A stretch of DNA of 64,000 nucleotides from Candidatus Poribacteria bacterium (GTDB taxonomy: Bacteria; Poribacteria; WGA-4E; WGA-3G), in assembly GCA_958295945.1 (NCBI GenBank), contig OY282386.1:558001-622000 (forward strand), given 5' to 3'. A program made the position numbers and the translations under genes. The notes below the pieces were generated by a model. That model did no database searches and was not told the DNA's origin. It saw only the letters and a list, made by a program, of their open reading frames with translations. Positions 1 through 64,000 of the stretch are shown here, piece by piece (the stretch's first letter is position 1; each line of letters starts with the position of its first letter).

Positions 1-1083
1 ACACATGAGCAGACGTTTGACTACCACAAAGGAGATGTCTATTGGTGTACGGCAGATATCGGTTGGATTACTGGACATTCATATATTATATATGGCCCCC
101 TCGCGAATCGTGCAATTACCGTTATGTTTGAAGGCGTGCCGAACTATCCAGATTATGGACGGTTTTGGCAAGTTGTTGAAAAACACGATATAAATCTCTT
201 TTATACAGCACCGACAGCCTTACGTGCTTTGATGAAAGAAGGCGATACGTGGGTGGACAAATATGACAGGTCAACGCTCAGATTGTTGGGAACTGTGGGT
301 GAACCGATTAAAGAACCTGAATGGTTGTGGTATTACAATATCGTCGGAGAAGAACGTTGTCCGATTGTTGATACTTGGTGGCAAACAGAAACTGGTGGTA
401 TTTTGATTACGCCGTTACCCGCTGCTACGCCACTGAAACCCGGTTCTGCCACATATCCATTCTTCGGAATTGAACCTGTGATCTTGGATGAAGAAGGCAA
501 GGCAGTGGAAGGTAATCCTGCGACAGGTTATCTCTGTATTAAAGCCGCATGGCCAGGTATTATGCGTACAGTATATGGAGACCATGAACGGTTCCTTGAT
601 GTCTATTTTCGTAGATTTCCCGGCTACTATATGACAGGTGATGGCGTTTTGCGAGATGAGGATGGATATTACTGGATTACAGGTCGTGTGGACGATGTGC
701 TTAATGTCTCAGGTCATAGGTTAGGCACTGCGGAGGTAGAAGGTGCGATCGGACAACATGATGCTGTTGCTGAGGCGGCAGTGGTCGGATATCCGCACGA
801 CATTAAGGGGCAAGGAATCTATGCGTATGTCACACTGATGACAGGAGAATCTGCATCTGAAGATGTGGAGACAGGGATAAAACAAGCAGTAAGACAACAT
901 ATCGGTCCTATTGCAACACCTGATAAAATCCAGTTCACACCTGCATTGCCGAAAACACGTTCAGGTAAGATCATGCGGCGTATTCTCCGAAAAATTGCAG
1001 AAGGTGATGTTTCTGATCTCGGTGATACGTCAACCCTTGCTGATCCAACTGTCGTTGAAGCATTGGTTGAAGGTAGACTGTAA
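1..1083 (+). CDS. acs: acetyl-CoA synthetase, C-terminal 360 residues (5' end outside window)
   Basis: Makes acetyl-CoA from acetate, ATP and CoA in the cytoplasm. The frame is open from base 1, so the gene starts before the window. Visible motifs are the YTAPTALR loop, the adenylate-binding WWQTETGG (about residues 126-133), [18 protein letters not shown] with the hinge Asp, and [11 protein letters not shown] near residue 320. The Lys of that last motif is the catalytic lysine that protein acetyltransferases modify in this family. The C-terminus is full length for ACS. A hairpin 35 bases downstream separates it from the next gene. Family assignment is firm; acetate as substrate follows from similarity to ACS, and propionate would be the main alternative. 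Confidence 0.93.
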
Positions 1084-1118
1084 ATCAGTGTAATATTTAC
1101 ACGATAGTATGAATCTAT

Positions 1119-1144
1119 TTGGGTAGGTGTTTATACCTACCCAA
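1119..1144 (+). terminator. hairpin after acs
   Basis: A perfect 10-bp stem (TTGGGTAGGT against ACCTACCCAA) with a 6-base loop lies 35 bases after the acs stop. There is no clear T-run after it, so it may be a weak or Rho-assisted terminator, or simply a stabilising hairpin. Confidence 0.4.
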
Positions 1145-1165
1145 TTCTATGAAAGAGGAACATAA

Positions 1166-1660
1166 GTGGCATCAGCACAAAAAATCGTAGATGCGTTGAA
1201 AAAACAGAAGATTACTCATGCAATTGGTGTGCCAGATAACGGCAGTGCGCGAATTTATGAGTTGTTGCGCGAAGACACAAAGATTGAAGTGATTACGGTA
1301 ACGCGTGAGGGAGAGGCGTTTGCTATTGCTGCTGGTTTATATATCGGTGGTAAGAAACCTGTGATAATTATTCAAAATACAGGCTTTCTTGAATCTGGTG
1401 ATGCATTTCGCGGCACTGTATTCAATATGCAAATTCCTATTGTTGTCCTCATTGGATACCGTGGTTATCATAATCGGGATGAAGATGGTAAATGGGTAGA
1501 TTCTGTTACTAGTTTCCTTGAACCGACTCTCAAAGCATGGAATCTTCCGTATCAAAAGTTGGAAATGGATGACGATTTAGATAGTATTGAGTGGGCTTAT
1601 GTTAAGACGAAAGAAACATCTTTACCTGCTGCTGTACTACTGATTGGGCATGCGAAATGA
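1166..1660 (+). CDS. TPP-binding protein, sulfopyruvate decarboxylase alpha-like
   Basis: At 164 residues it consists of a single thiamine-diphosphate Pyr-type domain. The Glu in TREGEAF (about residue 48) fits the Glu that activates TPP, and NTGFLESGD and the following strand match sulfopyruvate and phosphonopyruvate decarboxylase alpha chains. It starts with GTG; GAAAGAGGAA lies 5 bases upstream. In known two-subunit enzymes the beta chain carries the GDG...N TPP-diphosphate motif, and no beta chain is adjacent (the next gene is moeA). The protein therefore either pairs with a distant beta subunit or has another role. Sulfopyruvate or phosphonopyruvate as substrate is inference. Confidence 0.75.
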   Translation: MASAQKIVDALKKQKITHAIGVPDNGSARIYELLREDTKIEVITVTREGEAFAIAAGLYIGGKKPVIIIQNTGFLESGDAFRGTVFNMQIPIVVLIGYRGYHNRDEDGKWVDSVTSFLEPTLKAWNLPYQKLEMDDDLDSIEWAYVKTKETSLPAAVLLIGHAK

Positions 1661-1694
1661 AACATCATACCATATAAGAACTGGAGCAAATTAG

Positions 1695-2897
1695 ATGCTA
1701 AGTGTTGAAGAAGCAAGAGAACAGATGTTAGAGACGATCCCTGTCTTACCAACAGAAAAGCGGGGGATATTAGAATGTGTGAACTATGTTCTCGCAGAAG
1801 AATTGAAGTCTACAGAGAATATTCCACCATTTGACAACTCCGCTATGGACGGTTTTGCAGTTCGGGCAACAGACGTGAAAGACACGTCCGAAGACAATCC
1901 AATTGTGCTATCAGTTGTTGAGACAATTGCTGCTGGGTATGCACCATCTAAACAGGTTACTTCTGGAGAAGCAGCGCGGATTATGACAGGTGCTATGATG
2001 CCTGATGGTGCTGATGCAGTCGTAATGCAAGAGGTGACCGAACTGAACGGTGACAAGGTTACAATCTCTGATAGTGTTGAGAAGGATGAAAATGTCCGTT
2101 TTACTGGAGAAAGTGTTTCACAATGTGACAGTGTTATGTCGCCGGGAAAGGTGCTTCGTCCACCAGAAGTGTCAATGCTCGCTTCACTCAATTGTGCAGA
2201 GGTTACAGTTCATCAAAAGCCAACTGTTGCTATTGTCTCAACAGGAGATGAACTTACTCCACTTGGTGAGTCATTAACACCTGGGAAGATTCGTGATAGC
2301 AACAGATATGGTATTTTTGCCCAAGTGCAGAATGCTGGCGGAATCCCGATTGATATGGGAATTGCTCCAGATGATGAAGATGAAACTGAGCGTATTTTTC
2401 GAGAATCAATAGCAAAAGCAGACGCGCTCATCACAAGTGGCGGTGTTTCTGTCGGAGAGCACGATATAGTGAAAAACGTCCTGACCAAATTGGGAGAGAT
2501 GAATTTCTGGCGTGTTGCCATGAAACCCGGTAAACCCCAAGCTTATGGTAAAATTGATGGCAAACCCGTATTCGGTTTACCCGGTAATCCTGTGTCATCA
2601 CTTGTTGTATTTGAGCTCTTTGTGCGTCCGGCAATTCTTAAAATGGCAGGTCACACCGATCTACTGCGTCAAACTTTCAAAGCAGTTTTGGAAACTGATG
2701 TTACGAATAAAGATGGTCGTGTCAATTTTATGCGTTCTATTCTCACAGAGAAAAATGGACAATATACTGCAAAAACTACAGGACCACAAGGTTCTGGAAT
2801 CCTCCATTCCCTTGTGTTAGCAAACGGATTGATTACTATTCCATCCGGGGCGACTCTGTCTGCAGGTGAGACAGTAGATGCACAATTTCTGCACTAA
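1695..2897 (+). CDS. moeA: molybdopterin molybdenumtransferase MoeA
   Basis: Inserts molybdate into adenylyl-molybdopterin to give Mo cofactor. The 400-residue length is typical. N-terminal domain: NIPPFDNSAMDGFAVRA (about residues 40-56). Central MoCF-binding domain: STGDEL, then SGGVSVGEHD around residues 250-260 and GLPGNPVSS near 295. C-terminal beta domain follows (TTGPQGSG). It lies 34 bases after the TPP protein and 11 bases before the hydrolase, so the three are probably co-transcribed. Its presence implies molybdoenzymes elsewhere in the genome; none is visible in this window. Confidence 0.95.
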   Translation: MLSVEEAREQMLETIPVLPTEKRGILECVNYVLAEELKSTENIPPFDNSAMDGFAVRATDVKDTSEDNPIVLSVVETIAAGYAPSKQVTSGEAARIMTGAMMPDGADAVVMQEVTELNGDKVTISDSVEKDENVRFTGESVSQCDSVMSPGKVLRPPEVSMLASLNCAEVTVHQKPTVAIVSTGDELTPLGESLTPGKIRDSNRYGIFAQVQNAGGIPIDMGIAPDDEDETERIFRESIAKADALITSGGVSVGEHDIVKNVLTKLGEMNFWRVAMKPGKPQAYGKIDGKPVFGLPGNPVSSLVVFELFVRPAILKMAGHTDLLRQTFKAVLETDVTNKDGRVNFMRSILTEKNGQYTAKTTGPQGSGILHSLVLANGLITIPSGATLSAGETVDAQFLH

Positions 2898-2908
2898 ATA
2901 ATTCCAAA

Positions 2909-3712
2909 ATGAATAACTTGAGATATCTTCCCACAAGTTGGGGAGAGATGGCTTATGCTGATTCAGGTGGAACTGGATGTACTTTCTTGTTCTTGCACGG
3001 TACGGGTTGTGACTCAAAAGATTGGATGTCGGTGATTGATTTTTTGCTGTCAGATCAACGAAGCATTACAATCGATTTTCGTGGACATGGAAAAAGCAGT
3101 GTACCCTCCGATCCGTTTACAATAGATGATCTTGCAGCTGATGTGATTCACCTTATAGACACAATTAATCCTCAAAGAGTTGTCCTTGTAGGACATAGTC
3201 TTGGTGGCATGGTTGCAATTTCAGTTGCTCAACGATGTCCGCTGGTTTCGGGACTTGTTTTACTTGAAGGATGGACAAGTCTCTCATCCGCTGGTAGTGC
3301 CTTTGGCTCAGGACGATTTTACGGTTCACTCTCAGACGCACAGAAAACTAATTTACAACATAAGTCTGAAGAGACACGTAGTAGATTTCATCCTGATGTG
3401 TGGAACAGATTCTGGACAACTGTCAGAGAATTTGATGGTTATAGCTATCTTGAAAATTCATCAATACCTATTTATGAAGTATTTGGTGAGATGGGTAGGA
3501 ATGAATTCACTGAGCATAAATTACATATCCCACCTAACCCAATTATTCAGATAGTGTGGTTTCCGAATGCTGGTCATTACTTGCCACACGAATGTCCAGA
3601 AGCAGTTGCTGAAATATGTCAAAGTATTACAGAGAGAATTTATGACTACTCTTCAGGAATTTCGACCGGCAAATCCAGCCGGTCACCCCATTCTTTCCAA
3701 GACCCTATATAG
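2909..3712 (+). CDS. alpha/beta hydrolase
   Basis: A 267-residue alpha/beta-hydrolase fold protein. Oxyanion region FLHGTGCDS (about residues 28-36), nucleophile elbow GHSLGGM (Ser near 96), and a C-terminal [14 protein letters not shown] carrying the catalytic His. The acid is likely in the YEVFGEMG strand. Substrate cannot be told. The last about 22 residues (Ser/Gly/Lys rich, after SITERI) look non-native. They run through a perfect 7-bp inverted repeat (GACCGGC / GCCGGTC, 3664-3684) and overlap, in antisense, the true 3' end of the rhodanese on the other strand. Confidence 0.85.
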
Positions 3713-4485
3713 TTGCTAACCTTCGGATAACCGATAAGCCGCAGAGCCAAATAGGTTTGGGAAGAACGGTATCCACCCTGTCAGTAGCACATAACCTGTT
3801 TTTCAGGCGTGATTCCTGCTGCCACATACAGATCTCGTAGTTCATCTGCAGGTTTGAACGCGCCATTTTCATCAAGGTTATTGACCCACTCAATATGAAT
3901 AGAACCCGGTATTGCACCCGCGCGATCTGCACGAGCAACCCTACCAAAATGTTCGTCATCAGTACGTGTGTCAAGTGGTATGAAATCTGCTCTGTTCAGA
4001 TTTTCATTTATGCTATCAGCGTCCATGTGTGTAACGGGCTTTGTATCTATTGGGAATTGTGGCATTTCAGGGGGTTTAACACTCTCTGTGCTGACTTGTC
4101 CATCTGCTGCCAACCATGCCTTGTAACCACCATCCAACACACGAGTATTGGTATGTCCTAAATACTCACAAAACCATAGACCACGAGATGCCTTTGTTCC
4201 TGAAATATTTTCATACCAAATTATAGTTTTTGCTGGATCAAGACCGCGTTGTTGGAACAAGTATGCAATCATCCACATGAATGTATCCATAGTTTCTTTC
4301 CGCGTATTGATGAGGCTTAATCCAAACAGATCCAGATGTAGTGCTCCTGGAATATGTCCTTCTATGTATTCATGTGTTGGACGTGTGTCTACGATACATA
4401 AGGATTCATCATCAGGTTTCCGTTTTAGTTCCTCTGCTGATATAACCAGATGAGGATTAATATAACCTTTATATGTCATTTTCAT
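3646..4485 (-). CDS. two-domain rhodanese (thiosulfate/3-mercaptopyruvate sulfurtransferase type) with in-frame UGA at the catalytic Cys; putative selenoprotein
   Basis: Read conventionally the gene stops at TGA 3781-3783 after 234 residues ending EKQVMCY. In the same frame the next 44 codons read [14 protein letters not shown], then [14 protein letters not shown], then [16 protein letters not shown] and TAG (3646-3648). That is the standard end of a rhodanese, in which CQxGxRS is the active-site loop. The TGA therefore stands exactly where the persulfide-forming Cys belongs. Total 279 residues including the recoded codon, the usual length for tandem-domain sulfurtransferases. Domain 1 (about 1-125) has [16 protein letters not shown] but no active Cys, as is normal for the structural half. 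The start codon forms an ATGA overlap with the MATE stop. The choices are Sec (UGA-decoded), a one-base nonsense mutation, or a sequencing error. Confidence 0.8.
3747..3760 (-). promoter_or_regulatory. small hairpin downstream of the rhodanese UGA (weak SECIS candidate)
   Basis: In the mRNA, CCAAA (21-25 nt after the UGA) pairs with UUUGG (30-34 nt), enclosing loop CCUA. An outer helix can form between nt 7-14 and 48-56 with one bulge. Distance fits bacterial SECIS elements, but the loop lacks the G typical of E. coli-type elements, so support is weak. Confidence 0.2.
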
Positions 4486-5870
4486 ACCACCTTTCTGAGA
4501 GAATTTCCTCTCCCATTCTTTATAATCTTAATTCTTTTCCAATTACCAGTTCCATACCAAATCCACATGCCGATACCTTGCACGACATTTGACAGAGCAA
4601 TGCCAATCCATACTCCTTTTAGACCAATGAAATGGGATAAAATAATTACTATACTCAATCCAACACCCATCTGTGCTGCAAGCGTAATTAGCATTGGTGA
4701 AATCGTATCACCTGCCCCGTTCAGTGCTTTTCCTAAAACTAAGGAAAATGCGATGAATCCGAATGTCAGTGATAGAAACTGAAGATATACCTTTCCAATC
4801 TGAATTACTTCGGTATTATCGGTGAAAACACGGATAAACATCTGAGGAAAGGCGAGAAATAGAATACCTACACTAGACATGAGTACAGTACCGACTATAT
4901 TACCAATTCTCGCAGACTCTTCAGCACGGTCAATCTGTTCTGCACCTATATTCTGTCCCACTAAAGGAGCTACCGCATTTGCTATACCAAAACCTGGATT
5001 CATTACCAATATCCGAAGTCGCATGCAAATCGTGTATGCAGCGACAGCGACTTTTCCATAAGGTCCGATGACCCACAAGAAACCTAATCGAGACAAATGC
5101 CGCCAGAATCCTTGCATAGAACTAAATATTCCTAACAATAAAATTTCAAGCATTTCAACAATATCTGCCCGGAACGGCACGTTCTTTAAGGAAATCGGTG
5201 CCCTTCCACTGAAACATAGAATAAGCAGAATAATTACCCCGATTCCTCTCCCGATAAGGGTTGCTATGGCAGAACCAGCAACTCCGAGTTTGGGGAATAT
5301 CCACAACCCAAAAATCAGCATAGGGTCAAGTCCGATGTTAATTATCGTTGAAAACACCAGCACTATCATCGGCGTAACGGCATCTCCTCCTGCTCGGAAG
5401 ATTGAACCGAGTGTCATTGACAAAAACATTGTGCTTATACCGACAAGTATTATCTGGATATAGGTTGTTCCGAGTTGGATTACATCTGGATCAGTCATAC
5501 GGACAGTTCTTAGACCGATTTCAGCCAATGGATAACCAACAATACCGATACCGATTGAAAAGAAAATAGCAAGTAGGATAGCCTGCATCGCTAAGTGTCC
5601 TGCTTGTGCGTGATTCCTTGCACCGAGATATTGAGCTACCATAATCCCCGCTCCAGTTGAGATTCCAAGTGAGAAAACTCCAATTAACCTGAGCAAATTC
5701 CCACTGACTCCTACAGCTGCAATCGCTGCAGACCCCAATCTTCCTACGAAAATCATGTCAACGATATTGAACGCATCCTGGAGAATATATCCGAAGGTTA
5801 AGGGGACTGCAAGATGTATTAGATGTTTGAATAAACTTCCTTGAGTTAAATCACCTCGTTTAATATTCAT
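4482..5870 (-). CDS. MATE family multidrug/toxin efflux transporter
   Basis: A 462-residue integral membrane protein with about 12 hydrophobic segments in two homologous halves. The N-terminal LIHLAVPLTFGYILQDAFN and the MIFVGRLGSAAIAAVGVSGN region are characteristic of MATE proteins (NorM/DinF type), which expel cationic drugs or metabolites in exchange for Na+ or H+. Its stop overlaps the rhodanese start in ATGA, so the two are translationally coupled. A shared role in detoxification is possible but is inference. A 257-base gap separates it from the divergent aminopeptidase. Confidence 0.92.
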   Translation of the reverse strand: MNIKRGDLTQGSLFKHLIHLAVPLTFGYILQDAFNIVDMIFVGRLGSAAIAAVGVSGNLLRLIGVFSLGISTGAGIMVAQYLGARNHAQAGHLAMQAILLAIFFSIGIGIVGYPLAEIGLRTVRMTDPDVIQLGTTYIQIILVGISTMFLSMTLGSIFRAGGDAVTPMIVLVFSTIINIGLDPMLIFGLWIFPKLGVAGSAIATLIGRGIGVIILLILCFSGRAPISLKNVPFRADIVEMLEILLLGIFSSMQGFWRHLSRLGFLWVIGPYGKVAVAAYTICMRLRILVMNPGFGIANAVAPLVGQNIGAEQIDRAEESARIGNIVGTVLMSSVGILFLAFPQMFIRVFTDNTEVIQIGKVYLQFLSLTFGFIAFSLVLGKALNGAGDTISPMLITLAAQMGVGLSIVIILSHFIGLKGVWIGIALSNVVQGIGMWIWYGTGNWKRIKIIKNGRGNSLRKVV

Positions 5871-6127
5871 TCATTTCCTTATTTTCCAACAACTATGAAC
5901 CCTTCTCACTGTGGCATCACTCAATTTTACACTTGCTTTATATCAATAACTGATTTATACTCAATAACATATATAATAATTTGGATTGATGCTATTGTCC
6001 ACAATTTCTCAATGATTTTCGGAAACGGGATGTAATCTTCAGATGAGTTCTGAATTCCAGCGAACATACAAAGCGTGCCTACTATTTGTATATGAGTTTT
6101 AGTAATGTAGAAGAGAGGAGATAACAA

Positions 6128-6943
6128 GTGCGAGTATTGATTATGTCTGACATGGAAGGTGTCAGTGGTATTGTTGTGTGGGACCAAGTTGAGGGTGGTG
6201 CTGCTATGTTTGAAGAGTGTAGACTGCTCTACACTGAAGAGATAAATGCTGCGGTTCGCGGTGCTAAAGCTGCAGGTGCTACGGAGATCGTTGTCGTTGA
6301 TTGCCACGGTGCAGGGAAAGGTTGGACATTTAATTCGCTTATTCCAGAAATGATAGATCCAGACTGTGAATGGGTTGCACATCACGGTTGGGGTCGATTT
6401 GATGATATGTGGAAAGATGGGTGTAATGCCTGTTTGCTTATCGGTATGCATGCCCGGAACAACACTCCCGATGGTGTCCTGTGTCATACTATTTCTTCAG
6501 TCCGATATCATAACCTTTGGTTCAACGATGATCTTGTCGGTGAAACCGGTGTCAACGCTGCACTTAACGGACACTACGGTGTGCCGATTGCTTTGGTTAC
6601 AGGTGACACAGCAGTTTGCAGAGAAGCCAAAGAACTCCTTGGTGAAGGTTTACCGACAGTTGCTGTGAAAAAAGGTCTTAGCCGATACAGTGCTAGACAA
6701 ATCCCGCCCGTTCGCGCTCGTGAGATGATTGAAAAGGCATCCAAGGAGGCACTTTCAGATCTAACGAAAGTTCGACCTTATGTGCCGGACAAACCGACAA
6801 CAATCAAGATTGAAGTCTCAAGTGTAGATAAACTTGCAGACTTCAAAGGACGACATGGTGTTGAAATCACCGGTCCCATCACGGCAGAAAGTCGTGGAGA
6901 AGATTGGATGACTGCATGGGATCAATTCTGGTCCTATGTGTAA
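6128..6943 (+). CDS. dppA: M55 family D-aminopeptidase (DppA-like)
   Basis: A 271-residue zinc D-aminopeptidase. The N-terminal SDMEGVSGI carries the Asp and Glu ligands, CHGAGKGW supplies the next His, and LIGMHARN the later His, as in Bacillus DppA. It starts at GTG 6128, preceded by AGAGAGGAGATAACAA. Such enzymes release D-amino acids from small peptides, for example peptidoglycan-derived ones. It stands alone, divergent from the MATE gene and convergent with the glyoxalase gene. Confidence 0.9.
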   Translation: MRVLIMSDMEGVSGIVVWDQVEGGAAMFEECRLLYTEEINAAVRGAKAAGATEIVVVDCHGAGKGWTFNSLIPEMIDPDCEWVAHHGWGRFDDMWKDGCNACLLIGMHARNNTPDGVLCHTISSVRYHNLWFNDDLVGETGVNAALNGHYGVPIALVTGDTAVCREAKELLGEGLPTVAVKKGLSRYSARQIPPVRAREMIEKASKEALSDLTKVRPYVPDKPTTIKIEVSSVDKLADFKGRHGVEITGPITAESRGEDWMTAWDQFWSYV

Positions 6944-6952
6944 CAATAACAA

Positions 6953-6973
6953 GGCGCGATTTGAAACCGCGCC
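6953..6973. terminator. hairpin between convergent genes
   Basis: GGCGCG pairs with CGCGCC across a 9-base loop, between the dppA stop and the converging glyoxalase stop. No T-run is seen on either side, so its terminator role is tentative. Confidence 0.3.
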
Positions 6974-7000
6974 CGCCACAACAAGAATCATCGCATTCCC

Positions 7001-7423
7001 TTAGGACTCCTCAAGTACATCAAGCGGATCCCCTGAAGTATCCTTACGTTCCAACAGTTCCACTTCATATCCATCTGGGTCAGTGATAAATGCCATCTTC
7101 ATGCCACCTGATGTAAACTGTTTACGCCATTCATCGGGCCATATCTCTAATCCCGCTTTCTCCAAACCATCGCAAAAATCTACAATATCTGGGACTCCGA
7201 TAGCGAAATGCATCAGGTCTTCCTGCACCTGAAGATCAAAATCGGGTGAATAGGTTAACTCTAATGTATGTTCATTTCCCGGTAGTTCAAGATGTACGAT
7301 TTGGTTGCCCGCGGGCGATTTATCACTCCGACTCAGAACTTTAAAACCTAAATGATCACAATACCATTTTATTGAATTGTCAAGGTCGCTGACACGAACG
7401 CGTGTATGTAAAAAAACTGCCAT
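7001..7423 (-). CDS. VOC-family glyoxalase I-like protein
   Basis: 140 residues when started at the ATG at 7423, chosen because AAAGGAGT lies just upstream; a longer frame reaches 7483 without such a site. The layout is that of lactoylglutathione lyase: LHTRVRVSDL (first metal His), HTLELTYS (Glu), MHFAIGV (His) and ITDPDGYEVELLER (Glu). It would isomerise the hemithioacetal of methylglyoxal and a low-molecular-weight thiol. Whether this organism uses glutathione is unknown, so the exact substrate is inferred. Confidence 0.82.
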   Translation of the reverse strand: MAVFLHTRVRVSDLDNSIKWYCDHLGFKVLSRSDKSPAGNQIVHLELPGNEHTLELTYSPDFDLQVQEDLMHFAIGVPDIVDFCDGLEKAGLEIWPDEWRKQFTSGGMKMAFITDPDGYEVELLERKDTSGDPLDVLEES

Positions 7424-7637
7424 TGAATACTCCTTTATTTCAAAATGTTTGTGGGTTAAGAAACCATTTAGTGATAATAGCACATGTTAATACATTTAGC
7501 AATAATATTTACATGACTGTCAGATCTATTTGGATGGAGATGAGATTATTGTTGATACGTTTTGAAAGAACGTAATCACGGGTTCGTAGTAGCACAATTC
7601 ACTGGGTAGCGTGCATAACCATATATATCATAAATCA

Positions 7638-9101
7638 CTACATATCCAATTCTAGCTGTAAATCTGGGAAATGGCGTTCCGTTTTCTTTGTCGGTCTAAC
7701 ACGCCACTCCATAGGCAATTGAAGTATATTATTGATTACATCAGGATTCTCAAAATATTCATCGGTGATCTGCCAGAACTGTAGTTTCGGATACGCCAAA
7801 CCTTTATATTCAAACTTTCCCATATCCTCTGCTATTTTACACATGCCAGGGGTGATAGGCTCAAGGGTAATAAATATACCCATCACTGCTTTATTATCCT
7901 CTATTGATTTCCGAAAAGCGCGAACTTGTTCTGGAGTAGGTTTACCTGTTTTTACTTCGGCAAGTAACTTAACATCTCTTTTCTTCTTGTCTTTCGGGGT
8001 CCATAATGTGTTGTGTCCATCATTGTCAACATTTTTAGCTGGCGTAAGTCCAATCCGTGTCACCGCCCAATGTGAAAACTCATTGTATTTCGTCTTATCA
8101 CTGGCGAGTTTTTGCACATCCAACATGTTTCTCGGATATCCCTCAATTTTGTAGTCTTTTGATGGTTTCAAGCCATACCGATCCCCGAGACGATATTTTA
8201 TTGGATCCAATGCTGAAATAGTGATGTCAATCCCTACCCATTTCCGTTTGAGTGCTTGTGCAGCATCAAGCGTGGTACCGCATCCACAGAAGGGATCTAG
8301 CACCAAGTCCCCTTCTTTGCTGGCGGTTTTTATCATACGCTCATAGAGGCTACGCGGCTTTTGTGTTGGATAATCAAGACGTTCCAACTTTGACATGTGC
8401 CCGCCACCAGGTATATCTGTCCAGTAATCTTCGATAAGTTTGCCACGTTTAGAATATGCCTCTTCCAGTGCTATTACTTCATCTGATGTTCGGCTGCTTC
8501 TGGCAAGAGAACTTCTACCTGCCCCTGTAATACGACGTGTATAGGGAACACGCGCCGCATCAGAATTGAAGTAAGAGTTCTGCGATTTACCATAAAACAG
8601 AATAATGTCGTGTTGGCGAGGAAACCACTGCTTTGCCCTACTAAATCCTTTATAGCACCACACAATCTCATTCTTGAAGTTTTCCTTTCCAAAGATAGAA
8701 TCCATAACACATTTTAGATAGTGGCTCACAGTTGGATCGCAGTGCAGATACATACTACCCGTTTTAGAAAGTATACGGTACATTTCGGCAAGTCTGGGTC
8801 CCATAAAAGCGAGATAGGCACGCATCACAGAATCAGAATTGCGAAGCATCATATCATATCCGTGCAAACATTCATTGAGCACTTTGTAGGTATTACAACT
8901 AGCAGATCGTTTTTCAATATCAACCCGTGTATCCTCTGAGGTCTTGTCCCACGTCCAGATGTCATAAGCAGACGATTCATGCAAAAATATGTTGTAGTTG
9001 CGACCAGCGTTGATCGGTGGATCGGTGCAGATTAAATCAACACTTTCATCGCTCATTTTCCGTAAGATGTCAAGGTTGTCACCGAAATGTATTTTATTCA
9101 T
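7638..9101 (-). CDS. DNA methyltransferase (N4-C/N6-A, beta-type order) with C-terminal nuclease-like domain
   Basis: 487 residues from ATG 9101, which follows GGAGG and overlaps the upstream gene by 8 bases. Motif IV (CTDPPINAGRNYN, about residues 25-37) comes first and motif I (DPFCGCGTTLDAA, near 280) later, the beta-class order. The target-recognition part lies between them. The last 120 residues contain DNDGHNTLW...LLAEVKTGK, resembling a PD-(D/E)xK/Mrr-type core, followed by a segment stating a fold rather than a methylase. This makes the protein a possible combined methylase-nuclease. It is co-transcribed with the FRG-TPR gene upstream. Methylase family is certain; nuclease activity is inference. 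Confidence 0.85.
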   Translation of the reverse strand: MNKIHFGDNLDILRKMSDESVDLICTDPPINAGRNYNIFLHESSAYDIWTWDKTSEDTRVDIEKRSASCNTYKVLNECLHGYDMMLRNSDSVMRAYLAFMGPRLAEMYRILSKTGSMYLHCDPTVSHYLKCVMDSIFGKENFKNEIVWCYKGFSRAKQWFPRQHDIILFYGKSQNSYFNSDAARVPYTRRITGAGRSSLARSSRTSDEVIALEEAYSKRGKLIEDYWTDIPGGGHMSKLERLDYPTQKPRSLYERMIKTASKEGDLVLDPFCGCGTTLDAAQALKRKWVGIDITISALDPIKYRLGDRYGLKPSKDYKIEGYPRNMLDVQKLASDKTKYNEFSHWAVTRIGLTPAKNVDNDGHNTLWTPKDKKKRDVKLLAEVKTGKPTPEQVRAFRKSIEDNKAVMGIFITLEPITPGMCKIAEDMGKFEYKGLAYPKLQFWQITDEYFENPDVINNILQLPMEWRVRPTKKTERHFPDLQLELDM

Positions 9102-10590
9102 CTTGAGATCCTCCAATAGTCGGGGAATCAATCTCATTTAGTAAATTTAAAATCTCAGGCAGAAATTCATCATTGTTTTGCTCTTTAACGAGTGCCAATG
9201 CCTTTTCAAGATCTGAAGTTGCTTCTTCCGATCGGTCAAGGAAAAAATTAGCATTTGCCCGTTCATAGTACGACAGTATTAGCGTATTATCAAGATTGAT
9301 TGATTTGGTTAAATCACGAATAGCAGCACGATATTGTTCCAACTCATTCCTCACAATTCCACGGAAACAATATGCACTCGCGCTATCAGAGTCTAGTTTA
9401 ATCGCTTCGCTAAAATCGTCCAGTGCTTCTACATTTTGATTAAGAAGAAAATTCATCCGTCCTCGATGGAAAAGCGCGTCATCATAATTCGGTTTTAAAC
9501 TAAGTGCTTTTGTAAAATCAGAAATGGCATCTTCATATTTTTTTCGTTCGCCATTTAACATACCTCGGTTGAAATAGGCATCTGTATAATCTGGATTTAT
9601 CCCAATTGCTTCGTTATAATCTTTCAATGCATCATTATACCTCTCAAGTGAAAAGTACGCTTTCCCGCGCAAGTTATAGGCTTCTGCATCGTTAGAGTCT
9701 TTGTGAATTGCTATGTCATATTCAGCAATCGCTTTCTCAAAATTACCTTTATTATCTTCTTCAAGACCAAGTGCTTTATGCGCTGAGGGTGTCAGGTCAG
9801 TGTATGATGACTCCTCACGATGTACCCATGCAAAACCTTCAAAGTCTGGGAATAACTTATCTTCTGTTATACCTGATACTCTATGAAGCTCTTTCAGTAT
9901 ATCTTCTTTGCACGCTGCATCTATGACACATTCACCATCGCAATCAAACTCGTATTTTCCAAACAGGAAAACTGATTGCTGTGCAATAATTCGGTTGTTC
10001 TGAAATTTTGGTTGCAAGTAATAAAGTGGGGAATCCTTTTCTTCTTTGAGATAGAAATCAATCTTTTTCCTTGCCTCCCTCTCCGCATTATCTCCTTTTT
10101 CCCAGAATTCCGGAGTAATCTCAGTAAATTTCGGTGGTTTGATCTGCACGGCAGAAACTTTACCGTTCGGAGGTTTATTATCTTCTGACTTCCCGTTCTT
10201 TCCCTTCTTCTTAGGCACAGGGCGACAAGCAAACCAGAGCGCAATTTGGGCACTGAAGGTAAAATCTATTAGACACGTTGCGGCTTTAAAGTGCTGAAGT
10301 TCAACAAGGATGTCTAATTCGTTCCATTCCGTTCCATCTTTCTTATCGTAACCTCTTTGTTTTGCTTTTCTTATCAAATCCTTATTTATGTAGAGGAATT
10401 TCTCAAAATCTCTTTCATTATCTGCTGGACGACGATAAGCAGACGCTTGTATTGTATATACTTCATTCGGAACACCTCTGAATACAAATTCACTTTCACT
10501 AAAATAATTTGCCCATTTTATAAAATCATGAAGTGTTTTGATACGCGAATCTTCGTTTGATATAAGTCTCTCTCCTTCATGGTTATTCAT
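9094..10590 (-). CDS. FRG-domain protein with TPR repeats
   Basis: 498 residues. The N-terminal half has the FRG signature: EFVFRGVPNE near residue 40, LQHFKAATCLIDFT and ALWFACRP around 105-125. FRG domains occur in predicted toxins and antiphage proteins of unknown chemistry. The C-terminal half (about 275-480) is six or seven TPRs, recognisable by repeats such as AYFNRGMLN and ALFHRGRMN. It is the first gene of a two-gene unit, with the methyltransferase start overlapping its stop. The pairing suggests a self/non-self module in which the methylase marks host DNA, but this is inference. Confidence 0.85.
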   Translation of the reverse strand: MNNHEGERLISNEDSRIKTLHDFIKWANYFSESEFVFRGVPNEVYTIQASAYRRPADNERDFEKFLYINKDLIRKAKQRGYDKKDGTEWNELDILVELQHFKAATCLIDFTFSAQIALWFACRPVPKKKGKNGKSEDNKPPNGKVSAVQIKPPKFTEITPEFWEKGDNAEREARKKIDFYLKEEKDSPLYYLQPKFQNNRIIAQQSVFLFGKYEFDCDGECVIDAACKEDILKELHRVSGITEDKLFPDFEGFAWVHREESSYTDLTPSAHKALGLEEDNKGNFEKAIAEYDIAIHKDSNDAEAYNLRGKAYFSLERYNDALKDYNEAIGINPDYTDAYFNRGMLNGERKKYEDAISDFTKALSLKPNYDDALFHRGRMNFLLNQNVEALDDFSEAIKLDSDSASAYCFRGIVRNELEQYRAAIRDLTKSINLDNTLILSYYERANANFFLDRSEEATSDLEKALALVKEQNNDEFLPEILNLLNEIDSPTIGGSQDE

Positions 10591-10814
10591 GCCACTTGTG
10601 TTAAATAGGATTTTCCAGCTATAGTTTGTTATCCTCTGCTACGGTGGGATGAGTGTCAGAACGGATTGGATTCTGATCAGAACAGCACCCAAGACTGTTT
10701 GAATAGTATACCAGATAAGTTAAAAACAGTCAATGTAGACAAGCAAAAAAGGTGTTTTGCAAGTTAAATAAATCTGCCGCATCTTCAGTTTTCACTTCGT
10801 GGTTTAATCAATAC

Positions 10815-13478
10815 CTAATCAGTGGGATAACTATTGGTATGTTCATGTATTGGTTGGCGTTCAAGGTTGGCGTGAGGATCTCCGCGGCGAGCGATTCCCG
10901 TTATTTCATCTACCGATTCATCAGCCTTGAAACGCAAATATAGTTTTCTCGACTTGTTTGCCAGAGGTGTATTTTTCAATGCACGATAACATCGCATCAT
11001 GTTGTAATGTGCATCCAAATCTTCTGGGTCAACTTCCAAAGTTTTTTGAAAATGTTCTAAAGCGATGGCATAGTCACGTTTGAGAAAGTGCATGCGTCCC
11101 AATACATTGCGAACACGGGTATCTCGTGGGAATTGTAATGCTGCTTTTTGTAGGTGTTGAATTGCCACATCGTATTTGCCATACGTCTCTTGCACCAAAG
11201 CATAAAAGTAATGAACTTTTGCTCGATGTGGATTCCCAGGAAGCAAGGTTTTCTGTATCTCAAACGCTTTATTCAGCATCTCTTCTGCACTTTTCATATC
11301 TCCTTCTTTGATGTTACACCGGGCTATATTCACCCATCCATCCAGGTAAGCAGGATCAATCTCTGTTACCTTCCTGAATGCAGTCTGTGCTTTTCTAAGG
11401 TCACCTTGTAGGAATAATCCTATACCGTAGTCATTCCAGCGTTCACGTACATTTCCATCCAAAGACTTGTTATTTGATATGTTTACTGATTCAGTCTTGA
11501 TATGTAGTGTCGCTTTTATATCAGCCATCATGACAATTGGTAGGTTTGGTATGGACTTAATTTTCCCTGCGACATCAGATGTATCACCAGTCCATACCCA
11601 TTTTCCATCATCATAGCCTTTGTCCACCTGATAGTTAGTATCTTCTGGATCGCGAACACCTGCATATGCCCACTGCGTATGCCACCAGTTGAATTTGCGA
11701 TAGTTGAGTTTTGCTTCCACTTTGAGGGTATTACCACAATCATCCGGAATAGTTAGTCTATATCTCACCGTATCTGCGGCACCAGGTGGAATGGTGCGGG
11801 AATACAATACGGTTCGCATTGCCCATGCATTACGTTTGTTGATTAAGTTTCCTTGCTCATCTAACATATAGGCGCGATAGAAATGAGCACTTGGATCAAC
11901 AGGTCCGTTTCCATCAGGCGCAGCGATTCGACCGTTCCAGAACACAATCTTACCGTTCTCATCGGTAGCCTTCACCTCCAGCCAGATATCAAATGCATCA
12001 ATCGTGCCAGCGGGGAATTGATGTCCAACCCCGCGCGTTCGAACCACTACCTCAATTAGCGGGTCTTCACCACGTTGGATTGCTGCACCATCCTTTGGAA
12101 CAGGCTTTCCATTAGCAAACAGATCTAACGTTATTACATCATTTTTTAGGAAGTCTATTACTGTTTGGAGTTGTTCATCGTGTTTATTAACATAGGGGAG
12201 CGCAGTATTCGCTGCAGGAAAACGATGGCTGTGGACTTTACCCTTTATATTCCCCGCATCTTTTGAGTCAACAAGTGGCATGTGGCAATCAACACATTTC
12301 TTAGCCTTATCTGGATAGTAGAATGAGAGCGCGCCTTGATGTGAAACACCACTCTTCTGCCATTGATCGTAGTCGTTGAAACCACGCACCCATTTGAAAT
12401 TGTTGACAGGAAAGTCAAGATGTACCTTATGACAAGTTGAACAGAATTCAGCAGTATTGTCTCGGTGAAAAGGTTTAAGAAAACTCTTGCGATGCGGTTC
12501 TGGATCAAGCCGAATTAAGTAGTTGTGCAAACCACGAATAATGCTATTGTCACTTGATGCTAAATCATGCAGTGGTGGATATTTTATCACATACCCACTA
12601 TTTCCCATCGTATCCTTGACTCGTTCAATAGAATGGCAAGCCGTGCATGCTAAACCTGCTTGTGCGGCAGGTGTATGAAGGTTTTCTCTAATCGGTTTGT
12701 CCATAACTCCGTTGAGTAGGATTGCAGGATCATGACATCCACCGCACCATTTCGAAGACTGTATGCCGTTCACCTCTTGCATATAGATGATAGATTTGCG
12801 GTACCACTGATTGTTGAAAGATGAAAAATGATGAGCGGATTCGTTCCACTGCTTATAGATATCCGGATGACAACCTTTTGTTGCACACGTTTCAGATGTC
12901 AGAAAGAAATCCTTCGTTATGAGGTTACCTGTTTCTGTTTCTACAGATGCTGGAAAAAAGTGTCCTGTCGATCCACCACCTTCTTCATACATACTTGTTG
13001 GAGGGAAGATCGGATTCTTGACGATATAATCCTTGTTAGGAAAGTAGTGTTGCGACAATTTTGCACCTATTGGGAAAAACAGAACAAAAATAAAGGTCCC
13101 AACAAGTATCTTTTTTAGAATTGGTGAAATTGTGTCACTGAACATCAATAGATGAATGGAAAAGAGCAAACTGCCTATGCTTATGCTGACAATATGTGTA
13201 ATGAGAAGCCAACGGTAAGGAGTTGTTGCCCCGACGACCATAAGATATCCACCAGAGATGATTCCAATGATTAATCCTAAGACTCCGAAGTTTCCTACAA
13301 CTGTCAGTTTTCTGAGATGTTTATAAAGATAGATACAGAATGGGATGAGTAGAACAATTCCCAGACCAATATGGAGAAGTACATTTAAGATGTAGAAAAG
13401 TGTGGGTTCACCGAAACTAAATAGATATGCACTGTTTAGGAGTAGTATAAGAAAGGAAATAAGTGACATTTTACGCAT
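10815..13478 (-). CDS. membrane-anchored multiheme cytochrome c with C-terminal TPRs
   Basis: 887 residues. About five hydrophobic segments fill residues 1-165. An exported heme domain follows with four CxxCH sites (CGGCH, CTACH, CSTCH, CVDCH), one CATKGCH with four residues between the cysteines, and many extra His. Next comes a beta-rich part (residues 430-640) with VGHQFPAGTIDAF. The C-terminal 200 residues are TPRs. It resembles cytochrome c554-type electron-transfer proteins. Hemes would be attached by a Ccs system, and a ccsA-like gene is present at 26.6 kb. Electron donor and acceptor are unknown. It is a single gene, 224 bases from the FRG gene. Confidence 0.85.
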   Translation of the reverse strand: MRKMSLISFLILLLNSAYLFSFGEPTLFYILNVLLHIGLGIVLLIPFCIYLYKHLRKLTVVGNFGVLGLIIGIISGGYLMVVGATTPYRWLLITHIVSISIGSLLFSIHLLMFSDTISPILKKILVGTFIFVLFFPIGAKLSQHYFPNKDYIVKNPIFPPTSMYEEGGGSTGHFFPASVETETGNLITKDFFLTSETCATKGCHPDIYKQWNESAHHFSSFNNQWYRKSIIYMQEVNGIQSSKWCGGCHDPAILLNGVMDKPIRENLHTPAAQAGLACTACHSIERVKDTMGNSGYVIKYPPLHDLASSDNSIIRGLHNYLIRLDPEPHRKSFLKPFHRDNTAEFCSTCHKVHLDFPVNNFKWVRGFNDYDQWQKSGVSHQGALSFYYPDKAKKCVDCHMPLVDSKDAGNIKGKVHSHRFPAANTALPYVNKHDEQLQTVIDFLKNDVITLDLFANGKPVPKDGAAIQRGEDPLIEVVVRTRGVGHQFPAGTIDAFDIWLEVKATDENGKIVFWNGRIAAPDGNGPVDPSAHFYRAYMLDEQGNLINKRNAWAMRTVLYSRTIPPGAADTVRYRLTIPDDCGNTLKVEAKLNYRKFNWWHTQWAYAGVRDPEDTNYQVDKGYDDGKWVWTGDTSDVAGKIKSIPNLPIVMMADIKATLHIKTESVNISNNKSLDGNVRERWNDYGIGLFLQGDLRKAQTAFRKVTEIDPAYLDGWVNIARCNIKEGDMKSAEEMLNKAFEIQKTLLPGNPHRAKVHYFYALVQETYGKYDVAIQHLQKAALQFPRDTRVRNVLGRMHFLKRDYAIALEHFQKTLEVDPEDLDAHYNMMRCYRALKNTPLANKSRKLYLRFKADESVDEITGIARRGDPHANLERQPIHEHTNSYPTD

Positions 13479-13522
13479 AGATTCGTTTGGATTGATTCTG
13501 CGATATGAATTTAGTTTTATAT

Positions 13523-14272
13523 TTATCCGGCAGTATACCCGCCATCAATCGGCAAGGAGATCCCCGTAACAAAAGCAGATTCGTCGGATGCAAGATATAA
13601 TGCGCCATAAGCAATCTCTATCGGTTGACCAAGCCGACGCATGGGATGTTTATCTGCAAGTTTCTGGTATTCATTAGGTGTTTTGATGACTCCTGCAACT
13701 AATGGTGTTTCTACAAAACCGGGACATATACAATTTACTCGGATATTGTCTTGAGCATAGTCAAGTGCCATTCCGCGGGTCAAATTTGTTACTGCACCCT
13801 TGGATGCAACATACGCAGCTCGGACATCCGCACCAACCAGACCGTAGATAGAGGACATATTGATGATAACTCCTCCACCGTTCTTTTGCATTGCAGGAAT
13901 TGCAGCTTTAGCACAGAGGAATACACCGTTTAGGTTGACATCTAAACAACGATGCCAATCATCTTCAGGGAGTTCTGCCACAGCTAGACGCATGGCAATT
14001 CCAGCGTTATTGAAAAGAATATCAAGCTTTCCAAAAGATTCTAAGGTTTGTGCAACGACATTTTGTGTGTCTACTTTGATAGTCACATCAGTTTTGATAT
14101 ATTTTGCTACATGACCAACGTCTTGTATATCCGCGACAGTCTGTTCTCCTCCATCAATATCTATGTCTGCTACAACGATCTTTGCACCGTGTTCGGCAAA
14201 GAGTTTTGCTGTTGCTTTACCTATCCCGGAAGCAGCACCTGTAATAATTGCAACCTTGTCCTTTAGTCTCAC
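13523..14272 (-). CDS. short-chain dehydrogenase/reductase
   Basis: 249 residues from GTG 14272, which sits just after the upstream stop (14275) behind GGAAGGAAAAAG. A longer frame begins at ATG 14293 and would overlap by 19 bases. Classical SDR: TGAASGIGKAT cofactor loop, VADID after strand 2 (Asp favours NAD), NNAG, catalytic Ser in NMSSIYG and YVASK. The C-terminal LPIDGGYTAG is typical. Together with the FAH-family gene it forms a two-gene operon likely degrading a sugar or aromatic acid; the substrate cannot be told. Confidence 0.9.
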   Translation of the reverse strand: MRLKDKVAIITGAASGIGKATAKLFAEHGAKIVVADIDIDGGEQTVADIQDVGHVAKYIKTDVTIKVDTQNVVAQTLESFGKLDILFNNAGIAMRLAVAELPEDDWHRCLDVNLNGVFLCAKAAIPAMQKNGGGVIINMSSIYGLVGADVRAAYVASKGAVTNLTRGMALDYAQDNIRVNCICPGFVETPLVAGVIKTPNEYQKLADKHPMRRLGQPIEIAYGALYLASDESAFVTGISLPIDGGYTAG

Positions 14273-14274
14273 GG

Positions 14275-15207
14275 TTACACTTTTTCCTTCCAAGCAGCAG
14301 GATTCTGTTCTGGTTGACCAATCTGATTTTTCAACACACCGATATTTTCTATTTCAAGTTCTATCACATCACCCGGTTGAATCCATCTGTCAAGTTCCCA
14401 TCCGCATCCTTTGCCAACAGTACCAGAACCTAAAAATTCACCCGGGAATAGTGTCTCAGACTGCGATACAAAGGAAATCATCTCTTCAAATGAATAATAC
14501 ATATCCGATGTCGTTCCTTCAGACCAAACTTCTCCATTGACTCTTGCTGTCATTTTCAAATCGTAAGGATCACCGATTTCATCAGGTGTTACAAGACAAG
14601 GTCCCATGATGTTGCTGTTGTCAAAATCCTTGCCTTTTGCAGGACCGAGGGATAACGTCATGTGACGGAATTGTATATCACGCGCACTGATGTCGTTGTA
14701 AATGGTGTATCCAGCGATGTATTCATGTGCATCTTCTATTGGTATATTCTTTCCTGTTTTGCCGATATACACACCCCATTCTAATTCAAAATCAAGTTTC
14801 TCTGTGTAATTAGGCCAAGTGACAACAGCTTCGTGTCCAGCAATGGATGCGGGACTTGTGCTACCTCTGTAATAATTGGGAAGTTTGAACCATTCAGGTG
14901 AAATTTCTTTTCCTGTAATTCGAGATGCAGCATCCATGTGTGTTTTGAATACACCGAAATCCCGCAAACTTGCTGGACGTGGAAAAGGTGCTTGTAATAC
15001 TACATCGGATATATCATATATACTTTCGTTAAGTTGGTCCTGAATTGTGTCAAGTCGTTTTTGGGCTTCATCTAAACAGTTCTGTTCAAAGAACTGTGTC
15101 ATGTCCGATACTTCAAGTGCAAGATCAACGATTGTGTTCCCATTGATCAAAGCTCCAAGTTTGTTCTGTTCATTATTTGACAGTAGTTTGAATGTTACAA
15201 GTTTCAC
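14275..15207 (-). CDS. fumarylacetoacetate hydrolase family protein
   Basis: 310 residues. An N-terminal FAH_N-like part is followed by the FAH fold from about residue 95. Metal ligands fit DFELEWGVYIGK (acidic pair), IPIEDAHEYIAGYTI and NDISARDIQ. The GSGTVGKGCGWELDR and IQPGDVIELEIENIG stretches are family hallmarks. Members cleave or hydrate acylpyruvates or 2-keto-3-deoxy acids. GGAGGATAATC precedes the start and a near-consensus promoter lies at 15237-15265, so this is the first gene of the FAH-SDR operon. Confidence 0.88.
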   Translation of the reverse strand: MKLVTFKLLSNNEQNKLGALINGNTIVDLALEVSDMTQFFEQNCLDEAQKRLDTIQDQLNESIYDISDVVLQAPFPRPASLRDFGVFKTHMDAASRITGKEISPEWFKLPNYYRGSTSPASIAGHEAVVTWPNYTEKLDFELEWGVYIGKTGKNIPIEDAHEYIAGYTIYNDISARDIQFRHMTLSLGPAKGKDFDNSNIMGPCLVTPDEIGDPYDLKMTARVNGEVWSEGTTSDMYYSFEEMISFVSQSETLFPGEFLGSGTVGKGCGWELDRWIQPGDVIELEIENIGVLKNQIGQPEQNPAAWKEKV

Positions 15208-15236
15208 AGATTATCCTCCCTTAATGCGATGGTAAC

Positions 15237-15265
15237 TTTATACTATATTCACATTCAAAAGTCAA
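15237..15265 (-). promoter_or_regulatory. sigma-70-type promoter of the FAH-SDR operon
   Basis: On the minus strand: TTGACT, 17-base spacer, TATAAA, ending 30 bases before the start codon at 15207. The ribosome site GGAGG lies between. Confidence 0.6.
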
Positions 15266-15281
15266 GGATATGTATTTCATA

Positions 15282-15816
15282 GCGTCAATTTAAGGAAAAT
15301 TACGCTCAACGACTCAGTATACGTAAGCGGGGAATGCCAAATGGCATTCATACCGTTGATTTGGTGCTTTGTCCGCGCGCTGGATGGTAGAGACATAACT
15401 GACTAACTGACAGGCATGTTTGTTGGTTCAAAAATTACTGTGCATTTCACAGATATGGCAAGCGCGCGGACAAAGCGCGCCTACAGCGGGTTGTGTTTGC
15501 TAAATTGATGTCTACGGTGACAAAAACTTTACACACCCAACTTCTTACCATGAATTGTAGTGCGGTTCCCCGCCCCTCTTCCATTGTAGGCGCGCTTTCT
15601 AAGCGCGCTCTTCCATTCTCACCATTCCTCTTACATTGTTGGAGCGGTAAGAAAAGCAATCTCAAATATGGTCTTAAAAGTAGTAGGCACGCTCCGCGTG
15701 CCGTTTACAAAGAGAATGACGGCACACGAAGTGTGCCTACTACTTTGCACTGATACAACCAAATCTAACTATTAGTAAAACTAAATAACGTGGAATCTAT
15801 AAACTAAATAGCCCTG
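15282..15816. repeat. repeat-rich gap with transposon remnants
   Basis: The 722-base gap before the Nramp-like gene holds no convincing gene. Bases 15284-15303 match the end of the IS4-type element at 54.7 kb (GCGTCAATTTAAGGAAAATT). Around 15466-15505 is a GCGCGC-flanked repeat followed by CTACAGCGGGTTG and a run also found at 53.2 kb. 15511-15531 matches the 52.4-kb MITE end. 15590-15608 is a palindrome, GCGCGCTTTCTAAGCGCGC, also present at 38078-38096. 15800-15816 is an ISAs1-like end (AAACTAAATAGCCCTG). Confidence 0.6.
15681..15742. repeat. long imperfect palindrome (TAGTAGGCAC family)
   Basis: A 24-base arm starting TAGTAGGCACGCTCCG pairs with a 24-base arm ending GTGTGCCTACTA across a 14-base loop, with a few mismatches. 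The same element occurs at 62796-62864. Confidence 0.7.
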
Positions 15817-15929
15817 GAATTAGTCCTTGATTCATTACATTCTGTTTGGTAAAATGCCAACATATTCATACGCATAGAGGTCGTATCGCAGAGAAATTAG
15901 ATATTAACATATTTTGGGAGTGGTAATCT

Positions 15930-17444
15930 ATGGAAGAAACGAATGAACATGTGGCAGAAATGGGTGAACATGTGGACGGTGGCACACTACCCGATTGGGA
16001 GGTAGCAGAACTACCCGCACCACCACAATATCAATTTGGCAAAGCATTCAGAAACATTTTAGGACCAGGGATAATTGCTTTAGGTGCATCAATCGGCAGT
16101 GGAGAATGGTTATTAGGACCAGCAATTACCGCTCAATATGGTGGCACATTGCTGTGGATTGCTACCATTGCAATCCTACTGCAATCTGTTCTAAACACAG
16201 AGTCAATCCGTTATACATTGTATACGGGTGAACCGATGTTGAGTGGTTACATGCGGTGTAAACCTGGACCACGGTTCTGGGCAATTTTCTATTCCGGTGT
16301 TGACTTTTTCAGCATTTGGCCTGGATGGGCAATGGCAGCTGCAACTGCTCTGGCAGCAGCATGGATCGGAAGAATGCCCGCAGAAGCAGACCAGAATACT
16401 GTCCGAATATTTGCTTATATAATCTTTTTCGCATGTTTAGCAATCATAATGTTCGGAGGAAAAATATACAATGCACTTGAGAAAGTTCTACTTTTCATGG
16501 TTGTATGGATCATTACATACTTAGTCATTGTAGACGTTATTCTGGTCTCACCTGCTGTCTGGTGGACTGTCATAAAAGGTTTCTTCAGTTTCGGTGCATT
16601 GCCACCTGAAGTACAGGGTGGAAACTTTGATTGGTTACTACTTGGTGCATTCGCTGCCTATGCTGGAAGTGGAGGTTTAGGAAACATTACTATATCAAAC
16701 TATGTCCGAGATAAAGGATGGGGTATGAGTAGTTTGGTTGGTGCGATCCCATCTATCATCGGTGGTCAGAAGGTGACACTCTCACACTTCGGTAAAGTGT
16801 TCAGAATTTCTCCAGAAAACATCAATCGTTTCAAAGAGTGGTGGAAATATGTTAGATTTGAACAGTATTACATCTGGGTCGTAGGGTGTTTCATCGGATT
16901 AGCATTGCCAGCAATGTTGACACTTGAATATGTGCCTTTAGGGCAGGAAATGGATCAGTGGGCAGCGGCAGGATTTCAAGCTGAAGGACTCGCACAAAGA
17001 GGTGGTAGAATCCTGTGGTACCTCACGCTGTTATGCGGATTCTGGGTGCTTTTCTCAACACAACTCGGTAGTGTAGATGGCGTACCACGTAGATTTACCG
17101 ACATTATTTGGACTGGGTTCAGAAGGGCAAGAGCAATGGATGATCACAATGCAAAATGGATCTACTATCCGATAGTCCTCGTTTATGTCCTATGGGGTGT
17201 CATAGCAATGTATTTGGCAAAACCTTTGTTAATGATTATCGTGTCAGCGACAATAGGTGGTTATCAACTGGTGATGTGTTCAATCCATACCTTATATGTA
17301 AATCGCAAATTCTTACCAAAGGAGATTCAACCACCAATATATAAGCAGATTGGACTAATATTGTGTGCATTGTTCTATTCAATCTTTGGCACAATCACGG
17401 TTTACAAACAGGTGATTGTGAAATTTATATTACCACTATTTTAG
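15930..17444 (+). CDS. Nramp-related metal ion transporter
   Basis: A 504-residue membrane protein with about 11 hydrophobic segments after a 40-residue acidic cytoplasmic tail. LGPGIIALGASIGSGEWL matches the first transmembrane helix of Nramp proteins, but the DPGN metal-binding motif of true Mn/Fe transporters is replaced by ASIGSGE. This places it in an Nramp-related branch whose ion may differ. ATG follows GGGAGTGGTAATCT. It is monocistronic, with repeats on its 5' side and 182 bases to the next gene. Confidence 0.8.
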   Translation: MEETNEHVAEMGEHVDGGTLPDWEVAELPAPPQYQFGKAFRNILGPGIIALGASIGSGEWLLGPAITAQYGGTLLWIATIAILLQSVLNTESIRYTLYTGEPMLSGYMRCKPGPRFWAIFYSGVDFFSIWPGWAMAAATALAAAWIGRMPAEADQNTVRIFAYIIFFACLAIIMFGGKIYNALEKVLLFMVVWIITYLVIVDVILVSPAVWWTVIKGFFSFGALPPEVQGGNFDWLLLGAFAAYAGSGGLGNITISNYVRDKGWGMSSLVGAIPSIIGGQKVTLSHFGKVFRISPENINRFKEWWKYVRFEQYYIWVVGCFIGLALPAMLTLEYVPLGQEMDQWAAAGFQAEGLAQRGGRILWYLTLLCGFWVLFSTQLGSVDGVPRRFTDIIWTGFRRARAMDDHNAKWIYYPIVLVYVLWGVIAMYLAKPLLMIIVSATIGGYQLVMCSIHTLYVNRKFLPKEIQPPIYKQIGLILCALFYSIFGTITVYKQVIVKFILPLF

Positions 17445-17626
17445 CTACGACAGACACAGTCTATAGCGTAAACGGCTTCTATCATTGCGCCTCTTACATT
17501 CATAGGCTATGTTTCAAACAGGATTATACCCGCTCATAGTCGCGCAATACTATAGTGCATCCAACTAAAAGTGTGAAAATCATTTTTGGAATTGATATTA
17601 TGTAGAACCAATATAGGAGACAAGTC

Positions 17627-19447
17627 ATGAATCTGAAGGTTTACATTCTAAATTGCTTATGGTGTCTTACATTCCTCCTTAGCTGCAATTCACCTCCAGA
17701 CAAGTTAGAGGAAATGGTTTTAATTCCTGCAGGTGAATTTCAAATGGGAACCTATGATGCAATAAGGGAAAGAAACGATTATTCAAAAGATATTGCTCAC
17801 ATGCACGCTTGGATGGACGAACAACCTGTTCACACAGTCTATCTTGATAGTTATTTTATGGACAGATACCCTGTGACAAATAGACAATATAGAGAATTCA
17901 TACTTGCAAATCCTGAATGGCAAAAAGGGCAGATCAATTCAGTATACTATGATGTAAATTATCTAAGCGATTGGAAAGGAAATAACTATCCGCGTTGGAA
18001 AGGTAATCACCCTGTCACCTCAGTAAGTTGGTATGCAGCGATGGCTTATGCACAGTGGAAAGGAAAAAGGTTACCCACAGAAGCTGAATGGGAAAAAGCA
18101 GCACGTGGTGGTTTGAAAAATAAAAGATTCCCATGGGGTGATACTATAGATAAAACGAAAGCAAATTATGGAAAAAACATAGGAAAGAACACACCCGTAG
18201 ACGAATATCCGCCAAATCAATACGGATTATATGATATGTCTGGAAATGCTATGGAAATGGTATTAGACGCATATAATGCACACTATTATTCAATATCACC
18301 GAGATGGAATCCTGTTGCTGGTGCTGATACTATTGATCAAATAATTGATGATTACAAGAATGTAGGAACACAACGTGTTGTACGTGGGGGTTCATGGGCA
18401 AATCACATACCGTATGTGCAAGTGTCTGATAGAAATAGAACTGATCCGGACAGTACTGGAGAACTCGGTGGGTTCCGTTGTGTGAAAGATGCATCTATTG
18501 AAAGAGACGAAGATAGATATTCTGTTCAGTCTTTTACAATCCGTCCTTTTGCTGGAAGTCCAATAAAACCCAGTACAAAAATTACAATCAGATTTAATGC
18601 CATTCCTGAAAACTTGAACGTAAAGCAAATTGCTTCACCTTTCTCTGAGAATATAGTTACTGTGGAAAACAAGAGAATAGTCACAATTATGGGAATCTTT
18701 ACACCAGGGGAACTCAATTTAGAAATTACATGGAAGGGTGGAAGAACTGTTTTAGATTATGTTGTTGATGCATCAATTGCTGAAAACATGGTCTTGATTC
18801 CTGCTGGTGAATTTGAATTTGGGAATAAACAAGCACAAAACAATGTCTATACGGATGCTTTTTACATAGACAAATATGAGGTTACCGTTGGCGAGTATAA
18901 GCACTTTGTCAGTGAAACTGGAAACCGCTCACCAAACTGGGATTACATTTCCAAATTCTCTCCAACTGATAAGCATCCGATGATTTTAGTTAAATGGTAC
19001 GATGCTATGCTATATGCACGTTGGGTAGGGAAGCGATTGCCAACAGAAGCAGAATGGGAAAAGGCAGCTCGCGGCGGTTTGGCAGGAAAAAAATATCCAT
19101 GGGGTGATACACCACCAGATGGCACACAAACTAACTTATCTGGCATTGAAGACGGTTTTGAATTCTCCGCACCCGTTGGAAGTTTCATACCTAATAATTA
19201 CGGTTTATACGACATGTTAGGAAATGTAAGCGAATGGTGTTTGGACAGTTATAAGGCTAACGCCGATTCCAATAAAAAAATTGCAGATACAACTTCTAAT
19301 TTCTATAAGATTGAATCTGGTCGTGGAGTACGAGGAGGGGCTTGGTCTTACAAGTCATACCAACTATATGGAAGCTATAGGTCATATATTCCATCTGTCA
19401 ACAAAGAAGATATCGGTTTCCGTTGTGTCAGACCTGTAAAACCGTGA
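17627..19447 (+). CDS. lipoprotein with two formylglycine-generating-enzyme-like (SUMF1) domains
   Basis: 606 residues. The signal peptide ends in the lipobox LLSC (Cys about residue 20). Domain 1 (about 27-285) runs from MVLIPAGEFQMGTYDA to GGFRCVKD. A beta-sandwich-like linker follows (about 290-385). Domain 2 (about 388-605) runs from MVLIPAGEFEFGN to GFRCVRP. Each has LPTEAEWEKAARGG and YGLYDM. The paired cysteines that active FGE uses before RYR/GFRC are absent in both copies (VRGGSWANHI, VRGGAWSYKS), so sulfatase activation is unlikely. A binding or structural role in the cell envelope is more likely. The stop lies 3 bases from the convergent cobA-hemD stop. Confidence 0.88.
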   Translation: MNLKVYILNCLWCLTFLLSCNSPPDKLEEMVLIPAGEFQMGTYDAIRERNDYSKDIAHMHAWMDEQPVHTVYLDSYFMDRYPVTNRQYREFILANPEWQKGQINSVYYDVNYLSDWKGNNYPRWKGNHPVTSVSWYAAMAYAQWKGKRLPTEAEWEKAARGGLKNKRFPWGDTIDKTKANYGKNIGKNTPVDEYPPNQYGLYDMSGNAMEMVLDAYNAHYYSISPRWNPVAGADTIDQIIDDYKNVGTQRVVRGGSWANHIPYVQVSDRNRTDPDSTGELGGFRCVKDASIERDEDRYSVQSFTIRPFAGSPIKPSTKITIRFNAIPENLNVKQIASPFSENIVTVENKRIVTIMGIFTPGELNLEITWKGGRTVLDYVVDASIAENMVLIPAGEFEFGNKQAQNNVYTDAFYIDKYEVTVGEYKHFVSETGNRSPNWDYISKFSPTDKHPMILVKWYDAMLYARWVGKRLPTEAEWEKAARGGLAGKKYPWGDTPPDGTQTNLSGIEDGFEFSAPVGSFIPNNYGLYDMLGNVSEWCLDSYKANADSNKKIADTTSNFYKIESGRGVRGGAWSYKSYQLYGSYRSYIPSVNKEDIGFRCVRPVKP

Positions 19448-19450
19448 TTG

Positions 19451-20962
19451 TTAAATATAAACAGCGATAATTGCTTCTGCGAGACTTTCTATTGTTGCTT
19501 CTTTCGCCACTAAGTCAACATGCACACCGTGTTCCTCTGCAGTTGCTTTAGTTGACGGACCGATAACAGCAACCCTAACCTTACTAAGCAAATCCTTTGG
19601 TGTGTTATGGGGAAACATTTCAAGAAAGTTGGTAACGGTTGAGGAACTGGTAAAAGTGACCACATCAATTTTGCCATCTAAAAGGTCTTTTTCAAGAACA
19701 TCGTTGTAATCATTACGCACTTTGACAGTATCATATATCGGAAGATCGTCAACCACAGCACCTTTGTGATGTAGCGCATCAGGTAAGTCTGCACTTGCAA
19801 TTTTTGCTCTCGGTAGCAAAACCTTCTTACCATTCACATCATCAATCTCTGCTGTAATAACACTTGCTTGAGATCGAGAGGGAATGAAATCAGGAGTTAT
19901 TCCTATGGTATTTAATGCTGTAACGGTCTTTGGTCCAACAGCACAGATTTTGCTGTCACCAAATGCTCGCGTATCCAAGCCTTTATCCCGTATGTGTTGA
20001 TAGTATATCTCAACAGCATTGACACTCGTAAATATCACCCAGTCATATTCTTTAGGAGAAGGTATGTCTGAACAATGTCCTTCAAGCGAGTGAATTTCAA
20101 TAGTCGGAAATTGAATGACTTCTGCCCCGTTTTCCTCAAGTATATCAGCAAATTCGCTTGCTTGTGCCCGCGCCCGGGTTACAAGGATTCGTTTACCGAA
20201 TAGTGGTTTGCTATCAAACCATCGGAGTTGTTCCCGTAAACTATTAACCTCACCGACAACGATAATTGCAGGACTTTTCAGCTGTGCAGATTCAACTTTT
20301 TCCACAATATCTGCAAGTGTGCCTTGAACTACAAACTGTTGTGGAGTCGTTCCAACACGAACCAAACTCACAGGTGTGTCTGCATCTCGTCCATATCTCG
20401 TGAGACGATCAACTATCTGACTGAGATGTGCTACACCCATATAGACTACGAGGGTGTCAACGGCTTTTGCGAGATATTCCCATTTGATGTTGGAATCGGG
20501 ATGAAGTGCTGCAGAGTGTCCTGTAACAAATGCTACCGAAGATGCATAATCACGATGCGTAACAGGCATACCAGCATAAGCAGATGCGGCAACGGCAGAA
20601 GTAATACCCGGTACAACTTCAAACGGAATACCCGCTTCTACGAGTGCCATCGCTTCTTCTCCACCGCGTCCGAAAATATACGGGTCTCCCCCTTTCAGAC
20701 GAACAACCACCTTACCTGCTTTGGCATGTTGTACAAGCAATTTGTTGAGTTCTGCTTGACGTGTAGCACGGATTCTGGGGTCGGGAGCTTTGATCTTTTC
20801 TGTGTGCAATGGACAATGTTCAAGCAATACATCGTTCAATAACAGATCGTAGATAACTACATCTGCTTTCTGCAAACATTCTAACCCTTTTACGGTAATT
20901 AGCTTCTTATCTCCTGGACCAGCACCTACAATATAAACGATACCTGTTTCGGTTGTATTCAT
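19451..20962 (-). CDS. cobA-hemD: uroporphyrinogen-III C-methyltransferase / uroporphyrinogen-III synthase fusion
   Basis: 503 residues with two enzymes. Residues 1-245 are SUMT (CobA): VYIVGAGPGD at the start, LKGGDPYIFGRGGEEA near 85, and VVYMGVAHL for S-adenosylmethionine binding; it makes precorrin-2. Residues about 255-500 are HemD, which cyclises hydroxymethylbilane to uroporphyrinogen III (GKRILVTRARAQASEFA, VIFTSVNAV, AVGPKT, VTFTSSSTV). It is the last gene of the minus-strand heme group, 21 bases after hemC. Fusion channels hydroxymethylbilane toward siroheme or cobalamin-type tetrapyrroles. Confidence 0.95.
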   Translation of the reverse strand: MNTTETGIVYIVGAGPGDKKLITVKGLECLQKADVVIYDLLLNDVLLEHCPLHTEKIKAPDPRIRATRQAELNKLLVQHAKAGKVVVRLKGGDPYIFGRGGEEAMALVEAGIPFEVVPGITSAVAASAYAGMPVTHRDYASSVAFVTGHSAALHPDSNIKWEYLAKAVDTLVVYMGVAHLSQIVDRLTRYGRDADTPVSLVRVGTTPQQFVVQGTLADIVEKVESAQLKSPAIIVVGEVNSLREQLRWFDSKPLFGKRILVTRARAQASEFADILEENGAEVIQFPTIEIHSLEGHCSDIPSPKEYDWVIFTSVNAVEIYYQHIRDKGLDTRAFGDSKICAVGPKTVTALNTIGITPDFIPSRSQASVITAEIDDVNGKKVLLPRAKIASADLPDALHHKGAVVDDLPIYDTVKVRNDYNDVLEKDLLDGKIDVVTFTSSSTVTNFLEMFPHNTPKDLLSKVRVAVIGPSTKATAEEHGVHVDLVAKEATIESLAEAIIAVYI

Positions 20963-20983
20963 GTGTGTTTTCTTCTGATATAA

Positions 20984-21895
20984 TTAGGAATTCAGGAGTT
21001 CTCTTGCGCCCTTATTTAGCAATTTTTCTGCAACAACACTACCTATTTGTTTTGGACTATCAATTTCCCCAGATTCCATTTCAACAATTCGGTTCTTACC
21101 TTCAGGATGGCATACTGTAGCAATGATAGAAAGTTCACCATCTTTGTCTTTCGCATAAGCTCCGATAGGAAGTTGACATCCTCCACCAAGGTGTTCCAAC
21201 ACTGTTCTCTCAGCAGTAATTTCTGCAGTAGTCGTAGGATCATTCAGAGGTGCAAGCAGTTCATTCGTGTTAACATCGTTCTCACGTGTTTCAATTGCGA
21301 GTGCACCCTGTCCTACTGCAGGTATCATCTGATCAACATCAAAATATTGTGTGATAACATCATGTTTATTAAGTCGTTTTAACCCCGCTGCAGCAAGTAT
21401 AATCCCATCAAGATCGGTCTCTTGTAGTTTCCGTATTCGCGTATCAACATTACCCCGTACATCAACGACTTTTAGATCTAAACGAAGATATAGGAGTTGC
21501 GCTTTTCGTCTTGGACTTGTAGTGCCGATTATTGCGCCATTGTGTAAATCCTGTAGCGAAACACCTATAGAGGTTATAAGCACATCACGCGGATCCTCAC
21601 GTGAAGGGATAGCTGCAATGTGTAATCCATTTGGTAATTCTGTGGGTAGGTCTTTAAGGCTATGAACAGCAAGGTCTATCTTACCATTTAACAATGCGAT
21701 CTCAATCTCTTTGGTAAAAACACCTTTTCCAAGTCCAACTAAAGAACGATTCTGGATAGTGTCTCCGGTGGTTTTGATGATCTTAAGTTCAATTTCAACA
21801 TTAGGGAAATGTTGTGATAATTCATGCTTTACATATTCTGCTTGCCAGAGGGCAAGTTGACTACCACGCGTGCCGATTGTAACAGAGCTAGTCAT
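20984..21895 (-). CDS. hemC: hydroxymethylbilane synthase (porphobilinogen deaminase)
   Basis: Joins four porphobilinogens into hydroxymethylbilane. 303 residues, normal length. GTRGSQLALWQAEYV at the N-terminus, SLKDLPTELPNGL near 85, RREDPRD-like region SREDPRDVL, and the dipyrromethane-cofactor Cys in EHLGGGCQLPIGAYA (about residue 240). Its ATG overlaps the hemA stop by ATGA (21892-21895), so translation is coupled to hemA. Confidence 0.97.
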   Translation of the reverse strand: MTSSVTIGTRGSQLALWQAEYVKHELSQHFPNVEIELKIIKTTGDTIQNRSLVGLGKGVFTKEIEIALLNGKIDLAVHSLKDLPTELPNGLHIAAIPSREDPRDVLITSIGVSLQDLHNGAIIGTTSPRRKAQLLYLRLDLKVVDVRGNVDTRIRKLQETDLDGIILAAAGLKRLNKHDVITQYFDVDQMIPAVGQGALAIETRENDVNTNELLAPLNDPTTTAEITAERTVLEHLGGGCQLPIGAYAKDKDGELSIIATVCHPEGKNRIVEMESGEIDSPKQIGSVVAEKLLNKGARELLNS

Positions 21896-23193
21896 TTCTG
21901 TTCCTTTTCATTATCTGCATCCAATGCAAACAAGTCTTGAAGTGCCTGAACATATTTTCCATGATCTGACAATCCATCATGAACAGCATTGCGTAGATTT
22001 TCGACTGGGAGGTGCAGTAGTTTTTTGATAATCGCCTGTGTCATCGCTGCAGCGTCTGCTTCTTGTGTATTGGATAATCCTGTTTTGTCAAGGAATGACT
22101 GTAGTTCAGTATCAGCGACTGCTTGAAATTGCTGATGTAAAGCCTTGATAGTTGGATTGACTTCAAGTATTTTTAAGTGATCATGGAACCGTTTCGCCTC
22201 CTGGGTAACTATCAGTTCTGCACGCGTTGCTTCTTGTTGTCTATCCTTGAGATTTGACGCAACAACAGCCTCTAAATCATCAATGTTATACAGGAATGCA
22301 TGGTTGATTTTACTAACATCCGGTTCAATATCACGTGGAACAGCGATGTCAATGAGAAACATATATCGGTGTTTCCGTTTTCTCATGATTTCAGCAAGTG
22401 GTTTACGTTCAATGAGGTAATGTGGTGCATCTGTAGAACTAATTACTATATCAGCATTAATAAGAAAATTGAGATCGTCTTCATAAGCAACAGGGATACC
22501 TTTGAACTTTTCAGCAATATTCACTGCTTTTTGATATGTGCGGTTTGCAACTATAACCTTATTCACCCCGTTAGCAACGAGATGTTTTGCTGTCAATTCA
22601 CTCATTTCACCTGCGCCTAATATCGCAACTGTTTTGTCTTCTAAAGTGGTAAATATCTTCTTGGCAAGTTCTACAGCGGCATAACTGATTGAAACAGCAC
22701 CCGAAGCGATTGTCGTCTCTGAACGAATTTTTTTGCCAACGCTGAACGCTTTCGTAAAAAGTTTATTCAGTATAGTTCCTGACCCACCAGCAGAACGAGA
22801 AATGTCATACGCCTCTTTAACTTGTCCCAAAATCTGTGATTCACCAACAACCATCGAATCAAGACTTGATGTTACACGGAATAGATGCTGGATAGAATCC
22901 ATGTTGTTATGGAGATAACTCCATTTCTTAAGTGTATCAAGGCCTATGCGGTGATAACGGGATAGAAAGTCAAGAAGTATTTTGGATGGTGCTTGGTTTA
23001 TCCGGTGCGTATTTGCAACAGCGTATACCTCAACTCTGTTACAGGTTGAGAGAATCACAGATTCTTGTAGTGAATAAGAATCGCGAAGTTGATTGAGAGA
23101 GTCAATAAGTTGTTCATCGGAAAAAGCCAATTTTTCTCTGAATTCAATTGGGGCAACATGATGACTTGTTCCGATAGAGACAATCTGGTTCAT
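21892..23193 (-). CDS. hemA: glutamyl-tRNA reductase
   Basis: Reduces glutamyl-tRNA to glutamate-1-semialdehyde, first step of the C5 pathway. 433 residues. N-terminal VSIGTSHHVAPIEFREKLAF, catalytic Cys in ILSTCNRVEVYA (about residue 50), SSLDSMVVGESQILGQVKEAY near 105, and the NADPH domain AILGAGEMSELTAKHL. A C-terminal dimerisation helix region follows. The upstream 115 bases contain the end of a TnpB element, so hemA probably needs a promoter inside or next to that element. Confidence 0.97.
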   Translation of the reverse strand: MNQIVSIGTSHHVAPIEFREKLAFSDEQLIDSLNQLRDSYSLQESVILSTCNRVEVYAVANTHRINQAPSKILLDFLSRYHRIGLDTLKKWSYLHNNMDSIQHLFRVTSSLDSMVVGESQILGQVKEAYDISRSAGGSGTILNKLFTKAFSVGKKIRSETTIASGAVSISYAAVELAKKIFTTLEDKTVAILGAGEMSELTAKHLVANGVNKVIVANRTYQKAVNIAEKFKGIPVAYEDDLNFLINADIVISSTDAPHYLIERKPLAEIMRKRKHRYMFLIDIAVPRDIEPDVSKINHAFLYNIDDLEAVVASNLKDRQQEATRAELIVTQEAKRFHDHLKILEVNPTIKALHQQFQAVADTELQSFLDKTGLSNTQEADAAAMTQAIIKKLLHLPVENLRNAVHDGLSDHGKYVQALQDLFALDADNEKEQK

Positions 23194-23225
23194 AGTTCTT
23201 ACTCAACGTTGATTCGTCATAGTGA

Positions 23226-24576
23226 CCCACAACCTAAAGGATGGGGCTTGTGCTTCCTTGACAACAGCGTTTCTCCAAAAGGATCCCCCATCTCACGTCA
23301 TCTCCACTTTAGGCAGCTAAGCCTGCCTGTTTGATATTGATAGATGCATTGATGTCTCTATCATGTTCAGTCTGGCACGAAGGACATATCCAGTGTCTAT
23401 CTGAAAGTGTTAGCTTATCGTTTATGTGTCCGCAGTTGCTACAGGGTTTTGTTGTAGCTGTCCATTGTCCGATTTTGAGGAAAGTTTTATCGTGTTTCGC
23501 ACACTTGAATGCCAACACTTGAATGAACTGGTAAAAAGCGAGATCACTGACTTTGCGTCCCCAGAGGCGTTTCATGCCGTCTATATTTAGTGTTTCAAAG
23601 CACAAGGCATCAAAATGCCTGCAAAGGTCTGTAGCAAGTTTCCACTGCCAGTCAAGACGTTGTTGTGCTATCTTCCTATACTGCCGCAACAACGCACGGA
23701 TAGCACGATACCAATTGCCTGATCCCTTGACTTTACGACTCACGCTTTTATTCAGTGTTCTCAACTTGTTCAAGGACTTTTTCAAAAACTGCGGAGACAC
23801 AATCTTATTCCCATTAGAAGTTGTGAGAAAAGTTTTCAATCCGAAATCAAAGCCAGCACTTTCACCTGTCTTCGCAAAAGATTTCGGTGTGTCAACGTTA
23901 TCACAAGAAAAGCAGATCCAGTAATCGCCACACCTGTCACGCTTGAGGGTTATTGTTTTGATGTCACCTGTTATTTCACGATATTTGTGAAAGGAGAACC
24001 ACGTATCTATACAGTTGATTTTGATACGGTTCCCTTCAAGTTTATAGCCTGCCTGTGTAAACGTCATGGAGTTGTATTTATGTTGCGGTTTGATTTTCGG
24101 TCTACCTACTTTGCATGTTGTCTTGCCAGACTTGCGATCTTTCATATTTCTGAAAAATGCATCATAAGCTTTGCCCATACGCAATACAACATCTTGAACA
24201 ACTTGACTCGGTAGTTGTTTCCAATGTGGGTTCGTTCGCTTTTTCAACTTCGCAATATGACGATTCATCGTATAGGCAGATATGTTTTTCTTATATATGC
24301 GATAATACCTTTTCTGCAATCGCATAATATGCACATGGATCTGATGCATATCGTCAAGCAGATTACCAAGTTTTAGCGTGTTTTTTTGATTTTGTATCTT
24401 GTATTTATAGGTTTTTCTCATGGTATGCCTTCTCGGTGAAGAACCCTTTTCGCATCGTTAGTAGTGTGGCAGATGCTAACGACATCCACCACTGAAAAGG
24501 TAATTGTATTATAGGGTGTTTCTTTCTCAAAATCAACCTTTTTGCCCATCTACATCCCGCAAGCTAAAGCATGGGG
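23226..24576 (-). mobile_element. IS200/IS605-type element with tnpB only
   Basis: Similar subterminal hairpins flank the tnpB gene in the same orientation. At 23226-23246 it is CCCACAACCTAAAGGATGGGG. At 24556-24576 it is CCCGCAAGCTAAAGCATGGG(G). Imperfect hairpins of this sort mark the ends that TnpA recognises, and the downstream one overlaps the expected omega-RNA scaffold. No tnpA is present, so movement would need a transposase in trans. True ends are a few bases beyond these hairpins. Confidence 0.75.
23309..24421 (-). CDS. tnpB: TnpB RNA-guided nuclease of an IS200/IS605 element
   Basis: 370 residues, intact. RuvC-like catalytic residues are visible: Asp in SAGFDFGLK (about 190), Glu in CFETLNIDGM (about 275) and Asp in EHDRDINASINI (about 355). 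The zinc ribbon is CSNCGH...CPSCQ. The N-terminus starts with the usual YKYKIQNQKN. TnpB is known to cut DNA at sites specified by an omega-RNA made from the element's downstream end. That end lies 30-115 bases upstream of hemA, so any guide would derive from the hemA leader. All catalytic residues look present. Confidence 0.93.
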   Translation of the reverse strand: MRKTYKYKIQNQKNTLKLGNLLDDMHQIHVHIMRLQKRYYRIYKKNISAYTMNRHIAKLKKRTNPHWKQLPSQVVQDVVLRMGKAYDAFFRNMKDRKSGKTTCKVGRPKIKPQHKYNSMTFTQAGYKLEGNRIKINCIDTWFSFHKYREITGDIKTITLKRDRCGDYWICFSCDNVDTPKSFAKTGESAGFDFGLKTFLTTSNGNKIVSPQFLKKSLNKLRTLNKSVSRKVKGSGNWYRAIRALLRQYRKIAQQRLDWQWKLATDLCRHFDALCFETLNIDGMKRLWGRKVSDLAFYQFIQVLAFKCAKHDKTFLKIGQWTATTKPCSNCGHINDKLTLSDRHWICPSCQTEHDRDINASINIKQAGLAA

Positions 24577-24666
24577 ATTTGACGGGAAGAGCGTTAATTT
24601 CCTAAACCATAAGTTTAAAAATTATATCACAATAAAGTTTAAAAGTCAAATTTAGCAAATGTGGTT

Positions 24667-24902
24667 GGGAGTGTAAAGTTCTTGGCACGAAATTCTTACC
24701 ATCCATTGTATCGCCAAATCAAGTAATCAACGGTATGAACGCCTGTAGGCGTTCCCCCAAATCAACGCCAAATGCGCCTGTGGTATTCGCCATGATTCCC
24801 CAGGTCTCCGTGCCCCGCAATTGTTGGTAGATTAAAAGATGTCGGGGTACGGAGACCCGTAATACAATAGTTATGGTGTTTTTTGTCAAACATTACACAT
24901 CC
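24667..24902. repeat. MITE-like repeat with TGTAAAG termini
   Basis: In the 483-base gap between tnpB and the AAA gene. The left end GGGAGTGTAAAGTTCTTGGC (24667) and the right end TGTCAAACATTACACATCC (24884-24902) are imperfect inverted repeats, related to the 52.4-kb element. Inside is an inverted pair GGTCTCCGTGCCCC / GTCGGGGTACGGAGACC. Nothing gene-like is present; 24590-24660 is AT-rich without a feature I can name. Confidence 0.5.
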
Positions 24903-24904
24903 TA

Positions 24905-26536
24905 TCATATTGGAAAATTGTTCATAATATCGGCTTCAGCCAGTTGTTGGGAAGGAATCGCTTGAACCACTGGAACGATATAACTCATTATTGTGCATCC
25001 ATCAATTTCCTCTGTTTCAATAAGCGGATTTGGGTGTTGCCTGTGATCAAATACAATATAATATCCTTGGGATTCCCCTTCCGATTTAAGATATGCTGCA
25101 AGCTGCGATTTTCCTGCTTGATATCTGCGTTCACTGCGCCAAACTTTTGTTTCAATTATGTATTTCTTCCCGTTGTGTGAGACGATGAGATCCGCAATTC
25201 CTCTTCCAGTTGGCACTTCAAGATACATGGATGCACGTATCGTCCTGACAAATTCGTTAATATATGCATAAAGTAGATATTGCCCAATAAATTCCTGAGG
25301 TGTATCTGGTACTTGGAGAATTCTATAACCTACGCGAATGATGAAATTATAGAAATTCTCTAATAGTAGCTGCATATTAATCTCACCTGATTCACCGATG
25401 TACTCAGTAAATTCTAATGGAGCGTCATCTGAAATGTATTCATCCTCAAGTCCATTTATCAATGGTTTTAGTGCTTGTATGATGCAGTGGAAATATATCG
25501 GGTTGACAATCTGACACATTCTATCTTCACCTTTAGTTATAATTCCATAGGTTGCAAGTTCACTAATGGTTTCATTGTGCAGACTAAATTCAAAACTCTT
25601 ATCGTAAAAGGCGATCTGCATCAACATTTTTTCAAATCGGGGATCCCTCCGGATATTTGAAATTAGATGATCAATATTCGTATTTCTTTCGTTGATAATT
25701 CTTGCATGTGCTTGCGAAAAGTGTTCCATCTGTATTCTATCGGATTTTGGAATATCCAATTCTTCTGTTAGAATCTGTGCCATTCTATTGACAAGGAAGG
25801 GTTGGCCTGCGGTTTGTTGGTGCAATATGTCAATGACTTCAGTAGAGAACTGTTGTCCGCTCTCATCTGTATATTGTTGAAATAATTCACGCACCTGTGT
25901 CAAGGAAAAATTGGGTAGACTAAATTCATCTTGTATGTTGAAAGGTGAAATTGAACGGTCATAATTGAGCTGCGTGATATTCTTCACACCTACGATACTT
26001 AGACTATAAGGACAACGGTTACTGTGACGCAAGAGATACATGCGACGAAGTGTGTGAAGAAAATCTCTTGCTGCGGCTTGTGGAATACCGTCAAATTCGT
26101 CAATAACAATTACTAAACGCTGTGGAAATAGTAACTGCCCTAATTGCTCAAAGAATTCTTGCATCGTGAAATGATCTATCATCTCAAATTTGCCCAGAAG
26201 ATCACTTAACCCTTGCGATAGATCTATTTCTCGAATCTGAAAAACGTAACCAATCTCACGTTTTATCTCTTTCTGAAAGTCCTTGTAAAATGTTTCTGTA
26301 GAAGCATTCTTGTAGACCTCAAAATTGAGTTGTATAGGGAAATACTGCTCTTTCTCAATCTCCAATGCATCCATTGCATTCTGGAAAAAAGTTGTCTTTC
26401 CTGTCTGTCTTGGAGCAAATAATACAACATACCGTCCCTGCTTCATCCGATTGATGTAATCGGCAAGCAGTTGACTTCGGGTGACGACATAATTATCATC
26501 TGAATTAACTGGTCCCCATATACCAAACTGTCTCAT
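24905..26536 (-). CDS. AAA-like ATPase with C-terminal PD-(D/E)xK nuclease domain
   Basis: 543 residues. Residues 1-300 are a STAND/ORC-like ATPase: Walker A FAPRQTGKTTF (about 42-52), Walker B LVIVIDEFDG (about 140-150) and a winged-helix-like part. The C-terminal 120 residues carry GRGIADLIV...YIIETKVW, an intact PD-(D/E)xK core, then YQAGKSQLAAYL. Such proteins are widespread in several environmental phyla and have no fixed function; a defence or mobile-element role is suspected. It separates ccsA from hemA in the heme cluster, so it may be a later insertion. Confidence 0.85.
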   Translation of the reverse strand: MRQFGIWGPVNSDDNYVVTRSQLLADYINRMKQGRYVVLFAPRQTGKTTFFQNAMDALEIEKEQYFPIQLNFEVYKNASTETFYKDFQKEIKREIGYVFQIREIDLSQGLSDLLGKFEMIDHFTMQEFFEQLGQLLFPQRLVIVIDEFDGIPQAAARDFLHTLRRMYLLRHSNRCPYSLSIVGVKNITQLNYDRSISPFNIQDEFSLPNFSLTQVRELFQQYTDESGQQFSTEVIDILHQQTAGQPFLVNRMAQILTEELDIPKSDRIQMEHFSQAHARIINERNTNIDHLISNIRRDPRFEKMLMQIAFYDKSFEFSLHNETISELATYGIITKGEDRMCQIVNPIYFHCIIQALKPLINGLEDEYISDDAPLEFTEYIGESGEINMQLLLENFYNFIIRVGYRILQVPDTPQEFIGQYLLYAYINEFVRTIRASMYLEVPTGRGIADLIVSHNGKKYIIETKVWRSERRYQAGKSQLAAYLKSEGESQGYYIVFDHRQHPNPLIETEEIDGCTIMSYIVPVVQAIPSQQLAEADIMNNFPI

Positions 26537-26574
26537 TCTGCTTCCTCATACGGTTATTAATTGAAATAGATCAA

Positions 26575-27417
26575 TCATCGGTATGTGTGTACACTGTCTA
26601 AAAAAAGATTTACACCGATATAGGTACAAAGTACTGCAACAAATCCAATGATTTCAGAATACGCTGCTTTTCTACCACGCCATCCCCATAACTGACGAAT
26701 ACTAATCTGAATAACATAGATAAACCAAGTTGCTATTGTAAAAAGAACTTTGGCATCAAGCCATCTCCACTTCACTTCGTCATTGATATACTGCGTCCAT
26801 AGTGCACCAATTAACACACCCACTGTGAGCAAAATCACACCGAGGATAGCAAATCTGTGACCAAATTCGTCTGAAGCACCGAGTGAAGGTAGAATGTTGT
26901 ATAGAGGTGTGTGGTTCTTCTGTCTAATCTTCTTCTCGGTCAGTAGGAACATTAGGCCAAAACCAAAGGCAGTGATGAATGCTGCATAAGAAAAAAGAAT
27001 TAATGTTACATGAGGGACTAACCAATAGGTTTCTAAGTTCTCTGGTAATTCCGAGGTGCCTCTGGAGAAACTATACGAAATGAGGATTGTAATGAACGCT
27101 AAAGGCATTATGAAACTACCTATAGCGCGTAGATGTGGTATTCTACCTACAATCAAATAGATAAGCGTTATTGCCCACGCAAAAAAAGCAGTTGAGTCTG
27201 TCCAACGTGTCATAGGGAAATGTCCCTGCTGTGTCCACCACACAATAATAAATAGTGTCAGCAGACCAAATCCAAGACACGTAATCGCATAAGCAATGTG
27301 GGCAATTGTAGGTCGTAGTGCGGGGGTTTCAGTCTGTTTCCCCAATACAAGATATCCGGCTTGGAATATGCTTGCTGCTAAATAGACTAAAACTGTCACA
27401 AGAAATAGGAAATGCAT
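26575..27417 (-). CDS. CcsA/HemX-like cytochrome c assembly protein
   Basis: 280 residues with eight hydrophobic segments. The stretch QQGHFPMTRWTDSTAFFAW and HVTLILFSYAAF match the ResC/CcsA/HemX family, which carries heme across the membrane for cytochrome c assembly or stabilises glutamyl-tRNA reductase. Position beside heme genes favours a HemX role, and the multiheme cytochrome at 10.8 kb would need a CcsA role. No ccsB/resB partner is seen. The strict tryptophan-rich WWD loop is only partly present, so function is left open. Confidence 0.8.
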   Translation of the reverse strand: MHFLFLVTVLVYLAASIFQAGYLVLGKQTETPALRPTIAHIAYAITCLGFGLLTLFIIVWWTQQGHFPMTRWTDSTAFFAWAITLIYLIVGRIPHLRAIGSFIMPLAFITILISYSFSRGTSELPENLETYWLVPHVTLILFSYAAFITAFGFGLMFLLTEKKIRQKNHTPLYNILPSLGASDEFGHRFAILGVILLTVGVLIGALWTQYINDEVKWRWLDAKVLFTIATWFIYVIQISIRQLWGWRGRKAAYSEIIGFVAVLCTYIGVNLFLDSVHTYR

Positions 27418-27435
27418 GGTTTTCTGGTTTGACTT

Positions 27436-27526
27436 ATACCAAATTAGCCTAAATCGTAGGGGCAGGGATCCTTGCCCATCCTTGTTCTCAGCATCAAAAA
27501 CAATACAGATCTCGTTAATTTGGTAT
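27436..27526. repeat. short inverted-repeat element between ccsA and sirC-like gene
   Basis: Perfect 11-bp inverted repeats (ATACCAAATTA / TAATTTGGTAT) enclose 91 bases with an inner palindrome GGCAGGGATCCTTGCC. Related termini occur at 36806 and 46.47 kb. It may be a small MITE. Confidence 0.5.
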
Positions 27527-27534
27527 TATAGGCT

Positions 27535-28686
27535 TCAACTTTGAGTAGTTAATTGTTTTGAAATAAAGTTTTTTGATTGATCAATTTTACCGTGTCGCAC
27601 CCAGTTAAACAAACATTCAGCACTACACTCAAGGTTATCAAGACCGAGACAGCATTCTTCATATTGTGACGTGTTTTCAACATGCCCAATGAGCGTCTCT
27701 AAAAACTCTTTTCGCTTATCTGGTGTAGGAAGTGCATCAAGAACTTCTGGACGGTATTTACCAAGAATATCAATAAAATCACCGTATCCGTTGTTTTCAA
27801 ACTGGATTCTTAGTCTGTCATAAATACTATCTGCTAATGCAGGATCTAATCCATTTTTAGCAGAGATACTGATTATCAGGTTGTCATCGATTACCAGTTT
27901 CGGAGTGATAAATGTCCCTACGTTTGGTTTATTGAGCGACTCATAGAAGATATTTGTATCTCTATCACGCGGAAGGTCTAAATATGACTGTTTCTCGGCA
28001 ATTACAAGAAATGCATCTTCAATATCTTGGTATTTCACCATTTTTGAATGATGGCAGACCACATCTGCGCCACATTTGTGTAGCAAAGTTATACGCCCCT
28101 CTATCTCTGATGTATTTTTCTCACTCAAGACAACACATTTTCTTTTTGCCAACAAGAGATAAACTGGATAAGGTAACAGTTGGTTTTCTATTTGAACAGG
28201 TCTACCATTTTCATATCCAAGCGTGTACAATGAGGATGTGTTCAACATCACCTCAAGATGTTCTCGGATACGACGACTTGTTGCTGGACTTTTACCACTT
28301 GTCGAAATGCTGATTACAATCTTACCATCCGTTACAACAGACGCAGCAGCGAAAGTACATTGTGGAATAACATCCACTACGTTGACTAATCGTGTCCTGT
28401 ATTTATCGTGTGCTTCTGTGAAGACTGCAGTATTAATAGAAGTATCATCCGTTGCAGCACTGATAAGAAAATATCCTCTCGTATCATCTTCCTTCAGTTG
28501 TCTCTTGTGCCATCGTATTTGTCCAGTATCAGATAGAAATGCGATTAATTCCGTTGCGTCAGGACTAATTACAGTTACATGTGCACCACATATTAGCATT
28601 GACACAACTTTACGTTCAGCTACTGTGCCGCCACCCACAACCAAGCAATTTCGATTCTGAAGATTAATATGTGCAGGATAAAACAT
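27535..28686 (-). CDS. precorrin-2 dehydrogenase (siroheme synthase N-terminal type), internally duplicated
   Basis: Oxidises precorrin-2 to sirohydrochlorin. Residues 1-150 are a typical CysG-N/SirC unit: CLVVGGGTVAERK, LISAATDD, VNVVDVIPQCTFAAASVV and ISISTSGKSPATSRRIREHL. Residues 170-300 repeat the fold in a degenerate form (YPVYLLLAKRKCVVL, AFLVIAEKQ, GTFITPKLVIDDNLIISISAKN). The GGG dinucleotide loop is lost (SEKNTSEIEG). A tail with LEC and CCLG cysteines follows. Length is 383, against about 200 for a single unit. It works after cobA-hemD in the siroheme or heme d1 route. Confidence 0.87.
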   Translation of the reverse strand: MFYPAHINLQNRNCLVVGGGTVAERKVVSMLICGAHVTVISPDATELIAFLSDTGQIRWHKRQLKEDDTRGYFLISAATDDTSINTAVFTEAHDKYRTRLVNVVDVIPQCTFAAASVVTDGKIVISISTSGKSPATSRRIREHLEVMLNTSSLYTLGYENGRPVQIENQLLPYPVYLLLAKRKCVVLSEKNTSEIEGRITLLHKCGADVVCHHSKMVKYQDIEDAFLVIAEKQSYLDLPRDRDTNIFYESLNKPNVGTFITPKLVIDDNLIISISAKNGLDPALADSIYDRLRIQFENNGYGDFIDILGKYRPEVLDALPTPDKRKEFLETLIGHVENTSQYEECCLGLDNLECSAECLFNWVRHGKIDQSKNFISKQLTTQS

Positions 28687-28742
28687 CGCAATACATCGTT
28701 AGGTAGAACACTAGAAAGAACTGAGATAAATTATGGGTTTAA

Positions 28743-29723
28743 CTACGATTCCCGTGACACAACATAATTCGCAAGATTTTCAAGTGCCTTACGAGCAGCT
28801 GATTGAGGTAGTATTGTCAGTGCTGCATTTGCACGGTCAGCATACCCTTGTGCTATTCTCAGACAGTGGGTTTCAACATCATACTTTTCAAATAAAGATT
28901 CAACATAGTTGATAGCTTGAGATTCATCGCTGTCAGCGTTAAGGACTTTTTCAAGCATCTGTTTTTCACCATCATCACAGACTTTTCTTGTATAGATAAT
29001 AGGAAAAGTTAACTTTCCTTCACGGAGATCACCGTAGGCATTTTTCCCCAATTTCTCAGGTGCTTCCACGAAATCAAGTAGGTCATCTACGATTTGAAAG
29101 GCTGTTCCAATCTGTTGACCATACTGTGTAATGGCATCAATCCGCTCCATATTATTTGTTCCAAGATGTGCACCCAGTATACAAGAAGCAGCGATCAACT
29201 TCCCAGTTTTGAAACTAATAATTTTTAAATATTCTTCCTCAGATATGTCAAAATCACCACTCTTGTATGCATGAATTACTTCACCTTCACACATTGCTTG
29301 TGTTGTATCTGCAAGGATTTCCATTGCAGGATCATCGGATTTGCGCGATACAAGCATTGAAAGGACACGTGCATGCAGATAATCTCCTACAAGGACAGCT
29401 ACTTTATTCCCCCATTTTGTCTGTAATGTTTCGCGTCCTCGACGGATCGCTGCTTCATCAAGAACATCATCATGCACAAGTGAAGCAACATGAATAAGTT
29501 CAACAACGGCAGCAAGTGTATGTGCATCGCTTCCAACATACCCACATGTTCGTGCAGAAAGTAAAACGAGTATCGGACGTAGCCGTTTTCCACCTCCTTC
29601 AACTACATGTTGAACCGCCATATCTACAAAACTGTATTCACTTGCAGTGTTTTCAGTCAAAATCGACTCAACAGCACTCAGATCATCGGAAATCAGATTA
29701 ACGACTTGATCAAAACTTGACAT
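28743..29723 (-). CDS. polyprenyl diphosphate synthase
   Basis: 326-residue trans-prenyltransferase. First Asp-rich motif in LVHDDVLDEA (about 83-92), GNKVAVLVGDYLHA, and second in FQIVDDLLDF (about 210). It makes a long-chain prenyl diphosphate for the quinone side chain. Such genes commonly sit among heme genes, as here between hemL and the siroheme dehydrogenase, linking quinone and cytochrome supply. Chain length cannot be judged from sequence alone. Confidence 0.93.
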   Translation of the reverse strand: MSSFDQVVNLISDDLSAVESILTENTASEYSFVDMAVQHVVEGGGKRLRPILVLLSARTCGYVGSDAHTLAAVVELIHVASLVHDDVLDEAAIRRGRETLQTKWGNKVAVLVGDYLHARVLSMLVSRKSDDPAMEILADTTQAMCEGEVIHAYKSGDFDISEEEYLKIISFKTGKLIAASCILGAHLGTNNMERIDAITQYGQQIGTAFQIVDDLLDFVEAPEKLGKNAYGDLREGKLTFPIIYTRKVCDDGEKQMLEKVLNADSDESQAINYVESLFEKYDVETHCLRIAQGYADRANAALTILPQSAARKALENLANYVVSRES

Positions 29724-29735
29724 TCAGTTCCTTTA

Positions 29736-31019
29736 CTATAGTTTCGCTAATACCTCATAAGCGACTTGTATGGTCTTATCTATATCTTCTTCTGAGTGGA
29801 CTAACGAAACAAATCCCGCTTCAAATTGTGACGGAGCAACATATACACCACGTTCAAGAAGACACCAGAAATACTCACGAAAACGATCTGTATCAGCAGT
29901 GCGTGCACCATCCGCATCCGTTACAGTTTCTGATGTGAAATAGAGCATCAACATTGATCCTACGCGGCTATGCCATGCATCAATACCATGTTTATTAGTC
30001 GCATCGGCAAGTCCATTCGCCAGAACAGATGCACATTTTTCAAGTCTATCATATATTCCCGGTTTCGCAAGTTCCTTTAGAGTCGTTAGACCCGCAGTTA
30101 CGGCTAACGGGTTTCCAGATAAAGTGCCTGCTTGATAAACATCTCCTTCTGGTGCAACACATTTCATAATCTCTTGTTTGCCACCATAAGCACCGACTGG
30201 TAATCCACCACCGATTATTTTACCAAGACAAGTCATATCTGGCGTAACATTATACAAAGACTGTGCGCCACCGTAGGCTACACGGAAGCCGGTTATCACC
30301 TCGTCAAAGATTAGCACGATACCGTGTTGTTCAGTAATCTCACGTATTTCATTGAGATAGCCATCACGCGGCGGTATGATACCCATGTTTCCCATAACAG
30401 GTTCAAGGATTAGACACGCTATTTCATCTGGATTTGCCTCAACGGTAGTTTTCAATGCTTCAGCATCGTTGAATGGTATCGTTAAGGTATTTCTTGCAAA
30501 ATCTTCAGGAACTCCTCCACTATCTGATAGACCAAAGGTTGCAACACCTGAACCAGCCTTTGCTAATAGGTAGTCCACATGTCCGTGATAACACCCATCA
30601 ATCTTTAGGATTTTGCTGCGTCCTGTATAACCGCGTGCAACACGAATAGCACTCATTGTAGCTTCTGTTCCGGAATTGACAAGTCGGACTTTCTCAATAG
30701 ATGGAACGGCATCCACAATGATTTCAGCAAGGTCAGTCTCTAAAGTTGTCGGGGCACCGAAACTTGTTCCACGCGCTGCCACATGACTCACTGCTGCTAC
30801 AATAGATGGATGGGCATGTCCTAATATAAGTGGTCCCCAAGAGGCTACGTAATCTATGTATTCGTTGCCATCAATGTCGTAAATCTTGCATCCGTTTCCA
30901 CGTTCAATGAAACGCGGATGTTCACCCACCTTGCCGAAGTTACGGACAGGACTGTTGACTCCACCCGGGATAAATTGTTGTGAATTCTTCCAAGCTGATA
31001 ATGATTTGTTACTCTCCAA
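29736..31019 (-). CDS. hemL: glutamate-1-semialdehyde 2,1-aminomutase
   Basis: Converts glutamate-1-semialdehyde to 5-aminolevulinate with PLP. 427 residues, usual size. N-terminal [24 protein letters not shown] near 120, PLP Lys in [17 protein letters not shown] (about 265) and [12 protein letters not shown]. It begins at TTG 31019, supported by GGAGGA 8 bases upstream; no in-frame ATG is available nearby. It is 72 bases after hemB and 12 bases before the polyprenyl synthase. Confidence 0.97.
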
Positions 31020-31091
31020 TTCATTCCTCCGAATAAGTTAATATCATATCAAATTAAAATAATAAGTAATGTCTTTTGATTTTACTATATT

Positions 31092-32069
31092 CTAATGGTC
31101 AAGCCATTCTACAACAGACTTTGCGAAGTAAGTTAAAATCATGTCTGCACCAGCGCGTTTGATACTCATTAATAACTCTAGTGCCACTCGCTTTTCATCT
31201 ATCCAACCGTTTTGTGCTGCAGCCTTCACCATAGCGTATTCACCACTAACGTTGTAGGCTGCAACTGGCATCTGAAATTCCGATTTCACTTGATGGATAA
31301 CATCCAAATATGCAAGTGCTGGCTTTACCATGACAATATCAACTCCCTCCTCAATATCCAAGGCAACTTCACGCAATGCTTCTTCAACATTCGCAGGATC
31401 CATCTGATAAGAGCGACGGTCACCAAATTGCGGTGCAGATTCTGCTGCCTCGCGAAAAGGTCCGTAAAATGCTGAAGCGTATTTTGCAGAATACGCCATA
31501 ATCGGTATATGATCATATCCTTCTTCATCCAAAGCGTACCGTATTGCACCCACACGTCCATCCATCATATCAGATGGCGCGATCAAATCTGCACCTGCAT
31601 GTGCATGGGATATACTCTCTTTGACAAGCAGGTCAAGCGTTGGGTCATTTAACACTTCACCATTTTCTATGACACCACAATGTCCATGGTCTGTATATTC
31701 ACACAGACACACATCTGTTATTACAAGCAGATCAGGAACTGCCTCTTTAATCGCACGAACTGCTTGTTGGACAATCCCATCTTCTGCATAAGCCTCAGAC
31801 CCATGCGAATCTTTGGATTCAGGAATTCCAAATAGTATCGTTGCAGGAATCCCAAGGGATGCAAGTTCCATTGCAGCATCCACAAGTTTATCTACGGAGT
31901 ATTGATAGCATCCCGGCATAGATGATATTTCTATTGCCGTATTCTCCCCATGAACAACAAACATCGGATAAATCAGGTCATCCACAGATAACTGTGTTTC
32001 TTGAACAAGTCGGCGAATGTTCAGATTTGCCCGAAGTCGTCTTGGACGATAGATAGGAAAAACGCTCAT
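31092..32069 (-). CDS. hemB: 5-aminolevulinate dehydratase (porphobilinogen synthase)
   Basis: Condenses two 5-aminolevulinates to porphobilinogen. 325 residues. Zinc-type active site with three Cys in [14 protein letters not shown] (about 118-131). Lys residues in [17 protein letters not shown] and [10 protein letters not shown] form the Schiff bases. The start overlaps the stop of the secreted-protein gene 32066-32962 in ATGA, so the last array gene and hemB are translationally coupled, an unusual neighbour for a core enzyme. Confidence 0.97.
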
Positions 32070-32962
32070 TCAGTCTCCGATGCATCCGATTTAATTTCAT
32101 ACTTTTTCAACTCTAATGTTCTTACTTCTGTAGTGGATTCTGCAGTTGGAAAGGTATCTTGTAGGGTCGGTTTTTCAGATTCTTGGTGAAACTTTACAAG
32201 ACCGACATCGGGTGCTAACCACACCGTTGTCCTTGTCTCACCTGCTCCAGGTCCTCCTCCTCCATACACTTTCGGCATCACTGTTTCAGTCCTATACTCT
32301 ATTTTCAAACAATTCTCAAATTCTCCAGCTGCTGTTTCAACGGTTTCTTTTGCTAAAATATTTCCCGTTTCCAATATTGTAAAATAAATAGCGGATGCTG
32401 ATGAATAACCTACTAATTCTGGATCGTTTTCAGATGTTTCATAGTTTAATGTAATCTTGAGCAAAGGTTTAATTCTATATGAATCCCATTCTTCATTCAA
32501 GGTTATTGGGTAGGGAAGTAAATAAAAATTTTCTTGGTTTTCTATTTCTATATCAAATTTAGGTTGCAATTGAGTATCAGGCGGCACATTTTCTCGTGAA
32601 CTATCAAAAGATACTTCTAATTCTTTAGTAAGTAGGGTCTTATATGCTTTTTTCACCGTATCTCCGATATGAAACTTTATACCTGTTTCGTCTACCTTTA
32701 GAAGAGTTGGATGGACACGATAATCATAATTCTCCCAATTCTCAAATGACGGTTCATAGTCAAAAGCATGATACTTTTCACCTGCAATCTCTTCTCCATC
32801 AACTGCACGTCGTGTTAACTCGTTACCATCCTGATCTTCGTAGACCCAAAAACTACCCACTGCTGTGGGAAAATAATTCTTTGCAGGTTCATTTCCCATC
32901 AATGTTATACTGAAACAAGTCATGAGTAAAACGAGAAACACTGTTCGAGTTTCTTTTAACAT
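32066..32962 (-). CDS. secreted array protein 5 (YFP-GS-WVY domain, DUF3108/TapB-like)
   Basis: 298 residues with an N-terminal signal ([17 protein letters not shown]). Shared array plan: [19 protein letters not shown] near residue 30, a middle [21 protein letters not shown], then a C-terminal [14 protein letters not shown] and ELKKYEIK. The order resembles DUF3108/TapB-type beta-rich envelope domains, but I cannot name a function. It is the member closest to hemB and overlaps its start by 4 bases. The paralogues follow at 33-37.8 kb. Confidence 0.78.
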
Positions 32963-32995
32963 ATTCCATTACTCCATCTGTTGGTTCTGATGTGA

Positions 32996-33904
32996 TTATT
33001 CACTCTTCTCACTATCAGGACCGTTGGTTTTTATTTCATACTCTTTTAACTCAAATGTGATCGGTTCAGGATTCTCGGGTTTTGGGATACCTGCGTCTTC
33101 AGGAATTATTTCTAAAAAAATGTGTTGCCTTTCCTGATGATATTTCACTATTCCAACATTAGGTGCATACCATACTGTAGTTACAGTTTCTCCTGCAGGT
33201 TCTATTTCATCGTCATCGGGTTCAAACTCAATTGGAAAAAATGATAATGTCGTTTCTGTGCGGTACTCAATCTTTAGACAATCCTCAAAGGTTCCTGCTG
33301 GTACAACTACAGTTTCTGAACCAGTAACGATTCCCGTTTCACTTATATCGAAAATAAAAGACATTATAAAAGGTTCAGACATACCGGGATCGTTGGCTTT
33401 CATTTTTATCGCACCTTTCTTCTCAGTTACATCCCATTCTTCATTTTCAACAACTGTATCAGGCAGTAAGAGAAAATCGTTTTGTGCTTCAGTTATAATG
33501 TCAATGTCAACAGATCCTCCTTGAGGGGCATCTTTCATTATAACTTCAAGATAAGAATCTGCCTCGTATTTTAATCGTGCTTTTAATGCCTTTTCTATTT
33601 CATCACCAACAACCAGTGCTATCCCATCATCATTGACTTTGTATAAAGACGCATGTAAAAAACAACTATAGTCCTGCCAATTCTCTAATTCAGGTTCATA
33701 ACTGAAAGCAGATAGGACTTCATCACCTATCTCCTCACCTTCAACCGCGCGCCGTGTAAACTCATTTTCATCCTGATCTTCATAAATCCAATAACTGTCT
33801 AACGAGTAGGGGAAATACTTGGTAGACGATTCGTCACCTAACAAGATCACACTAAAAGATAAAACAAAAAGCAAAATCGTTGCTGTACAAACTCTCTTGA
33901 TCAT
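32996..33904 (-). CDS. secreted array protein 4 (YFP-GS-WVY domain)
   Basis: 302 residues, signal LLFVLSFSVILLG. Core matches its neighbours: [55 protein letters not shown] and FELKEYEIKT. The C-terminus is acidic and hydrophilic. It differs enough from protein 5 (roughly a third to half identical by eye) that the duplication is old. Separated from the next array gene by 33 bases. Function unknown. Confidence 0.76.
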   Translation of the reverse strand: MIKRVCTATILLFVLSFSVILLGDESSTKYFPYSLDSYWIYEDQDENEFTRRAVEGEEIGDEVLSAFSYEPELENWQDYSCFLHASLYKVNDDGIALVVGDEIEKALKARLKYEADSYLEVIMKDAPQGGSVDIDIITEAQNDFLLLPDTVVENEEWDVTEKKGAIKMKANDPGMSEPFIMSFIFDISETGIVTGSETVVVPAGTFEDCLKIEYRTETTLSFFPIEFEPDDDEIEPAGETVTTVWYAPNVGIVKYHQERQHIFLEIIPEDAGIPKPENPEPITFELKEYEIKTNGPDSEKSE

Positions 33905-34016
33905 GGGGTTACTCCATTTTGATAGTTGTTGATGAAAGGGAACCGAGTGAATTTGGTATTAGATCGGGTAGAACGAGAACACCCAATCAACATGATATGT
34001 CTTATGTTAAGCCTTT

Positions 34017-34982
34017 CTATTCTTTCTCACTTTCATCTTCAACTTCTTCAGGAACAATTTCATAACTCTGTAATTCATAAGATATGACATTAGGTGCAAG
34101 AAGTGCATCAATTTCCGGTTGCGCTAATGAGGCTTCAGAAAAATCAGACTCCGACATAGTATTCAAAATAATATTTTCTGTTTCTTGGTAGAACTTTACA
34201 ATACCAACATTTGGTGCTAACCATAATGTAGTAACAGATTCACCCGGTTGTTCCTGATTTGGATTAGGTTCAGATGCAGTCAGTTCAGTTTCCGTTTGGA
34301 ATTGAATTTTCAGACAATCTTCAAATGTGCCAGCAGTAACATCAACAGTTTCAGTACCGAGAATTATACCTGTTTCTTGAATGTCTATATCAAAGGTAAT
34401 CGTTGGAATGTCAGGAACACCTTGCACGGCAGGCAATCCCTGTATGTCCATAGTAAATGAAACAGTTGCATTGACATTTAGAGAATCCCATTCCTCATTA
34501 GGTGACACGTCCAATGGAAGCAAAAAGAGATTTTCCTCAGATTTTGCTTCCACATCATGGATGAGACTAATTGTAATATTCAATTCAGGCGGTGCACTAT
34601 TTGCAAATACATTTTGTGCAAGTTGCGAAAGAGTATCCATCTCTTTTCCGAGACGGGCTTTCACAGCTTCTTCCACCTCTTCACTGACAAGACATGAGAC
34701 CCACTCATCACCAACATAAAATAGGTATGGAGCAAAATGTCTGTCAAAATCAATCCAATCTTCCAATTCAGGATCATAACTGAATCCTTTATATGTTACA
34801 CCAGATATCTCTTCACCATCCACGACTTGCCGAGTTAATTCATTTCCGTTCTGATCTTCATATACCCAATAACTTCCAAGTGTGCTTGGAAAATATAATT
34901 TTGCAGTTTCATTACCCCTTAGTGTAGCACTTAGAAGTAAGACAAGTAGAATTGAAAAAATAAAACTAAATCGCTTTAACAT
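34017..34982 (-). CDS. secreted array protein 3 (YFP-GS-WVY domain)
   Basis: 321 residues, signal FSILLVLLLSATLRG. YFPSTLGSYWVYEDQNGNE, SPNEEWDSL, TAGTFEDCLKIQFQTET, LAPNVGIVKFYQE and YELQSYEIVP follow the same plan, with a slightly longer middle. About 110 bases separate it from protein 4; those bases contain no feature I recognise. Confidence 0.76.
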   Translation of the reverse strand: MLKRFSFIFSILLVLLLSATLRGNETAKLYFPSTLGSYWVYEDQNGNELTRQVVDGEEISGVTYKGFSYDPELEDWIDFDRHFAPYLFYVGDEWVSCLVSEEVEEAVKARLGKEMDTLSQLAQNVFANSAPPELNITISLIHDVEAKSEENLFLLPLDVSPNEEWDSLNVNATVSFTMDIQGLPAVQGVPDIPTITFDIDIQETGIILGTETVDVTAGTFEDCLKIQFQTETELTASEPNPNQEQPGESVTTLWLAPNVGIVKFYQETENIILNTMSESDFSEASLAQPEIDALLAPNVISYELQSYEIVPEEVEDESEKE

Positions 34983-35015
34983 GTGAATTTTCCTTTATCA
35001 TCTGTGCGAAAACTA

Positions 35016-36773
35016 TTAATTCTTGTTATCTTTTTCTTTATCAACAGTTTTGATTTCATATTCTTTTAATTCAAGTGTTTCTTCTTCAAATGAGTTAAAC
35101 ATTTCAATATCTGCTTCTGTGATAACTTTTTCATTTTCTGTACTCTTGGATAGTGCCTTCAGCATTATATTTTCACTCTGCTTCTTGAACTTAACAATAC
35201 CAACATGAGGAGCAATCCATATTGTTGTTGTAGTTTCTCCAGGTGTACCTAATTCCTCTGATTGCCAACTGTCAGAAACATTAATTGTCGTTTCGGTACG
35301 AAATTCAACCTTTAAACAGTCATTAAACTTTCCTGCTGTAGTTTCAATAGATTCTCTACTAACAATTTTACCTGTTTCAATGATAGTAAAGTCCCATATA
35401 TTTCTACTAAATGGACGGTTGTTTGGTCTATTTTGTGTGTTCGTACTAAAATATTGCATATCAATCTTTGCTTCAAATTTCGCGACATCCCATTCCTCAT
35501 TTGTTTGAATAATGTCTGGCAAAAATTGTAATGATTCTTCTGACTTGACATCTACTTCATATTTTATTTCAAAACTTCTTTGCTCTTGGGTTGTAGTGTC
35601 GTTTTTCATCGATTCCTGAAATCTGTTTGTAATTTTTTCAATTACATCTACTTCTTTTTTCAGCCGTGCTTTAAGTCCTTTTGCCGCCGAAACACCTACA
35701 TGCAATACTATTCCATCATCCGAAACTTCATACAATTCTGAATTCGTATAGACATCATACTCTTCCCAATTTTCTATTGCAGGTTTATAGTTGAATGCCT
35801 TCAATCGCTTATCTGGAATCACTTCATCCTCTAAAGCACGACGAGTCAATTCGTTTCCATCCTGGTCCACATAAACCCAATAACTGCCAGGACTAACAGG
35901 AAAGTAGTTGGTATTAGTCTCTGTTTCAGTGGGTTTGATTTCATATTTCTTGAGTTCAAGTGTGTTTTCAGTGGTTGTGAATGGAAGTTCATCAATCGGA
36001 GCTGTCTTGAGGAACATATCTTCCATTTCTCTGTGACACTTTACAATACCAACATTCGGAGCTAACCACAAAGTTGTCACCGTTTCTCCAGGCGGATTAC
36101 CATCTCTTTCAAATGCCATACTCATTTCTGTTTCGGTTCTGAATTCTATTTTTATACATTCTTCAAACGTTCCTGCTGGAGTCTCAACTGTTTCTCTATC
36201 TACCACCGTCCCCGATTCAATCACAGAAAAATGAATGTCCATCCGACCAATATCATTATTCCCATGGTCATTTATGCTTATTTGAAGTGTAGTTTTGAGT
36301 GTGCCCGTATCCCATTCTTCGTTCAATGAAATTGGTAGTGGAAGAAAAAGGTATTGTTCAGAAGAATCAGTGATTACTTCATAACTAATTTCTTCATCAT
36401 CGGGAGGCTCCATAAGAATAAGTGTCTCAATTTCTCTTGTTAATCGTGCCTTGATAAGCTCTGCTATTTCATCACTATTGTAGAATGTGATACCATCGTC
36501 ATCTACTTTGAAACGGTTAGGTTGCAAATGTGGTATATAGTCAAACCATTCTTCTATTGCAGGTTCATAACTGAATGCATGAAAGGTTTGGGCAGGTATT
36601 ACTTTATCTTCAACAGATTCTCGGGTTATTTCGTTACCATCTTCATCTTCGTAAACCCAATAACTACCGACTTCACTCGGAAAATATACACTTGAAGATT
36701 CATTTCCAAATATTGTGATACAAAAACACAGGAATAGTATTGATACGAATGTCAGACATAGTTTATTCAACAT
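35016..36773 (-). CDS. secreted array protein 2, two tandem YFP-GS-WVY domains
   Basis: 585 residues with one signal peptide (LTFVSILFLCFCITIFG). Two complete copies of the array domain lie end to end. Copy A (about 25-295) runs from YFPSEVGSYWVYEDEDGNE to [10 protein letters not shown]. Copy B (about 300-575) runs from YFPVSPGSYWVYVDQDGNE to LELKEYEIKT. Copy B has no signal of its own, so two neighbouring genes appear to have fused by loss of a stop and leader. This shows that the domain can work in tandem in one exported chain. Confidence 0.76.
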   Translation of the reverse strand: MLNKLCLTFVSILFLCFCITIFGNESSSVYFPSEVGSYWVYEDEDGNEITRESVEDKVIPAQTFHAFSYEPAIEEWFDYIPHLQPNRFKVDDDGITFYNSDEIAELIKARLTREIETLILMEPPDDEEISYEVITDSSEQYLFLPLPISLNEEWDTGTLKTTLQISINDHGNNDIGRMDIHFSVIESGTVVDRETVETPAGTFEECIKIEFRTETEMSMAFERDGNPPGETVTTLWLAPNVGIVKCHREMEDMFLKTAPIDELPFTTTENTLELKKYEIKPTETETNTNYFPVSPGSYWVYVDQDGNELTRRALEDEVIPDKRLKAFNYKPAIENWEEYDVYTNSELYEVSDDGIVLHVGVSAAKGLKARLKKEVDVIEKITNRFQESMKNDTTTQEQRSFEIKYEVDVKSEESLQFLPDIIQTNEEWDVAKFEAKIDMQYFSTNTQNRPNNRPFSRNIWDFTIIETGKIVSRESIETTAGKFNDCLKVEFRTETTINVSDSWQSEELGTPGETTTTIWIAPHVGIVKFKKQSENIMLKALSKSTENEKVITEADIEMFNSFEEETLELKEYEIKTVDKEKDNKN

Positions 36774-36805
36774 ATTGCAATTCCTTTTTATCTCCCCTCA
36801 ACGTA

Positions 36806-36919
36806 ATACCATTTCTATAAATGTTTATCCCATTAACATTAGTTAAGAATGTCTTGAAGGACGGCACAAACTGGCAGTTTGTGTTACAAAAATGCGGCGT
36901 TTTCTTTTAGAAATGGTAT
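36806..36919. repeat. small inverted-repeat element (ATACCATTTCTA family)
   Basis: Perfect 12-bp ends ATACCATTTCTA and TAGAAATGGTAT enclose 114 bases in the gap between array genes 1 and 2. The left-end sequence and the next about 30 bases recur at 46470-46510. Confidence 0.55.
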
Positions 36920-36948
36920 AACTATATTAATTTAAACACTTTCGCAAT

Positions 36949-37842
36949 TTAATCGGTTACTCCAATTTCCTGTGAGTCTGTTTTAATCTCATAACTTTTC
37001 AATTCAAAACTGGTAACTTCATCAGTAGTCTCACCGTTGCTAATATATTTTACAATACCAACATTTGGGGCTAACCATAATGTGGAAACTGATTCTTGTA
37101 GCTGCTGAGTCGGTATTAACTGCTTTATCTGTGGTGGAAGAGTCGTATCTGTAGATGATAATGTCCTGTATTCAATTTTTATGCAATCATCAAACTTTCC
37201 AGCTTCTGTCTCAACTGATTCTTTCCCAACTACTTTGCCTCTCTCTTCAAAACTGGTCGTAGATACAATAGATTTAAGTTCTTCTGGAGGATCAACTGCC
37301 GCACCACTTATATCCATAGACATGTTTACCTTTACTTCTAATTCCATTGCAATCCATTCTTCATTATAGGTAATCGGTATGGGAAAAAGATAGAAATAAT
37401 CTTGGGCAGTAGGAGTGACAGTGTAATCAAATTCAATAGTAACATCAGGAGGGAGTTGTTCGGCAATCAAAATACGCATAGATGCAATCGTTTCATCAAG
37501 TTTCTGGCTGAGGATAGATTTGGTTGCAGTTTCTATATCATCCCCGACATATAATGCAACCCACTTCTCTCCAATATTATATAGAGATGGATGCAACAGA
37601 TACTGATATTTTTCCAGATCCTCAATTTCAGGTTGATATGAAAATGCATGATAAGTCATACCGTCTATATTCTTATCTTCAACAGCAGTTCGTGTTAATT
37701 CGTTTCCATCTTGATCAACATACACCCACGTACTACCAACTGAATTGGGGAAGTAAAGTCTTGCCGATTCTTTACCCAATGACAAAACACTTATGCCGAA
37801 AATGAGTAATAGTGTAAATAATGACCGAAATACTCTAAACAA
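36949..37842 (-). CDS. secreted array protein 1 (YFP-GS-WVY domain), first of array
   Basis: 297 residues starting at TTG 37842 behind AGGAGG, with signal FTLLLIFGISVLSLG. YFPNSVGSTWVYVDQDGNE, NEEWIAM, EAGKFDDCIKIEYRT, LAPNVGIVKY and FELKSYEIKT match the other copies. It is the promoter-proximal member: a near-consensus promoter lies at 37878-37906, so it probably leads a transcript that runs through the array toward hemB. An inserted repeat sits between it and protein 2. Confidence 0.76.
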   Translation of the reverse strand: MFRVFRSLFTLLLIFGISVLSLGKESARLYFPNSVGSTWVYVDQDGNELTRTAVEDKNIDGMTYHAFSYQPEIEDLEKYQYLLHPSLYNIGEKWVALYVGDDIETATKSILSQKLDETIASMRILIAEQLPPDVTIEFDYTVTPTAQDYFYLFPIPITYNEEWIAMELEVKVNMSMDISGAAVDPPEELKSIVSTTSFEERGKVVGKESVETEAGKFDDCIKIEYRTLSSTDTTLPPQIKQLIPTQQLQESVSTLWLAPNVGIVKYISNGETTDEVTSFELKSYEIKTDSQEIGVTD

Positions 37843-37877
37843 TTATTATTCCTCCTGAAAATAAACATCACCTATTT

Positions 37878-37906
37878 AGTATACACTAACATACTGCCTA
37901 TATCAA
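37878..37906 (-). promoter_or_regulatory. strong sigma-70-type promoter of the secreted-protein array
   Basis: On the minus strand: TTGATA, 17-base spacer, TATACT, 36 bases before the TTG start of array protein 1. Confidence 0.65.
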
Positions 37907-37969
37907 GGAAATTAATGGAGTGGTGAAGGGTTATTTCGTATTAATCTTTTCTTAACTCCTACTAAATCC

Positions 37970-38240
37970 CAAAGGCGGTAGGTGCGGTTTCCTAACCAAT
38001 GCAGAATACCACACGGGGAATGCCTAAATGAAGATTGATTTATTAATCGGGTAATCTTAATCACCCAAAACTTGTAGGCGCGCTTTCTAAGCGCGCTGGA
38101 CATATCTCTTTGAAATTCTCGATACTCCTCTGAAACAGCAACATTTGTTTCCAACCACGATATTGTTGGAGTGGTTTCTAACCACGATATTTACATCATA
38201 GGAGTTGTTTCCAACCACGATTATGCTTTTTACATCGTAT
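37970..38240. repeat. cluster of short palindromic repeats in a 930-base gap
   Basis: The gap between the array and the ISAs1 element has no credible gene. It has GGCGGTAGGTGCGGTTTCC (37972), the palindrome GCGCGCTTTCTAAGCGCGC (38078-38096), and three or four degenerate copies of TTTCCAACCACGAT at 38149, 38175 and 38209, spaced 26 and 34 bases. The rest, 38260-38750, is AT-rich with no feature I recognise. Confidence 0.55.
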
Positions 38241-38756
38241 GCGTGACTTCCAAACCAATATTACAGGTCTTGACTCAAATCATCTGCGTTACAAACCCTT
38301 ACAACATCGGAGCAGCTCATCTTAACAATGGCACTTAGAACCATCAGACTCATAATCCTGAAAATCTACTAAACCTGAAAATCCTGGTTCAGACAACAAA
38401 AATATCGACCTATTGGTAAACACTTATGTTAACACAATACAACAATAAATTATACATATCAAGAAACCAACAAAATAAATGCAAAAACGTACTGCTTGAA
38501 AAAAATAAAATTTACACAAATTCGCACAAAAATTACTAAAATACCAAGACACAGACTGGATTTACAGCACCGTACCGAAACTGTACCAAGACCGGACCTT
38601 AAAACAGAAAACTGCATAATACGGTCCGGTTTCAAAGAAGTATAGAATCAAGGATTGGACAAGAAAAACACAATGAATATGTCATCAGGTGGGTTCGTAA
38701 GATGTTGTACTGAAATGAAAAATGGACTGAAGTGATAAAAACTATACGCTTTCTGA

Positions 38757-40082
38757 TAAGGCAGGGTTATTTAGTTTTAAAAACACTCAGTTATCAATTT
38801 AACTGCGAGTAAAGGTTTTGAAGCATAATATCTTATCTTGTCAGCAATACGTGTAACGCCATCAAATCGCAGGACTGCTAAAGCTGCATTTCGCAAAGCA
38901 GCCATAGTTTGTGGAATAGCCCCCGTTCGGACAGATGATGCGTCTTCTCCAAGTTGCGTCCCGCGCATCCAATGCGACTTGTTCTCTATTGACCAATGCC
39001 CACGGTGTAGTTCAAGTAAGCGTTCGGCAGAGGCTTCTTCAGGTGTCAGACTTGTCCTACCATAGTTGACTTTGGTTGTTTCTTCTTCTGTATTTGGGTT
39101 TTTGCGAATATAACGATATTGAATTACCTGTTCTGTGCCTGGCCAGTCCAGATATTCGTTGAGACTTGAGCTTGCTTTCAAACACCTTGTCTCAAGTCTC
39201 CCATGTGATTTTTCACAAGTCTGGTGATTGTCCATAGGGTCTCCCAATAGAGGATGTGTCGCATTCTCAGAAAGCGTGTCCGGAACGTCTTGAAAGAGTT
39301 TTTGGATCTCATCATAAAGGTCCGGGGGGTTCTTTTTGACAGGGAGCATATAATCTCCATTACCCTCTATGATGGCGTGGCAGAAAGTTTTCTGTGTCAA
39401 AAGTGCGTCTGTTGTGATGACTGGACCACTCACATCAAAGTTCTTAAGGATCTCTGTTGAGATCGGTATTTCGTTGGTTTTGTCGCTGACACCTTGTTGT
39501 GTCAGTGTAACCCCTAACTCATGAGAAACAACGGAGAGTAAATGGCTTATTGTCGCACCACTTTTCTTGCTGGCACGCATCGTTGGACCGTCTATAGCGA
39601 CTGTGTCAAGACACCCTTCTAAATCAGGTTGACTTGGACAAACGTCTTCTACCCAGTTTGTCCAAGTCTTTTCAACAGCATCCGCATCTAAAACTTTTAG
39701 CACATTATGTCCCGTTGCGGCACAAGGTGATGTCTTGTGTGTCCAACCGAGTGCTTGGACGAGGACAGGTTGTGACCGTGCCCAAGTTGCAGTGGAGGTA
39801 TATCCTTTATGTCCAGACATAAGACCAATAATGATAAGTCCGAGGATTGAGTTCAACGGGTGTCGTTTTCCTTTTTCGTTGCGCGGGTCTTGGATTTCTG
39901 CTAATCTATCTAACAAGTGTCGAGAGTTTTTCTCTGGCATTTTTCACCTCAAAGGTCCAGTTTTTTAAGGTGAAGTCCAGCAGATATAGCGTGAAAGATC
40001 ACGCTATATCTGCATTACCAAAAATATTAACGCTTGTGATAAGAAACGACTAAAATACCTAAAACTAAATAACCCTGCCTTA
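38757..40082. mobile_element. ISAs1-family insertion sequence
   Basis: Perfect 22-bp inverted repeats (TAAGGCAGGGTTATTTAGTTTT; 38757-38778 and 40061-40082) bound one intact transposase. The core ends CAGGGTTATTTAG fit ISAs1 elements. I see no clear target duplication, so the copy is probably old or recombined. Confidence 0.88.
38777..39940 (-). CDS. ISAs1-family transposase
   Basis: 387 residues, complete. DDE-type: IQDPRNEKGKRHPLNSIL at the N-terminus, the catalytic Asp in VAIDGPTMRA, VITTDALLTQK, and Glu in WSIENKSHWMRG. The C-terminus NAALAVLRFDG matches ISAs1 family. Its stop codon overlaps the first bases of the inverted repeat, as in compact elements. No frameshift is visible, so the element may still be active. 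Confidence 0.92.
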   Translation of the reverse strand: MPEKNSRHLLDRLAEIQDPRNEKGKRHPLNSILGLIIIGLMSGHKGYTSTATWARSQPVLVQALGWTHKTSPCAATGHNVLKVLDADAVEKTWTNWVEDVCPSQPDLEGCLDTVAIDGPTMRASKKSGATISHLLSVVSHELGVTLTQQGVSDKTNEIPISTEILKNFDVSGPVITTDALLTQKTFCHAIIEGNGDYMLPVKKNPPDLYDEIQKLFQDVPDTLSENATHPLLGDPMDNHQTCEKSHGRLETRCLKASSSLNEYLDWPGTEQVIQYRYIRKNPNTEEETTKVNYGRTSLTPEEASAERLLELHRGHWSIENKSHWMRGTQLGEDASSVRTGAIPQTMAALRNAALAVLRFDGVTRIADKIRYYASKPLLAVKLITECF

Positions 40083-40095
40083 GAAGATGTTTTTA

Positions 40096-40124
40096 TTGTC
40101 AGAATTAGAAATAAATGGTATACT
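40096..40124 (+). promoter_or_regulatory. sigma-70-type promoter of the aldo/keto reductase
   Basis: TTGTCA, 17-base spacer, TATACT, 36 bases before the ATG at 40161, just outside the ISAs1 element. Confidence 0.65.
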
Positions 40125-40160
40125 TGCATAAGTTCCAAATTGTCTATAGGAGGATTAAAG

Positions 40161-40934
40161 ATGGAAATAGTAGCACTTGGGAAGATAGGTTTAGATGTTT
40201 CACGTCTTTCAATTGGCACAGGATCAAACGGATGGAATGGTCGTTCAAATCAGACAGATTTAGGGTTTGAAGCACTACGTGACCTCTTGCTTTTTGCCCA
40301 CGAAAATGGCATTACGTTTTGGGATTCGGCTGACCAGTATGGTAGCCACCCCCATATAAAAGAAGCACTCAAACATGTGCCACGTAGTAGTGTAACCATT
40401 ACAACGAAAACTGTATCACGCACAAGAGAAGAAGTAGAAGCAGATGTTAAACGATTCCTAAAAGAGATAGATTCGGACTATGTGGATATTGTCCTACTGC
40501 ATTGTCTCACACAAGTTGATTGGCCGGCTCGGTATCCAGATGCAATGGAAGCACTTACTCGGTGTAAAGAACAAGGATTGATTCGTGCACACGGTGTTTC
40601 TTGTCATGATTTCGGAGCATTCCAAACATCAGCAATGACAGACTGGGTAGAAGTCGTATTAGCACGGATTAATCATTCAGGTGTTCAGATGGATGCATCA
40701 CCCCCAGATGTCATCAGAACGATGGAACAGATGGCTTTTGTCGGAAAAGGAATCTACGGCATGAAAGTCTTAGGTATGGGTAAATTGGCAAAAGATGCTG
40801 AGAGCCAACGCGATGCTATTGAGTTTGTGATGGGTTTGCCGTGTGTTCATGCAATGACAATCGGTATGACATCCCGCGCAGAAGTGGAAGCAAATGTAAA
40901 AGTTGTAAACGATTTATCGGAACAGTCTATGTAA
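40161..40934 (+). CDS. aldo/keto reductase
   Basis: 257 residues starting at ATG 40161, because AGGAGG lies 8 bases upstream; the longer frame from 40140 includes that site inside the coding region. A TIM-barrel AKR: LSIGTGSNGW, FWDSADQYGSH with the catalytic Asp and Tyr, TTKT around the Lys, and VDIVLLHCLT with His. It lacks a clear C-terminal NADPH loop, so it may be a short AKR-like enzyme. Followed by a long hairpin. Substrate unknown. Confidence 0.88.
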   Translation: MEIVALGKIGLDVSRLSIGTGSNGWNGRSNQTDLGFEALRDLLLFAHENGITFWDSADQYGSHPHIKEALKHVPRSSVTITTKTVSRTREEVEADVKRFLKEIDSDYVDIVLLHCLTQVDWPARYPDAMEALTRCKEQGLIRAHGVSCHDFGAFQTSAMTDWVEVVLARINHSGVQMDASPPDVIRTMEQMAFVGKGIYGMKVLGMGKLAKDAESQRDAIEFVMGLPCVHAMTIGMTSRAEVEANVKVVNDLSEQSM

Positions 40935-40954
40935 TATGGTTCTATAATATTTTG

Positions 40955-40996
40955 GCGCGAGATATCCTACCTTAATCTAAGTGTAGGTACTCGCGC
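40955..40996 (+). terminator. two-tier hairpin terminator after aldo/keto reductase
   Basis: GCGCGAG pairs with CTCGCGC, and CCTAC with GTAGG inside it; a short TGTTTCTT follows. Likely an intrinsic terminator. Confidence 0.55.
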
Positions 40997-41034
40997 TGTT
41001 TCTTATGATATGCAGCAGAAATGAGAGTGACTCC

Positions 41035-42480
41035 ATGGACAAATATGAAATAGTAATTGGTTTGGAAATACACGCAGAATTATGCACAAATAGTAAGTTA
41101 TTCTGTAACTGTGCTTATACTTTCGGTGCCTCAGCAAATGATTGCACTTGTCCAATCTGTCTAGGCATGCCAGGAACGCTACCTGTTATCAATAAACGTG
41201 CGTTAGAGTTTGCTGTCCGCGCAGGTTTAGCAATGAATTGTGAAATAACAAAATACAGCAAATTTGACAGGAAAAACTATTTTTATCCAGATCTACCCAA
41301 AAACTATCAGATTTCGCAATACGATCTACCACTATGTATGCATGGCAAGGTCACCTATGACTTTGATGGACAGCAGAAAACCGTGGCACTCCGTAGAATT
41401 CACCTCGAAGAGGATGCTGGAAAGTCCATACATGCTGAAGTCACAGGCGATCCAAATCGTAGTTTTATGGATTTCAACCGGGCAGGGGTTCCACTAATGG
41501 AAATTGTAAGTGAACCAGAAATCCATTCACCAGAAGAAGCGATTGCCTATTGTCGTGCGGTTAAAGAGATTTTGGAATATATTGAGGTGAGTGATTGCAA
41601 TATGGAGGAAGGTAGTTTACGTTGTGAACCGAACATTTCACTGCGTCCAAAAGGGAGTACAGAATTAGGAACGCGAACTGAGATAAAAAACAAAAACTCA
41701 TTCCAAGAACTCCTGGATGCAATGGATTACGAGGTAAAACGGCAGGCACGCATCCTTGATTCTGGTGGTGAGGTAGTCCAAGAAACACTTCTATTTGACA
41801 CAAAGACTGGTAAGACAGTCGCAATGCGCGGGAAAGAAGAAGCAGATGACTACCGATATTTTCCTGAACCCGATTTAGTCCATATTCAGATAGATGATGA
41901 ATTGGTCGCAGAAATACAACCGACTCTACCAGAACTACCTGCTTCTCGTCGTAACCGGTTTATTGCTGATTATGACATCTCACAAGAGAATGCTGAATTT
42001 CTAACAACAACACGCCAAGTTGCTGATTTCTTTGATGAAGCTGTTCAACTCAGTGGTGAACCGTCAATCTGTGCGAACTGGATAATGGGAGATCTATCAC
42101 GATTATTGAACACTGCAGAAATTGAGATACAAGAATCTAAAATCACGCCTGCACATATTAGTGAACTCATACAGTTGATAAGCGACAATACTATCAGTGG
42201 GAAGATCGCTAAATCTGTGTTAGACGATGCCTTTGAAACTGGAAAGATGCCGAAACAAATTGTTGAAGAAAAGGGTATGGCACAGATAACCGATACTTAT
42301 GAGATAGAAGCGATTGTGATGCAGGTGATTGAGCAAAACCCTGGTCCAGCCCAAGATGTTCGTGATGGAACAAAAAAGGCAATTGGCTTTCTTGTAGGTC
42401 AAGTCATGAAAGCAACGCAAGGCAAAGCAAATCCCCAGCTTGTCAATCAGATCTTGTCACGGGTTCTATCAGAAGATTAA
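41035..42480 (+). CDS. gatB: Asp-tRNA(Asn)/Glu-tRNA(Gln) amidotransferase subunit B
   Basis: 481 residues from ATG 41035 (MDKYEIVIGLEIHAEL); the upstream ATG at 41005 would add 10 unlikely residues. GatB kinase domain: GLEIHAEL, CNCAY...CTCPICLGMPG (the Zn cysteines), RKNYFYPDLPKNYQISQYD and DFNRAGVPLMEIVSEP. The C-terminal Yqey-like tail ends the protein. GatCAB amidates mischarged Glu-tRNA(Gln) or Asp-tRNA(Asn), so this organism lacks, or supplements, GlnRS/AsnRS. gatA and gatC are not in the window. Confidence 0.96.
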   Translation: MDKYEIVIGLEIHAELCTNSKLFCNCAYTFGASANDCTCPICLGMPGTLPVINKRALEFAVRAGLAMNCEITKYSKFDRKNYFYPDLPKNYQISQYDLPLCMHGKVTYDFDGQQKTVALRRIHLEEDAGKSIHAEVTGDPNRSFMDFNRAGVPLMEIVSEPEIHSPEEAIAYCRAVKEILEYIEVSDCNMEEGSLRCEPNISLRPKGSTELGTRTEIKNKNSFQELLDAMDYEVKRQARILDSGGEVVQETLLFDTKTGKTVAMRGKEEADDYRYFPEPDLVHIQIDDELVAEIQPTLPELPASRRNRFIADYDISQENAEFLTTTRQVADFFDEAVQLSGEPSICANWIMGDLSRLLNTAEIEIQESKITPAHISELIQLISDNTISGKIAKSVLDDAFETGKMPKQIVEEKGMAQITDTYEIEAIVMQVIEQNPGPAQDVRDGTKKAIGFLVGQVMKATQGKANPQLVNQILSRVLSED

Positions 42481-42509
42481 GACATCATGGATATGAAACA
42501 GGAGAGTAT

Positions 42510-43286
42510 ATGAAAAAAACATCCCACACAGACGAGGAACTTACACTATTTCCTAATACAGCAGATAGCCTTAAGAGCAATGTATTCTCAACTGAACGAG
42601 TTGTAGAATGTCCTCCGATAGAATTACCTGATTGTCTGAAACCGAACAAAAGGCTAAAGATGGACGGTCTTCAGTTTCTATCACATCTACCTCCAGAATC
42701 TGCCCCAGTTGCGTTTCTTGATCCACAGTACAGAGGTGTACTGGACAAAATGAATTACGGCAATGAAGGAAAAAGCAGAGAGAAACGCAGGTCTGCATTG
42801 ATGCAAATGTCCGAAGAACTAATTACAGAATTCATACATGGCATTGACAATGTGCTTATTCCTTCTGGACATCTTTTTCTATGGATGGATAAGTTTCATC
42901 TATGTCAAGGGTTCAAGACATGGTTTGAAGGCACAGCGTTAGACATTGTTGACTTAATCGTTTGGAATAAAGATAGGTTCGGCATGGGGTACCGATCCAG
43001 ACGAGTGTGTGAATATTGTGTTGTGCTACAGAAGCATCCACGTAAGGCAAAAGGGGTTTGGAAAATACATAACATTCGCGATGTCTGGCTTGAAAAAACG
43101 AAAACAAAGGAACATCCGCATCAGAAACCTATCGGTTTACAGGCTGAGCTTATTGCTGCTGTCAGCAATGAAGGTGATTATGTGATTGATCCCGCAGCCG
43201 GTTCCTTTTCTGTCATGGAAGCAGCACTCTCAAAAGGACGAAATTTCATTGGATGTGATTTGGAAAAATATGGTGGCAGAATCTGA
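42510..43286 (+). CDS. DNA methyltransferase 1 of the restriction-modification locus
   Basis: 258 residues behind AGGAGAG. Motif IV FLDPQYRGVLD (about 70) precedes motif I DPAAGSFSVMEAAL (about 230), a beta-type order; HPHQKPIGLQ corresponds to motif X. The family usually methylates N4-cytosine or N6-adenine. First gene of a three-gene unit with the restriction enzyme and methyltransferase 2, 80 bases ahead of the former. Two methylases fit a BcnI-like system, where each strand has its own. Confidence 0.88.
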   Translation: MKKTSHTDEELTLFPNTADSLKSNVFSTERVVECPPIELPDCLKPNKRLKMDGLQFLSHLPPESAPVAFLDPQYRGVLDKMNYGNEGKSREKRRSALMQMSEELITEFIHGIDNVLIPSGHLFLWMDKFHLCQGFKTWFEGTALDIVDLIVWNKDRFGMGYRSRRVCEYCVVLQKHPRKAKGVWKIHNIRDVWLEKTKTKEHPHQKPIGLQAELIAAVSNEGDYVIDPAAGSFSVMEAALSKGRNFIGCDLEKYGGRI

Positions 43287-43366
43287 TGTAATATCTCAAG
43301 TAACATTCCTACTGATTTCCAAGCAGGAATAAATTTCATGAAATTGGTATTAGGGGAGAGTACCTG

Positions 43367-44056
43367 ATGGATATATCTGAATTAAAAAACAAACTGTCTG
43401 ATATTAAAAGGATGGGATATGTTGTTACCAAACGGAAAGGAAATACTGGTATTGGTTATACGCTTGAAACCTTACTTGGAGTAAAGGAAAATAATCTGAA
43501 AATGCCAGATTTTGATAATATTGAGTTGAAATCTCAACGAAATTCCGCTTCTAACCGAGTAACCATGTTTACCTTTAATCGTGGGGTTTGGAAAATCAAA
43601 CAACGAGAATTGATCGAGAAATACGGTTATATAGATACAAATGACCGTCCCTCTCTTTACTGCACAGTTGATACACGAGTGAACAATCAGGGGCTTTTTG
43701 TCAAAGTAGAACACGAAAATGTTAGACTCTATCACTTAGATGGGAATCTAAGTGCTGAGTGGATGGGTGAACGACTAATTGAAACTTTCAGAGAAAAGAT
43801 GCCCGCGTTAGTTGTTGTTTATGCAGACACTCGTATCAATTCAGATGAGAAAGAGGAATTCTGGTACAACGGAGCATTTTTCTTGACTCAACCAAATGAG
43901 GATAATTTGTTGGATTTAATCAGGCAAGATATAATTATTGTTGATGTGCGAATGCATCTGAAGAATAATAAAACCGTAAGAAACCATGGTACAGGATTTA
44001 GAATTGATGAAAAACACCTTAATCTTTGCTTTAGCAATCGGGAACAGTTAATATGA
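43367..44056 (+). CDS. type II restriction endonuclease, MvaI/BcnI family
   Basis: 229 residues. The N-terminal half has GNTGIGYTLETLLGVKENN followed by MPDFDNIELKSQR (about 45-57), the D...E-x-K metal site of this monomeric nuclease family, and TMFTFNRGVW after it. MvaI cuts CC/WGG and BcnI CC/SGG, so a CCNGG-type site is likely, but the base at the centre cannot be predicted. ATGA overlap with methyltransferase 2 couples their translation. Confidence 0.85.
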   Translation: MDISELKNKLSDIKRMGYVVTKRKGNTGIGYTLETLLGVKENNLKMPDFDNIELKSQRNSASNRVTMFTFNRGVWKIKQRELIEKYGYIDTNDRPSLYCTVDTRVNNQGLFVKVEHENVRLYHLDGNLSAEWMGERLIETFREKMPALVVVYADTRINSDEKEEFWYNGAFFLTQPNEDNLLDLIRQDIIIVDVRMHLKNNKTVRNHGTGFRIDEKHLNLCFSNREQLI

Positions 44057-45318
44057 ATGCAGATACTCAAAAATATAAAGATGAATCTTGGGATTTCAGA
44101 TCAGCAAATACCAAAGAATATACCCATTGCTTTCACACATATCCCGCAATGATGATCCCACAGATAGCAAGAAGGTTGTTAAATGAGTATGGGAGTGAAG
44201 GTCATTGGCTCCTGGATCCGTATTGTGGAACAGGTACTTCTCTTGTTGAGGCATCTCTGTTCGGTATGCACAGCGTTGGCTGCGACATCAATCCACTTGT
44301 ACGAATGATCGCAACTTCTAAAGTAACACCGATTTCTCTACAGCAACTTGATACTGAAATGAATAGAGTTAACGACTCTTTTTTTGAGATTGAGTTTGGA
44401 ACTGCCAAAATCCCAGAAACACCGATTCCAGCCATACCAAACATAGATTATTGGTTTTCTGATGAGGTAAAGAATTATCTTGCATACTTGTTATGTCAGA
44501 TTAACAAAGTGGAAAATGAACCAATCTGTAATTTCATGAAGGTTGCTTATTCAGAGACTGTGCGCGAGGTATCATACACAAGAACAAGCACATTCAAGTT
44601 GCATCGAATGCCATCAGAAAAACTGGAGAATTTCAATCCTGATGTATACGGTATCTATCGCAAAAAACTCAACAGAAATAGACAAGGTTTAATAGCATAT
44701 CTTGAAAAACGCAAAGATGTGGAAGCATCAATTTGTAATACCAATACCGTTGCGGGGGAACTCCCAATACCGCGCCCACTTGGCGGATATAATCTGGTGA
44801 TTACTTCTCCTCCTTATGGTGACTCGCAAACAACAGTTGCATACGGCCAATTTTCTCGTCTATCAGCAGAATGGATAGGTCTAAACAACGCACGTAAGAT
44901 TGATAGTATAGCAATGGGTGGACGACCATCAAAGAGGATTCTTGAAGATTCACCTGTGACAACTGCTATTGAGAAAATCCAAACAATAGATGAAAAGCGT
45001 TCACAAGATGTATCTGCATTTTACATTGATCTTGGACATAGCATAGGGACAGTTGTAAAAGTGCTATCACCACGTTCAACAATTTGCTATGTTGTAGGCA
45101 ACCGTAGGGTTAAAGATGTGCAACTGCCAACAGATGAATTTGTTATCTATGCATTTGGCAAACACGGGTTTTCACATAAGGAAACAATCGTTAGAAATAT
45201 ACCTAATAAACGGATGCCAAAAAAGAACAGTCCTACTAATGTTGCTGGTAAAACATCATCAACAATGAACGAAGAGAATATCGTAATATGTCAGAGAACG
45301 GATCACTCATGTCCGTAG
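44053..45318 (+). CDS. DNA methyltransferase 2 (N4-cytosine type)
   Basis: 421 residues. Motif I LDPYCGTGTSLVEA (about 54-67) precedes motif IV VITSPPYGDSQT (about 255), the reverse of methyltransferase 1. The SPPY form of motif IV is typical of N4-cytosine methylases, consistent with CCNGG-type protection. It starts inside the nuclease stop (ATGA). Its 3' end overlaps potA. Confidence 0.87.
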   Translation: MNADTQKYKDESWDFRSANTKEYTHCFHTYPAMMIPQIARRLLNEYGSEGHWLLDPYCGTGTSLVEASLFGMHSVGCDINPLVRMIATSKVTPISLQQLDTEMNRVNDSFFEIEFGTAKIPETPIPAIPNIDYWFSDEVKNYLAYLLCQINKVENEPICNFMKVAYSETVREVSYTRTSTFKLHRMPSEKLENFNPDVYGIYRKKLNRNRQGLIAYLEKRKDVEASICNTNTVAGELPIPRPLGGYNLVITSPPYGDSQTTVAYGQFSRLSAEWIGLNNARKIDSIAMGGRPSKRILEDSPVTTAIEKIQTIDEKRSQDVSAFYIDLGHSIGTVVKVLSPRSTICYVVGNRRVKDVQLPTDEFVIYAFGKHGFSHKETIVRNIPNKRMPKKNSPTNVAGKTSSTMNEENIVICQRTDHSCP

Positions 45319-46445
45319 GTCAGATAACCCTTTCATCAGTAACAAAAAAGTTCGGTGAGACTATTGCTGTTGACGATGTATCATTGCAAATAGAGGGTGG
45401 TGAGTTTTTTTCCTTGCTCGGTCCGAGTGGATGTGGCAAGACAACAACACTTCGGATTATAGGCGGATTCGTTTTTGCTGATGAAGGTGGAATCTATATA
45501 AACGAAGAATCGATGAAAGAAACGCCTCCCTATCGTAGACCTGTCAATACTGTCTTCCAAAACTACGCACTGTTCCCACACAAAACAGTTGCACAAAACA
45601 TTGCATTTGGATTGCAGATGAAAAAAATCTCAAAAGCAGAAATAGCAGATGCAGTGGAACGTTCACTTGATATGATTCAGTTGCATGGATACGCAGAACG
45701 GAAACCAGATGAACTCTCTGGTGGAGAGAGACAACGTGTTGCACTTGCACGTGCTTTAATAAACGAACCGACTATATTACTATTGGACGAACCGCTTTCA
45801 GCACTTGATTTGAAACTTAGAAAACAGATGCAGTTAGAACTCAAAGAACTACAACGAAAAGTTGGAATAACATTCGTGTATGTCACACATGATCAGGGAG
45901 AAGCATTGGCACTGTCAGATAGGATTGCAGTGATGAACGAAGGTAAGATATTACAAGTTGGAACACCTTCTGAAATCTATGATTCACCACAGAATCGTTT
46001 TGTAGCAGACTTTATTGGAACTTCCAATTTCTTTGAAGGTACAATTGTAAACTCAGATGGAATTTTGACTGAAATAGAGTCAACTACAGACCCATCATTT
46101 AAGTTTGTCAGTAAACATGCGGAGACCTTTCAGGTTGACACTGCAGTAACGGTTGTAGTTCGTCCAGAACGGATAATTATATCAACTGAACCAAATCAGA
46201 ATACACCAAATTGTTTATGTGGAATAATAGTGGATAACAGTTATCTTGGTAGAACAGTTCAATACACTGTGAAAACGGACTACCCAACACCAATTATTGT
46301 TAACCGACAATGGCAAGGCGTAGATACCTCATCTACCAGTAATGAACAGAGGACAGCCAATTCCAAATCACAACGTTTTCAACAAGACGATAAGGTCTAT
46401 TTGCATTGGATTCCTGAGAATGCGATTGTCCTACCAGCAGATTGA
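45288..46445 (+). CDS. potA: ABC transporter ATP-binding protein, PotA-like
   Basis: 385 residues. Walker A LGPSGCGKTTTLR, signature LSGGERQRVALARAL, Walker B ILLLDEPLSALD and the H-loop VYVTHDQGEALAL. A C-terminal TOBE domain follows (about 285-380). Most like spermidine/putrescine (PotA) or Fe/thiosulfate importers. No permease or binding protein follows, because the next gene runs the other way, so the partners lie elsewhere or are lost. It overlaps the methylase 3' end by 31 bases (10 if ATG 45309 is the start). Confidence 0.9.
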   Translation: MSENGSLMSVGQITLSSVTKKFGETIAVDDVSLQIEGGEFFSLLGPSGCGKTTTLRIIGGFVFADEGGIYINEESMKETPPYRRPVNTVFQNYALFPHKTVAQNIAFGLQMKKISKAEIADAVERSLDMIQLHGYAERKPDELSGGERQRVALARALINEPTILLLDEPLSALDLKLRKQMQLELKELQRKVGITFVYVTHDQGEALALSDRIAVMNEGKILQVGTPSEIYDSPQNRFVADFIGTSNFFEGTIVNSDGILTEIESTTDPSFKFVSKHAETFQVDTAVTVVVRPERIIISTEPNQNTPNCLCGIIVDNSYLGRTVQYTVKTDYPTPIIVNRQWQGVDTSSTSNEQRTANSKSQRFQQDDKVYLHWIPENAIVLPAD

Positions 46446-46508
46446 CTGTGTTATAATGGCAATATAATACCATTTCTATAAATCATTATGACATTAACCG
46501 TTGTCCAG

Positions 46509-46540
46509 AAAGATCGCGATTCGGAGATCGCTCCTACCAG
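46509..46540. repeat. partial GATCTCCGAAT-type repeat
   Basis: GATCGCGATTCGGAGATCG followed by CTCCTACC is an inverted partial copy of the repeats at 55555 and 57088. The preceding 46470-46510 carries a left end of the ATACCATTTCTA family. Confidence 0.5.
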
Positions 46541-46547
46541 AAGAGGG

Positions 46548-47537
46548 TCATAATGGCAAAATAACTTTGCCATTATCCTGTTGTTGTGAAGTCAAAAATC
46601 CGATGATTATCTGAACAACTTTATGTCCTTCACTGCCTGGTGATACAGGTTCTCCACCCTCTGCAACGAGTTTCACAGTCTCTTGAACACCTGCAGGAAT
46701 GCCAACAACATCCCATGAGGGTGCTTTAATTGTTTCTACAGAATCCCCTTGGTGAATCGTTGCTCCATTATCACTAATCAATATGTATCCGTTTGTGCCG
46801 ACTATCTCACATCGGAAACCTGATTGTGTGGATTTCGGACCACCCGCATAATATCCTCGCACTCCATTTGCAAAATGGATGTATCCGTGTGCAGATGGTT
46901 CTGTTGATGGATCGTGTCCACCATCACCTTTATACTCGGTGTAAGCTTCGTAACCATCTTCCAATTCAGCAGAGACCCACTCTGGGGTTGAGTCGGCAAA
47001 ATAGCAGATCGCATCAACGCAATGCGTGCCGTTACGGAATAGCATCGCACGTCCACCGCTCAATGTTCCGATGACATATTGAACATCCCCAATGTGTCCA
47101 CCCCCGACGATTTCTTCTCTTGTGTGTCGCCATAAAGGTTGCCATCTTCTGGTATGGTCAATGGATAAGTAAGTTCCGTTCTTATCTGCTGCTTCCAGCA
47201 TTCTGTCTGCATCTTCAACAGTTGTCGCCATCGGTTTTTCACAGAAGATTCCCTTAACACCAGCATTTGCAGCATCAACAACAAGGTCTGCATGCCGATG
47301 GTCAGATGTTGCAACCGTAACAACATCTAATTTCTCGGCAGCGAGCATTTCCTGATGGTTTGTGTAAAGAGAAATGTTATCCCAATTGTCCTGCCATTTT
47401 GCCTTGAATGCATCCAGAGTGCTTTGCACAAAATCGCATCCTGCGGCTAATTCAACGTTTGACAATCCGACTAATCCAGATGCGTGTGTTGTCCCAATTC
47501 CACTACAACCTATTACACCAACACGTAGTTTTGTCAT
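46548..47537 (-). CDS. Gfo/Idh/MocA family oxidoreductase
   Basis: 329 residues. N-terminal Rossmann fold RVGVIGCSGIGTTHASGL, the VATSDHRHADL loop and CEKPMATTVEDAD (the catalytic EKP), then the C-terminal alpha/beta dimer domain. NAD(P)-dependent oxidation or reduction of a sugar or inositol is likely; the partner sugar is not known. GGAGGATAGCGAT precedes ATG. It stands alone between potA and the toxin-antitoxin pair. Confidence 0.9.
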   Translation of the reverse strand: MTKLRVGVIGCSGIGTTHASGLVGLSNVELAAGCDFVQSTLDAFKAKWQDNWDNISLYTNHQEMLAAEKLDVVTVATSDHRHADLVVDAANAGVKGIFCEKPMATTVEDADRMLEAADKNGTYLSIDHTRRWQPLWRHTREEIVGGGHIGDVQYVIGTLSGGRAMLFRNGTHCVDAICYFADSTPEWVSAELEDGYEAYTEYKGDGGHDPSTEPSAHGYIHFANGVRGYYAGGPKSTQSGFRCEIVGTNGYILISDNGATIHQGDSVETIKAPSWDVVGIPAGVQETVKLVAEGGEPVSPGSEGHKVVQIIIGFLTSQQQDNGKVILPL

Positions 47538-47653
47538 ATCGCTATCCTCCCAAATCTATGGACTGATTCCAGTGATATTACCACCATATTTCTAAACAGA
47601 TTGTATGCTGCAGCAAAAATGATGTCAAGTTTTTTTGTTTTATTAGAAAGGGT

Positions 47654-47682
47654 TTGATTTATACCTAATGTTTTGTTAGAAT
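47654..47682 (+). promoter_or_regulatory. promoter of the DUF433/DUF5615 pair
   Basis: TTGATT, 17-base spacer, TAGAAT, 42 bases before the GTG at 47725. Confidence 0.45.
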
Positions 47683-47724
47683 ATTGAGTAAGATTATTTA
47701 GAAACTATTGTGGAGGATAATAAG

Positions 47725-47964
47725 GTGGTAAGAATTGTTGCTAATCAGGAAATCCTTGGAGGAAAACCTGTAATTGAAGGCACACGCATAAGCGTTGAGC
47801 ATGTTTTGGGACTATTGGCAAACGGTATGACAAATAAGGAGATTATTGAATCTTATCCAATACTAACTGAAGAAAGCATTCGTGCGGTTCTTGGATATGC
47901 AGCGCGAGCATTAGGGAATGATATCGTGATAGATATGCCTTTTCCGCGTGAAGGTGCATCTTAA
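47725..47964 (+). CDS. DUF433 antitoxin-like protein
   Basis: 79 residues from GTG 47725, chosen because GGAGG at 47712 sits 8 bases upstream; an earlier GTG at 47710 would put that site inside the gene. The core IVANQEILGGKPVIEGTRISVEHVL is the DUF433 fold, a winged helix-turn-helix unit often encoded with a PIN-like partner. It would repress the promoter and neutralise the partner. The stop lies 2 bases before the next gene. Confidence 0.86.
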   Translation: MVRIVANQEILGGKPVIEGTRISVEHVLGLLANGMTNKEIIESYPILTEESIRAVLGYAARALGNDIVIDMPFPREGAS

Positions 47965-47966
47965 CT

Positions 47967-48329
47967 ATGTTACCACCACTTGTCGCTGATATGAACATAT
48001 CTGTCCTTGTAATAGAGTTTTTACGTTCACAAGGAGTAGATGTTGTTTCTGCTTTTGAAGAGGGATGGTATCTTTATGAGGATAAAGATATTCTGGCAAA
48101 TGCTAACCTGATGCATAGATACGTACTCACACATGATTCTGATTTTGGACAACTTGTTGTTCAATTGAAACATCCTGTCACTGGTGTTATTCTGCTACGT
48201 CCGGGTGGCCGTACTCCAGACAGAGTAATTACTGATTTGCAAGAATTGCTTGAAATGGCGGTGGATTGGACTCCACCATTGATTGCAGTGTACAGATTCG
48301 GACGTTTGCGGATTCGCAGACTTAGGTGA
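47967..48329 (+). CDS. DUF5615 PIN-like protein, candidate toxin
   Basis: 120 residues. PPLVADMNISVLVIEFLRSQG holds the first conserved Asp (position 8); HDSDFGQLV (about 55-63) is the second acidic site. The family is PIN-like, and in known pairs it is predicted to act as an RNase toxin. Directly follows the DUF433 gene, so the two form a toxin-antitoxin operon. Toxicity is not shown for this pair. Confidence 0.83.
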   Translation: MLPPLVADMNISVLVIEFLRSQGVDVVSAFEEGWYLYEDKDILANANLMHRYVLTHDSDFGQLVVQLKHPVTGVILLRPGGRTPDRVITDLQELLEMAVDWTPPLIAVYRFGRLRIRRLR

Positions 48330-48385
48330 GGAATGACTACTCATATCTAATGGGTTGCAGTAGTTTAATAATTCATATATCTAAG

Positions 48386-49363
48386 TTAAAACCCATCAGT
48401 TTGCCAAAAGATGTGATGAGATTTGATCTCTTGGGCTAAACCCTCATATTGACGATGGAGTAGGTCCGGTAGTCCACTTGGAAGTTCTTTCCGCAAATGG
48501 GATGGTAATGCTTCAGATTGGATGACACGATACATGGTGCTGCCATAGGACTCAACATTTGGGGTATTGAATCCATCAGCAATCGGTGCGGGGTATGATA
48601 CTTCCAGATTTTCCTCATCCATCTCCGCGATTATATGTGATAACAAAGCGTCAAATAATACTGTTTCTTTGCCTTGTGAAAACGACTCCTCTGACGCAAC
48701 AAATTCCTTTACATGCAATTCTCTATCTCGTCCTCTAACGGACACATATCCGTCAATTATTCCTTCTCGTTCAGCGACCCATGTTTGTGGCGATTCAGTC
48801 TGAACCCACTCTGTCCAATATGCTATGTCATCTCTGACGAATGTGCCGTTGAATCTGCGGGAATAGATATCGTAGATAGATGCGAGTTTCTCTACTTCTT
48901 CAGTGTCTGTAAAATTGGCAGGACGTATGTTCCACTTTTGGGTTTTGTTTCCTTGAATAGTTTTCTTGGCATAATAACGTCTAATGCTTTCCCATCCTTC
49001 AACCGAATAAATCCGTTGACCACCGTGTAGCATGGAGATGGCAATTTCACGGTCTTCCATAAACTGAATTGAATCCTTCAACAATCTGCTTGCAATTCCG
49101 CGTTTACGGTATTCTGATCGTGTGCTAACTTCACCAATTCCACCAACTGTAATAGGCTCACCATGGCAGTACATCTTACGGATAAATACCCGCACAGTAC
49201 TTACAATTTTCCCATCATCAAGAGCGATACGTATACCTTCAAAGTCATTCCATGGATCGTTGTGCCAATGGTTAGCAAAGTATTGACGATCTGCCGAAAA
49301 GACATGTGATACATGGTCAAGCCATGCATCAAATTCATTTGGGTAGAGTGCTCTAAACTCCAT
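48386..49363 (-). CDS. GNAT-family N-acetyltransferase (Eis-like)
   Basis: 325 residues from ATG 49363, which lies just after the stop of the NHL gene; the frame is open up to 49513 but the upstream part would overlap it by 137 bases and has no family similarity. Acetyl-CoA loop VSTRSEYRKRGIASRLL (about 80-96) and a second GNAT-like half. It resembles Eis-type enhanced two-domain acetyltransferases. Substrate unknown. Confidence 0.8.
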   Translation of the reverse strand: MEFRALYPNEFDAWLDHVSHVFSADRQYFANHWHNDPWNDFEGIRIALDDGKIVSTVRVFIRKMYCHGEPITVGGIGEVSTRSEYRKRGIASRLLKDSIQFMEDREIAISMLHGGQRIYSVEGWESIRRYYAKKTIQGNKTQKWNIRPANFTDTEEVEKLASIYDIYSRRFNGTFVRDDIAYWTEWVQTESPQTWVAEREGIIDGYVSVRGRDRELHVKEFVASEESFSQGKETVLFDALLSHIIAEMDEENLEVSYPAPIADGFNTPNVESYGSTMYRVIQSEALPSHLRKELPSGLPDLLHRQYEGLAQEIKSHHIFWQTDGF

Positions 49364-49376
49364 ATCTATATTCCAA

Positions 49377-51401
49377 TCAAAACTTAATCGTAAATTCACC
49401 GAGGAACTGTCGTGCTTCATTGCGGCTTCCGAACACCTCATACAGATCCCCTGAAACATCATAAAATCTGCGGATAAAATTGCGACTTGTTTCAGCAGGA
49501 TTGAGATGTGCATAACGAAACCATAGATTTGTCCGAGACCATATATCCCAGTTTAACTCTAAAACCGTTGAACTTGCATCACCTGTGTCAATTCTGCGTT
49601 GTTTGTTCTGTTCTTGGAAAAGTGCATCCTGTGTCAGATCAGTCGTGCCATCAACCCGTCCTACAGAAAAATTCAACTCTTTATAGCGATACGGATTTGG
49701 ATTGGTGATAAATTTCAGATTTAATGCGAATGCATTTTCCAACGCTTGTGTTTCAAAATCAAAGCTATCCTCTTCTTTGGCAGGTGTGATATACCGCTCG
49801 TCTTGTTCACTGTAGGTCAATTCATCAAGGAAAGTCAAGTGCCAACGTTCAGATAGACTATACGTCCAGCCGAAAAGGTTTTTGAGTTCTAACTGGTTTA
49901 GCTTGTCCTGAACATCGGTTAAGGTGTCAACATCCTCGTAATCTTCAAGGTAGTCGTTGCTTAGATTTGCGACACGAGTACTATAGAAACCGTTCATGTG
50001 CGATGGTTTTACAGTAAAACCAGTGATAGAATATTGGGTGATTGTGAAATCGCTTGTGTCTCGTAGGTAGAGATAACCGGTGTTGTCAAGATCTAAAAAA
50101 GTCAGGTCGTGTTTCTCTTCGCTGAGTTGATCAACTTCATAGATAATCCTTCCGATATATCTGCCGTTGTTGTGAAACTTCTGTACTCGTGAAATGACAT
50201 TATGTAGGAGTGTCAACCGAATATCAGTGCGTTTCAGTTCTTCAGCAAGTTCTTTATCATCTTCGTCGTCGGACGCATTGTCCTCATAATAGCGGCGATA
50301 TTCCGCTTCCTCAAGCAGACGCAACCGACGATTTAGAGAAGTGATGTCAACAGGGGACACAGGATTTTGAGCAAATGGTCCGTATTGTGGACGTGTCGCA
50401 TTTTTGATTGTATCTGCCAGTTCTGTTTGGCTGGGTGTACTTTCAGTTAATTGTGTCAAAGTTGGTGAAAGTGCGATTACTTCAGGTAGACCACCGATTT
50501 TTCGCCGGAATATGCTTGAATCTTTGACTAAAACCTCACCCGTAGGCATAGTGGCAAGTGCTATCGGTTTTACAAATTCTCTGTTGTTCCGCCCTTTTCT
50601 CCCAAAACTTAGTATGAATTTTCCATCTTTATCAAATTTTACTATTCTATGGTTACCCGTGTCTGCGACAAATACGTTGCCACGCGCATCTATAGCAATG
50701 TCGGAAGCGTCTTTATCAAACTCACCATCACCTGCGCCATACCTCCCGAATGTGGTCAATTTCTTGGCATCTGCACCAAATTTATGGATACGTCCACGTT
50801 CTGCGTCTAATACATATAATTGATTACTTGCGTTGACTGTGATACGAAGTTGTCGGTCATAACCCTTGGGTTGTATCCCTAACGCTATTTTCCCATCTTC
50901 ATCTATCAGATGTTGTGCAGGAATAACGACTCCCGGTTTTTCATCAACAAGATCAACAAAGTAAGTGGTGAGTAGTTCTCCTGATAGGCTCAATTTATGA
51001 ACACAAGGGGCAAAGATGTAGATTTTAGGTTCAGAAGTATCAGCAATATGATGGGTGGTTACGTCAGCAACATAGATATTTCCGTTGTCATCAACTGTGA
51101 TGTGACCGGGTTTGCGTAGGAAATTATCATAAGATTCAGGATTTTCTGGTATTTGAAGGAGAAATTCACCTGTAGGTGATAGTTTCTGAATCAGTCTGTT
51201 TTCTGTATCACTCACATAGATATTCTGTTTGAATGCAAGATGAATGGTCTTACCGAATGCACCTTGTGTTGAGCCTTTTCCTGAGAACTCACGTTCAAGT
51301 TTAATTAGGTCAACTGCTGATGCTTGGTCTGTCCCTATTCCAAGAAAATGTAACGAGAGAGTTAGTAAGATAAGGTATTTCAATGGGGTGTTTTTGAACA
51401 T
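49377..51401 (-). CDS. secreted NHL-repeat beta-propeller protein
   Basis: 674 residues, signal LILLTLSLHFLGIGTDQASA. Residues 30-300 are NHL repeats: VSDTENRLIQKL, VADTGNHRIVKF, GAGDGEFDKDASDIAIDA and so on, forming a propeller. A hydrophilic linker follows (about 330-400). The last 250 residues are beta-strand rich and may be a beta-barrel-like C-terminus (ends FTIKF). Envelope or exported location is inferred from the signal. Co-transcription with the GNAT gene is likely, since 13 bases separate them. Confidence 0.78.
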   Translation of the reverse strand: MFKNTPLKYLILLTLSLHFLGIGTDQASAVDLIKLEREFSGKGSTQGAFGKTIHLAFKQNIYVSDTENRLIQKLSPTGEFLLQIPENPESYDNFLRKPGHITVDDNGNIYVADVTTHHIADTSEPKIYIFAPCVHKLSLSGELLTTYFVDLVDEKPGVVIPAQHLIDEDGKIALGIQPKGYDRQLRITVNASNQLYVLDAERGRIHKFGADAKKLTTFGRYGAGDGEFDKDASDIAIDARGNVFVADTGNHRIVKFDKDGKFILSFGRKGRNNREFVKPIALATMPTGEVLVKDSSIFRRKIGGLPEVIALSPTLTQLTESTPSQTELADTIKNATRPQYGPFAQNPVSPVDITSLNRRLRLLEEAEYRRYYEDNASDDEDDKELAEELKRTDIRLTLLHNVISRVQKFHNNGRYIGRIIYEVDQLSEEKHDLTFLDLDNTGYLYLRDTSDFTITQYSITGFTVKPSHMNGFYSTRVANLSNDYLEDYEDVDTLTDVQDKLNQLELKNLFGWTYSLSERWHLTFLDELTYSEQDERYITPAKEEDSFDFETQALENAFALNLKFITNPNPYRYKELNFSVGRVDGTTDLTQDALFQEQNKQRRIDTGDASSTVLELNWDIWSRTNLWFRYAHLNPAETSRNFIRRFYDVSGDLYEVFGSRNEARQFLGEFTIKF

Positions 51402-51485
51402 GCGTAATCCTTATGTTTCTTAAATAATATTTCCAAACAATCTGATGTAAAGATGTTAGAACGTGATATTCGGTGAATTATCTTA

Positions 51486-52325
51486 TTAAGTTGTAAGTAG
51501 TCTGTTGAGAGTGCCGCCCAATATTTCTGATTTATCATCTTCCGTGATGAAGGTACAATGTGTTCTGAACGCTTCAAGTGCGTGTTGATATGTCATAAAA
51601 TTTCTGACAACCGGATAATCTGAACCCCAACAGAGACGTTCAGCACCAAAATGTTCATAGAGTGCCTGAACAACTCTATGTGTATCCTTGTATGGATAAT
51701 CCCATGAGACTTCGGAGACATAAGCAAATCCAGACATTTTTACATATATGTTTGGTACAGAGGCAGAAGTCAGAACTTGTTCAAGTTGTGGAAACGGTGG
51801 TGCCTCAGTTGCGCGTGCTCCTGCCATGTGATGACATAGAAATGGAACAGTTGGAAACTGCGCTGCAAGTTTGCGTAATGGTGAGTGATGATGGCTACCC
51901 ATTGCAATACTTGCGATTAATCCCAATTCTGCTGTTGTTTTGAAGAACCGTTGCCCCTCCTCAGAAAAGAACCAATTGCCATCGTCATCGCCTCTGAGGT
52001 AATGTGTATAACCTTTTAGTTGGTATTTTTCAGCTGCAGTTTTCAGTCGGTATGCGGCACCATCAGTGTGATATGTATCTGTCCACGAACAATCTACGTC
52101 TGCAAACTGAATGAGTCTATCGGGATAGCGTTTAACACAGTCTGCAGCATAATCGTTGTTATCTGGATTTCTCTCTATACGCGCACAGATTAGGACAGCC
52201 TTATCAACATTGTGTAAATCCATTTCGTGGAGGAGTTGTTCAACTTTTCCACGACTTTCATCATCGGGAACAGGGGGTTGGTAGGGCCAACGTGGCCATG
52301 CGTGTGTATGGGAATCAATAATCAT
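51486..52325 (-). CDS. amidohydrolase-2 family protein
   Basis: 279 residues. TIM-barrel amidohydrolase: IIDSHTHAWP (HxH metal site), LGLIASIAMGSHHH, FLCHHMAGAR, and CWGSDYPVVRN with the catalytic Asp. Members hydrolyse or decarboxylate cyclic carboxylates such as lactones. The ATG at 52325 has only a weak upstream site. Overlap-free, 84 bases after the NHL gene. Substrate unknown. Confidence 0.86.
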   Translation of the reverse strand: MIIDSHTHAWPRWPYQPPVPDDESRGKVEQLLHEMDLHNVDKAVLICARIERNPDNNDYAADCVKRYPDRLIQFADVDCSWTDTYHTDGAAYRLKTAAEKYQLKGYTHYLRGDDDGNWFFSEEGQRFFKTTAELGLIASIAMGSHHHSPLRKLAAQFPTVPFLCHHMAGARATEAPPFPQLEQVLTSASVPNIYVKMSGFAYVSEVSWDYPYKDTHRVVQALYEHFGAERLCWGSDYPVVRNFMTYQHALEAFRTHCTFITEDDKSEILGGTLNRLLTT

Positions 52326-52425
52326 TGTAGTTTAAAATTTGAAATATAATGCGATAAAGAATAAATTGCGGACATAATAAATAGTAACTCATGTCTTTAG
52401 GTTTTGTCAATGGAAATCTCTTTTT

Positions 52426-53081
52426 GGGTGTGTAAAGTTTTTGGCATGAACCATTTCATTTTCATGTTGGATGGAAAGCTTGAAATCTAATCAATCCAAT
52501 TCAAAGCCGAATGCGCTTACGGTATTCATCGGGTTGAAAACCCTCCAACACTGTTGACATTCTAATAAATCGTGGTTGAAAACCACTCCAACAATGTGAG
52601 ATGAATGTCCGAGGTGCAATGAATTGCGCTTGGTGAATGTACATAAGACATTCACATTGAACGCGTGTCTTGTTAATGAAATCCGAGATTTTTCCTTTGT
52701 CAAAACCGTACAATTGACGTACAAATTCACGTACAACCTGTACGCTTTTGTACGTTGCTGTAAGAGCAATGGACATAAGGGTTCGTAAGGTGTCTATTAA
52801 AAAACAGAAATTTTTTAAATTGTACGTCTTCTGTACTTTCTCTATGTCCTGAAAAGATTGCTTGTAGGATGATCCTTATTCCTTGTGTCCGCTGTTTTGT
52901 TTTCATAATTCTCTTCCTTATTCAACAAGTTATATGTGACGTATATTATAACACAATTAAATTACTTAAGTCAAGTTATTATTTACAATTTTTAACATTT
53001 CTTTTAATATTTTACAGTTTTTTGGAAAAACGTGTCCATTTCATCGGATATTGCGTTTAGTGCCAAAAACTTTATACACCC
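52426..53081. mobile_element. 656-bp MITE-like element with 21-bp terminal repeats and 8-bp target duplication
   Basis: Ends GGGTGTGTAAAGTTTTTGGCA (52426-52446) and its inverse at 53061-53081 match in 20 of 21 positions. CTCTTTTT flanks both sides exactly (52418-52425 and 53082-53089). No full transposase is inside. A 91-codon minus-strand frame (52501-52776, starting MSIALTATYKSVQVVREF) lacks a ribosome site and is half made of repeats, so I do not call it a gene. Seven GTAC sites cluster at 52708-52836. An 8-bp duplication would fit IS256-type transposition, by inference. Confidence 0.75.
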
Positions 53082-53155
53082 CTCTTTTTCGGCAGGATTA
53101 TTTAGTTATAAGGATTTTCCAGAATAGAGATGGACTGAAAGTTGATACTCAAGAC

Positions 53156-53185
53156 GGTAGGTTCGGTTTCCTAACCGAACCTACC
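53156..53185. repeat. 13-bp perfect hairpin
   Basis: GGTAGGTTCGGTT pairs with AACCGAACCTACC across a TCCT loop, inside the left arm of the MITE. The same motif appears partly at 37972. Confidence 0.6.
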
Positions 53186-53303
53186 GGCACTGGAAGGAGG
53201 GTAAATTGATTCCTCGCGCGCTTACAAAGCGCACCTACAGCGGGTTGGGGTTGCTAAATTGACACCTATGGTGCGGTTAGAAAGCTACACCATAAGCGTC
53301 AAT

Positions 53304-53306
53304 TTA
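53304..53306 (-). other. transposase stop codon inside the IS end
   Basis: The TAA of the transposase lies within the inverted repeat, so coding sequence and IS end overlap. Confidence 0.7.
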
Positions 53307-54623
53307 GCGATTTTTTGCTGCATTTTCAAGATATTCCAATGTTGTGTCTCTATTAGCACGTCTCTCAATGTAGCACCCATTTTGGAAAGCGTGTTTTATT
53401 TCATCAAAAGTTTGCCGAAAAGACATTATAGACTTGCGAAAACCTATTGCGAGGGTGCGTGCGAAGGTGCTAATAAGTTCTGCTGTTTTTGTTAGACTAT
53501 GTTTTAGAGATCGCCAACCGACCCCTAACATGATCCAGTGCCGAATAATCGCAACGATGAGTTTCACATATAACTCACATAAGATGCGATATGGCTTGTC
53601 GCTACGGGAGGTATCAACTTTTCCAATGCTTTTGAAGCATTTGAACATCAACTCAACCTGCCACCGAGTGCGTGCGACAGCACAAATCTGCTCAGCAGTC
53701 AGTTGGTCTACTCCAATGTTAGTGATGTAGATATTCCATCTTGCAAGCTGAAGTCGTTCCGGTGAAGGTTTCGTCTGCTTCCGCTTTGCGCGATGTTTTA
53801 TATCCATAATGCGCTTTTGGGTTTCTGTTTCTGAAAGTTTTTGAGCAACTATTCGTGCTTTGAGGCGTTTGTTTTTACCTATAAAGATTTGTTTCTCCTT
53901 GAAGTTATCAGAACCATTCTGGATCCATTTTTGCAAGTAAAAAGGTTCACCTATTTCATCATAAAGCAGACAGTTTACTTTGTAACGTGATATCCAAAAC
54001 ACACCCGCATCAGAAAGTTTATTGAAGGTGTCAAGCGAATAATAGCCGAGGTCTGCTACTCGTAAACTGCCAGATGGTAGCATCGCAATCTGCTTCTCAA
54101 TAGTGCTATCAGCGGTGATACCATTAGTCAGTTGAAAGTGTTCAAAAGTGCCTGTGGCAATATCAAAACGCAGGTGGAGTTTCACGGCAGCTGTGTTCGG
54201 TTTGTTCTTTTTGCTGCCACCTTCCCAAGTTTCATGGAGGGTATCAGGGAGTGTAATCCAAGAACTATCTTGTAAATAGACACCATTGAACTTTTCAAGG
54301 AGCGGAAGCGTTTGTGGCTCGGTAGAAATAATCGTGGATGCAGTAGCATCAAGGACAATTCTAAGGGTCTCTGCTGCTTCGGGAGTAAATCGCTGTTCAA
54401 TGGCTTGTCGTGTGATTGAAGTACCCAGGACACCAGCGGTTTGAGACATTTGTGTATAGGTAGCATCTGGATCATCTAACCAACTGAAAACAAGTGTTTG
54501 AACAAACCGATCGCCTGTAAGCTTTCGGTTCCGTGAGACAAAACCGGTCTCAAGTGCAGCTACATTAGCAGTCGTTGTCAGAATATCTTGCATTTTCTCA
54601 GGAACCTGTGATAAAGTATACAT
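53304..54623 (-). CDS. IS4-family (DDE) transposase
   Basis: 439 residues, no frameshift. LVFSWLDDPDATYTQM, QDSSWITLPDTLHETW (first Asp), RVADLGYYSLDTF (second Asp) and RTRWQVELMFKCFKSIGK (Glu in the YREK-like motif). Catalytic Asp and Glu look intact, so this copy may be active. Family name is by motif order; the closest IS cannot be named without a search. Confidence 0.9.
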   Translation of the reverse strand: MYTLSQVPEKMQDILTTTANVAALETGFVSRNRKLTGDRFVQTLVFSWLDDPDATYTQMSQTAGVLGTSITRQAIEQRFTPEAAETLRIVLDATASTIISTEPQTLPLLEKFNGVYLQDSSWITLPDTLHETWEGGSKKNKPNTAAVKLHLRFDIATGTFEHFQLTNGITADSTIEKQIAMLPSGSLRVADLGYYSLDTFNKLSDAGVFWISRYKVNCLLYDEIGEPFYLQKWIQNGSDNFKEKQIFIGKNKRLKARIVAQKLSETETQKRIMDIKHRAKRKQTKPSPERLQLARWNIYITNIGVDQLTAEQICAVARTRWQVELMFKCFKSIGKVDTSRSDKPYRILCELYVKLIVAIIRHWIMLGVGWRSLKHSLTKTAELISTFARTLAIGFRKSIMSFRQTFDEIKHAFQNGCYIERRANRDTTLEYLENAAKNR

Positions 54624-54842
54624 TGGAACACCTCTTATGTAGAACTAAAATTATAGAATTTATTATTTTCTACATTGTATAAGAGGTGTTTCTATTTAAC
54701 AACACTTTTCTATAAAAAACAGAATAAATTTTCCTTAAATTGACGCTTATGGTGCGGTTAGAAAGCTACACCTACCGTCTTGCGGCATTTAGCATTTGTA
54801 AAAAACACAAGAAAAACCTAAGACTAAATAATCCTGCTTTTT

Positions 54843-54954
54843 GGGAGTGTGTAAAGTTAATGCACTAATACGACTTTCTCTTATTGCATTGCGGGTCATA
54901 GAGACTCTGCAATACAATTGAGTATGTGATATTTTGCTAAAAACTTTACACACC
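54843..54954. repeat. 112-bp element with TGTGTAAAG termini
   Basis: GGGAGTGTGTAAAGTTAATGC at the left and TGCTAAAAACTTTACACACC at the right are imperfect inverses and match the ends of the 656-bp element at 52426. Too short to code for anything. Confidence 0.55.
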
Positions 54955-54997
54955 GCATGCAGATTATGTTCTGTGAATAAAATGCAGAATTTGTAAT

Positions 54998-55441
54998 CTA
55001 ATCGCTTGTTCCACTGGATCTTAACAAGTGTGCACCTAACGCGCCATTCAAACACGGAAGGATCGCATCAATGAAAATCCATACTATAGATCTTGTCTGA
55101 GGATCAACTGCGGTAAACTCCTTTCCTACTTCAAGGATACCAAACCAATTCCAGAAGAATAATATAGCGGCGAATATGAATCCATAAAACAGTGTGTTCG
55201 CTGCAATAAACTCTTGTACACTTGAGTTCTCGTGGGTGTTACTCATACGTATGTACCCGAATATCAATCCTAATACTATAGATATAGCCGAGAGCGGATT
55301 AATATAACCCCAAGCAGAACTATATGGATTTTCGCTATCAGGATCAGTAGTGTGATATAAGGGTTCAATAACTGTGTGGATTGCGACTAATACTGCAATA
55401 ATGATGAGAACCACACCTATCACTTTCTTAATACCATCCAT
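54998..55441 (-). CDS. hypothetical membrane protein, four TM segments
   Basis: 147 residues, behind AAGGAGGAAAGTC. Hydrophobic segments at about 6-25, 45-65, 78-98 and 112-135. The first segment, VIGVVLIIIAVLVAIHTVIEP, is followed by a polar loop. I do not recognise the family. It stands alone between mobile elements. Confidence 0.65.
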   Translation of the reverse strand: MDGIKKVIGVVLIIIAVLVAIHTVIEPLYHTTDPDSENPYSSAWGYINPLSAISIVLGLIFGYIRMSNTHENSSVQEFIAANTLFYGFIFAAILFFWNWFGILEVGKEFTAVDPQTRSIVWIFIDAILPCLNGALGAHLLRSSGTSD

Positions 55442-55554
55442 GACTTTCCTCCTTCACTAATAGGAAAATAGAGTGGATTTCAAATATATGAGTTAGTTTC
55501 TTACTCCATTTTCAACGAACTATAGTGAACATTGAAAATAATAGGACAAAGTCC

Positions 55555-55620
55555 CTGTAGGAGCGATCTCCGAATAGCGAGTTAACTCAGTGATAATCGG
55601 GAATCGGAGTTCCCTCCTAC
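55555..55620. repeat. interspersed repeat with GATCTCCGAATxGCGA core
   Basis: Starts CCTGTAGGAGCGATCTCCG and ends AATCGGAGTTCCCTCCTAC, with internal dyad. A second copy is at 57088-57150 and a partial inverted one at 46509. The surrounding gap (55442-55798) otherwise holds nothing recognisable. Confidence 0.65.
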
Positions 55621-55798
55621 ATCTCAAAATGTCCCATTAATTCAAAAGTTTACTATAATAACTACTCGGTTAATGGTTTACATAGACTTGACATGTAGTA
55701 TCTAAACTACAAGACAATTTAGTTTTCACACACAATAAAGGAATTATAGTAAATAGACTATATATTGTCAAGTATAAAGAAACATATCAGTAATCATT

Positions 55799-56888
55799 CA
55801 GGACTTACGCATTTTTATAAAATGGTGTATACTATTCTATTATGACTACATGGACACAATCTAAAAAGAAGGAAAACCTATTTTCCGATTATTGTCAATT
55901 TTTGTTATCAAGTTTTACGAACTGGACGCAAACGTACTTTGGTGATCAGTCTGAGAAATGGAGCCATGATCAACTCAATCGTTTTTTGAGAAATGAGAAC
56001 ATTCCATCAAGCGAACTCTGGCAGTCTGTCCAGGATGACATTGAGTTTGATGATCAAGGGCACATTGCTTTTGATGATGTTGTGCTACCTAAACCGCATG
56101 CGAAAAAGATTGAAGCTCTCCGTCCTCAGTGGAGTGGTAGCGACAAAAAAGTCGTTGATGGCATCGGTATTGTAACGTGTCTCTATGTCAACCCAAAGAC
56201 GCAAGAGTATTGGATCATTGATTATCGCATTTACGACAAAGACCATGATGGAAAAACCAAAATAGACCATTTATTAGACATGCTGCAAAACGCGGTCTTC
56301 AAAAAACAACTCCCGTTTCGGACGGTGCTAATGGATAGTTGGTATGCATCCATGCAAGTCATGAAAGCGATTGAAAAACTTTCTAAGATTTATTATGTGC
56401 CACTGAAACGCAATCGTCTTGTAAACGATACGGACGGCGTTGAACCACACCAACAAGTCCAAAAGTTATCTTGGACACAGACAGAAACGCAACACGGAAA
56501 GCACGTGCACATCAAGAAGTTTCCAAAAGGGCATCAAGTGAAGTTGTTCCGGTTAGTCTCCTCTAACGGACGCACGGAATATATTGCGACAAACGATTTA
56601 TCTCAATCGGATGCGGATGCGACACGCCAAGAATGTCGCGTGCGTTGGAAGATTGAACAACTTCATCGTGAGATCAAACAAGTCACCGGTATTGGTAAAT
56701 GTCAATGCCGCAAGTTGCGTGCCCAAAGAAATCATATTGCTTGTTGTTTTCAAGTATGGGTCTGTTTGAAACGTGTTGCGCGCAAACATGGTAAAACAAT
56801 TTATGAACTAAAACAAAGTTTATTGGATGATTATATGCGATTTCAACTCTCTAATCCTTCAATAATTTTTAAAAATGCGTAAGTTCTG
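55799..56888. mobile_element. insertion sequence with CAGGACTTACGC ends
   Basis: Left CAGGACTTACGCATTTTT (55799) and right AAAAATGCGTAAGTTCTG (56871-56888) are inverse in 17 of 18 positions and enclose one transposase. No target duplication was recognised. Confidence 0.8.
55842..56882 (+). CDS. DDE transposase (IS701-like)
   Basis: 346 residues. HIAFDDVVLPKPHAK contains the first catalytic Asp pair, TVLMDSWYASMQVM the second Asp, and CRVRWKIEQLHREIKQVTG the Glu. This resembles IS701 and related families. The reading frame is open to the stop just inside the right repeat. The element's ends also bound a shorter MITE at 56933. Confidence 0.85.
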   Translation: MTTWTQSKKKENLFSDYCQFLLSSFTNWTQTYFGDQSEKWSHDQLNRFLRNENIPSSELWQSVQDDIEFDDQGHIAFDDVVLPKPHAKKIEALRPQWSGSDKKVVDGIGIVTCLYVNPKTQEYWIIDYRIYDKDHDGKTKIDHLLDMLQNAVFKKQLPFRTVLMDSWYASMQVMKAIEKLSKIYYVPLKRNRLVNDTDGVEPHQQVQKLSWTQTETQHGKHVHIKKFPKGHQVKLFRLVSSNGRTEYIATNDLSQSDADATRQECRVRWKIEQLHREIKQVTGIGKCQCRKLRAQRNHIACCFQVWVCLKRVARKHGKTIYELKQSLLDDYMRFQLSNPSIIFKNA

Positions 56889-56932
56889 TCATTTTTAGTT
56901 GACATTACCATAAAATCATGAAATAATATGTA

Positions 56933-57085
56933 CAGGACTTACGCCTTCCCCCTGATAAGGGGGTTAAAAAGTCGTTATTTCAATGATATTTCAGTGGTTT
57001 TTCTCCCCATACGCTATCGCTATGGGGTCCCGCCCCCGAAGTCCCCCTGATCAGGGGGACTTTAAGAGAAAATGCGTAAGTCCTG
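56933..57085. repeat. 153-bp MITE with CAGGACTTACGC ends
   Basis: Ends CAGGACTTACGC and GCGTAAGTCCTG are exact inverses and match the nearby IS. Inside are a 22-bp perfect palindrome (57040-57061) and CCCCATA/TATGGGG (57005-57027). A third copy of the right end lies at 57242-57253, and TTAAAAAGTCGTTAT at 56963 recurs inverted at 57199. Confidence 0.75.
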
Positions 57086-57087
57086 TT

Positions 57088-57150
57088 TAGGATCGATCTC
57101 CGAATCGCGACTGAACGCCTTGATAGTCGGGAATCGGAGTTCCCTCCTAC
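57088..57150. repeat. second copy of the GATCTCCGAATxGCGA repeat
   Basis: TAGGATCGATCTCCGAATC through AATCGGAGTTCCCTCCTAC, a variant of 55555-55620. Confidence 0.6.
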
Positions 57151-57315
57151 ACCTACAAAGTGTATAAGTAATTACGGATTTTACTATAAAATACCAAAAT
57201 AACGACTTTTTAAGTCCGATATTCCTTTTTCTGCTCAATTTGCGTAAGTCCTGATGTATAAGAAGTTATGTCAAAATACTTTGTATGTAAAACATCTTTC
57301 AATGATGTAGTAAGA

Positions 57316-57336
57316 ATATCAAGATAGTCTTGATAT
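57316..57336. promoter_or_regulatory. inverted repeat, possible operator
   Basis: ATATCAAGA TAG TCTTGATAT, a perfect 9-bp dyad with 3-base centre, 87 bases before the binding-protein start. No regulator gene is beside it. Confidence 0.35.
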
Positions 57337-57422
57337 GATATTTTTTCACATAAACAGGTTGTGGTTGAAGTATATTGTTAAATGACCATAGCTAACGTTA
57401 CTTTAATTTATATGGGAGAATT

Positions 57423-58616
57423 ATGATGACAATTAGAAAATTTTCAGTGTTTATGATTACATTTGCTTTCATCGCATTGGTTGTTGGCCTTACAGGTTGC
57501 GAAAAAGCAATGGAAATGATGCCTGATGGAGAAATGCCTGATGGAGGAATGCCTGAGATTAAAATTGGTGTTGCAGTGGCAGAAACCGGAGAGAACGCAG
57601 TACCATACGGACTTCCAATGTTACGGGGACTTCAATTAGCACAAGAAGAACTTAATATGATGGGTGCAAACATAATGTTTGTAAGTAAAGACAATATGAG
57701 TACCGAAGAAGGGGCGAAGGCTGCTGTTCAGTCGTTGGTTGATCAAGGTGTTCCCGCCATCATTGGTGTAGGGGTTTCAACAGACCTTGAAGAAGCATTT
57801 CCAATTGCACAAAAAGCTGGTGTGATTGCATTTAGTCCGATCTCATCTGCTGCTGGCTTAAGTGGTAAGATTGGAAATTATGTCTTCCGCGCCGGTATCG
57901 CCACAAATATCTTGGTTCCAGGTGGTGTGGCGAAGACTTTGGCTACGCTGAATTATGCAAATGTAGCAGTGATATATGATATGGCTGACACCTATTCCAC
58001 AAGCGTAAAGGGCGAACTGGAGAAAGCACTTAGTGCGAATAATGTCATGATTCAGCATACAGCAACATTTAATACCCATGATAAAGATTTTTCTACACAA
58101 TTAACTGAAATAATGAGCCTGGATCCGCAGCCTGATGCCCTTTTTATTGCTGGTCTTTCTGCGGAAATGGTTCTGATTATGAAAAAAGTTGGTGAACTTG
58201 GCATCACCACTCAATTAATTGTTCCCGATTTAACCAATGCAGAAGTGACTGCAGTGGGTGATGCTGCTGAAGGTGCCTATGCATTTGCTGGTTGGTCAAG
58301 TAAGTCAGAGACACCTGGAAACCAAAAATTTGTTCAGGCTTATATGGCGAAATACGAAGGTAGAGCACCCGAACCTTGGGCTGCACAAGCTTATGCGACT
58401 CTCTATATTCTCGCCGATGCGATAGAAAAAGCAACATCAACAGACGAAAAAGCAACATCAACAGACCCTATGGCAATACGAGATGCATTAGCGAAGACTT
58501 CACATCTTCCCACCATTTTAGGTCCTTTCTCTTTTGATCCTATGGGAGAAGCGATCTATGAAGATATTGAAGCGATTGTCCAGAAAGTTGAGAATGGAAT
58601 ACTTGTAGACCAATAA
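57423..58616 (+). CDS. branched-chain amino acid-type ABC substrate-binding lipoprotein (LivK-like)
   Basis: 397 residues. Lipobox VGLTGC with Cys about 26, then a Met-rich repeat MPDGEMPDGGMPE. The Peripla_BP_6 fold follows: KIGVAVAETGENAVPYG, IGVGVSTDLEE, DTYSTSVKGELEKAL and GLSAEMVLIMKKVGE. A direct repeat EKATSTD (two copies) sits near residue 345. No permease or ATPase genes of a Liv-type system are adjacent, so this is an orphan binding protein or a sensor partner. The ligand is not known. Confidence 0.85.
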   Translation: MMTIRKFSVFMITFAFIALVVGLTGCEKAMEMMPDGEMPDGGMPEIKIGVAVAETGENAVPYGLPMLRGLQLAQEELNMMGANIMFVSKDNMSTEEGAKAAVQSLVDQGVPAIIGVGVSTDLEEAFPIAQKAGVIAFSPISSAAGLSGKIGNYVFRAGIATNILVPGGVAKTLATLNYANVAVIYDMADTYSTSVKGELEKALSANNVMIQHTATFNTHDKDFSTQLTEIMSLDPQPDALFIAGLSAEMVLIMKKVGELGITTQLIVPDLTNAEVTAVGDAAEGAYAFAGWSSKSETPGNQKFVQAYMAKYEGRAPEPWAAQAYATLYILADAIEKATSTDEKATSTDPMAIRDALAKTSHLPTILGPFSFDPMGEAIYEDIEAIVQKVENGILVDQ

Positions 58617-58644
58617 TTTCGTTGATTTGTCTATACCAGTTCAA

Positions 58645-58691
58645 ATAGCCTTCTCATCAGCAAACATAACAGATGAGAAGGTTATTTTTTT
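58645..58691 (+). terminator. intrinsic terminator of the binding-protein gene
   Basis: 14-bp stem (ATAGCCTTCTCATC with GATGAGAAGGTTAT, one G-T pair), 13-base loop, then seven T. It also ends convergent transcription toward the peptidase gene. Confidence 0.85.
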
Positions 58692-58718
58692 ACATGTTTT
58701 CACCATTCAATTGAGAAA

Positions 58719-61694
58719 TTAATTCCGTGCTTCCGGTGTAATCTTTAGTTTTATCTCTTTCCCATCCCGCATCACTACAATTTCTATGGGTTCTCCAACT
58801 TTCACACCGTCAAGTGAGTATGTGTAGTCATAGATATTAGCAATCTTTTTTCCACCTAACCCAACGATGACATCTCCGCTCTTAATACCTGCTTTATCTG
58901 CAGGACCGCCCGCGCGAACCCCAGAAAGTTTGACACCTTCGTCTTCGGTGGCATAATCTGGAATAGTGCCTAAATATACTCTCAGGTTGTCACGACTTCC
59001 TTCCTCGGACTGATTCCGTGCTACATCCAGATATTCAGGTCGTTCCTCCGCACTAATCAGATCTGAAATAATGCCATAAGCCAAGTTTGAAATGCGTTCT
59101 AATCCAGCATAGTTGAGCGTTTCAGGATCATCTGTTGGTTTGTTATAGTTTTGGTGTAGACCGGTAAAGAAACTGAGGACAGGCACTTTTTTCGGATAAA
59201 AGGCAGTTACATCGGTTGGCATGTATGGATCATTTATCAAGTTCAGATTTAATCCGACTAACACATTGCGTTTTTCAATATACTTTGTCCATATAGGTGA
59301 AGATCCAATACCTTGAAGGATAAGTTTATTGTTGCGGAGTCGTCCTACCATATCAAAATTGAGGTAACCTGCGGAATTCTCTAATGGAATAGTGGGTTTG
59401 TTGACATAATGTGTGGACCCAATAAGACCCAGTTCTTCACCTGACCAGAGTGCGAAAACAATCCCACGTTTGAACTTTTCAGGATGATTTTGGCGATCAG
59501 CAGTGAACATCTCAGCTAATTTGAGGACAACAGCAGTGCCAGATGCGTTATCATCAGCACCGTTATGGATTTTGGTTTTTTCTTCACCTTTTGCCATTGA
59601 TCCGACTTCTCCGAAACCGATATGATCGTAGTGTGCGCCGACTATAATGTATTCGTTTTCATCACTTTGTTCAGTAGGCGGAAGCATTGCCAGGACATTG
59701 TTGTCGGATTTTCTTATTTTTTCTAATGAGGCAACAATCTTGATTTTAACATCAGGTAGTAGAAATTCTCCAACATGGTGGGGGTTTTCAATATCGAGTT
59801 CAGACTGGACCTCTTTCAAGTTTTTTCCAACAGTGGCTAAGATCGTCCTTGCGACTGTATCGGTAATTGAAGCGGCGACTATTCCGCAATCTGCACTTCT
59901 ATTGTCAAAAGTGATAGGAATAACCTTACCAGCGTTAGGAGAATTGGGACCGGCAACGGTGAGGAATGCTTTAGCACCGTTTTCGCGTGCTTGAATAGCC
60001 TTGTAACGTATCCCTGCAAAGCGAATTAATTGCTGTCTTCGTTCTTTTGAAACACCCTCGGGAACATAACGAAGTGCGATAACAATTTTATCCTTCACAT
60101 CAATTCCTGCATAAGAATTATAACCTGAGTCACCTGTTTCAGACAATCCATAACCGACAAATGCAACTTCACCTTCAACGATACCATTATTTGAGAAAGA
60201 GAAAGGAAGGAAATCATCTTCAACCTTGAATTCCATAAGTTCCTCATTTCCATCAAACTTGCGTGTGAGATGGAACTTATTCTGTTCTAAAATAACTTTA
60301 CTTCCACCGTTAAACTCGAATGCCTGAAAAAATCCATTATCTTCACCTGCAGGTTGTAGATTGAGTTGCGTAAATTGCTCTACGATGTATTCAGCAGCGA
60401 GTTTTGATCCTTTAGACCCACTCATTCGTCCTTCTAATGAGTCGTCAGCGAGGAATTCAACATGCTGCTGAATTCTAGTCTTTATTTCTGTATCAAAATC
60501 AGCGAAGGAAATATCTTCTTGATAATTTTCTGCTTGATCTGGATTACTCAAGAACCTACTTCTTGGTGAGAGTGAAATCGCCTCCAAGGCTGCCTCGTGA
60601 TCCCACATAGCGATGTAGAGCTGTGAGACCTTTTGGTTGTTTCGATTAGAAGTCCAGCATAGTCTGTTTCCATCTGGTGAAAAAACAGGGAGGCCATCAA
60701 ATCCATCTGTTGAAGTAATCTGAACGGGTTCGTGTCTTCCGTTTGCATCAACAAGGAATAACTCAAAATTAGAAAATCCGAGTTTGTTTGATGCAAAGAT
60801 CACATACTCACCACTTGGATGGAAATATGGTGCCCATGACATACTGTTGAAATTAGTGAGTCTCTGAACATCAGTGCCATCCAACCGCATTGTGTAGATG
60901 TCCGCAGTTGCACCGTCCTTTGAGAAATGTCGCCATACGATATGTTGTCCATCTGGCGTAAAGAATGGCCCCCCATCATATCCATCCCAATCTGTCAATC
61001 GTCTTTGATTAGAGCCATCGGCATTCATGATATAGATTTCACCGAAATAGGAGGGATCCACTTCAAGTTGTTTGAGGTCTTTAGGTGATAGTTCACTCTT
61101 TGGATATGCATGTCGCAAGGAGCAAAAGACGATATATTTACCATCAGGAGAATATGAACCTTCAGCATCGTAGCCGTGTGCGTCTGTTAGTTGCTTAAGG
61201 TTACTGCCATCTTGATTTGCAGAGAAGATATCCATCATCTCATCGTAATCCCAACTATAGCGGCGTTCCTCTCCCGACTCTCTGAATTTGATTTCTTCTT
61301 CTTGCTTTACCTTTGCGTAGATATCGTGATGTGTAGATGCGTATAAAACTTCATCTGTTCCGGCACGAAAGAATGCACAGGTGGTTTTACCGATACCGGG
61401 AGAAACACGATGCGTATCTCCTGTTAGTAAATTCAGGAGATATATTTGATAGAAAGGATTGTCAGGTTCTCGTTCACTTTGGAAAATCAATGCGTTGCCA
61501 TCTTCAGAGAAATACCCTTCGCCTGCACGTTTTCCATCATAAGTGAGTTGTCGGACATTTGTGAGAAACCGTGCCTCATCAACAGTTTTCTTCTCTGTTT
61601 CCTCGGCAGTTGTGTTTGGATTTTCTGCGTAAATTGTTAGAGATGCAGCAAATAGGATCAAGCAGAACAGACAGATCCATTTGAGACGGTGCAT
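58719..61694 (-). CDS. TolB-like propeller / M28 peptidase / PDZ protein
   Basis: 991 residues from ATG 61694, preceded by GGAGGGAATAAT; a frame to 61730 is open but has no such site. Signal LKWICLFCLILFAASLTIYA. Residues 40-400: TolB-type propeller blades (FSEDGNALIFQSER, YSPDGKYIVFCSLR and repeats). About 430-690: PA-like insert. M28 zinc site: AHYDHIG (His), GADDNASG (Asp), LWSGEELGLIG (Glu), FDMVGRL (Asp), LHQNYNKPTDD (His). The C-terminus is PDZ (GIKSGDVIVGLGG). It is an exported aminopeptidase or carboxypeptidase-type enzyme; the substrate is unknown. Confidence 0.88.
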   Translation of the reverse strand: MHRLKWICLFCLILFAASLTIYAENPNTTAEETEKKTVDEARFLTNVRQLTYDGKRAGEGYFSEDGNALIFQSEREPDNPFYQIYLLNLLTGDTHRVSPGIGKTTCAFFRAGTDEVLYASTHHDIYAKVKQEEEIKFRESGEERRYSWDYDEMMDIFSANQDGSNLKQLTDAHGYDAEGSYSPDGKYIVFCSLRHAYPKSELSPKDLKQLEVDPSYFGEIYIMNADGSNQRRLTDWDGYDGGPFFTPDGQHIVWRHFSKDGATADIYTMRLDGTDVQRLTNFNSMSWAPYFHPSGEYVIFASNKLGFSNFELFLVDANGRHEPVQITSTDGFDGLPVFSPDGNRLCWTSNRNNQKVSQLYIAMWDHEAALEAISLSPRSRFLSNPDQAENYQEDISFADFDTEIKTRIQQHVEFLADDSLEGRMSGSKGSKLAAEYIVEQFTQLNLQPAGEDNGFFQAFEFNGGSKVILEQNKFHLTRKFDGNEELMEFKVEDDFLPFSFSNNGIVEGEVAFVGYGLSETGDSGYNSYAGIDVKDKIVIALRYVPEGVSKERRQQLIRFAGIRYKAIQARENGAKAFLTVAGPNSPNAGKVIPITFDNRSADCGIVAASITDTVARTILATVGKNLKEVQSELDIENPHHVGEFLLPDVKIKIVASLEKIRKSDNNVLAMLPPTEQSDENEYIIVGAHYDHIGFGEVGSMAKGEEKTKIHNGADDNASGTAVVLKLAEMFTADRQNHPEKFKRGIVFALWSGEELGLIGSTHYVNKPTIPLENSAGYLNFDMVGRLRNNKLILQGIGSSPIWTKYIEKRNVLVGLNLNLINDPYMPTDVTAFYPKKVPVLSFFTGLHQNYNKPTDDPETLNYAGLERISNLAYGIISDLISAEERPEYLDVARNQSEEGSRDNLRVYLGTIPDYATEDEGVKLSGVRAGGPADKAGIKSGDVIVGLGGKKIANIYDYTYSLDGVKVGEPIEIVVMRDGKEIKLKITPEARN

Positions 61695-61756
61695 ATTATT
61701 CCCTCCATGGTGCGATTCGCCTTGTGGCATGTAATTTGCGTTTGATGTTGGTGATT

Positions 61757-62608
61757 CTACAGATATTCAGCTGCTTTCTGTTTAAGGAATGCGAGTCCAT
61801 CTGTAGCGAGACTTTCAGCACTGGGTGCTATATCGCGCCAGATACATGTTGCTGCGGCAATCTCCTTCACTGCAGGCGTAAAGGACTCAATTACGAGCCA
61901 TCTATCATAATTGACCTTTGCCAATGCGCTGAAAACACCGTCCCAATCAACAAGTCCTGTGCCGGGTGTTCCCCTATCATTTTCACAACAGTGCATGTGG
62001 TGTAGGTAATCTCCTGTGTTAAGAATAGCATCAGCTTGGTTCTTTTCTTCAATGTTCATGTGGAATGTGTCTAGATGAACTTTGAAATATGGACTATCTA
62101 CCGCTTTACAGAGTTTAACAGCATCTTCTGCGATGTTGACGAAATAAGTTTCAAACCGGTTGAGAGGTTCACTTGCGAGTGTGACTCCATGTTTACCACC
62201 GAATTCTGCGACTTCCTGTAGTCCTTCAACACACCATTCCCATTCTTGATCGTTTCTACCGCGTCCAACAAGGTTACCAACGGCACTATACATTGGTCCT
62301 ACGAGGGTATCTGCCCCTAATTCTGCGATGACCTCAATTGTGCGTTTGAGATATTCTCTTCCGTTTTTTCGAATAGCAGGATCTTCGTCAATAGGATTCC
62401 TATCCCCTGCCATGATGTTGCATCCGATTGTTTCGATTCTAGTATCTTTGAGTAGTGCTTGTGTGTATGGAATGTCCACGGTTTCAGGGTCAAAGACAGG
62501 TATTTCAACACCATCAAATCCCATTTCAGCGACCTTCGGTATTAGGTCTGCGGTTTCTTTGTCAAACTTATCTGCCCATAGTAATAAATTCACACCAAAT
62601 TTTGGCAT
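61757..62608 (-). CDS. sugar phosphate isomerase/epimerase (TIM barrel)
   Basis: 283 residues. Xylose-isomerase-like AP endonuclease 2 fold: GFDGVEIPVF, YFKVHLDTFHMN with Asp and His metal ligands, and WLVIESFTPAV with the last Glu. It resembles the D-tagatose/D-psicose 3-epimerase group, which epimerises ketoses using a divalent metal. It starts at ATG 62608 behind AAGGAGAAC. Often seen beside Gfo/Idh dehydrogenases; here the nearest is at 46.5 kb, so linkage is weak. Confidence 0.85.
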   Translation of the reverse strand: MPKFGVNLLLWADKFDKETADLIPKVAEMGFDGVEIPVFDPETVDIPYTQALLKDTRIETIGCNIMAGDRNPIDEDPAIRKNGREYLKRTIEVIAELGADTLVGPMYSAVGNLVGRGRNDQEWEWCVEGLQEVAEFGGKHGVTLASEPLNRFETYFVNIAEDAVKLCKAVDSPYFKVHLDTFHMNIEEKNQADAILNTGDYLHHMHCCENDRGTPGTGLVDWDGVFSALAKVNYDRWLVIESFTPAVKEIAAATCIWRDIAPSAESLATDGLAFLKQKAAEYL

Positions 62609-62642
62609 AATCTGTTGTTCTCCTTATGTTCAATTTGCTTTT

Positions 62643-62671
62643 AATTTAGCACAATTATGTCTCGATTTCAA
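62643..62671 (-). promoter_or_regulatory. promoter of the isomerase gene
   Basis: Minus strand: TTGAAA, 17 bases, TAAATT, 35 bases before the start codon. Confidence 0.5.
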
Positions 62672-62795
62672 GATGTTTGTGGTGTATGTGCGGGGATATT
62701 TAGTTTTAAGAAATACCAACTGAACGGCGTTACTGAAAGTTTATATTTTGAGTCGCGTTAAGATACACTCTACCTTTCTTCATAAATGTTAATGG

Positions 62796-62949
62796 TAGTA
62801 GACACACTCCGTGTGCCGTCTATCCTGTACTCTAAGGTATACGGCACACGGAGTGTGCCTACTACTATGCATTGCTTTATATGAACGGATTCCTGAAAAT
62901 CTTCAATCTCTTATTAACCGTGTGCCTACTACTATGCATTGCTTTATAT
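62796..62949. repeat. TAGTAGxCAC palindrome and 30-bp direct repeat
   Basis: In the 388-base gap between isomerase and redoxin. 62796-62819 and 62841-62864 are inverse arms of the family also seen at 15681. 62853-62882 is repeated exactly at 62920-62949 (starts GTGTGCCTACTACTATGC). An ISAs1-type end, GGGATATTTAGTTTTAAG, is at 62695-62712. Confidence 0.65.
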
Positions 62950-62996
62950 TGATATGCGAAAAAATGTATCAGAATTACCGAAAACTATGATAAATA

Positions 62997-63728
62997 CTAT
63001 TTCAATGTATCTAACAGAAAACCTATGATTGTTTTCATGTTTTCAATAATGTGTGTAATTTGTTCGTGGTAGATTACAGGTTTTTCAACGGGTAGGTCAG
63101 GTAGGTGGATTGTGCATCCGAAGGCAGGGGTTTCTTTGATCTTAACCTCTTTTCCACTCAAAACTGCGACTAATGCATCTTTCAAATAATTGTGTCTCAC
63201 GCGGGTTACGTAGCGATTGTCGTCAATCGGACCTCGGTAGCGTAAAACTGCAGTAGTATCAATAAGGTGTGCTTGAGGTGTCATCGTGGCATCGAGATGA
63301 CGCGCTAAACTACCATCTATGTCTTTTACAATTGGAAACAGATATTCTGCTTTTTTCAAATATGCCTGAACATCTTCTGCAGAGTCGTTTTCGTTTGAAT
63401 AGACCCCTACGATAGTTACGTGTTTGTCTTTAAATTCTTTGTGCATCCTCTTTAGTCGCATTGCATATCTTTGTGCGACTGGACATTCGGCAGAAAGGAA
63501 CACAAAAATGACTGGTCCCTGTTGTGTGAGTGATAATATGGTATGTGTGTTTCCATTCAATGATGTGAATCTAATATCTGAGAACTTTGTTCCTATTGAT
63601 ACATTTTGTGATTGTATCGTTTTTTCTTGAATGACGCGATGTTTTTTGGGAATAGTATATTCTGACTGAGTAAGTGCTACTATCGGCAGGTTGAATATGA
63701 GGAGGACTGAGAGAATTATATGTTTCAT
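62997..63728 (-). CDS. secreted redoxin (thioredoxin-fold, AhpC/TSA-like)
   Basis: 243 residues with a signal (IILSVLLIFNLPIVALTQS). The thioredoxin-like domain starts near residue 45. FVFLSAECPVAQRYAMRLKRM carries one Cys, in a CPVA context, where CxxC redoxins would have a second. HLDATMTPQAHLID contains the cis-Pro. C-terminal GCTIHLP has another Cys. It likely handles periplasmic thiols or peroxides as a one-Cys redoxin. A consensus promoter precedes it. Confidence 0.82.
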   Translation of the reverse strand: MKHIILSVLLIFNLPIVALTQSEYTIPKKHRVIQEKTIQSQNVSIGTKFSDIRFTSLNGNTHTILSLTQQGPVIFVFLSAECPVAQRYAMRLKRMHKEFKDKHVTIVGVYSNENDSAEDVQAYLKKAEYLFPIVKDIDGSLARHLDATMTPQAHLIDTTAVLRYRGPIDDNRYVTRVRHNYLKDALVAVLSGKEVKIKETPAFGCTIHLPDLPVEKPVIYHEQITHIIENMKTIIGFLLDTLK

Positions 63729-63772
63729 CTTCAGATGTTATAGAACACTGTTATGGATTACTTGTTTAAAAT

Positions 63773-63801
63773 AGTATAAGGTTTAGTCTTCAGAATGTCA
63801 A
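63773..63801 (-). promoter_or_regulatory. consensus sigma-70-type promoter of the redoxin gene
   Basis: Minus strand: TTGACA, 17-base spacer, TATACT, 45 bases before the ATG. The remaining 63802-64000 holds a short CAACAATCGTGGTTAGAGG repeat and the dyad GGCGAGGT...ACCTCGCC, and no gene. Confidence 0.65.
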
Positions 63802-64000
63802 CTGAATTTTAGGTGGATTGGGTTATTTTGTGGTATCTGTCGTAGTTAGGTCTCAGATTCTAATGTTAAGTCTCATGAAATGGGGTAGTTCCTACTCCAA
63901 CAATCGTGGTTAGAGGGCAATTTTATGGTAAATTATTGAATTTATTCTACACATTGCTGAGGCGAGGTTAGTAGACCTCGCCTACCGTTGATAGAAAGTG

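Follow-up and report, generated by a model that had tools for sequence, protein, structure and literature searches.

The window, by which we mean the whole 64,000-nucleotide stretch of the Candidatus Poribacteria contig that was analysed, lies in a home genome of 5.34 Mb assembled as a single contig. It carries a set of mobile elements nested in three layers: an IS and a second MITE with IS-type ends are both contained within an outer ISAs1-type MITE (Table 1).

Table 1. Features of the nested elements, in window positions.
Feature	Position	Strand	Basis
Left 9-bp flank of the outer MITE, a probable target duplication, CTTTTTCGG	53084–53092	+	Sequence; register test on 10 end pairs
Outer ISAs1-type MITE	53093–54836	.	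Ends close to autonomous ISAs1 copies of the same genome; other copies L011, L012, L015
REP-like hairpin CGGTAGGTTCGGTTTCCTAACCGAACCTACCG within the outer MITE	53155–53186	.	Inverted repeat; other copies have comparable hairpins
Right end of another MITE with the same IS-type ends, GCTAAATTGACACCTATG, abutting the left TSD copy	53253–53270	+	Sequence; repeat search
Left 20-bp TSD copy of the inner IS	53271–53290	+	Flank scoring
Inner IS, 1461 bp, IS231-like ends CATAAGCGTCAATTTA, transposase on the minus strand	53291–54751	-	Sequence; end search
Transposase, 439 aa; D119-D191-E324, R320, K331; YREK tyrosine position is A317	53304–54623	-	ORF, profiles, alignment, model
Right 20-bp TSD copy of the inner IS	54752–54771	+	Flank scoring
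Right 9-bp flank of the outer MITE, a probable target duplication, CTTTTTGGG	54837–54845	+	Sequence

The perfect inner inverted repeat measures 19 bp (53288–53306 and 54736–54754); with the ends of the IS anchored at CAT, 16 bp of it form the perfect inverted part and the remaining 3 bp belong to the target, whose bases are symmetric there. The right end, CATAAGCGTCAATTTAAGG, matches the IS231 signature CAT-------AA--TAA at all positions, and the left end shows a single difference, TAG for TAA. The transposase is encoded by a single ORF of 439 aa that scored 211.2 bits with the NCBIfam model IS4_1 (NF033592), above the cut-off of 115, and also matched Pfam DDE_Tnp_1. The catalytic residues are separated by 71 and 132 residues, inside the D(60-110)D(100-150)E spacing of the IS4 family, while the Y(2)R(3)E(6)K motif of this family is incomplete: R320, E324 and K331 are present and the tyrosine position is an alanine. 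In an alignment of 26 sequences D119, D191, E324, R320 and K331 were invariant. The AlphaFold model had a mean pLDDT of 91.7, and its predicted fold was closest to the Tn5 transposase (1muh; Foldseek E 8.5e-9, TM about 0.5). The inner element is a complete IS with IS231-like ends and an intact IS4-family transposase of predicted Tn5 fold. Within the best 80 of 137 relatives, the transposase has its closest named carriers in Candidatus Poribacteria. The home genome holds 88 occurrences of the IS-type end motif at up to one mismatch, against 2 for a reversed control, and a second transposase copy (L010/L030), 51% identical, at which a clear TSD was not found although the ends are present.

With its inserts the outer MITE is 1744 bp long, or about 263 bp after subtraction of the IS and one TSD copy. 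Its left end, CAGGATTATTTAGTTATAAGGATTTT, occupies 53093–53118 and has an imperfect complement at 54811–54836; the inverted-repeat search returned these ends at 81% over 26 nt in a register one base off (53092–53117 and 54812–54837). The element resembles the ISAs1 family in that its ends, CAGGATTATTTAGT..., are nearly those of autonomous copies in the same genome, where CAGGGTTATTTAGTTTT ends occur in four of the seven full-length ISAs1 copies (L051, L053, L054 and L055) and different ends in the remaining three. It differs from them in its content, as a search of the home genome for ISAs1 placed no such transposase inside it. The sequence-only reading had described an IS4-type element nested in an ISAs1-like MITE, and both halves of that description hold, given the IS4_1 score and the outer ends; the outer ends, the 9-bp flanks and the inner repeats were also recovered at the positions it gave, from the sequence and by repeat search. 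Flank agreement over 10 ISAs1-type end pairs was best at register 9 (44 of 90 positions, 0.49, against 0.20–0.38 at lengths 5–8 and 10–12), a result contributed by the MITEs: the flanks match at 8 of 9 positions in the window (CTTTTTCGG and CTTTTTGGG) and at L015, 7 of 9 at L012 and 6 of 9 at L016. TSDs of the ISAs1 family are 8–10 bp long. A clear target duplication was not seen at the four autonomous copies with CAGGGTTATTTAGTTTT ends, one of which, L055, lies in the window itself (38762–40077, 1316 bp) with an open transposase frame. Just to the left of the outer MITE ends a dispersed repeat of about 656 bp (52426–53081), found in full or partial copies of 83–98% identity at many sites of the same genome, and about 1 kb to the right lies an IS701-family transposase (55842–56882; NF049921, 376 bits).

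We then turned to the 20-bp direct repeat GTGCGGTTAGAAAGCTACAC that borders the inner IS. It is embedded in a 37-nt near-repeat of 95% identity (53255–53291 and 54736–54772), because the right end of the other related MITE precedes its left copy. The longest exact direct repeat in 52800–55200 measures 25 nt, and 300 mononucleotide shuffles gave none longer than 16; the identification of a TSD is independent of this figure and is based on other copies and on empty sites. The sequence-only reading had considered the 20 bp either a target duplication or part of the IS end, and had proposed that finding them at both ends of other copies would argue against a duplication. A similar sequence is indeed common at the ends, as the frequent site is a REP-like palindrome, GTGCGGTT...AACCGCAC or a version of it that differs by one base, and 12 of the 17 IS-end hits in 15 stretches of other genomes have this palindrome next to them; taken by themselves, these very similar sequences in related genomes would favour an IS longer than we assume. 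The similarity arises, however, because one repeated palindrome has served many copies as a target: the two flanks of a locus match each other but change from one locus to the next, and certain copies are inserted in unrelated sequence (for instance L346, L364 and L367). In the related genome G034, five IS copies are identical over 1480 bp, a stretch that covers the complete IS plus a few bases beside it. Four of the five have perfect direct repeats, of 20, 20, 20 and 19 bp, whose sequence may differ from locus to locus; the fifth is flanked by the same palindrome, which is inverted on one of the two sides.

Empty sites that carry sequence of this type without the IS speak in the same direction. 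An IS of G036, with a transposase 50% identical to that of the window, has the 19-bp repeat GGGGGTCGAAAAGTTGCAC on each side, and a close version of GGGGGTCGAAAAGTTGCAC is present once at five sites in four other genomes (L317–L321); both flanks were matched at L317, part of the right flank at L320, and the left flank plus the target only at the other three. The MITE L092 of the home genome, which has the same IS-type ends and a 20-bp repeat, has 14 relatives, three of which (L173, L177 and L180) can be aligned through the site and have no second copy, the target itself being diverged; for the other 11 the match is either split into two stretches or confined to one side. As to the composite in the window, a search of 52300–55500 in 20 genomes gave no site with both flanks, the left flank being a dispersed repeat. 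A look for uninterrupted copies of the MITE, which had been advised at the outset, was rewarded within the home genome: L012 is an uninterrupted relative that spans the junction at 84% identity and has a single, diverged copy of the target. Since identical IS copies bear locus-specific repeats and empty sites hold one copy, the GTGCGGTTAGAAAGCTACAC repeat is, as judged from these comparisons, a true TSD of 20 bp. Of the two options first considered, the target duplication stands; that the repeat belongs to the IS end is ruled out by the same observations, and we give that option next to no weight.

The length of this TSD is usual across the whole lineage, at near 20 bp. We formed 55 left-right end pairs from G000, G034, G036 and G043, some ends recurring in more than one pair, and looked for the best flanking direct repeat with 6–32 bp allowed; a repeat qualified with a score of at least 8 that was not below the inverted score. 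Repeats qualified at 28 pairs, every one of them of 19 bp (11 pairs) or 20 bp (17 pairs) and half of them (14 of 28) perfect, and the pairs outside these 28 had no qualifying repeat or an inverted one that scored better. Mismatched pairings of ends scored at least 10 in 119 of 2145 cases, because many copies share one palindromic target and their repeats are not independent. Cases in other sequence therefore carry the weight, namely L092, L346, L364 and L367 and, with mismatches, L357, L370 and L348. The anchoring at CAT is backed by L092 and L114, where a shorter IS end leaves an unmatched base, and in palindromic sites the IS boundary could be in error by 1–2 bp. Among the matches listed for the home genome, all four close back-to-back pairs of IS-type ends lie 20 nt apart (L089, L090, L028 and, at the left boundary of the IS in the window, 53253–53309), a spacing that fits repeated use of one site. 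At L089 and L090 both ends carry the same variant and form a compact palindromic unit.

An ordinary 10-bp TSD might also have been lengthened by recombination between neighbouring copies or by double insertion, and it is true that the end of another element with the same ends precedes the left TSD copy of the window. Solitary copies in unique sequence nevertheless show 19–20 bp as well, and single-copy empty sites exist; L208 and L092 contradict such a lengthening, which seems to us scarcely credible.

To place the lineage in its wider family, we used the best 80 of 137 relatives from a scan of the genome collection. Sixty-two of them entered the end search and 53 gave CAT-anchored ends which, together with the window, L116 and L119, made 56 loci; of the 18 relatives that did not enter, most were fragments, and L224, L214 and a few more made up the rest. 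The search requires CAT, such that elements with other ends are missed by design. The right end of L213 was taken as that of L109 in place of the automatic pick (2008 bp), and L280, whose 26-bp score reflects a tandem repeat, was not counted as a class member. Perfect direct repeats were found at 25 of the 56 loci and fall into two classes, a long one of 17–21 bp (12 loci that represent 9 different ISs, four loci being the G034 copies) and a short one of 9–11 bp (13 loci), with none of 12–16 bp. A direct repeat was absent at 23 of the 56 loci, several of them at a contig edge, and the rest have mismatched repeats; when flanks were paired at random, a score of 8 was reached in 7 of 2142 pairings. 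The 17 full-length Poribacteria copies among these loci comprise 10 with a direct repeat, three with inverted flanks (L213, L217 and L255) and four with neither (L116, L119, L215 and L219). Extra matches in the genomes of L220, L221, L224–L227, L229 and L231 yielded no new TSD.

A tree of 62 transposases, made with a quick search from the same best 80 of 137 relatives, was labelled by TSD class in 24 rows. Broken, partial or fused frames (L216, L229, L231 and L268) were omitted; at L231, from an Anaerolineae bacterium, the frame of the related transposase runs on into a much longer ORF of about 846 aa. We labelled L243 and L282 (one mismatch each) as one-turn and L225 (two mismatches, inverted) as two-turn, and left L224 unlabelled. 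On this tree the TSD class changes once, against shuffled means of 7.5 and 7.4 with none of 500 shuffles as low, and the branch that separates the classes has an SH-aLRT of 91, below the starred level. The long-TSD elements come from Poribacteria, an Anaerolineae bacterium (L220), a Chloroflexi bacterium (L221) and, with inverted flanks, Methylobacter luteus (L225), which probably belongs in this branch. The YREK tyrosine is present in all compared rows outside the long-TSD part of the tree, apart from L230 and L232, which are placed beside the long-TSD branch, and is replaced by A, V, I, T or F within it. Loss of the tyrosine thus nearly coincides with the change of class, and a causal link would be a guess: L225 keeps the tyrosine, and L232 has lost it with a TSD of 11 bp, so that the residue is a lead and not a cause.

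Both classes prefer symmetric targets, given the excess of mirror pairs in each. In the 12 long TSDs, which include several instances of the same repeated palindrome, 73 of 113 mirror positions pair (mean 29.7 and maximum 47 in 2000 shuffles), and in the 13 short ones 33 of 63 (mean 18.2, maximum 31). The target in the window is a decayed palindrome with 5 of 10 pairs, and that of the G036 IS is barely palindromic, with 3 of 9. Such a preference could mean that an extruded hairpin is what the transposase recognises, with cleavage at the feet of the hairpin, as branch b of the IS1272 model in PMC5678879 has it; the duplication would then be the whole stem-loop and its length would follow the palindrome. 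Besides the pairing in most of the long targets, some flanking palindromes are mutually inverted, and L224 (Oscillochloris), of the same branch and with ends that do not fit CAT, duplicates about 26 bp inside a 34-bp palindrome. At L207, however, the TSD is 19 bp at the centre of a 41-bp palindrome, hence the length of the palindrome does not set the spacing, and L092, L208, L346, L364 and L367 also have 19–20 bp in targets unlike the usual hairpin. As the TSD stays at 19–20 bp, we rejected a hairpin-dependent length as the rule and consider it very unlikely.

Our preferred reading, to which we assign a probability of roughly 87%, is that an IS231-like element of the IS4 family inserted into a palindrome-derived, REP-like 20-bp site of an older ISAs1-type MITE and duplicated that site. 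On sequence grounds, we read the long duplications of this IS231-like lineage as a possible shift of the strand-transfer spacing from about one helical turn to two. A pair of transposases would bind the CAT ends and hold a two-fold symmetric target, usually GTG...CAC; the two 3' ends would be joined to both target strands 19–20 bp apart, about two helical turns, where IS231/ISH8-type relatives would use a spacing of about one turn, and gap filling after strand transfer would leave the long duplication. The spacing would act as a ruler centred on the axis of the palindrome, independently of the palindrome's own length.

A duplication of this size departs from those described for related elements. 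According to Table 1 of De Palmenaer et al. (2008; PMC2266710), the IS4 subgroups with YREK make direct repeats of 7–13 bp, about one turn of the helix, so that the earlier remark that 20 bp is long for IS4 was justified. The same paper, in the parts that deal with these groups, gives 4–6 bp for IS701, ISH3 and IS1634, which are without YREK; CAT-------AA--TAA ends, a TSD of 10–12 bp and a full YREK for the IS231 subgroup; CAT ends, a TSD of 10 bp and YREK for the ISH8 subgroup; and long direct repeats of 8–514 bp, differing by copy, for IS1549 and IS1634. The lineage studied here shares with the IS231 subgroup the end signature, a similar size of the IS, the DDE spacing and the single ORF, but its TSDs are of 19–20 bp (20 bp in the window and 17–21 bp in the branch) and most of its members are without the tyrosine. 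With the ISH8 subgroup it shares the CAT ends, and the relatives with 9–11 bp found here are near the 10 bp of ISH8, from which the long class differs in both TSD and YREK state. The long repeats recall IS1549 and IS1634, whose lengths are variable by copy whereas ours are near 20 bp; a link to IS1634 was rejected, as the transposase remained below the cut-off of that NCBIfam model (40.9 bits against 100). ISRm22, an IS4-family element of Sinorhizobium, likewise inserts in REP elements at the palindrome axis, but with direct repeats of 6 bp in the passages of PMC1525189 that treat it. Inverted-repeat targets are also used by IS1272 of the IS1182 family, which replaces the stem-loop in the account drawn from PMC5678879, whereas here the target is duplicated, as the direct repeats and empty sites show; a link to IS1182 was rejected too, since no IS1182 model matched the protein of the window. 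Our searches of open-access papers brought up none that we recognised as reporting, for an IS4-related or IS231-like lineage, a TSD with a constant length near 20 bp.

By its YREK state and TSD length, the long-TSD branch might be treated as a separate IS4-derived family beside IS701, ISH3 and IS1634, in which a symmetric target is attacked about two turns apart, completing a half-, one- and two-turn series on one fold; this proposal is tentative, and we hold it at somewhat less than even odds. TSD length is treated as a signature of IS families because it reports the geometry of strand transfer, and among recognisable relatives with common ends and catalytic spacing it appears to have doubled once. 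L221 (21 bp) and L232 (11 bp), two Chloroflexi elements whose ends are almost alike, form one natural pair in which to seek the determinant of the spacing. Annotators who check only for repeats of 4–13 bp beside IS4 elements could miss or misread such insertions.

Inverted flanking palindromes were seen at L109/L213, L217, L225, L255, L340 and some MITEs. A bolder addition to the proposal of a separate family is that palindromic targets may be engaged as extruded cruciforms, which could let one TSD copy flip at these five loci. At L225 the 20-bp flanks are exact reverse complements (GGGTCGAATGAATTCGACCC) and have 2 mismatches when read as direct repeats; its IS is the sole match to this transposase found in the Methylobacter luteus genome, which makes it hard to explain the inverted flanks by recombination between two copies. 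Outside the long-TSD branch, two relatives lack a direct repeat and lie precisely midway in an inverted repeat, of 22 nt with 1 mismatch at L247 and of 19 nt at L262, so that each looks as though it had taken the place of a hairpin loop.
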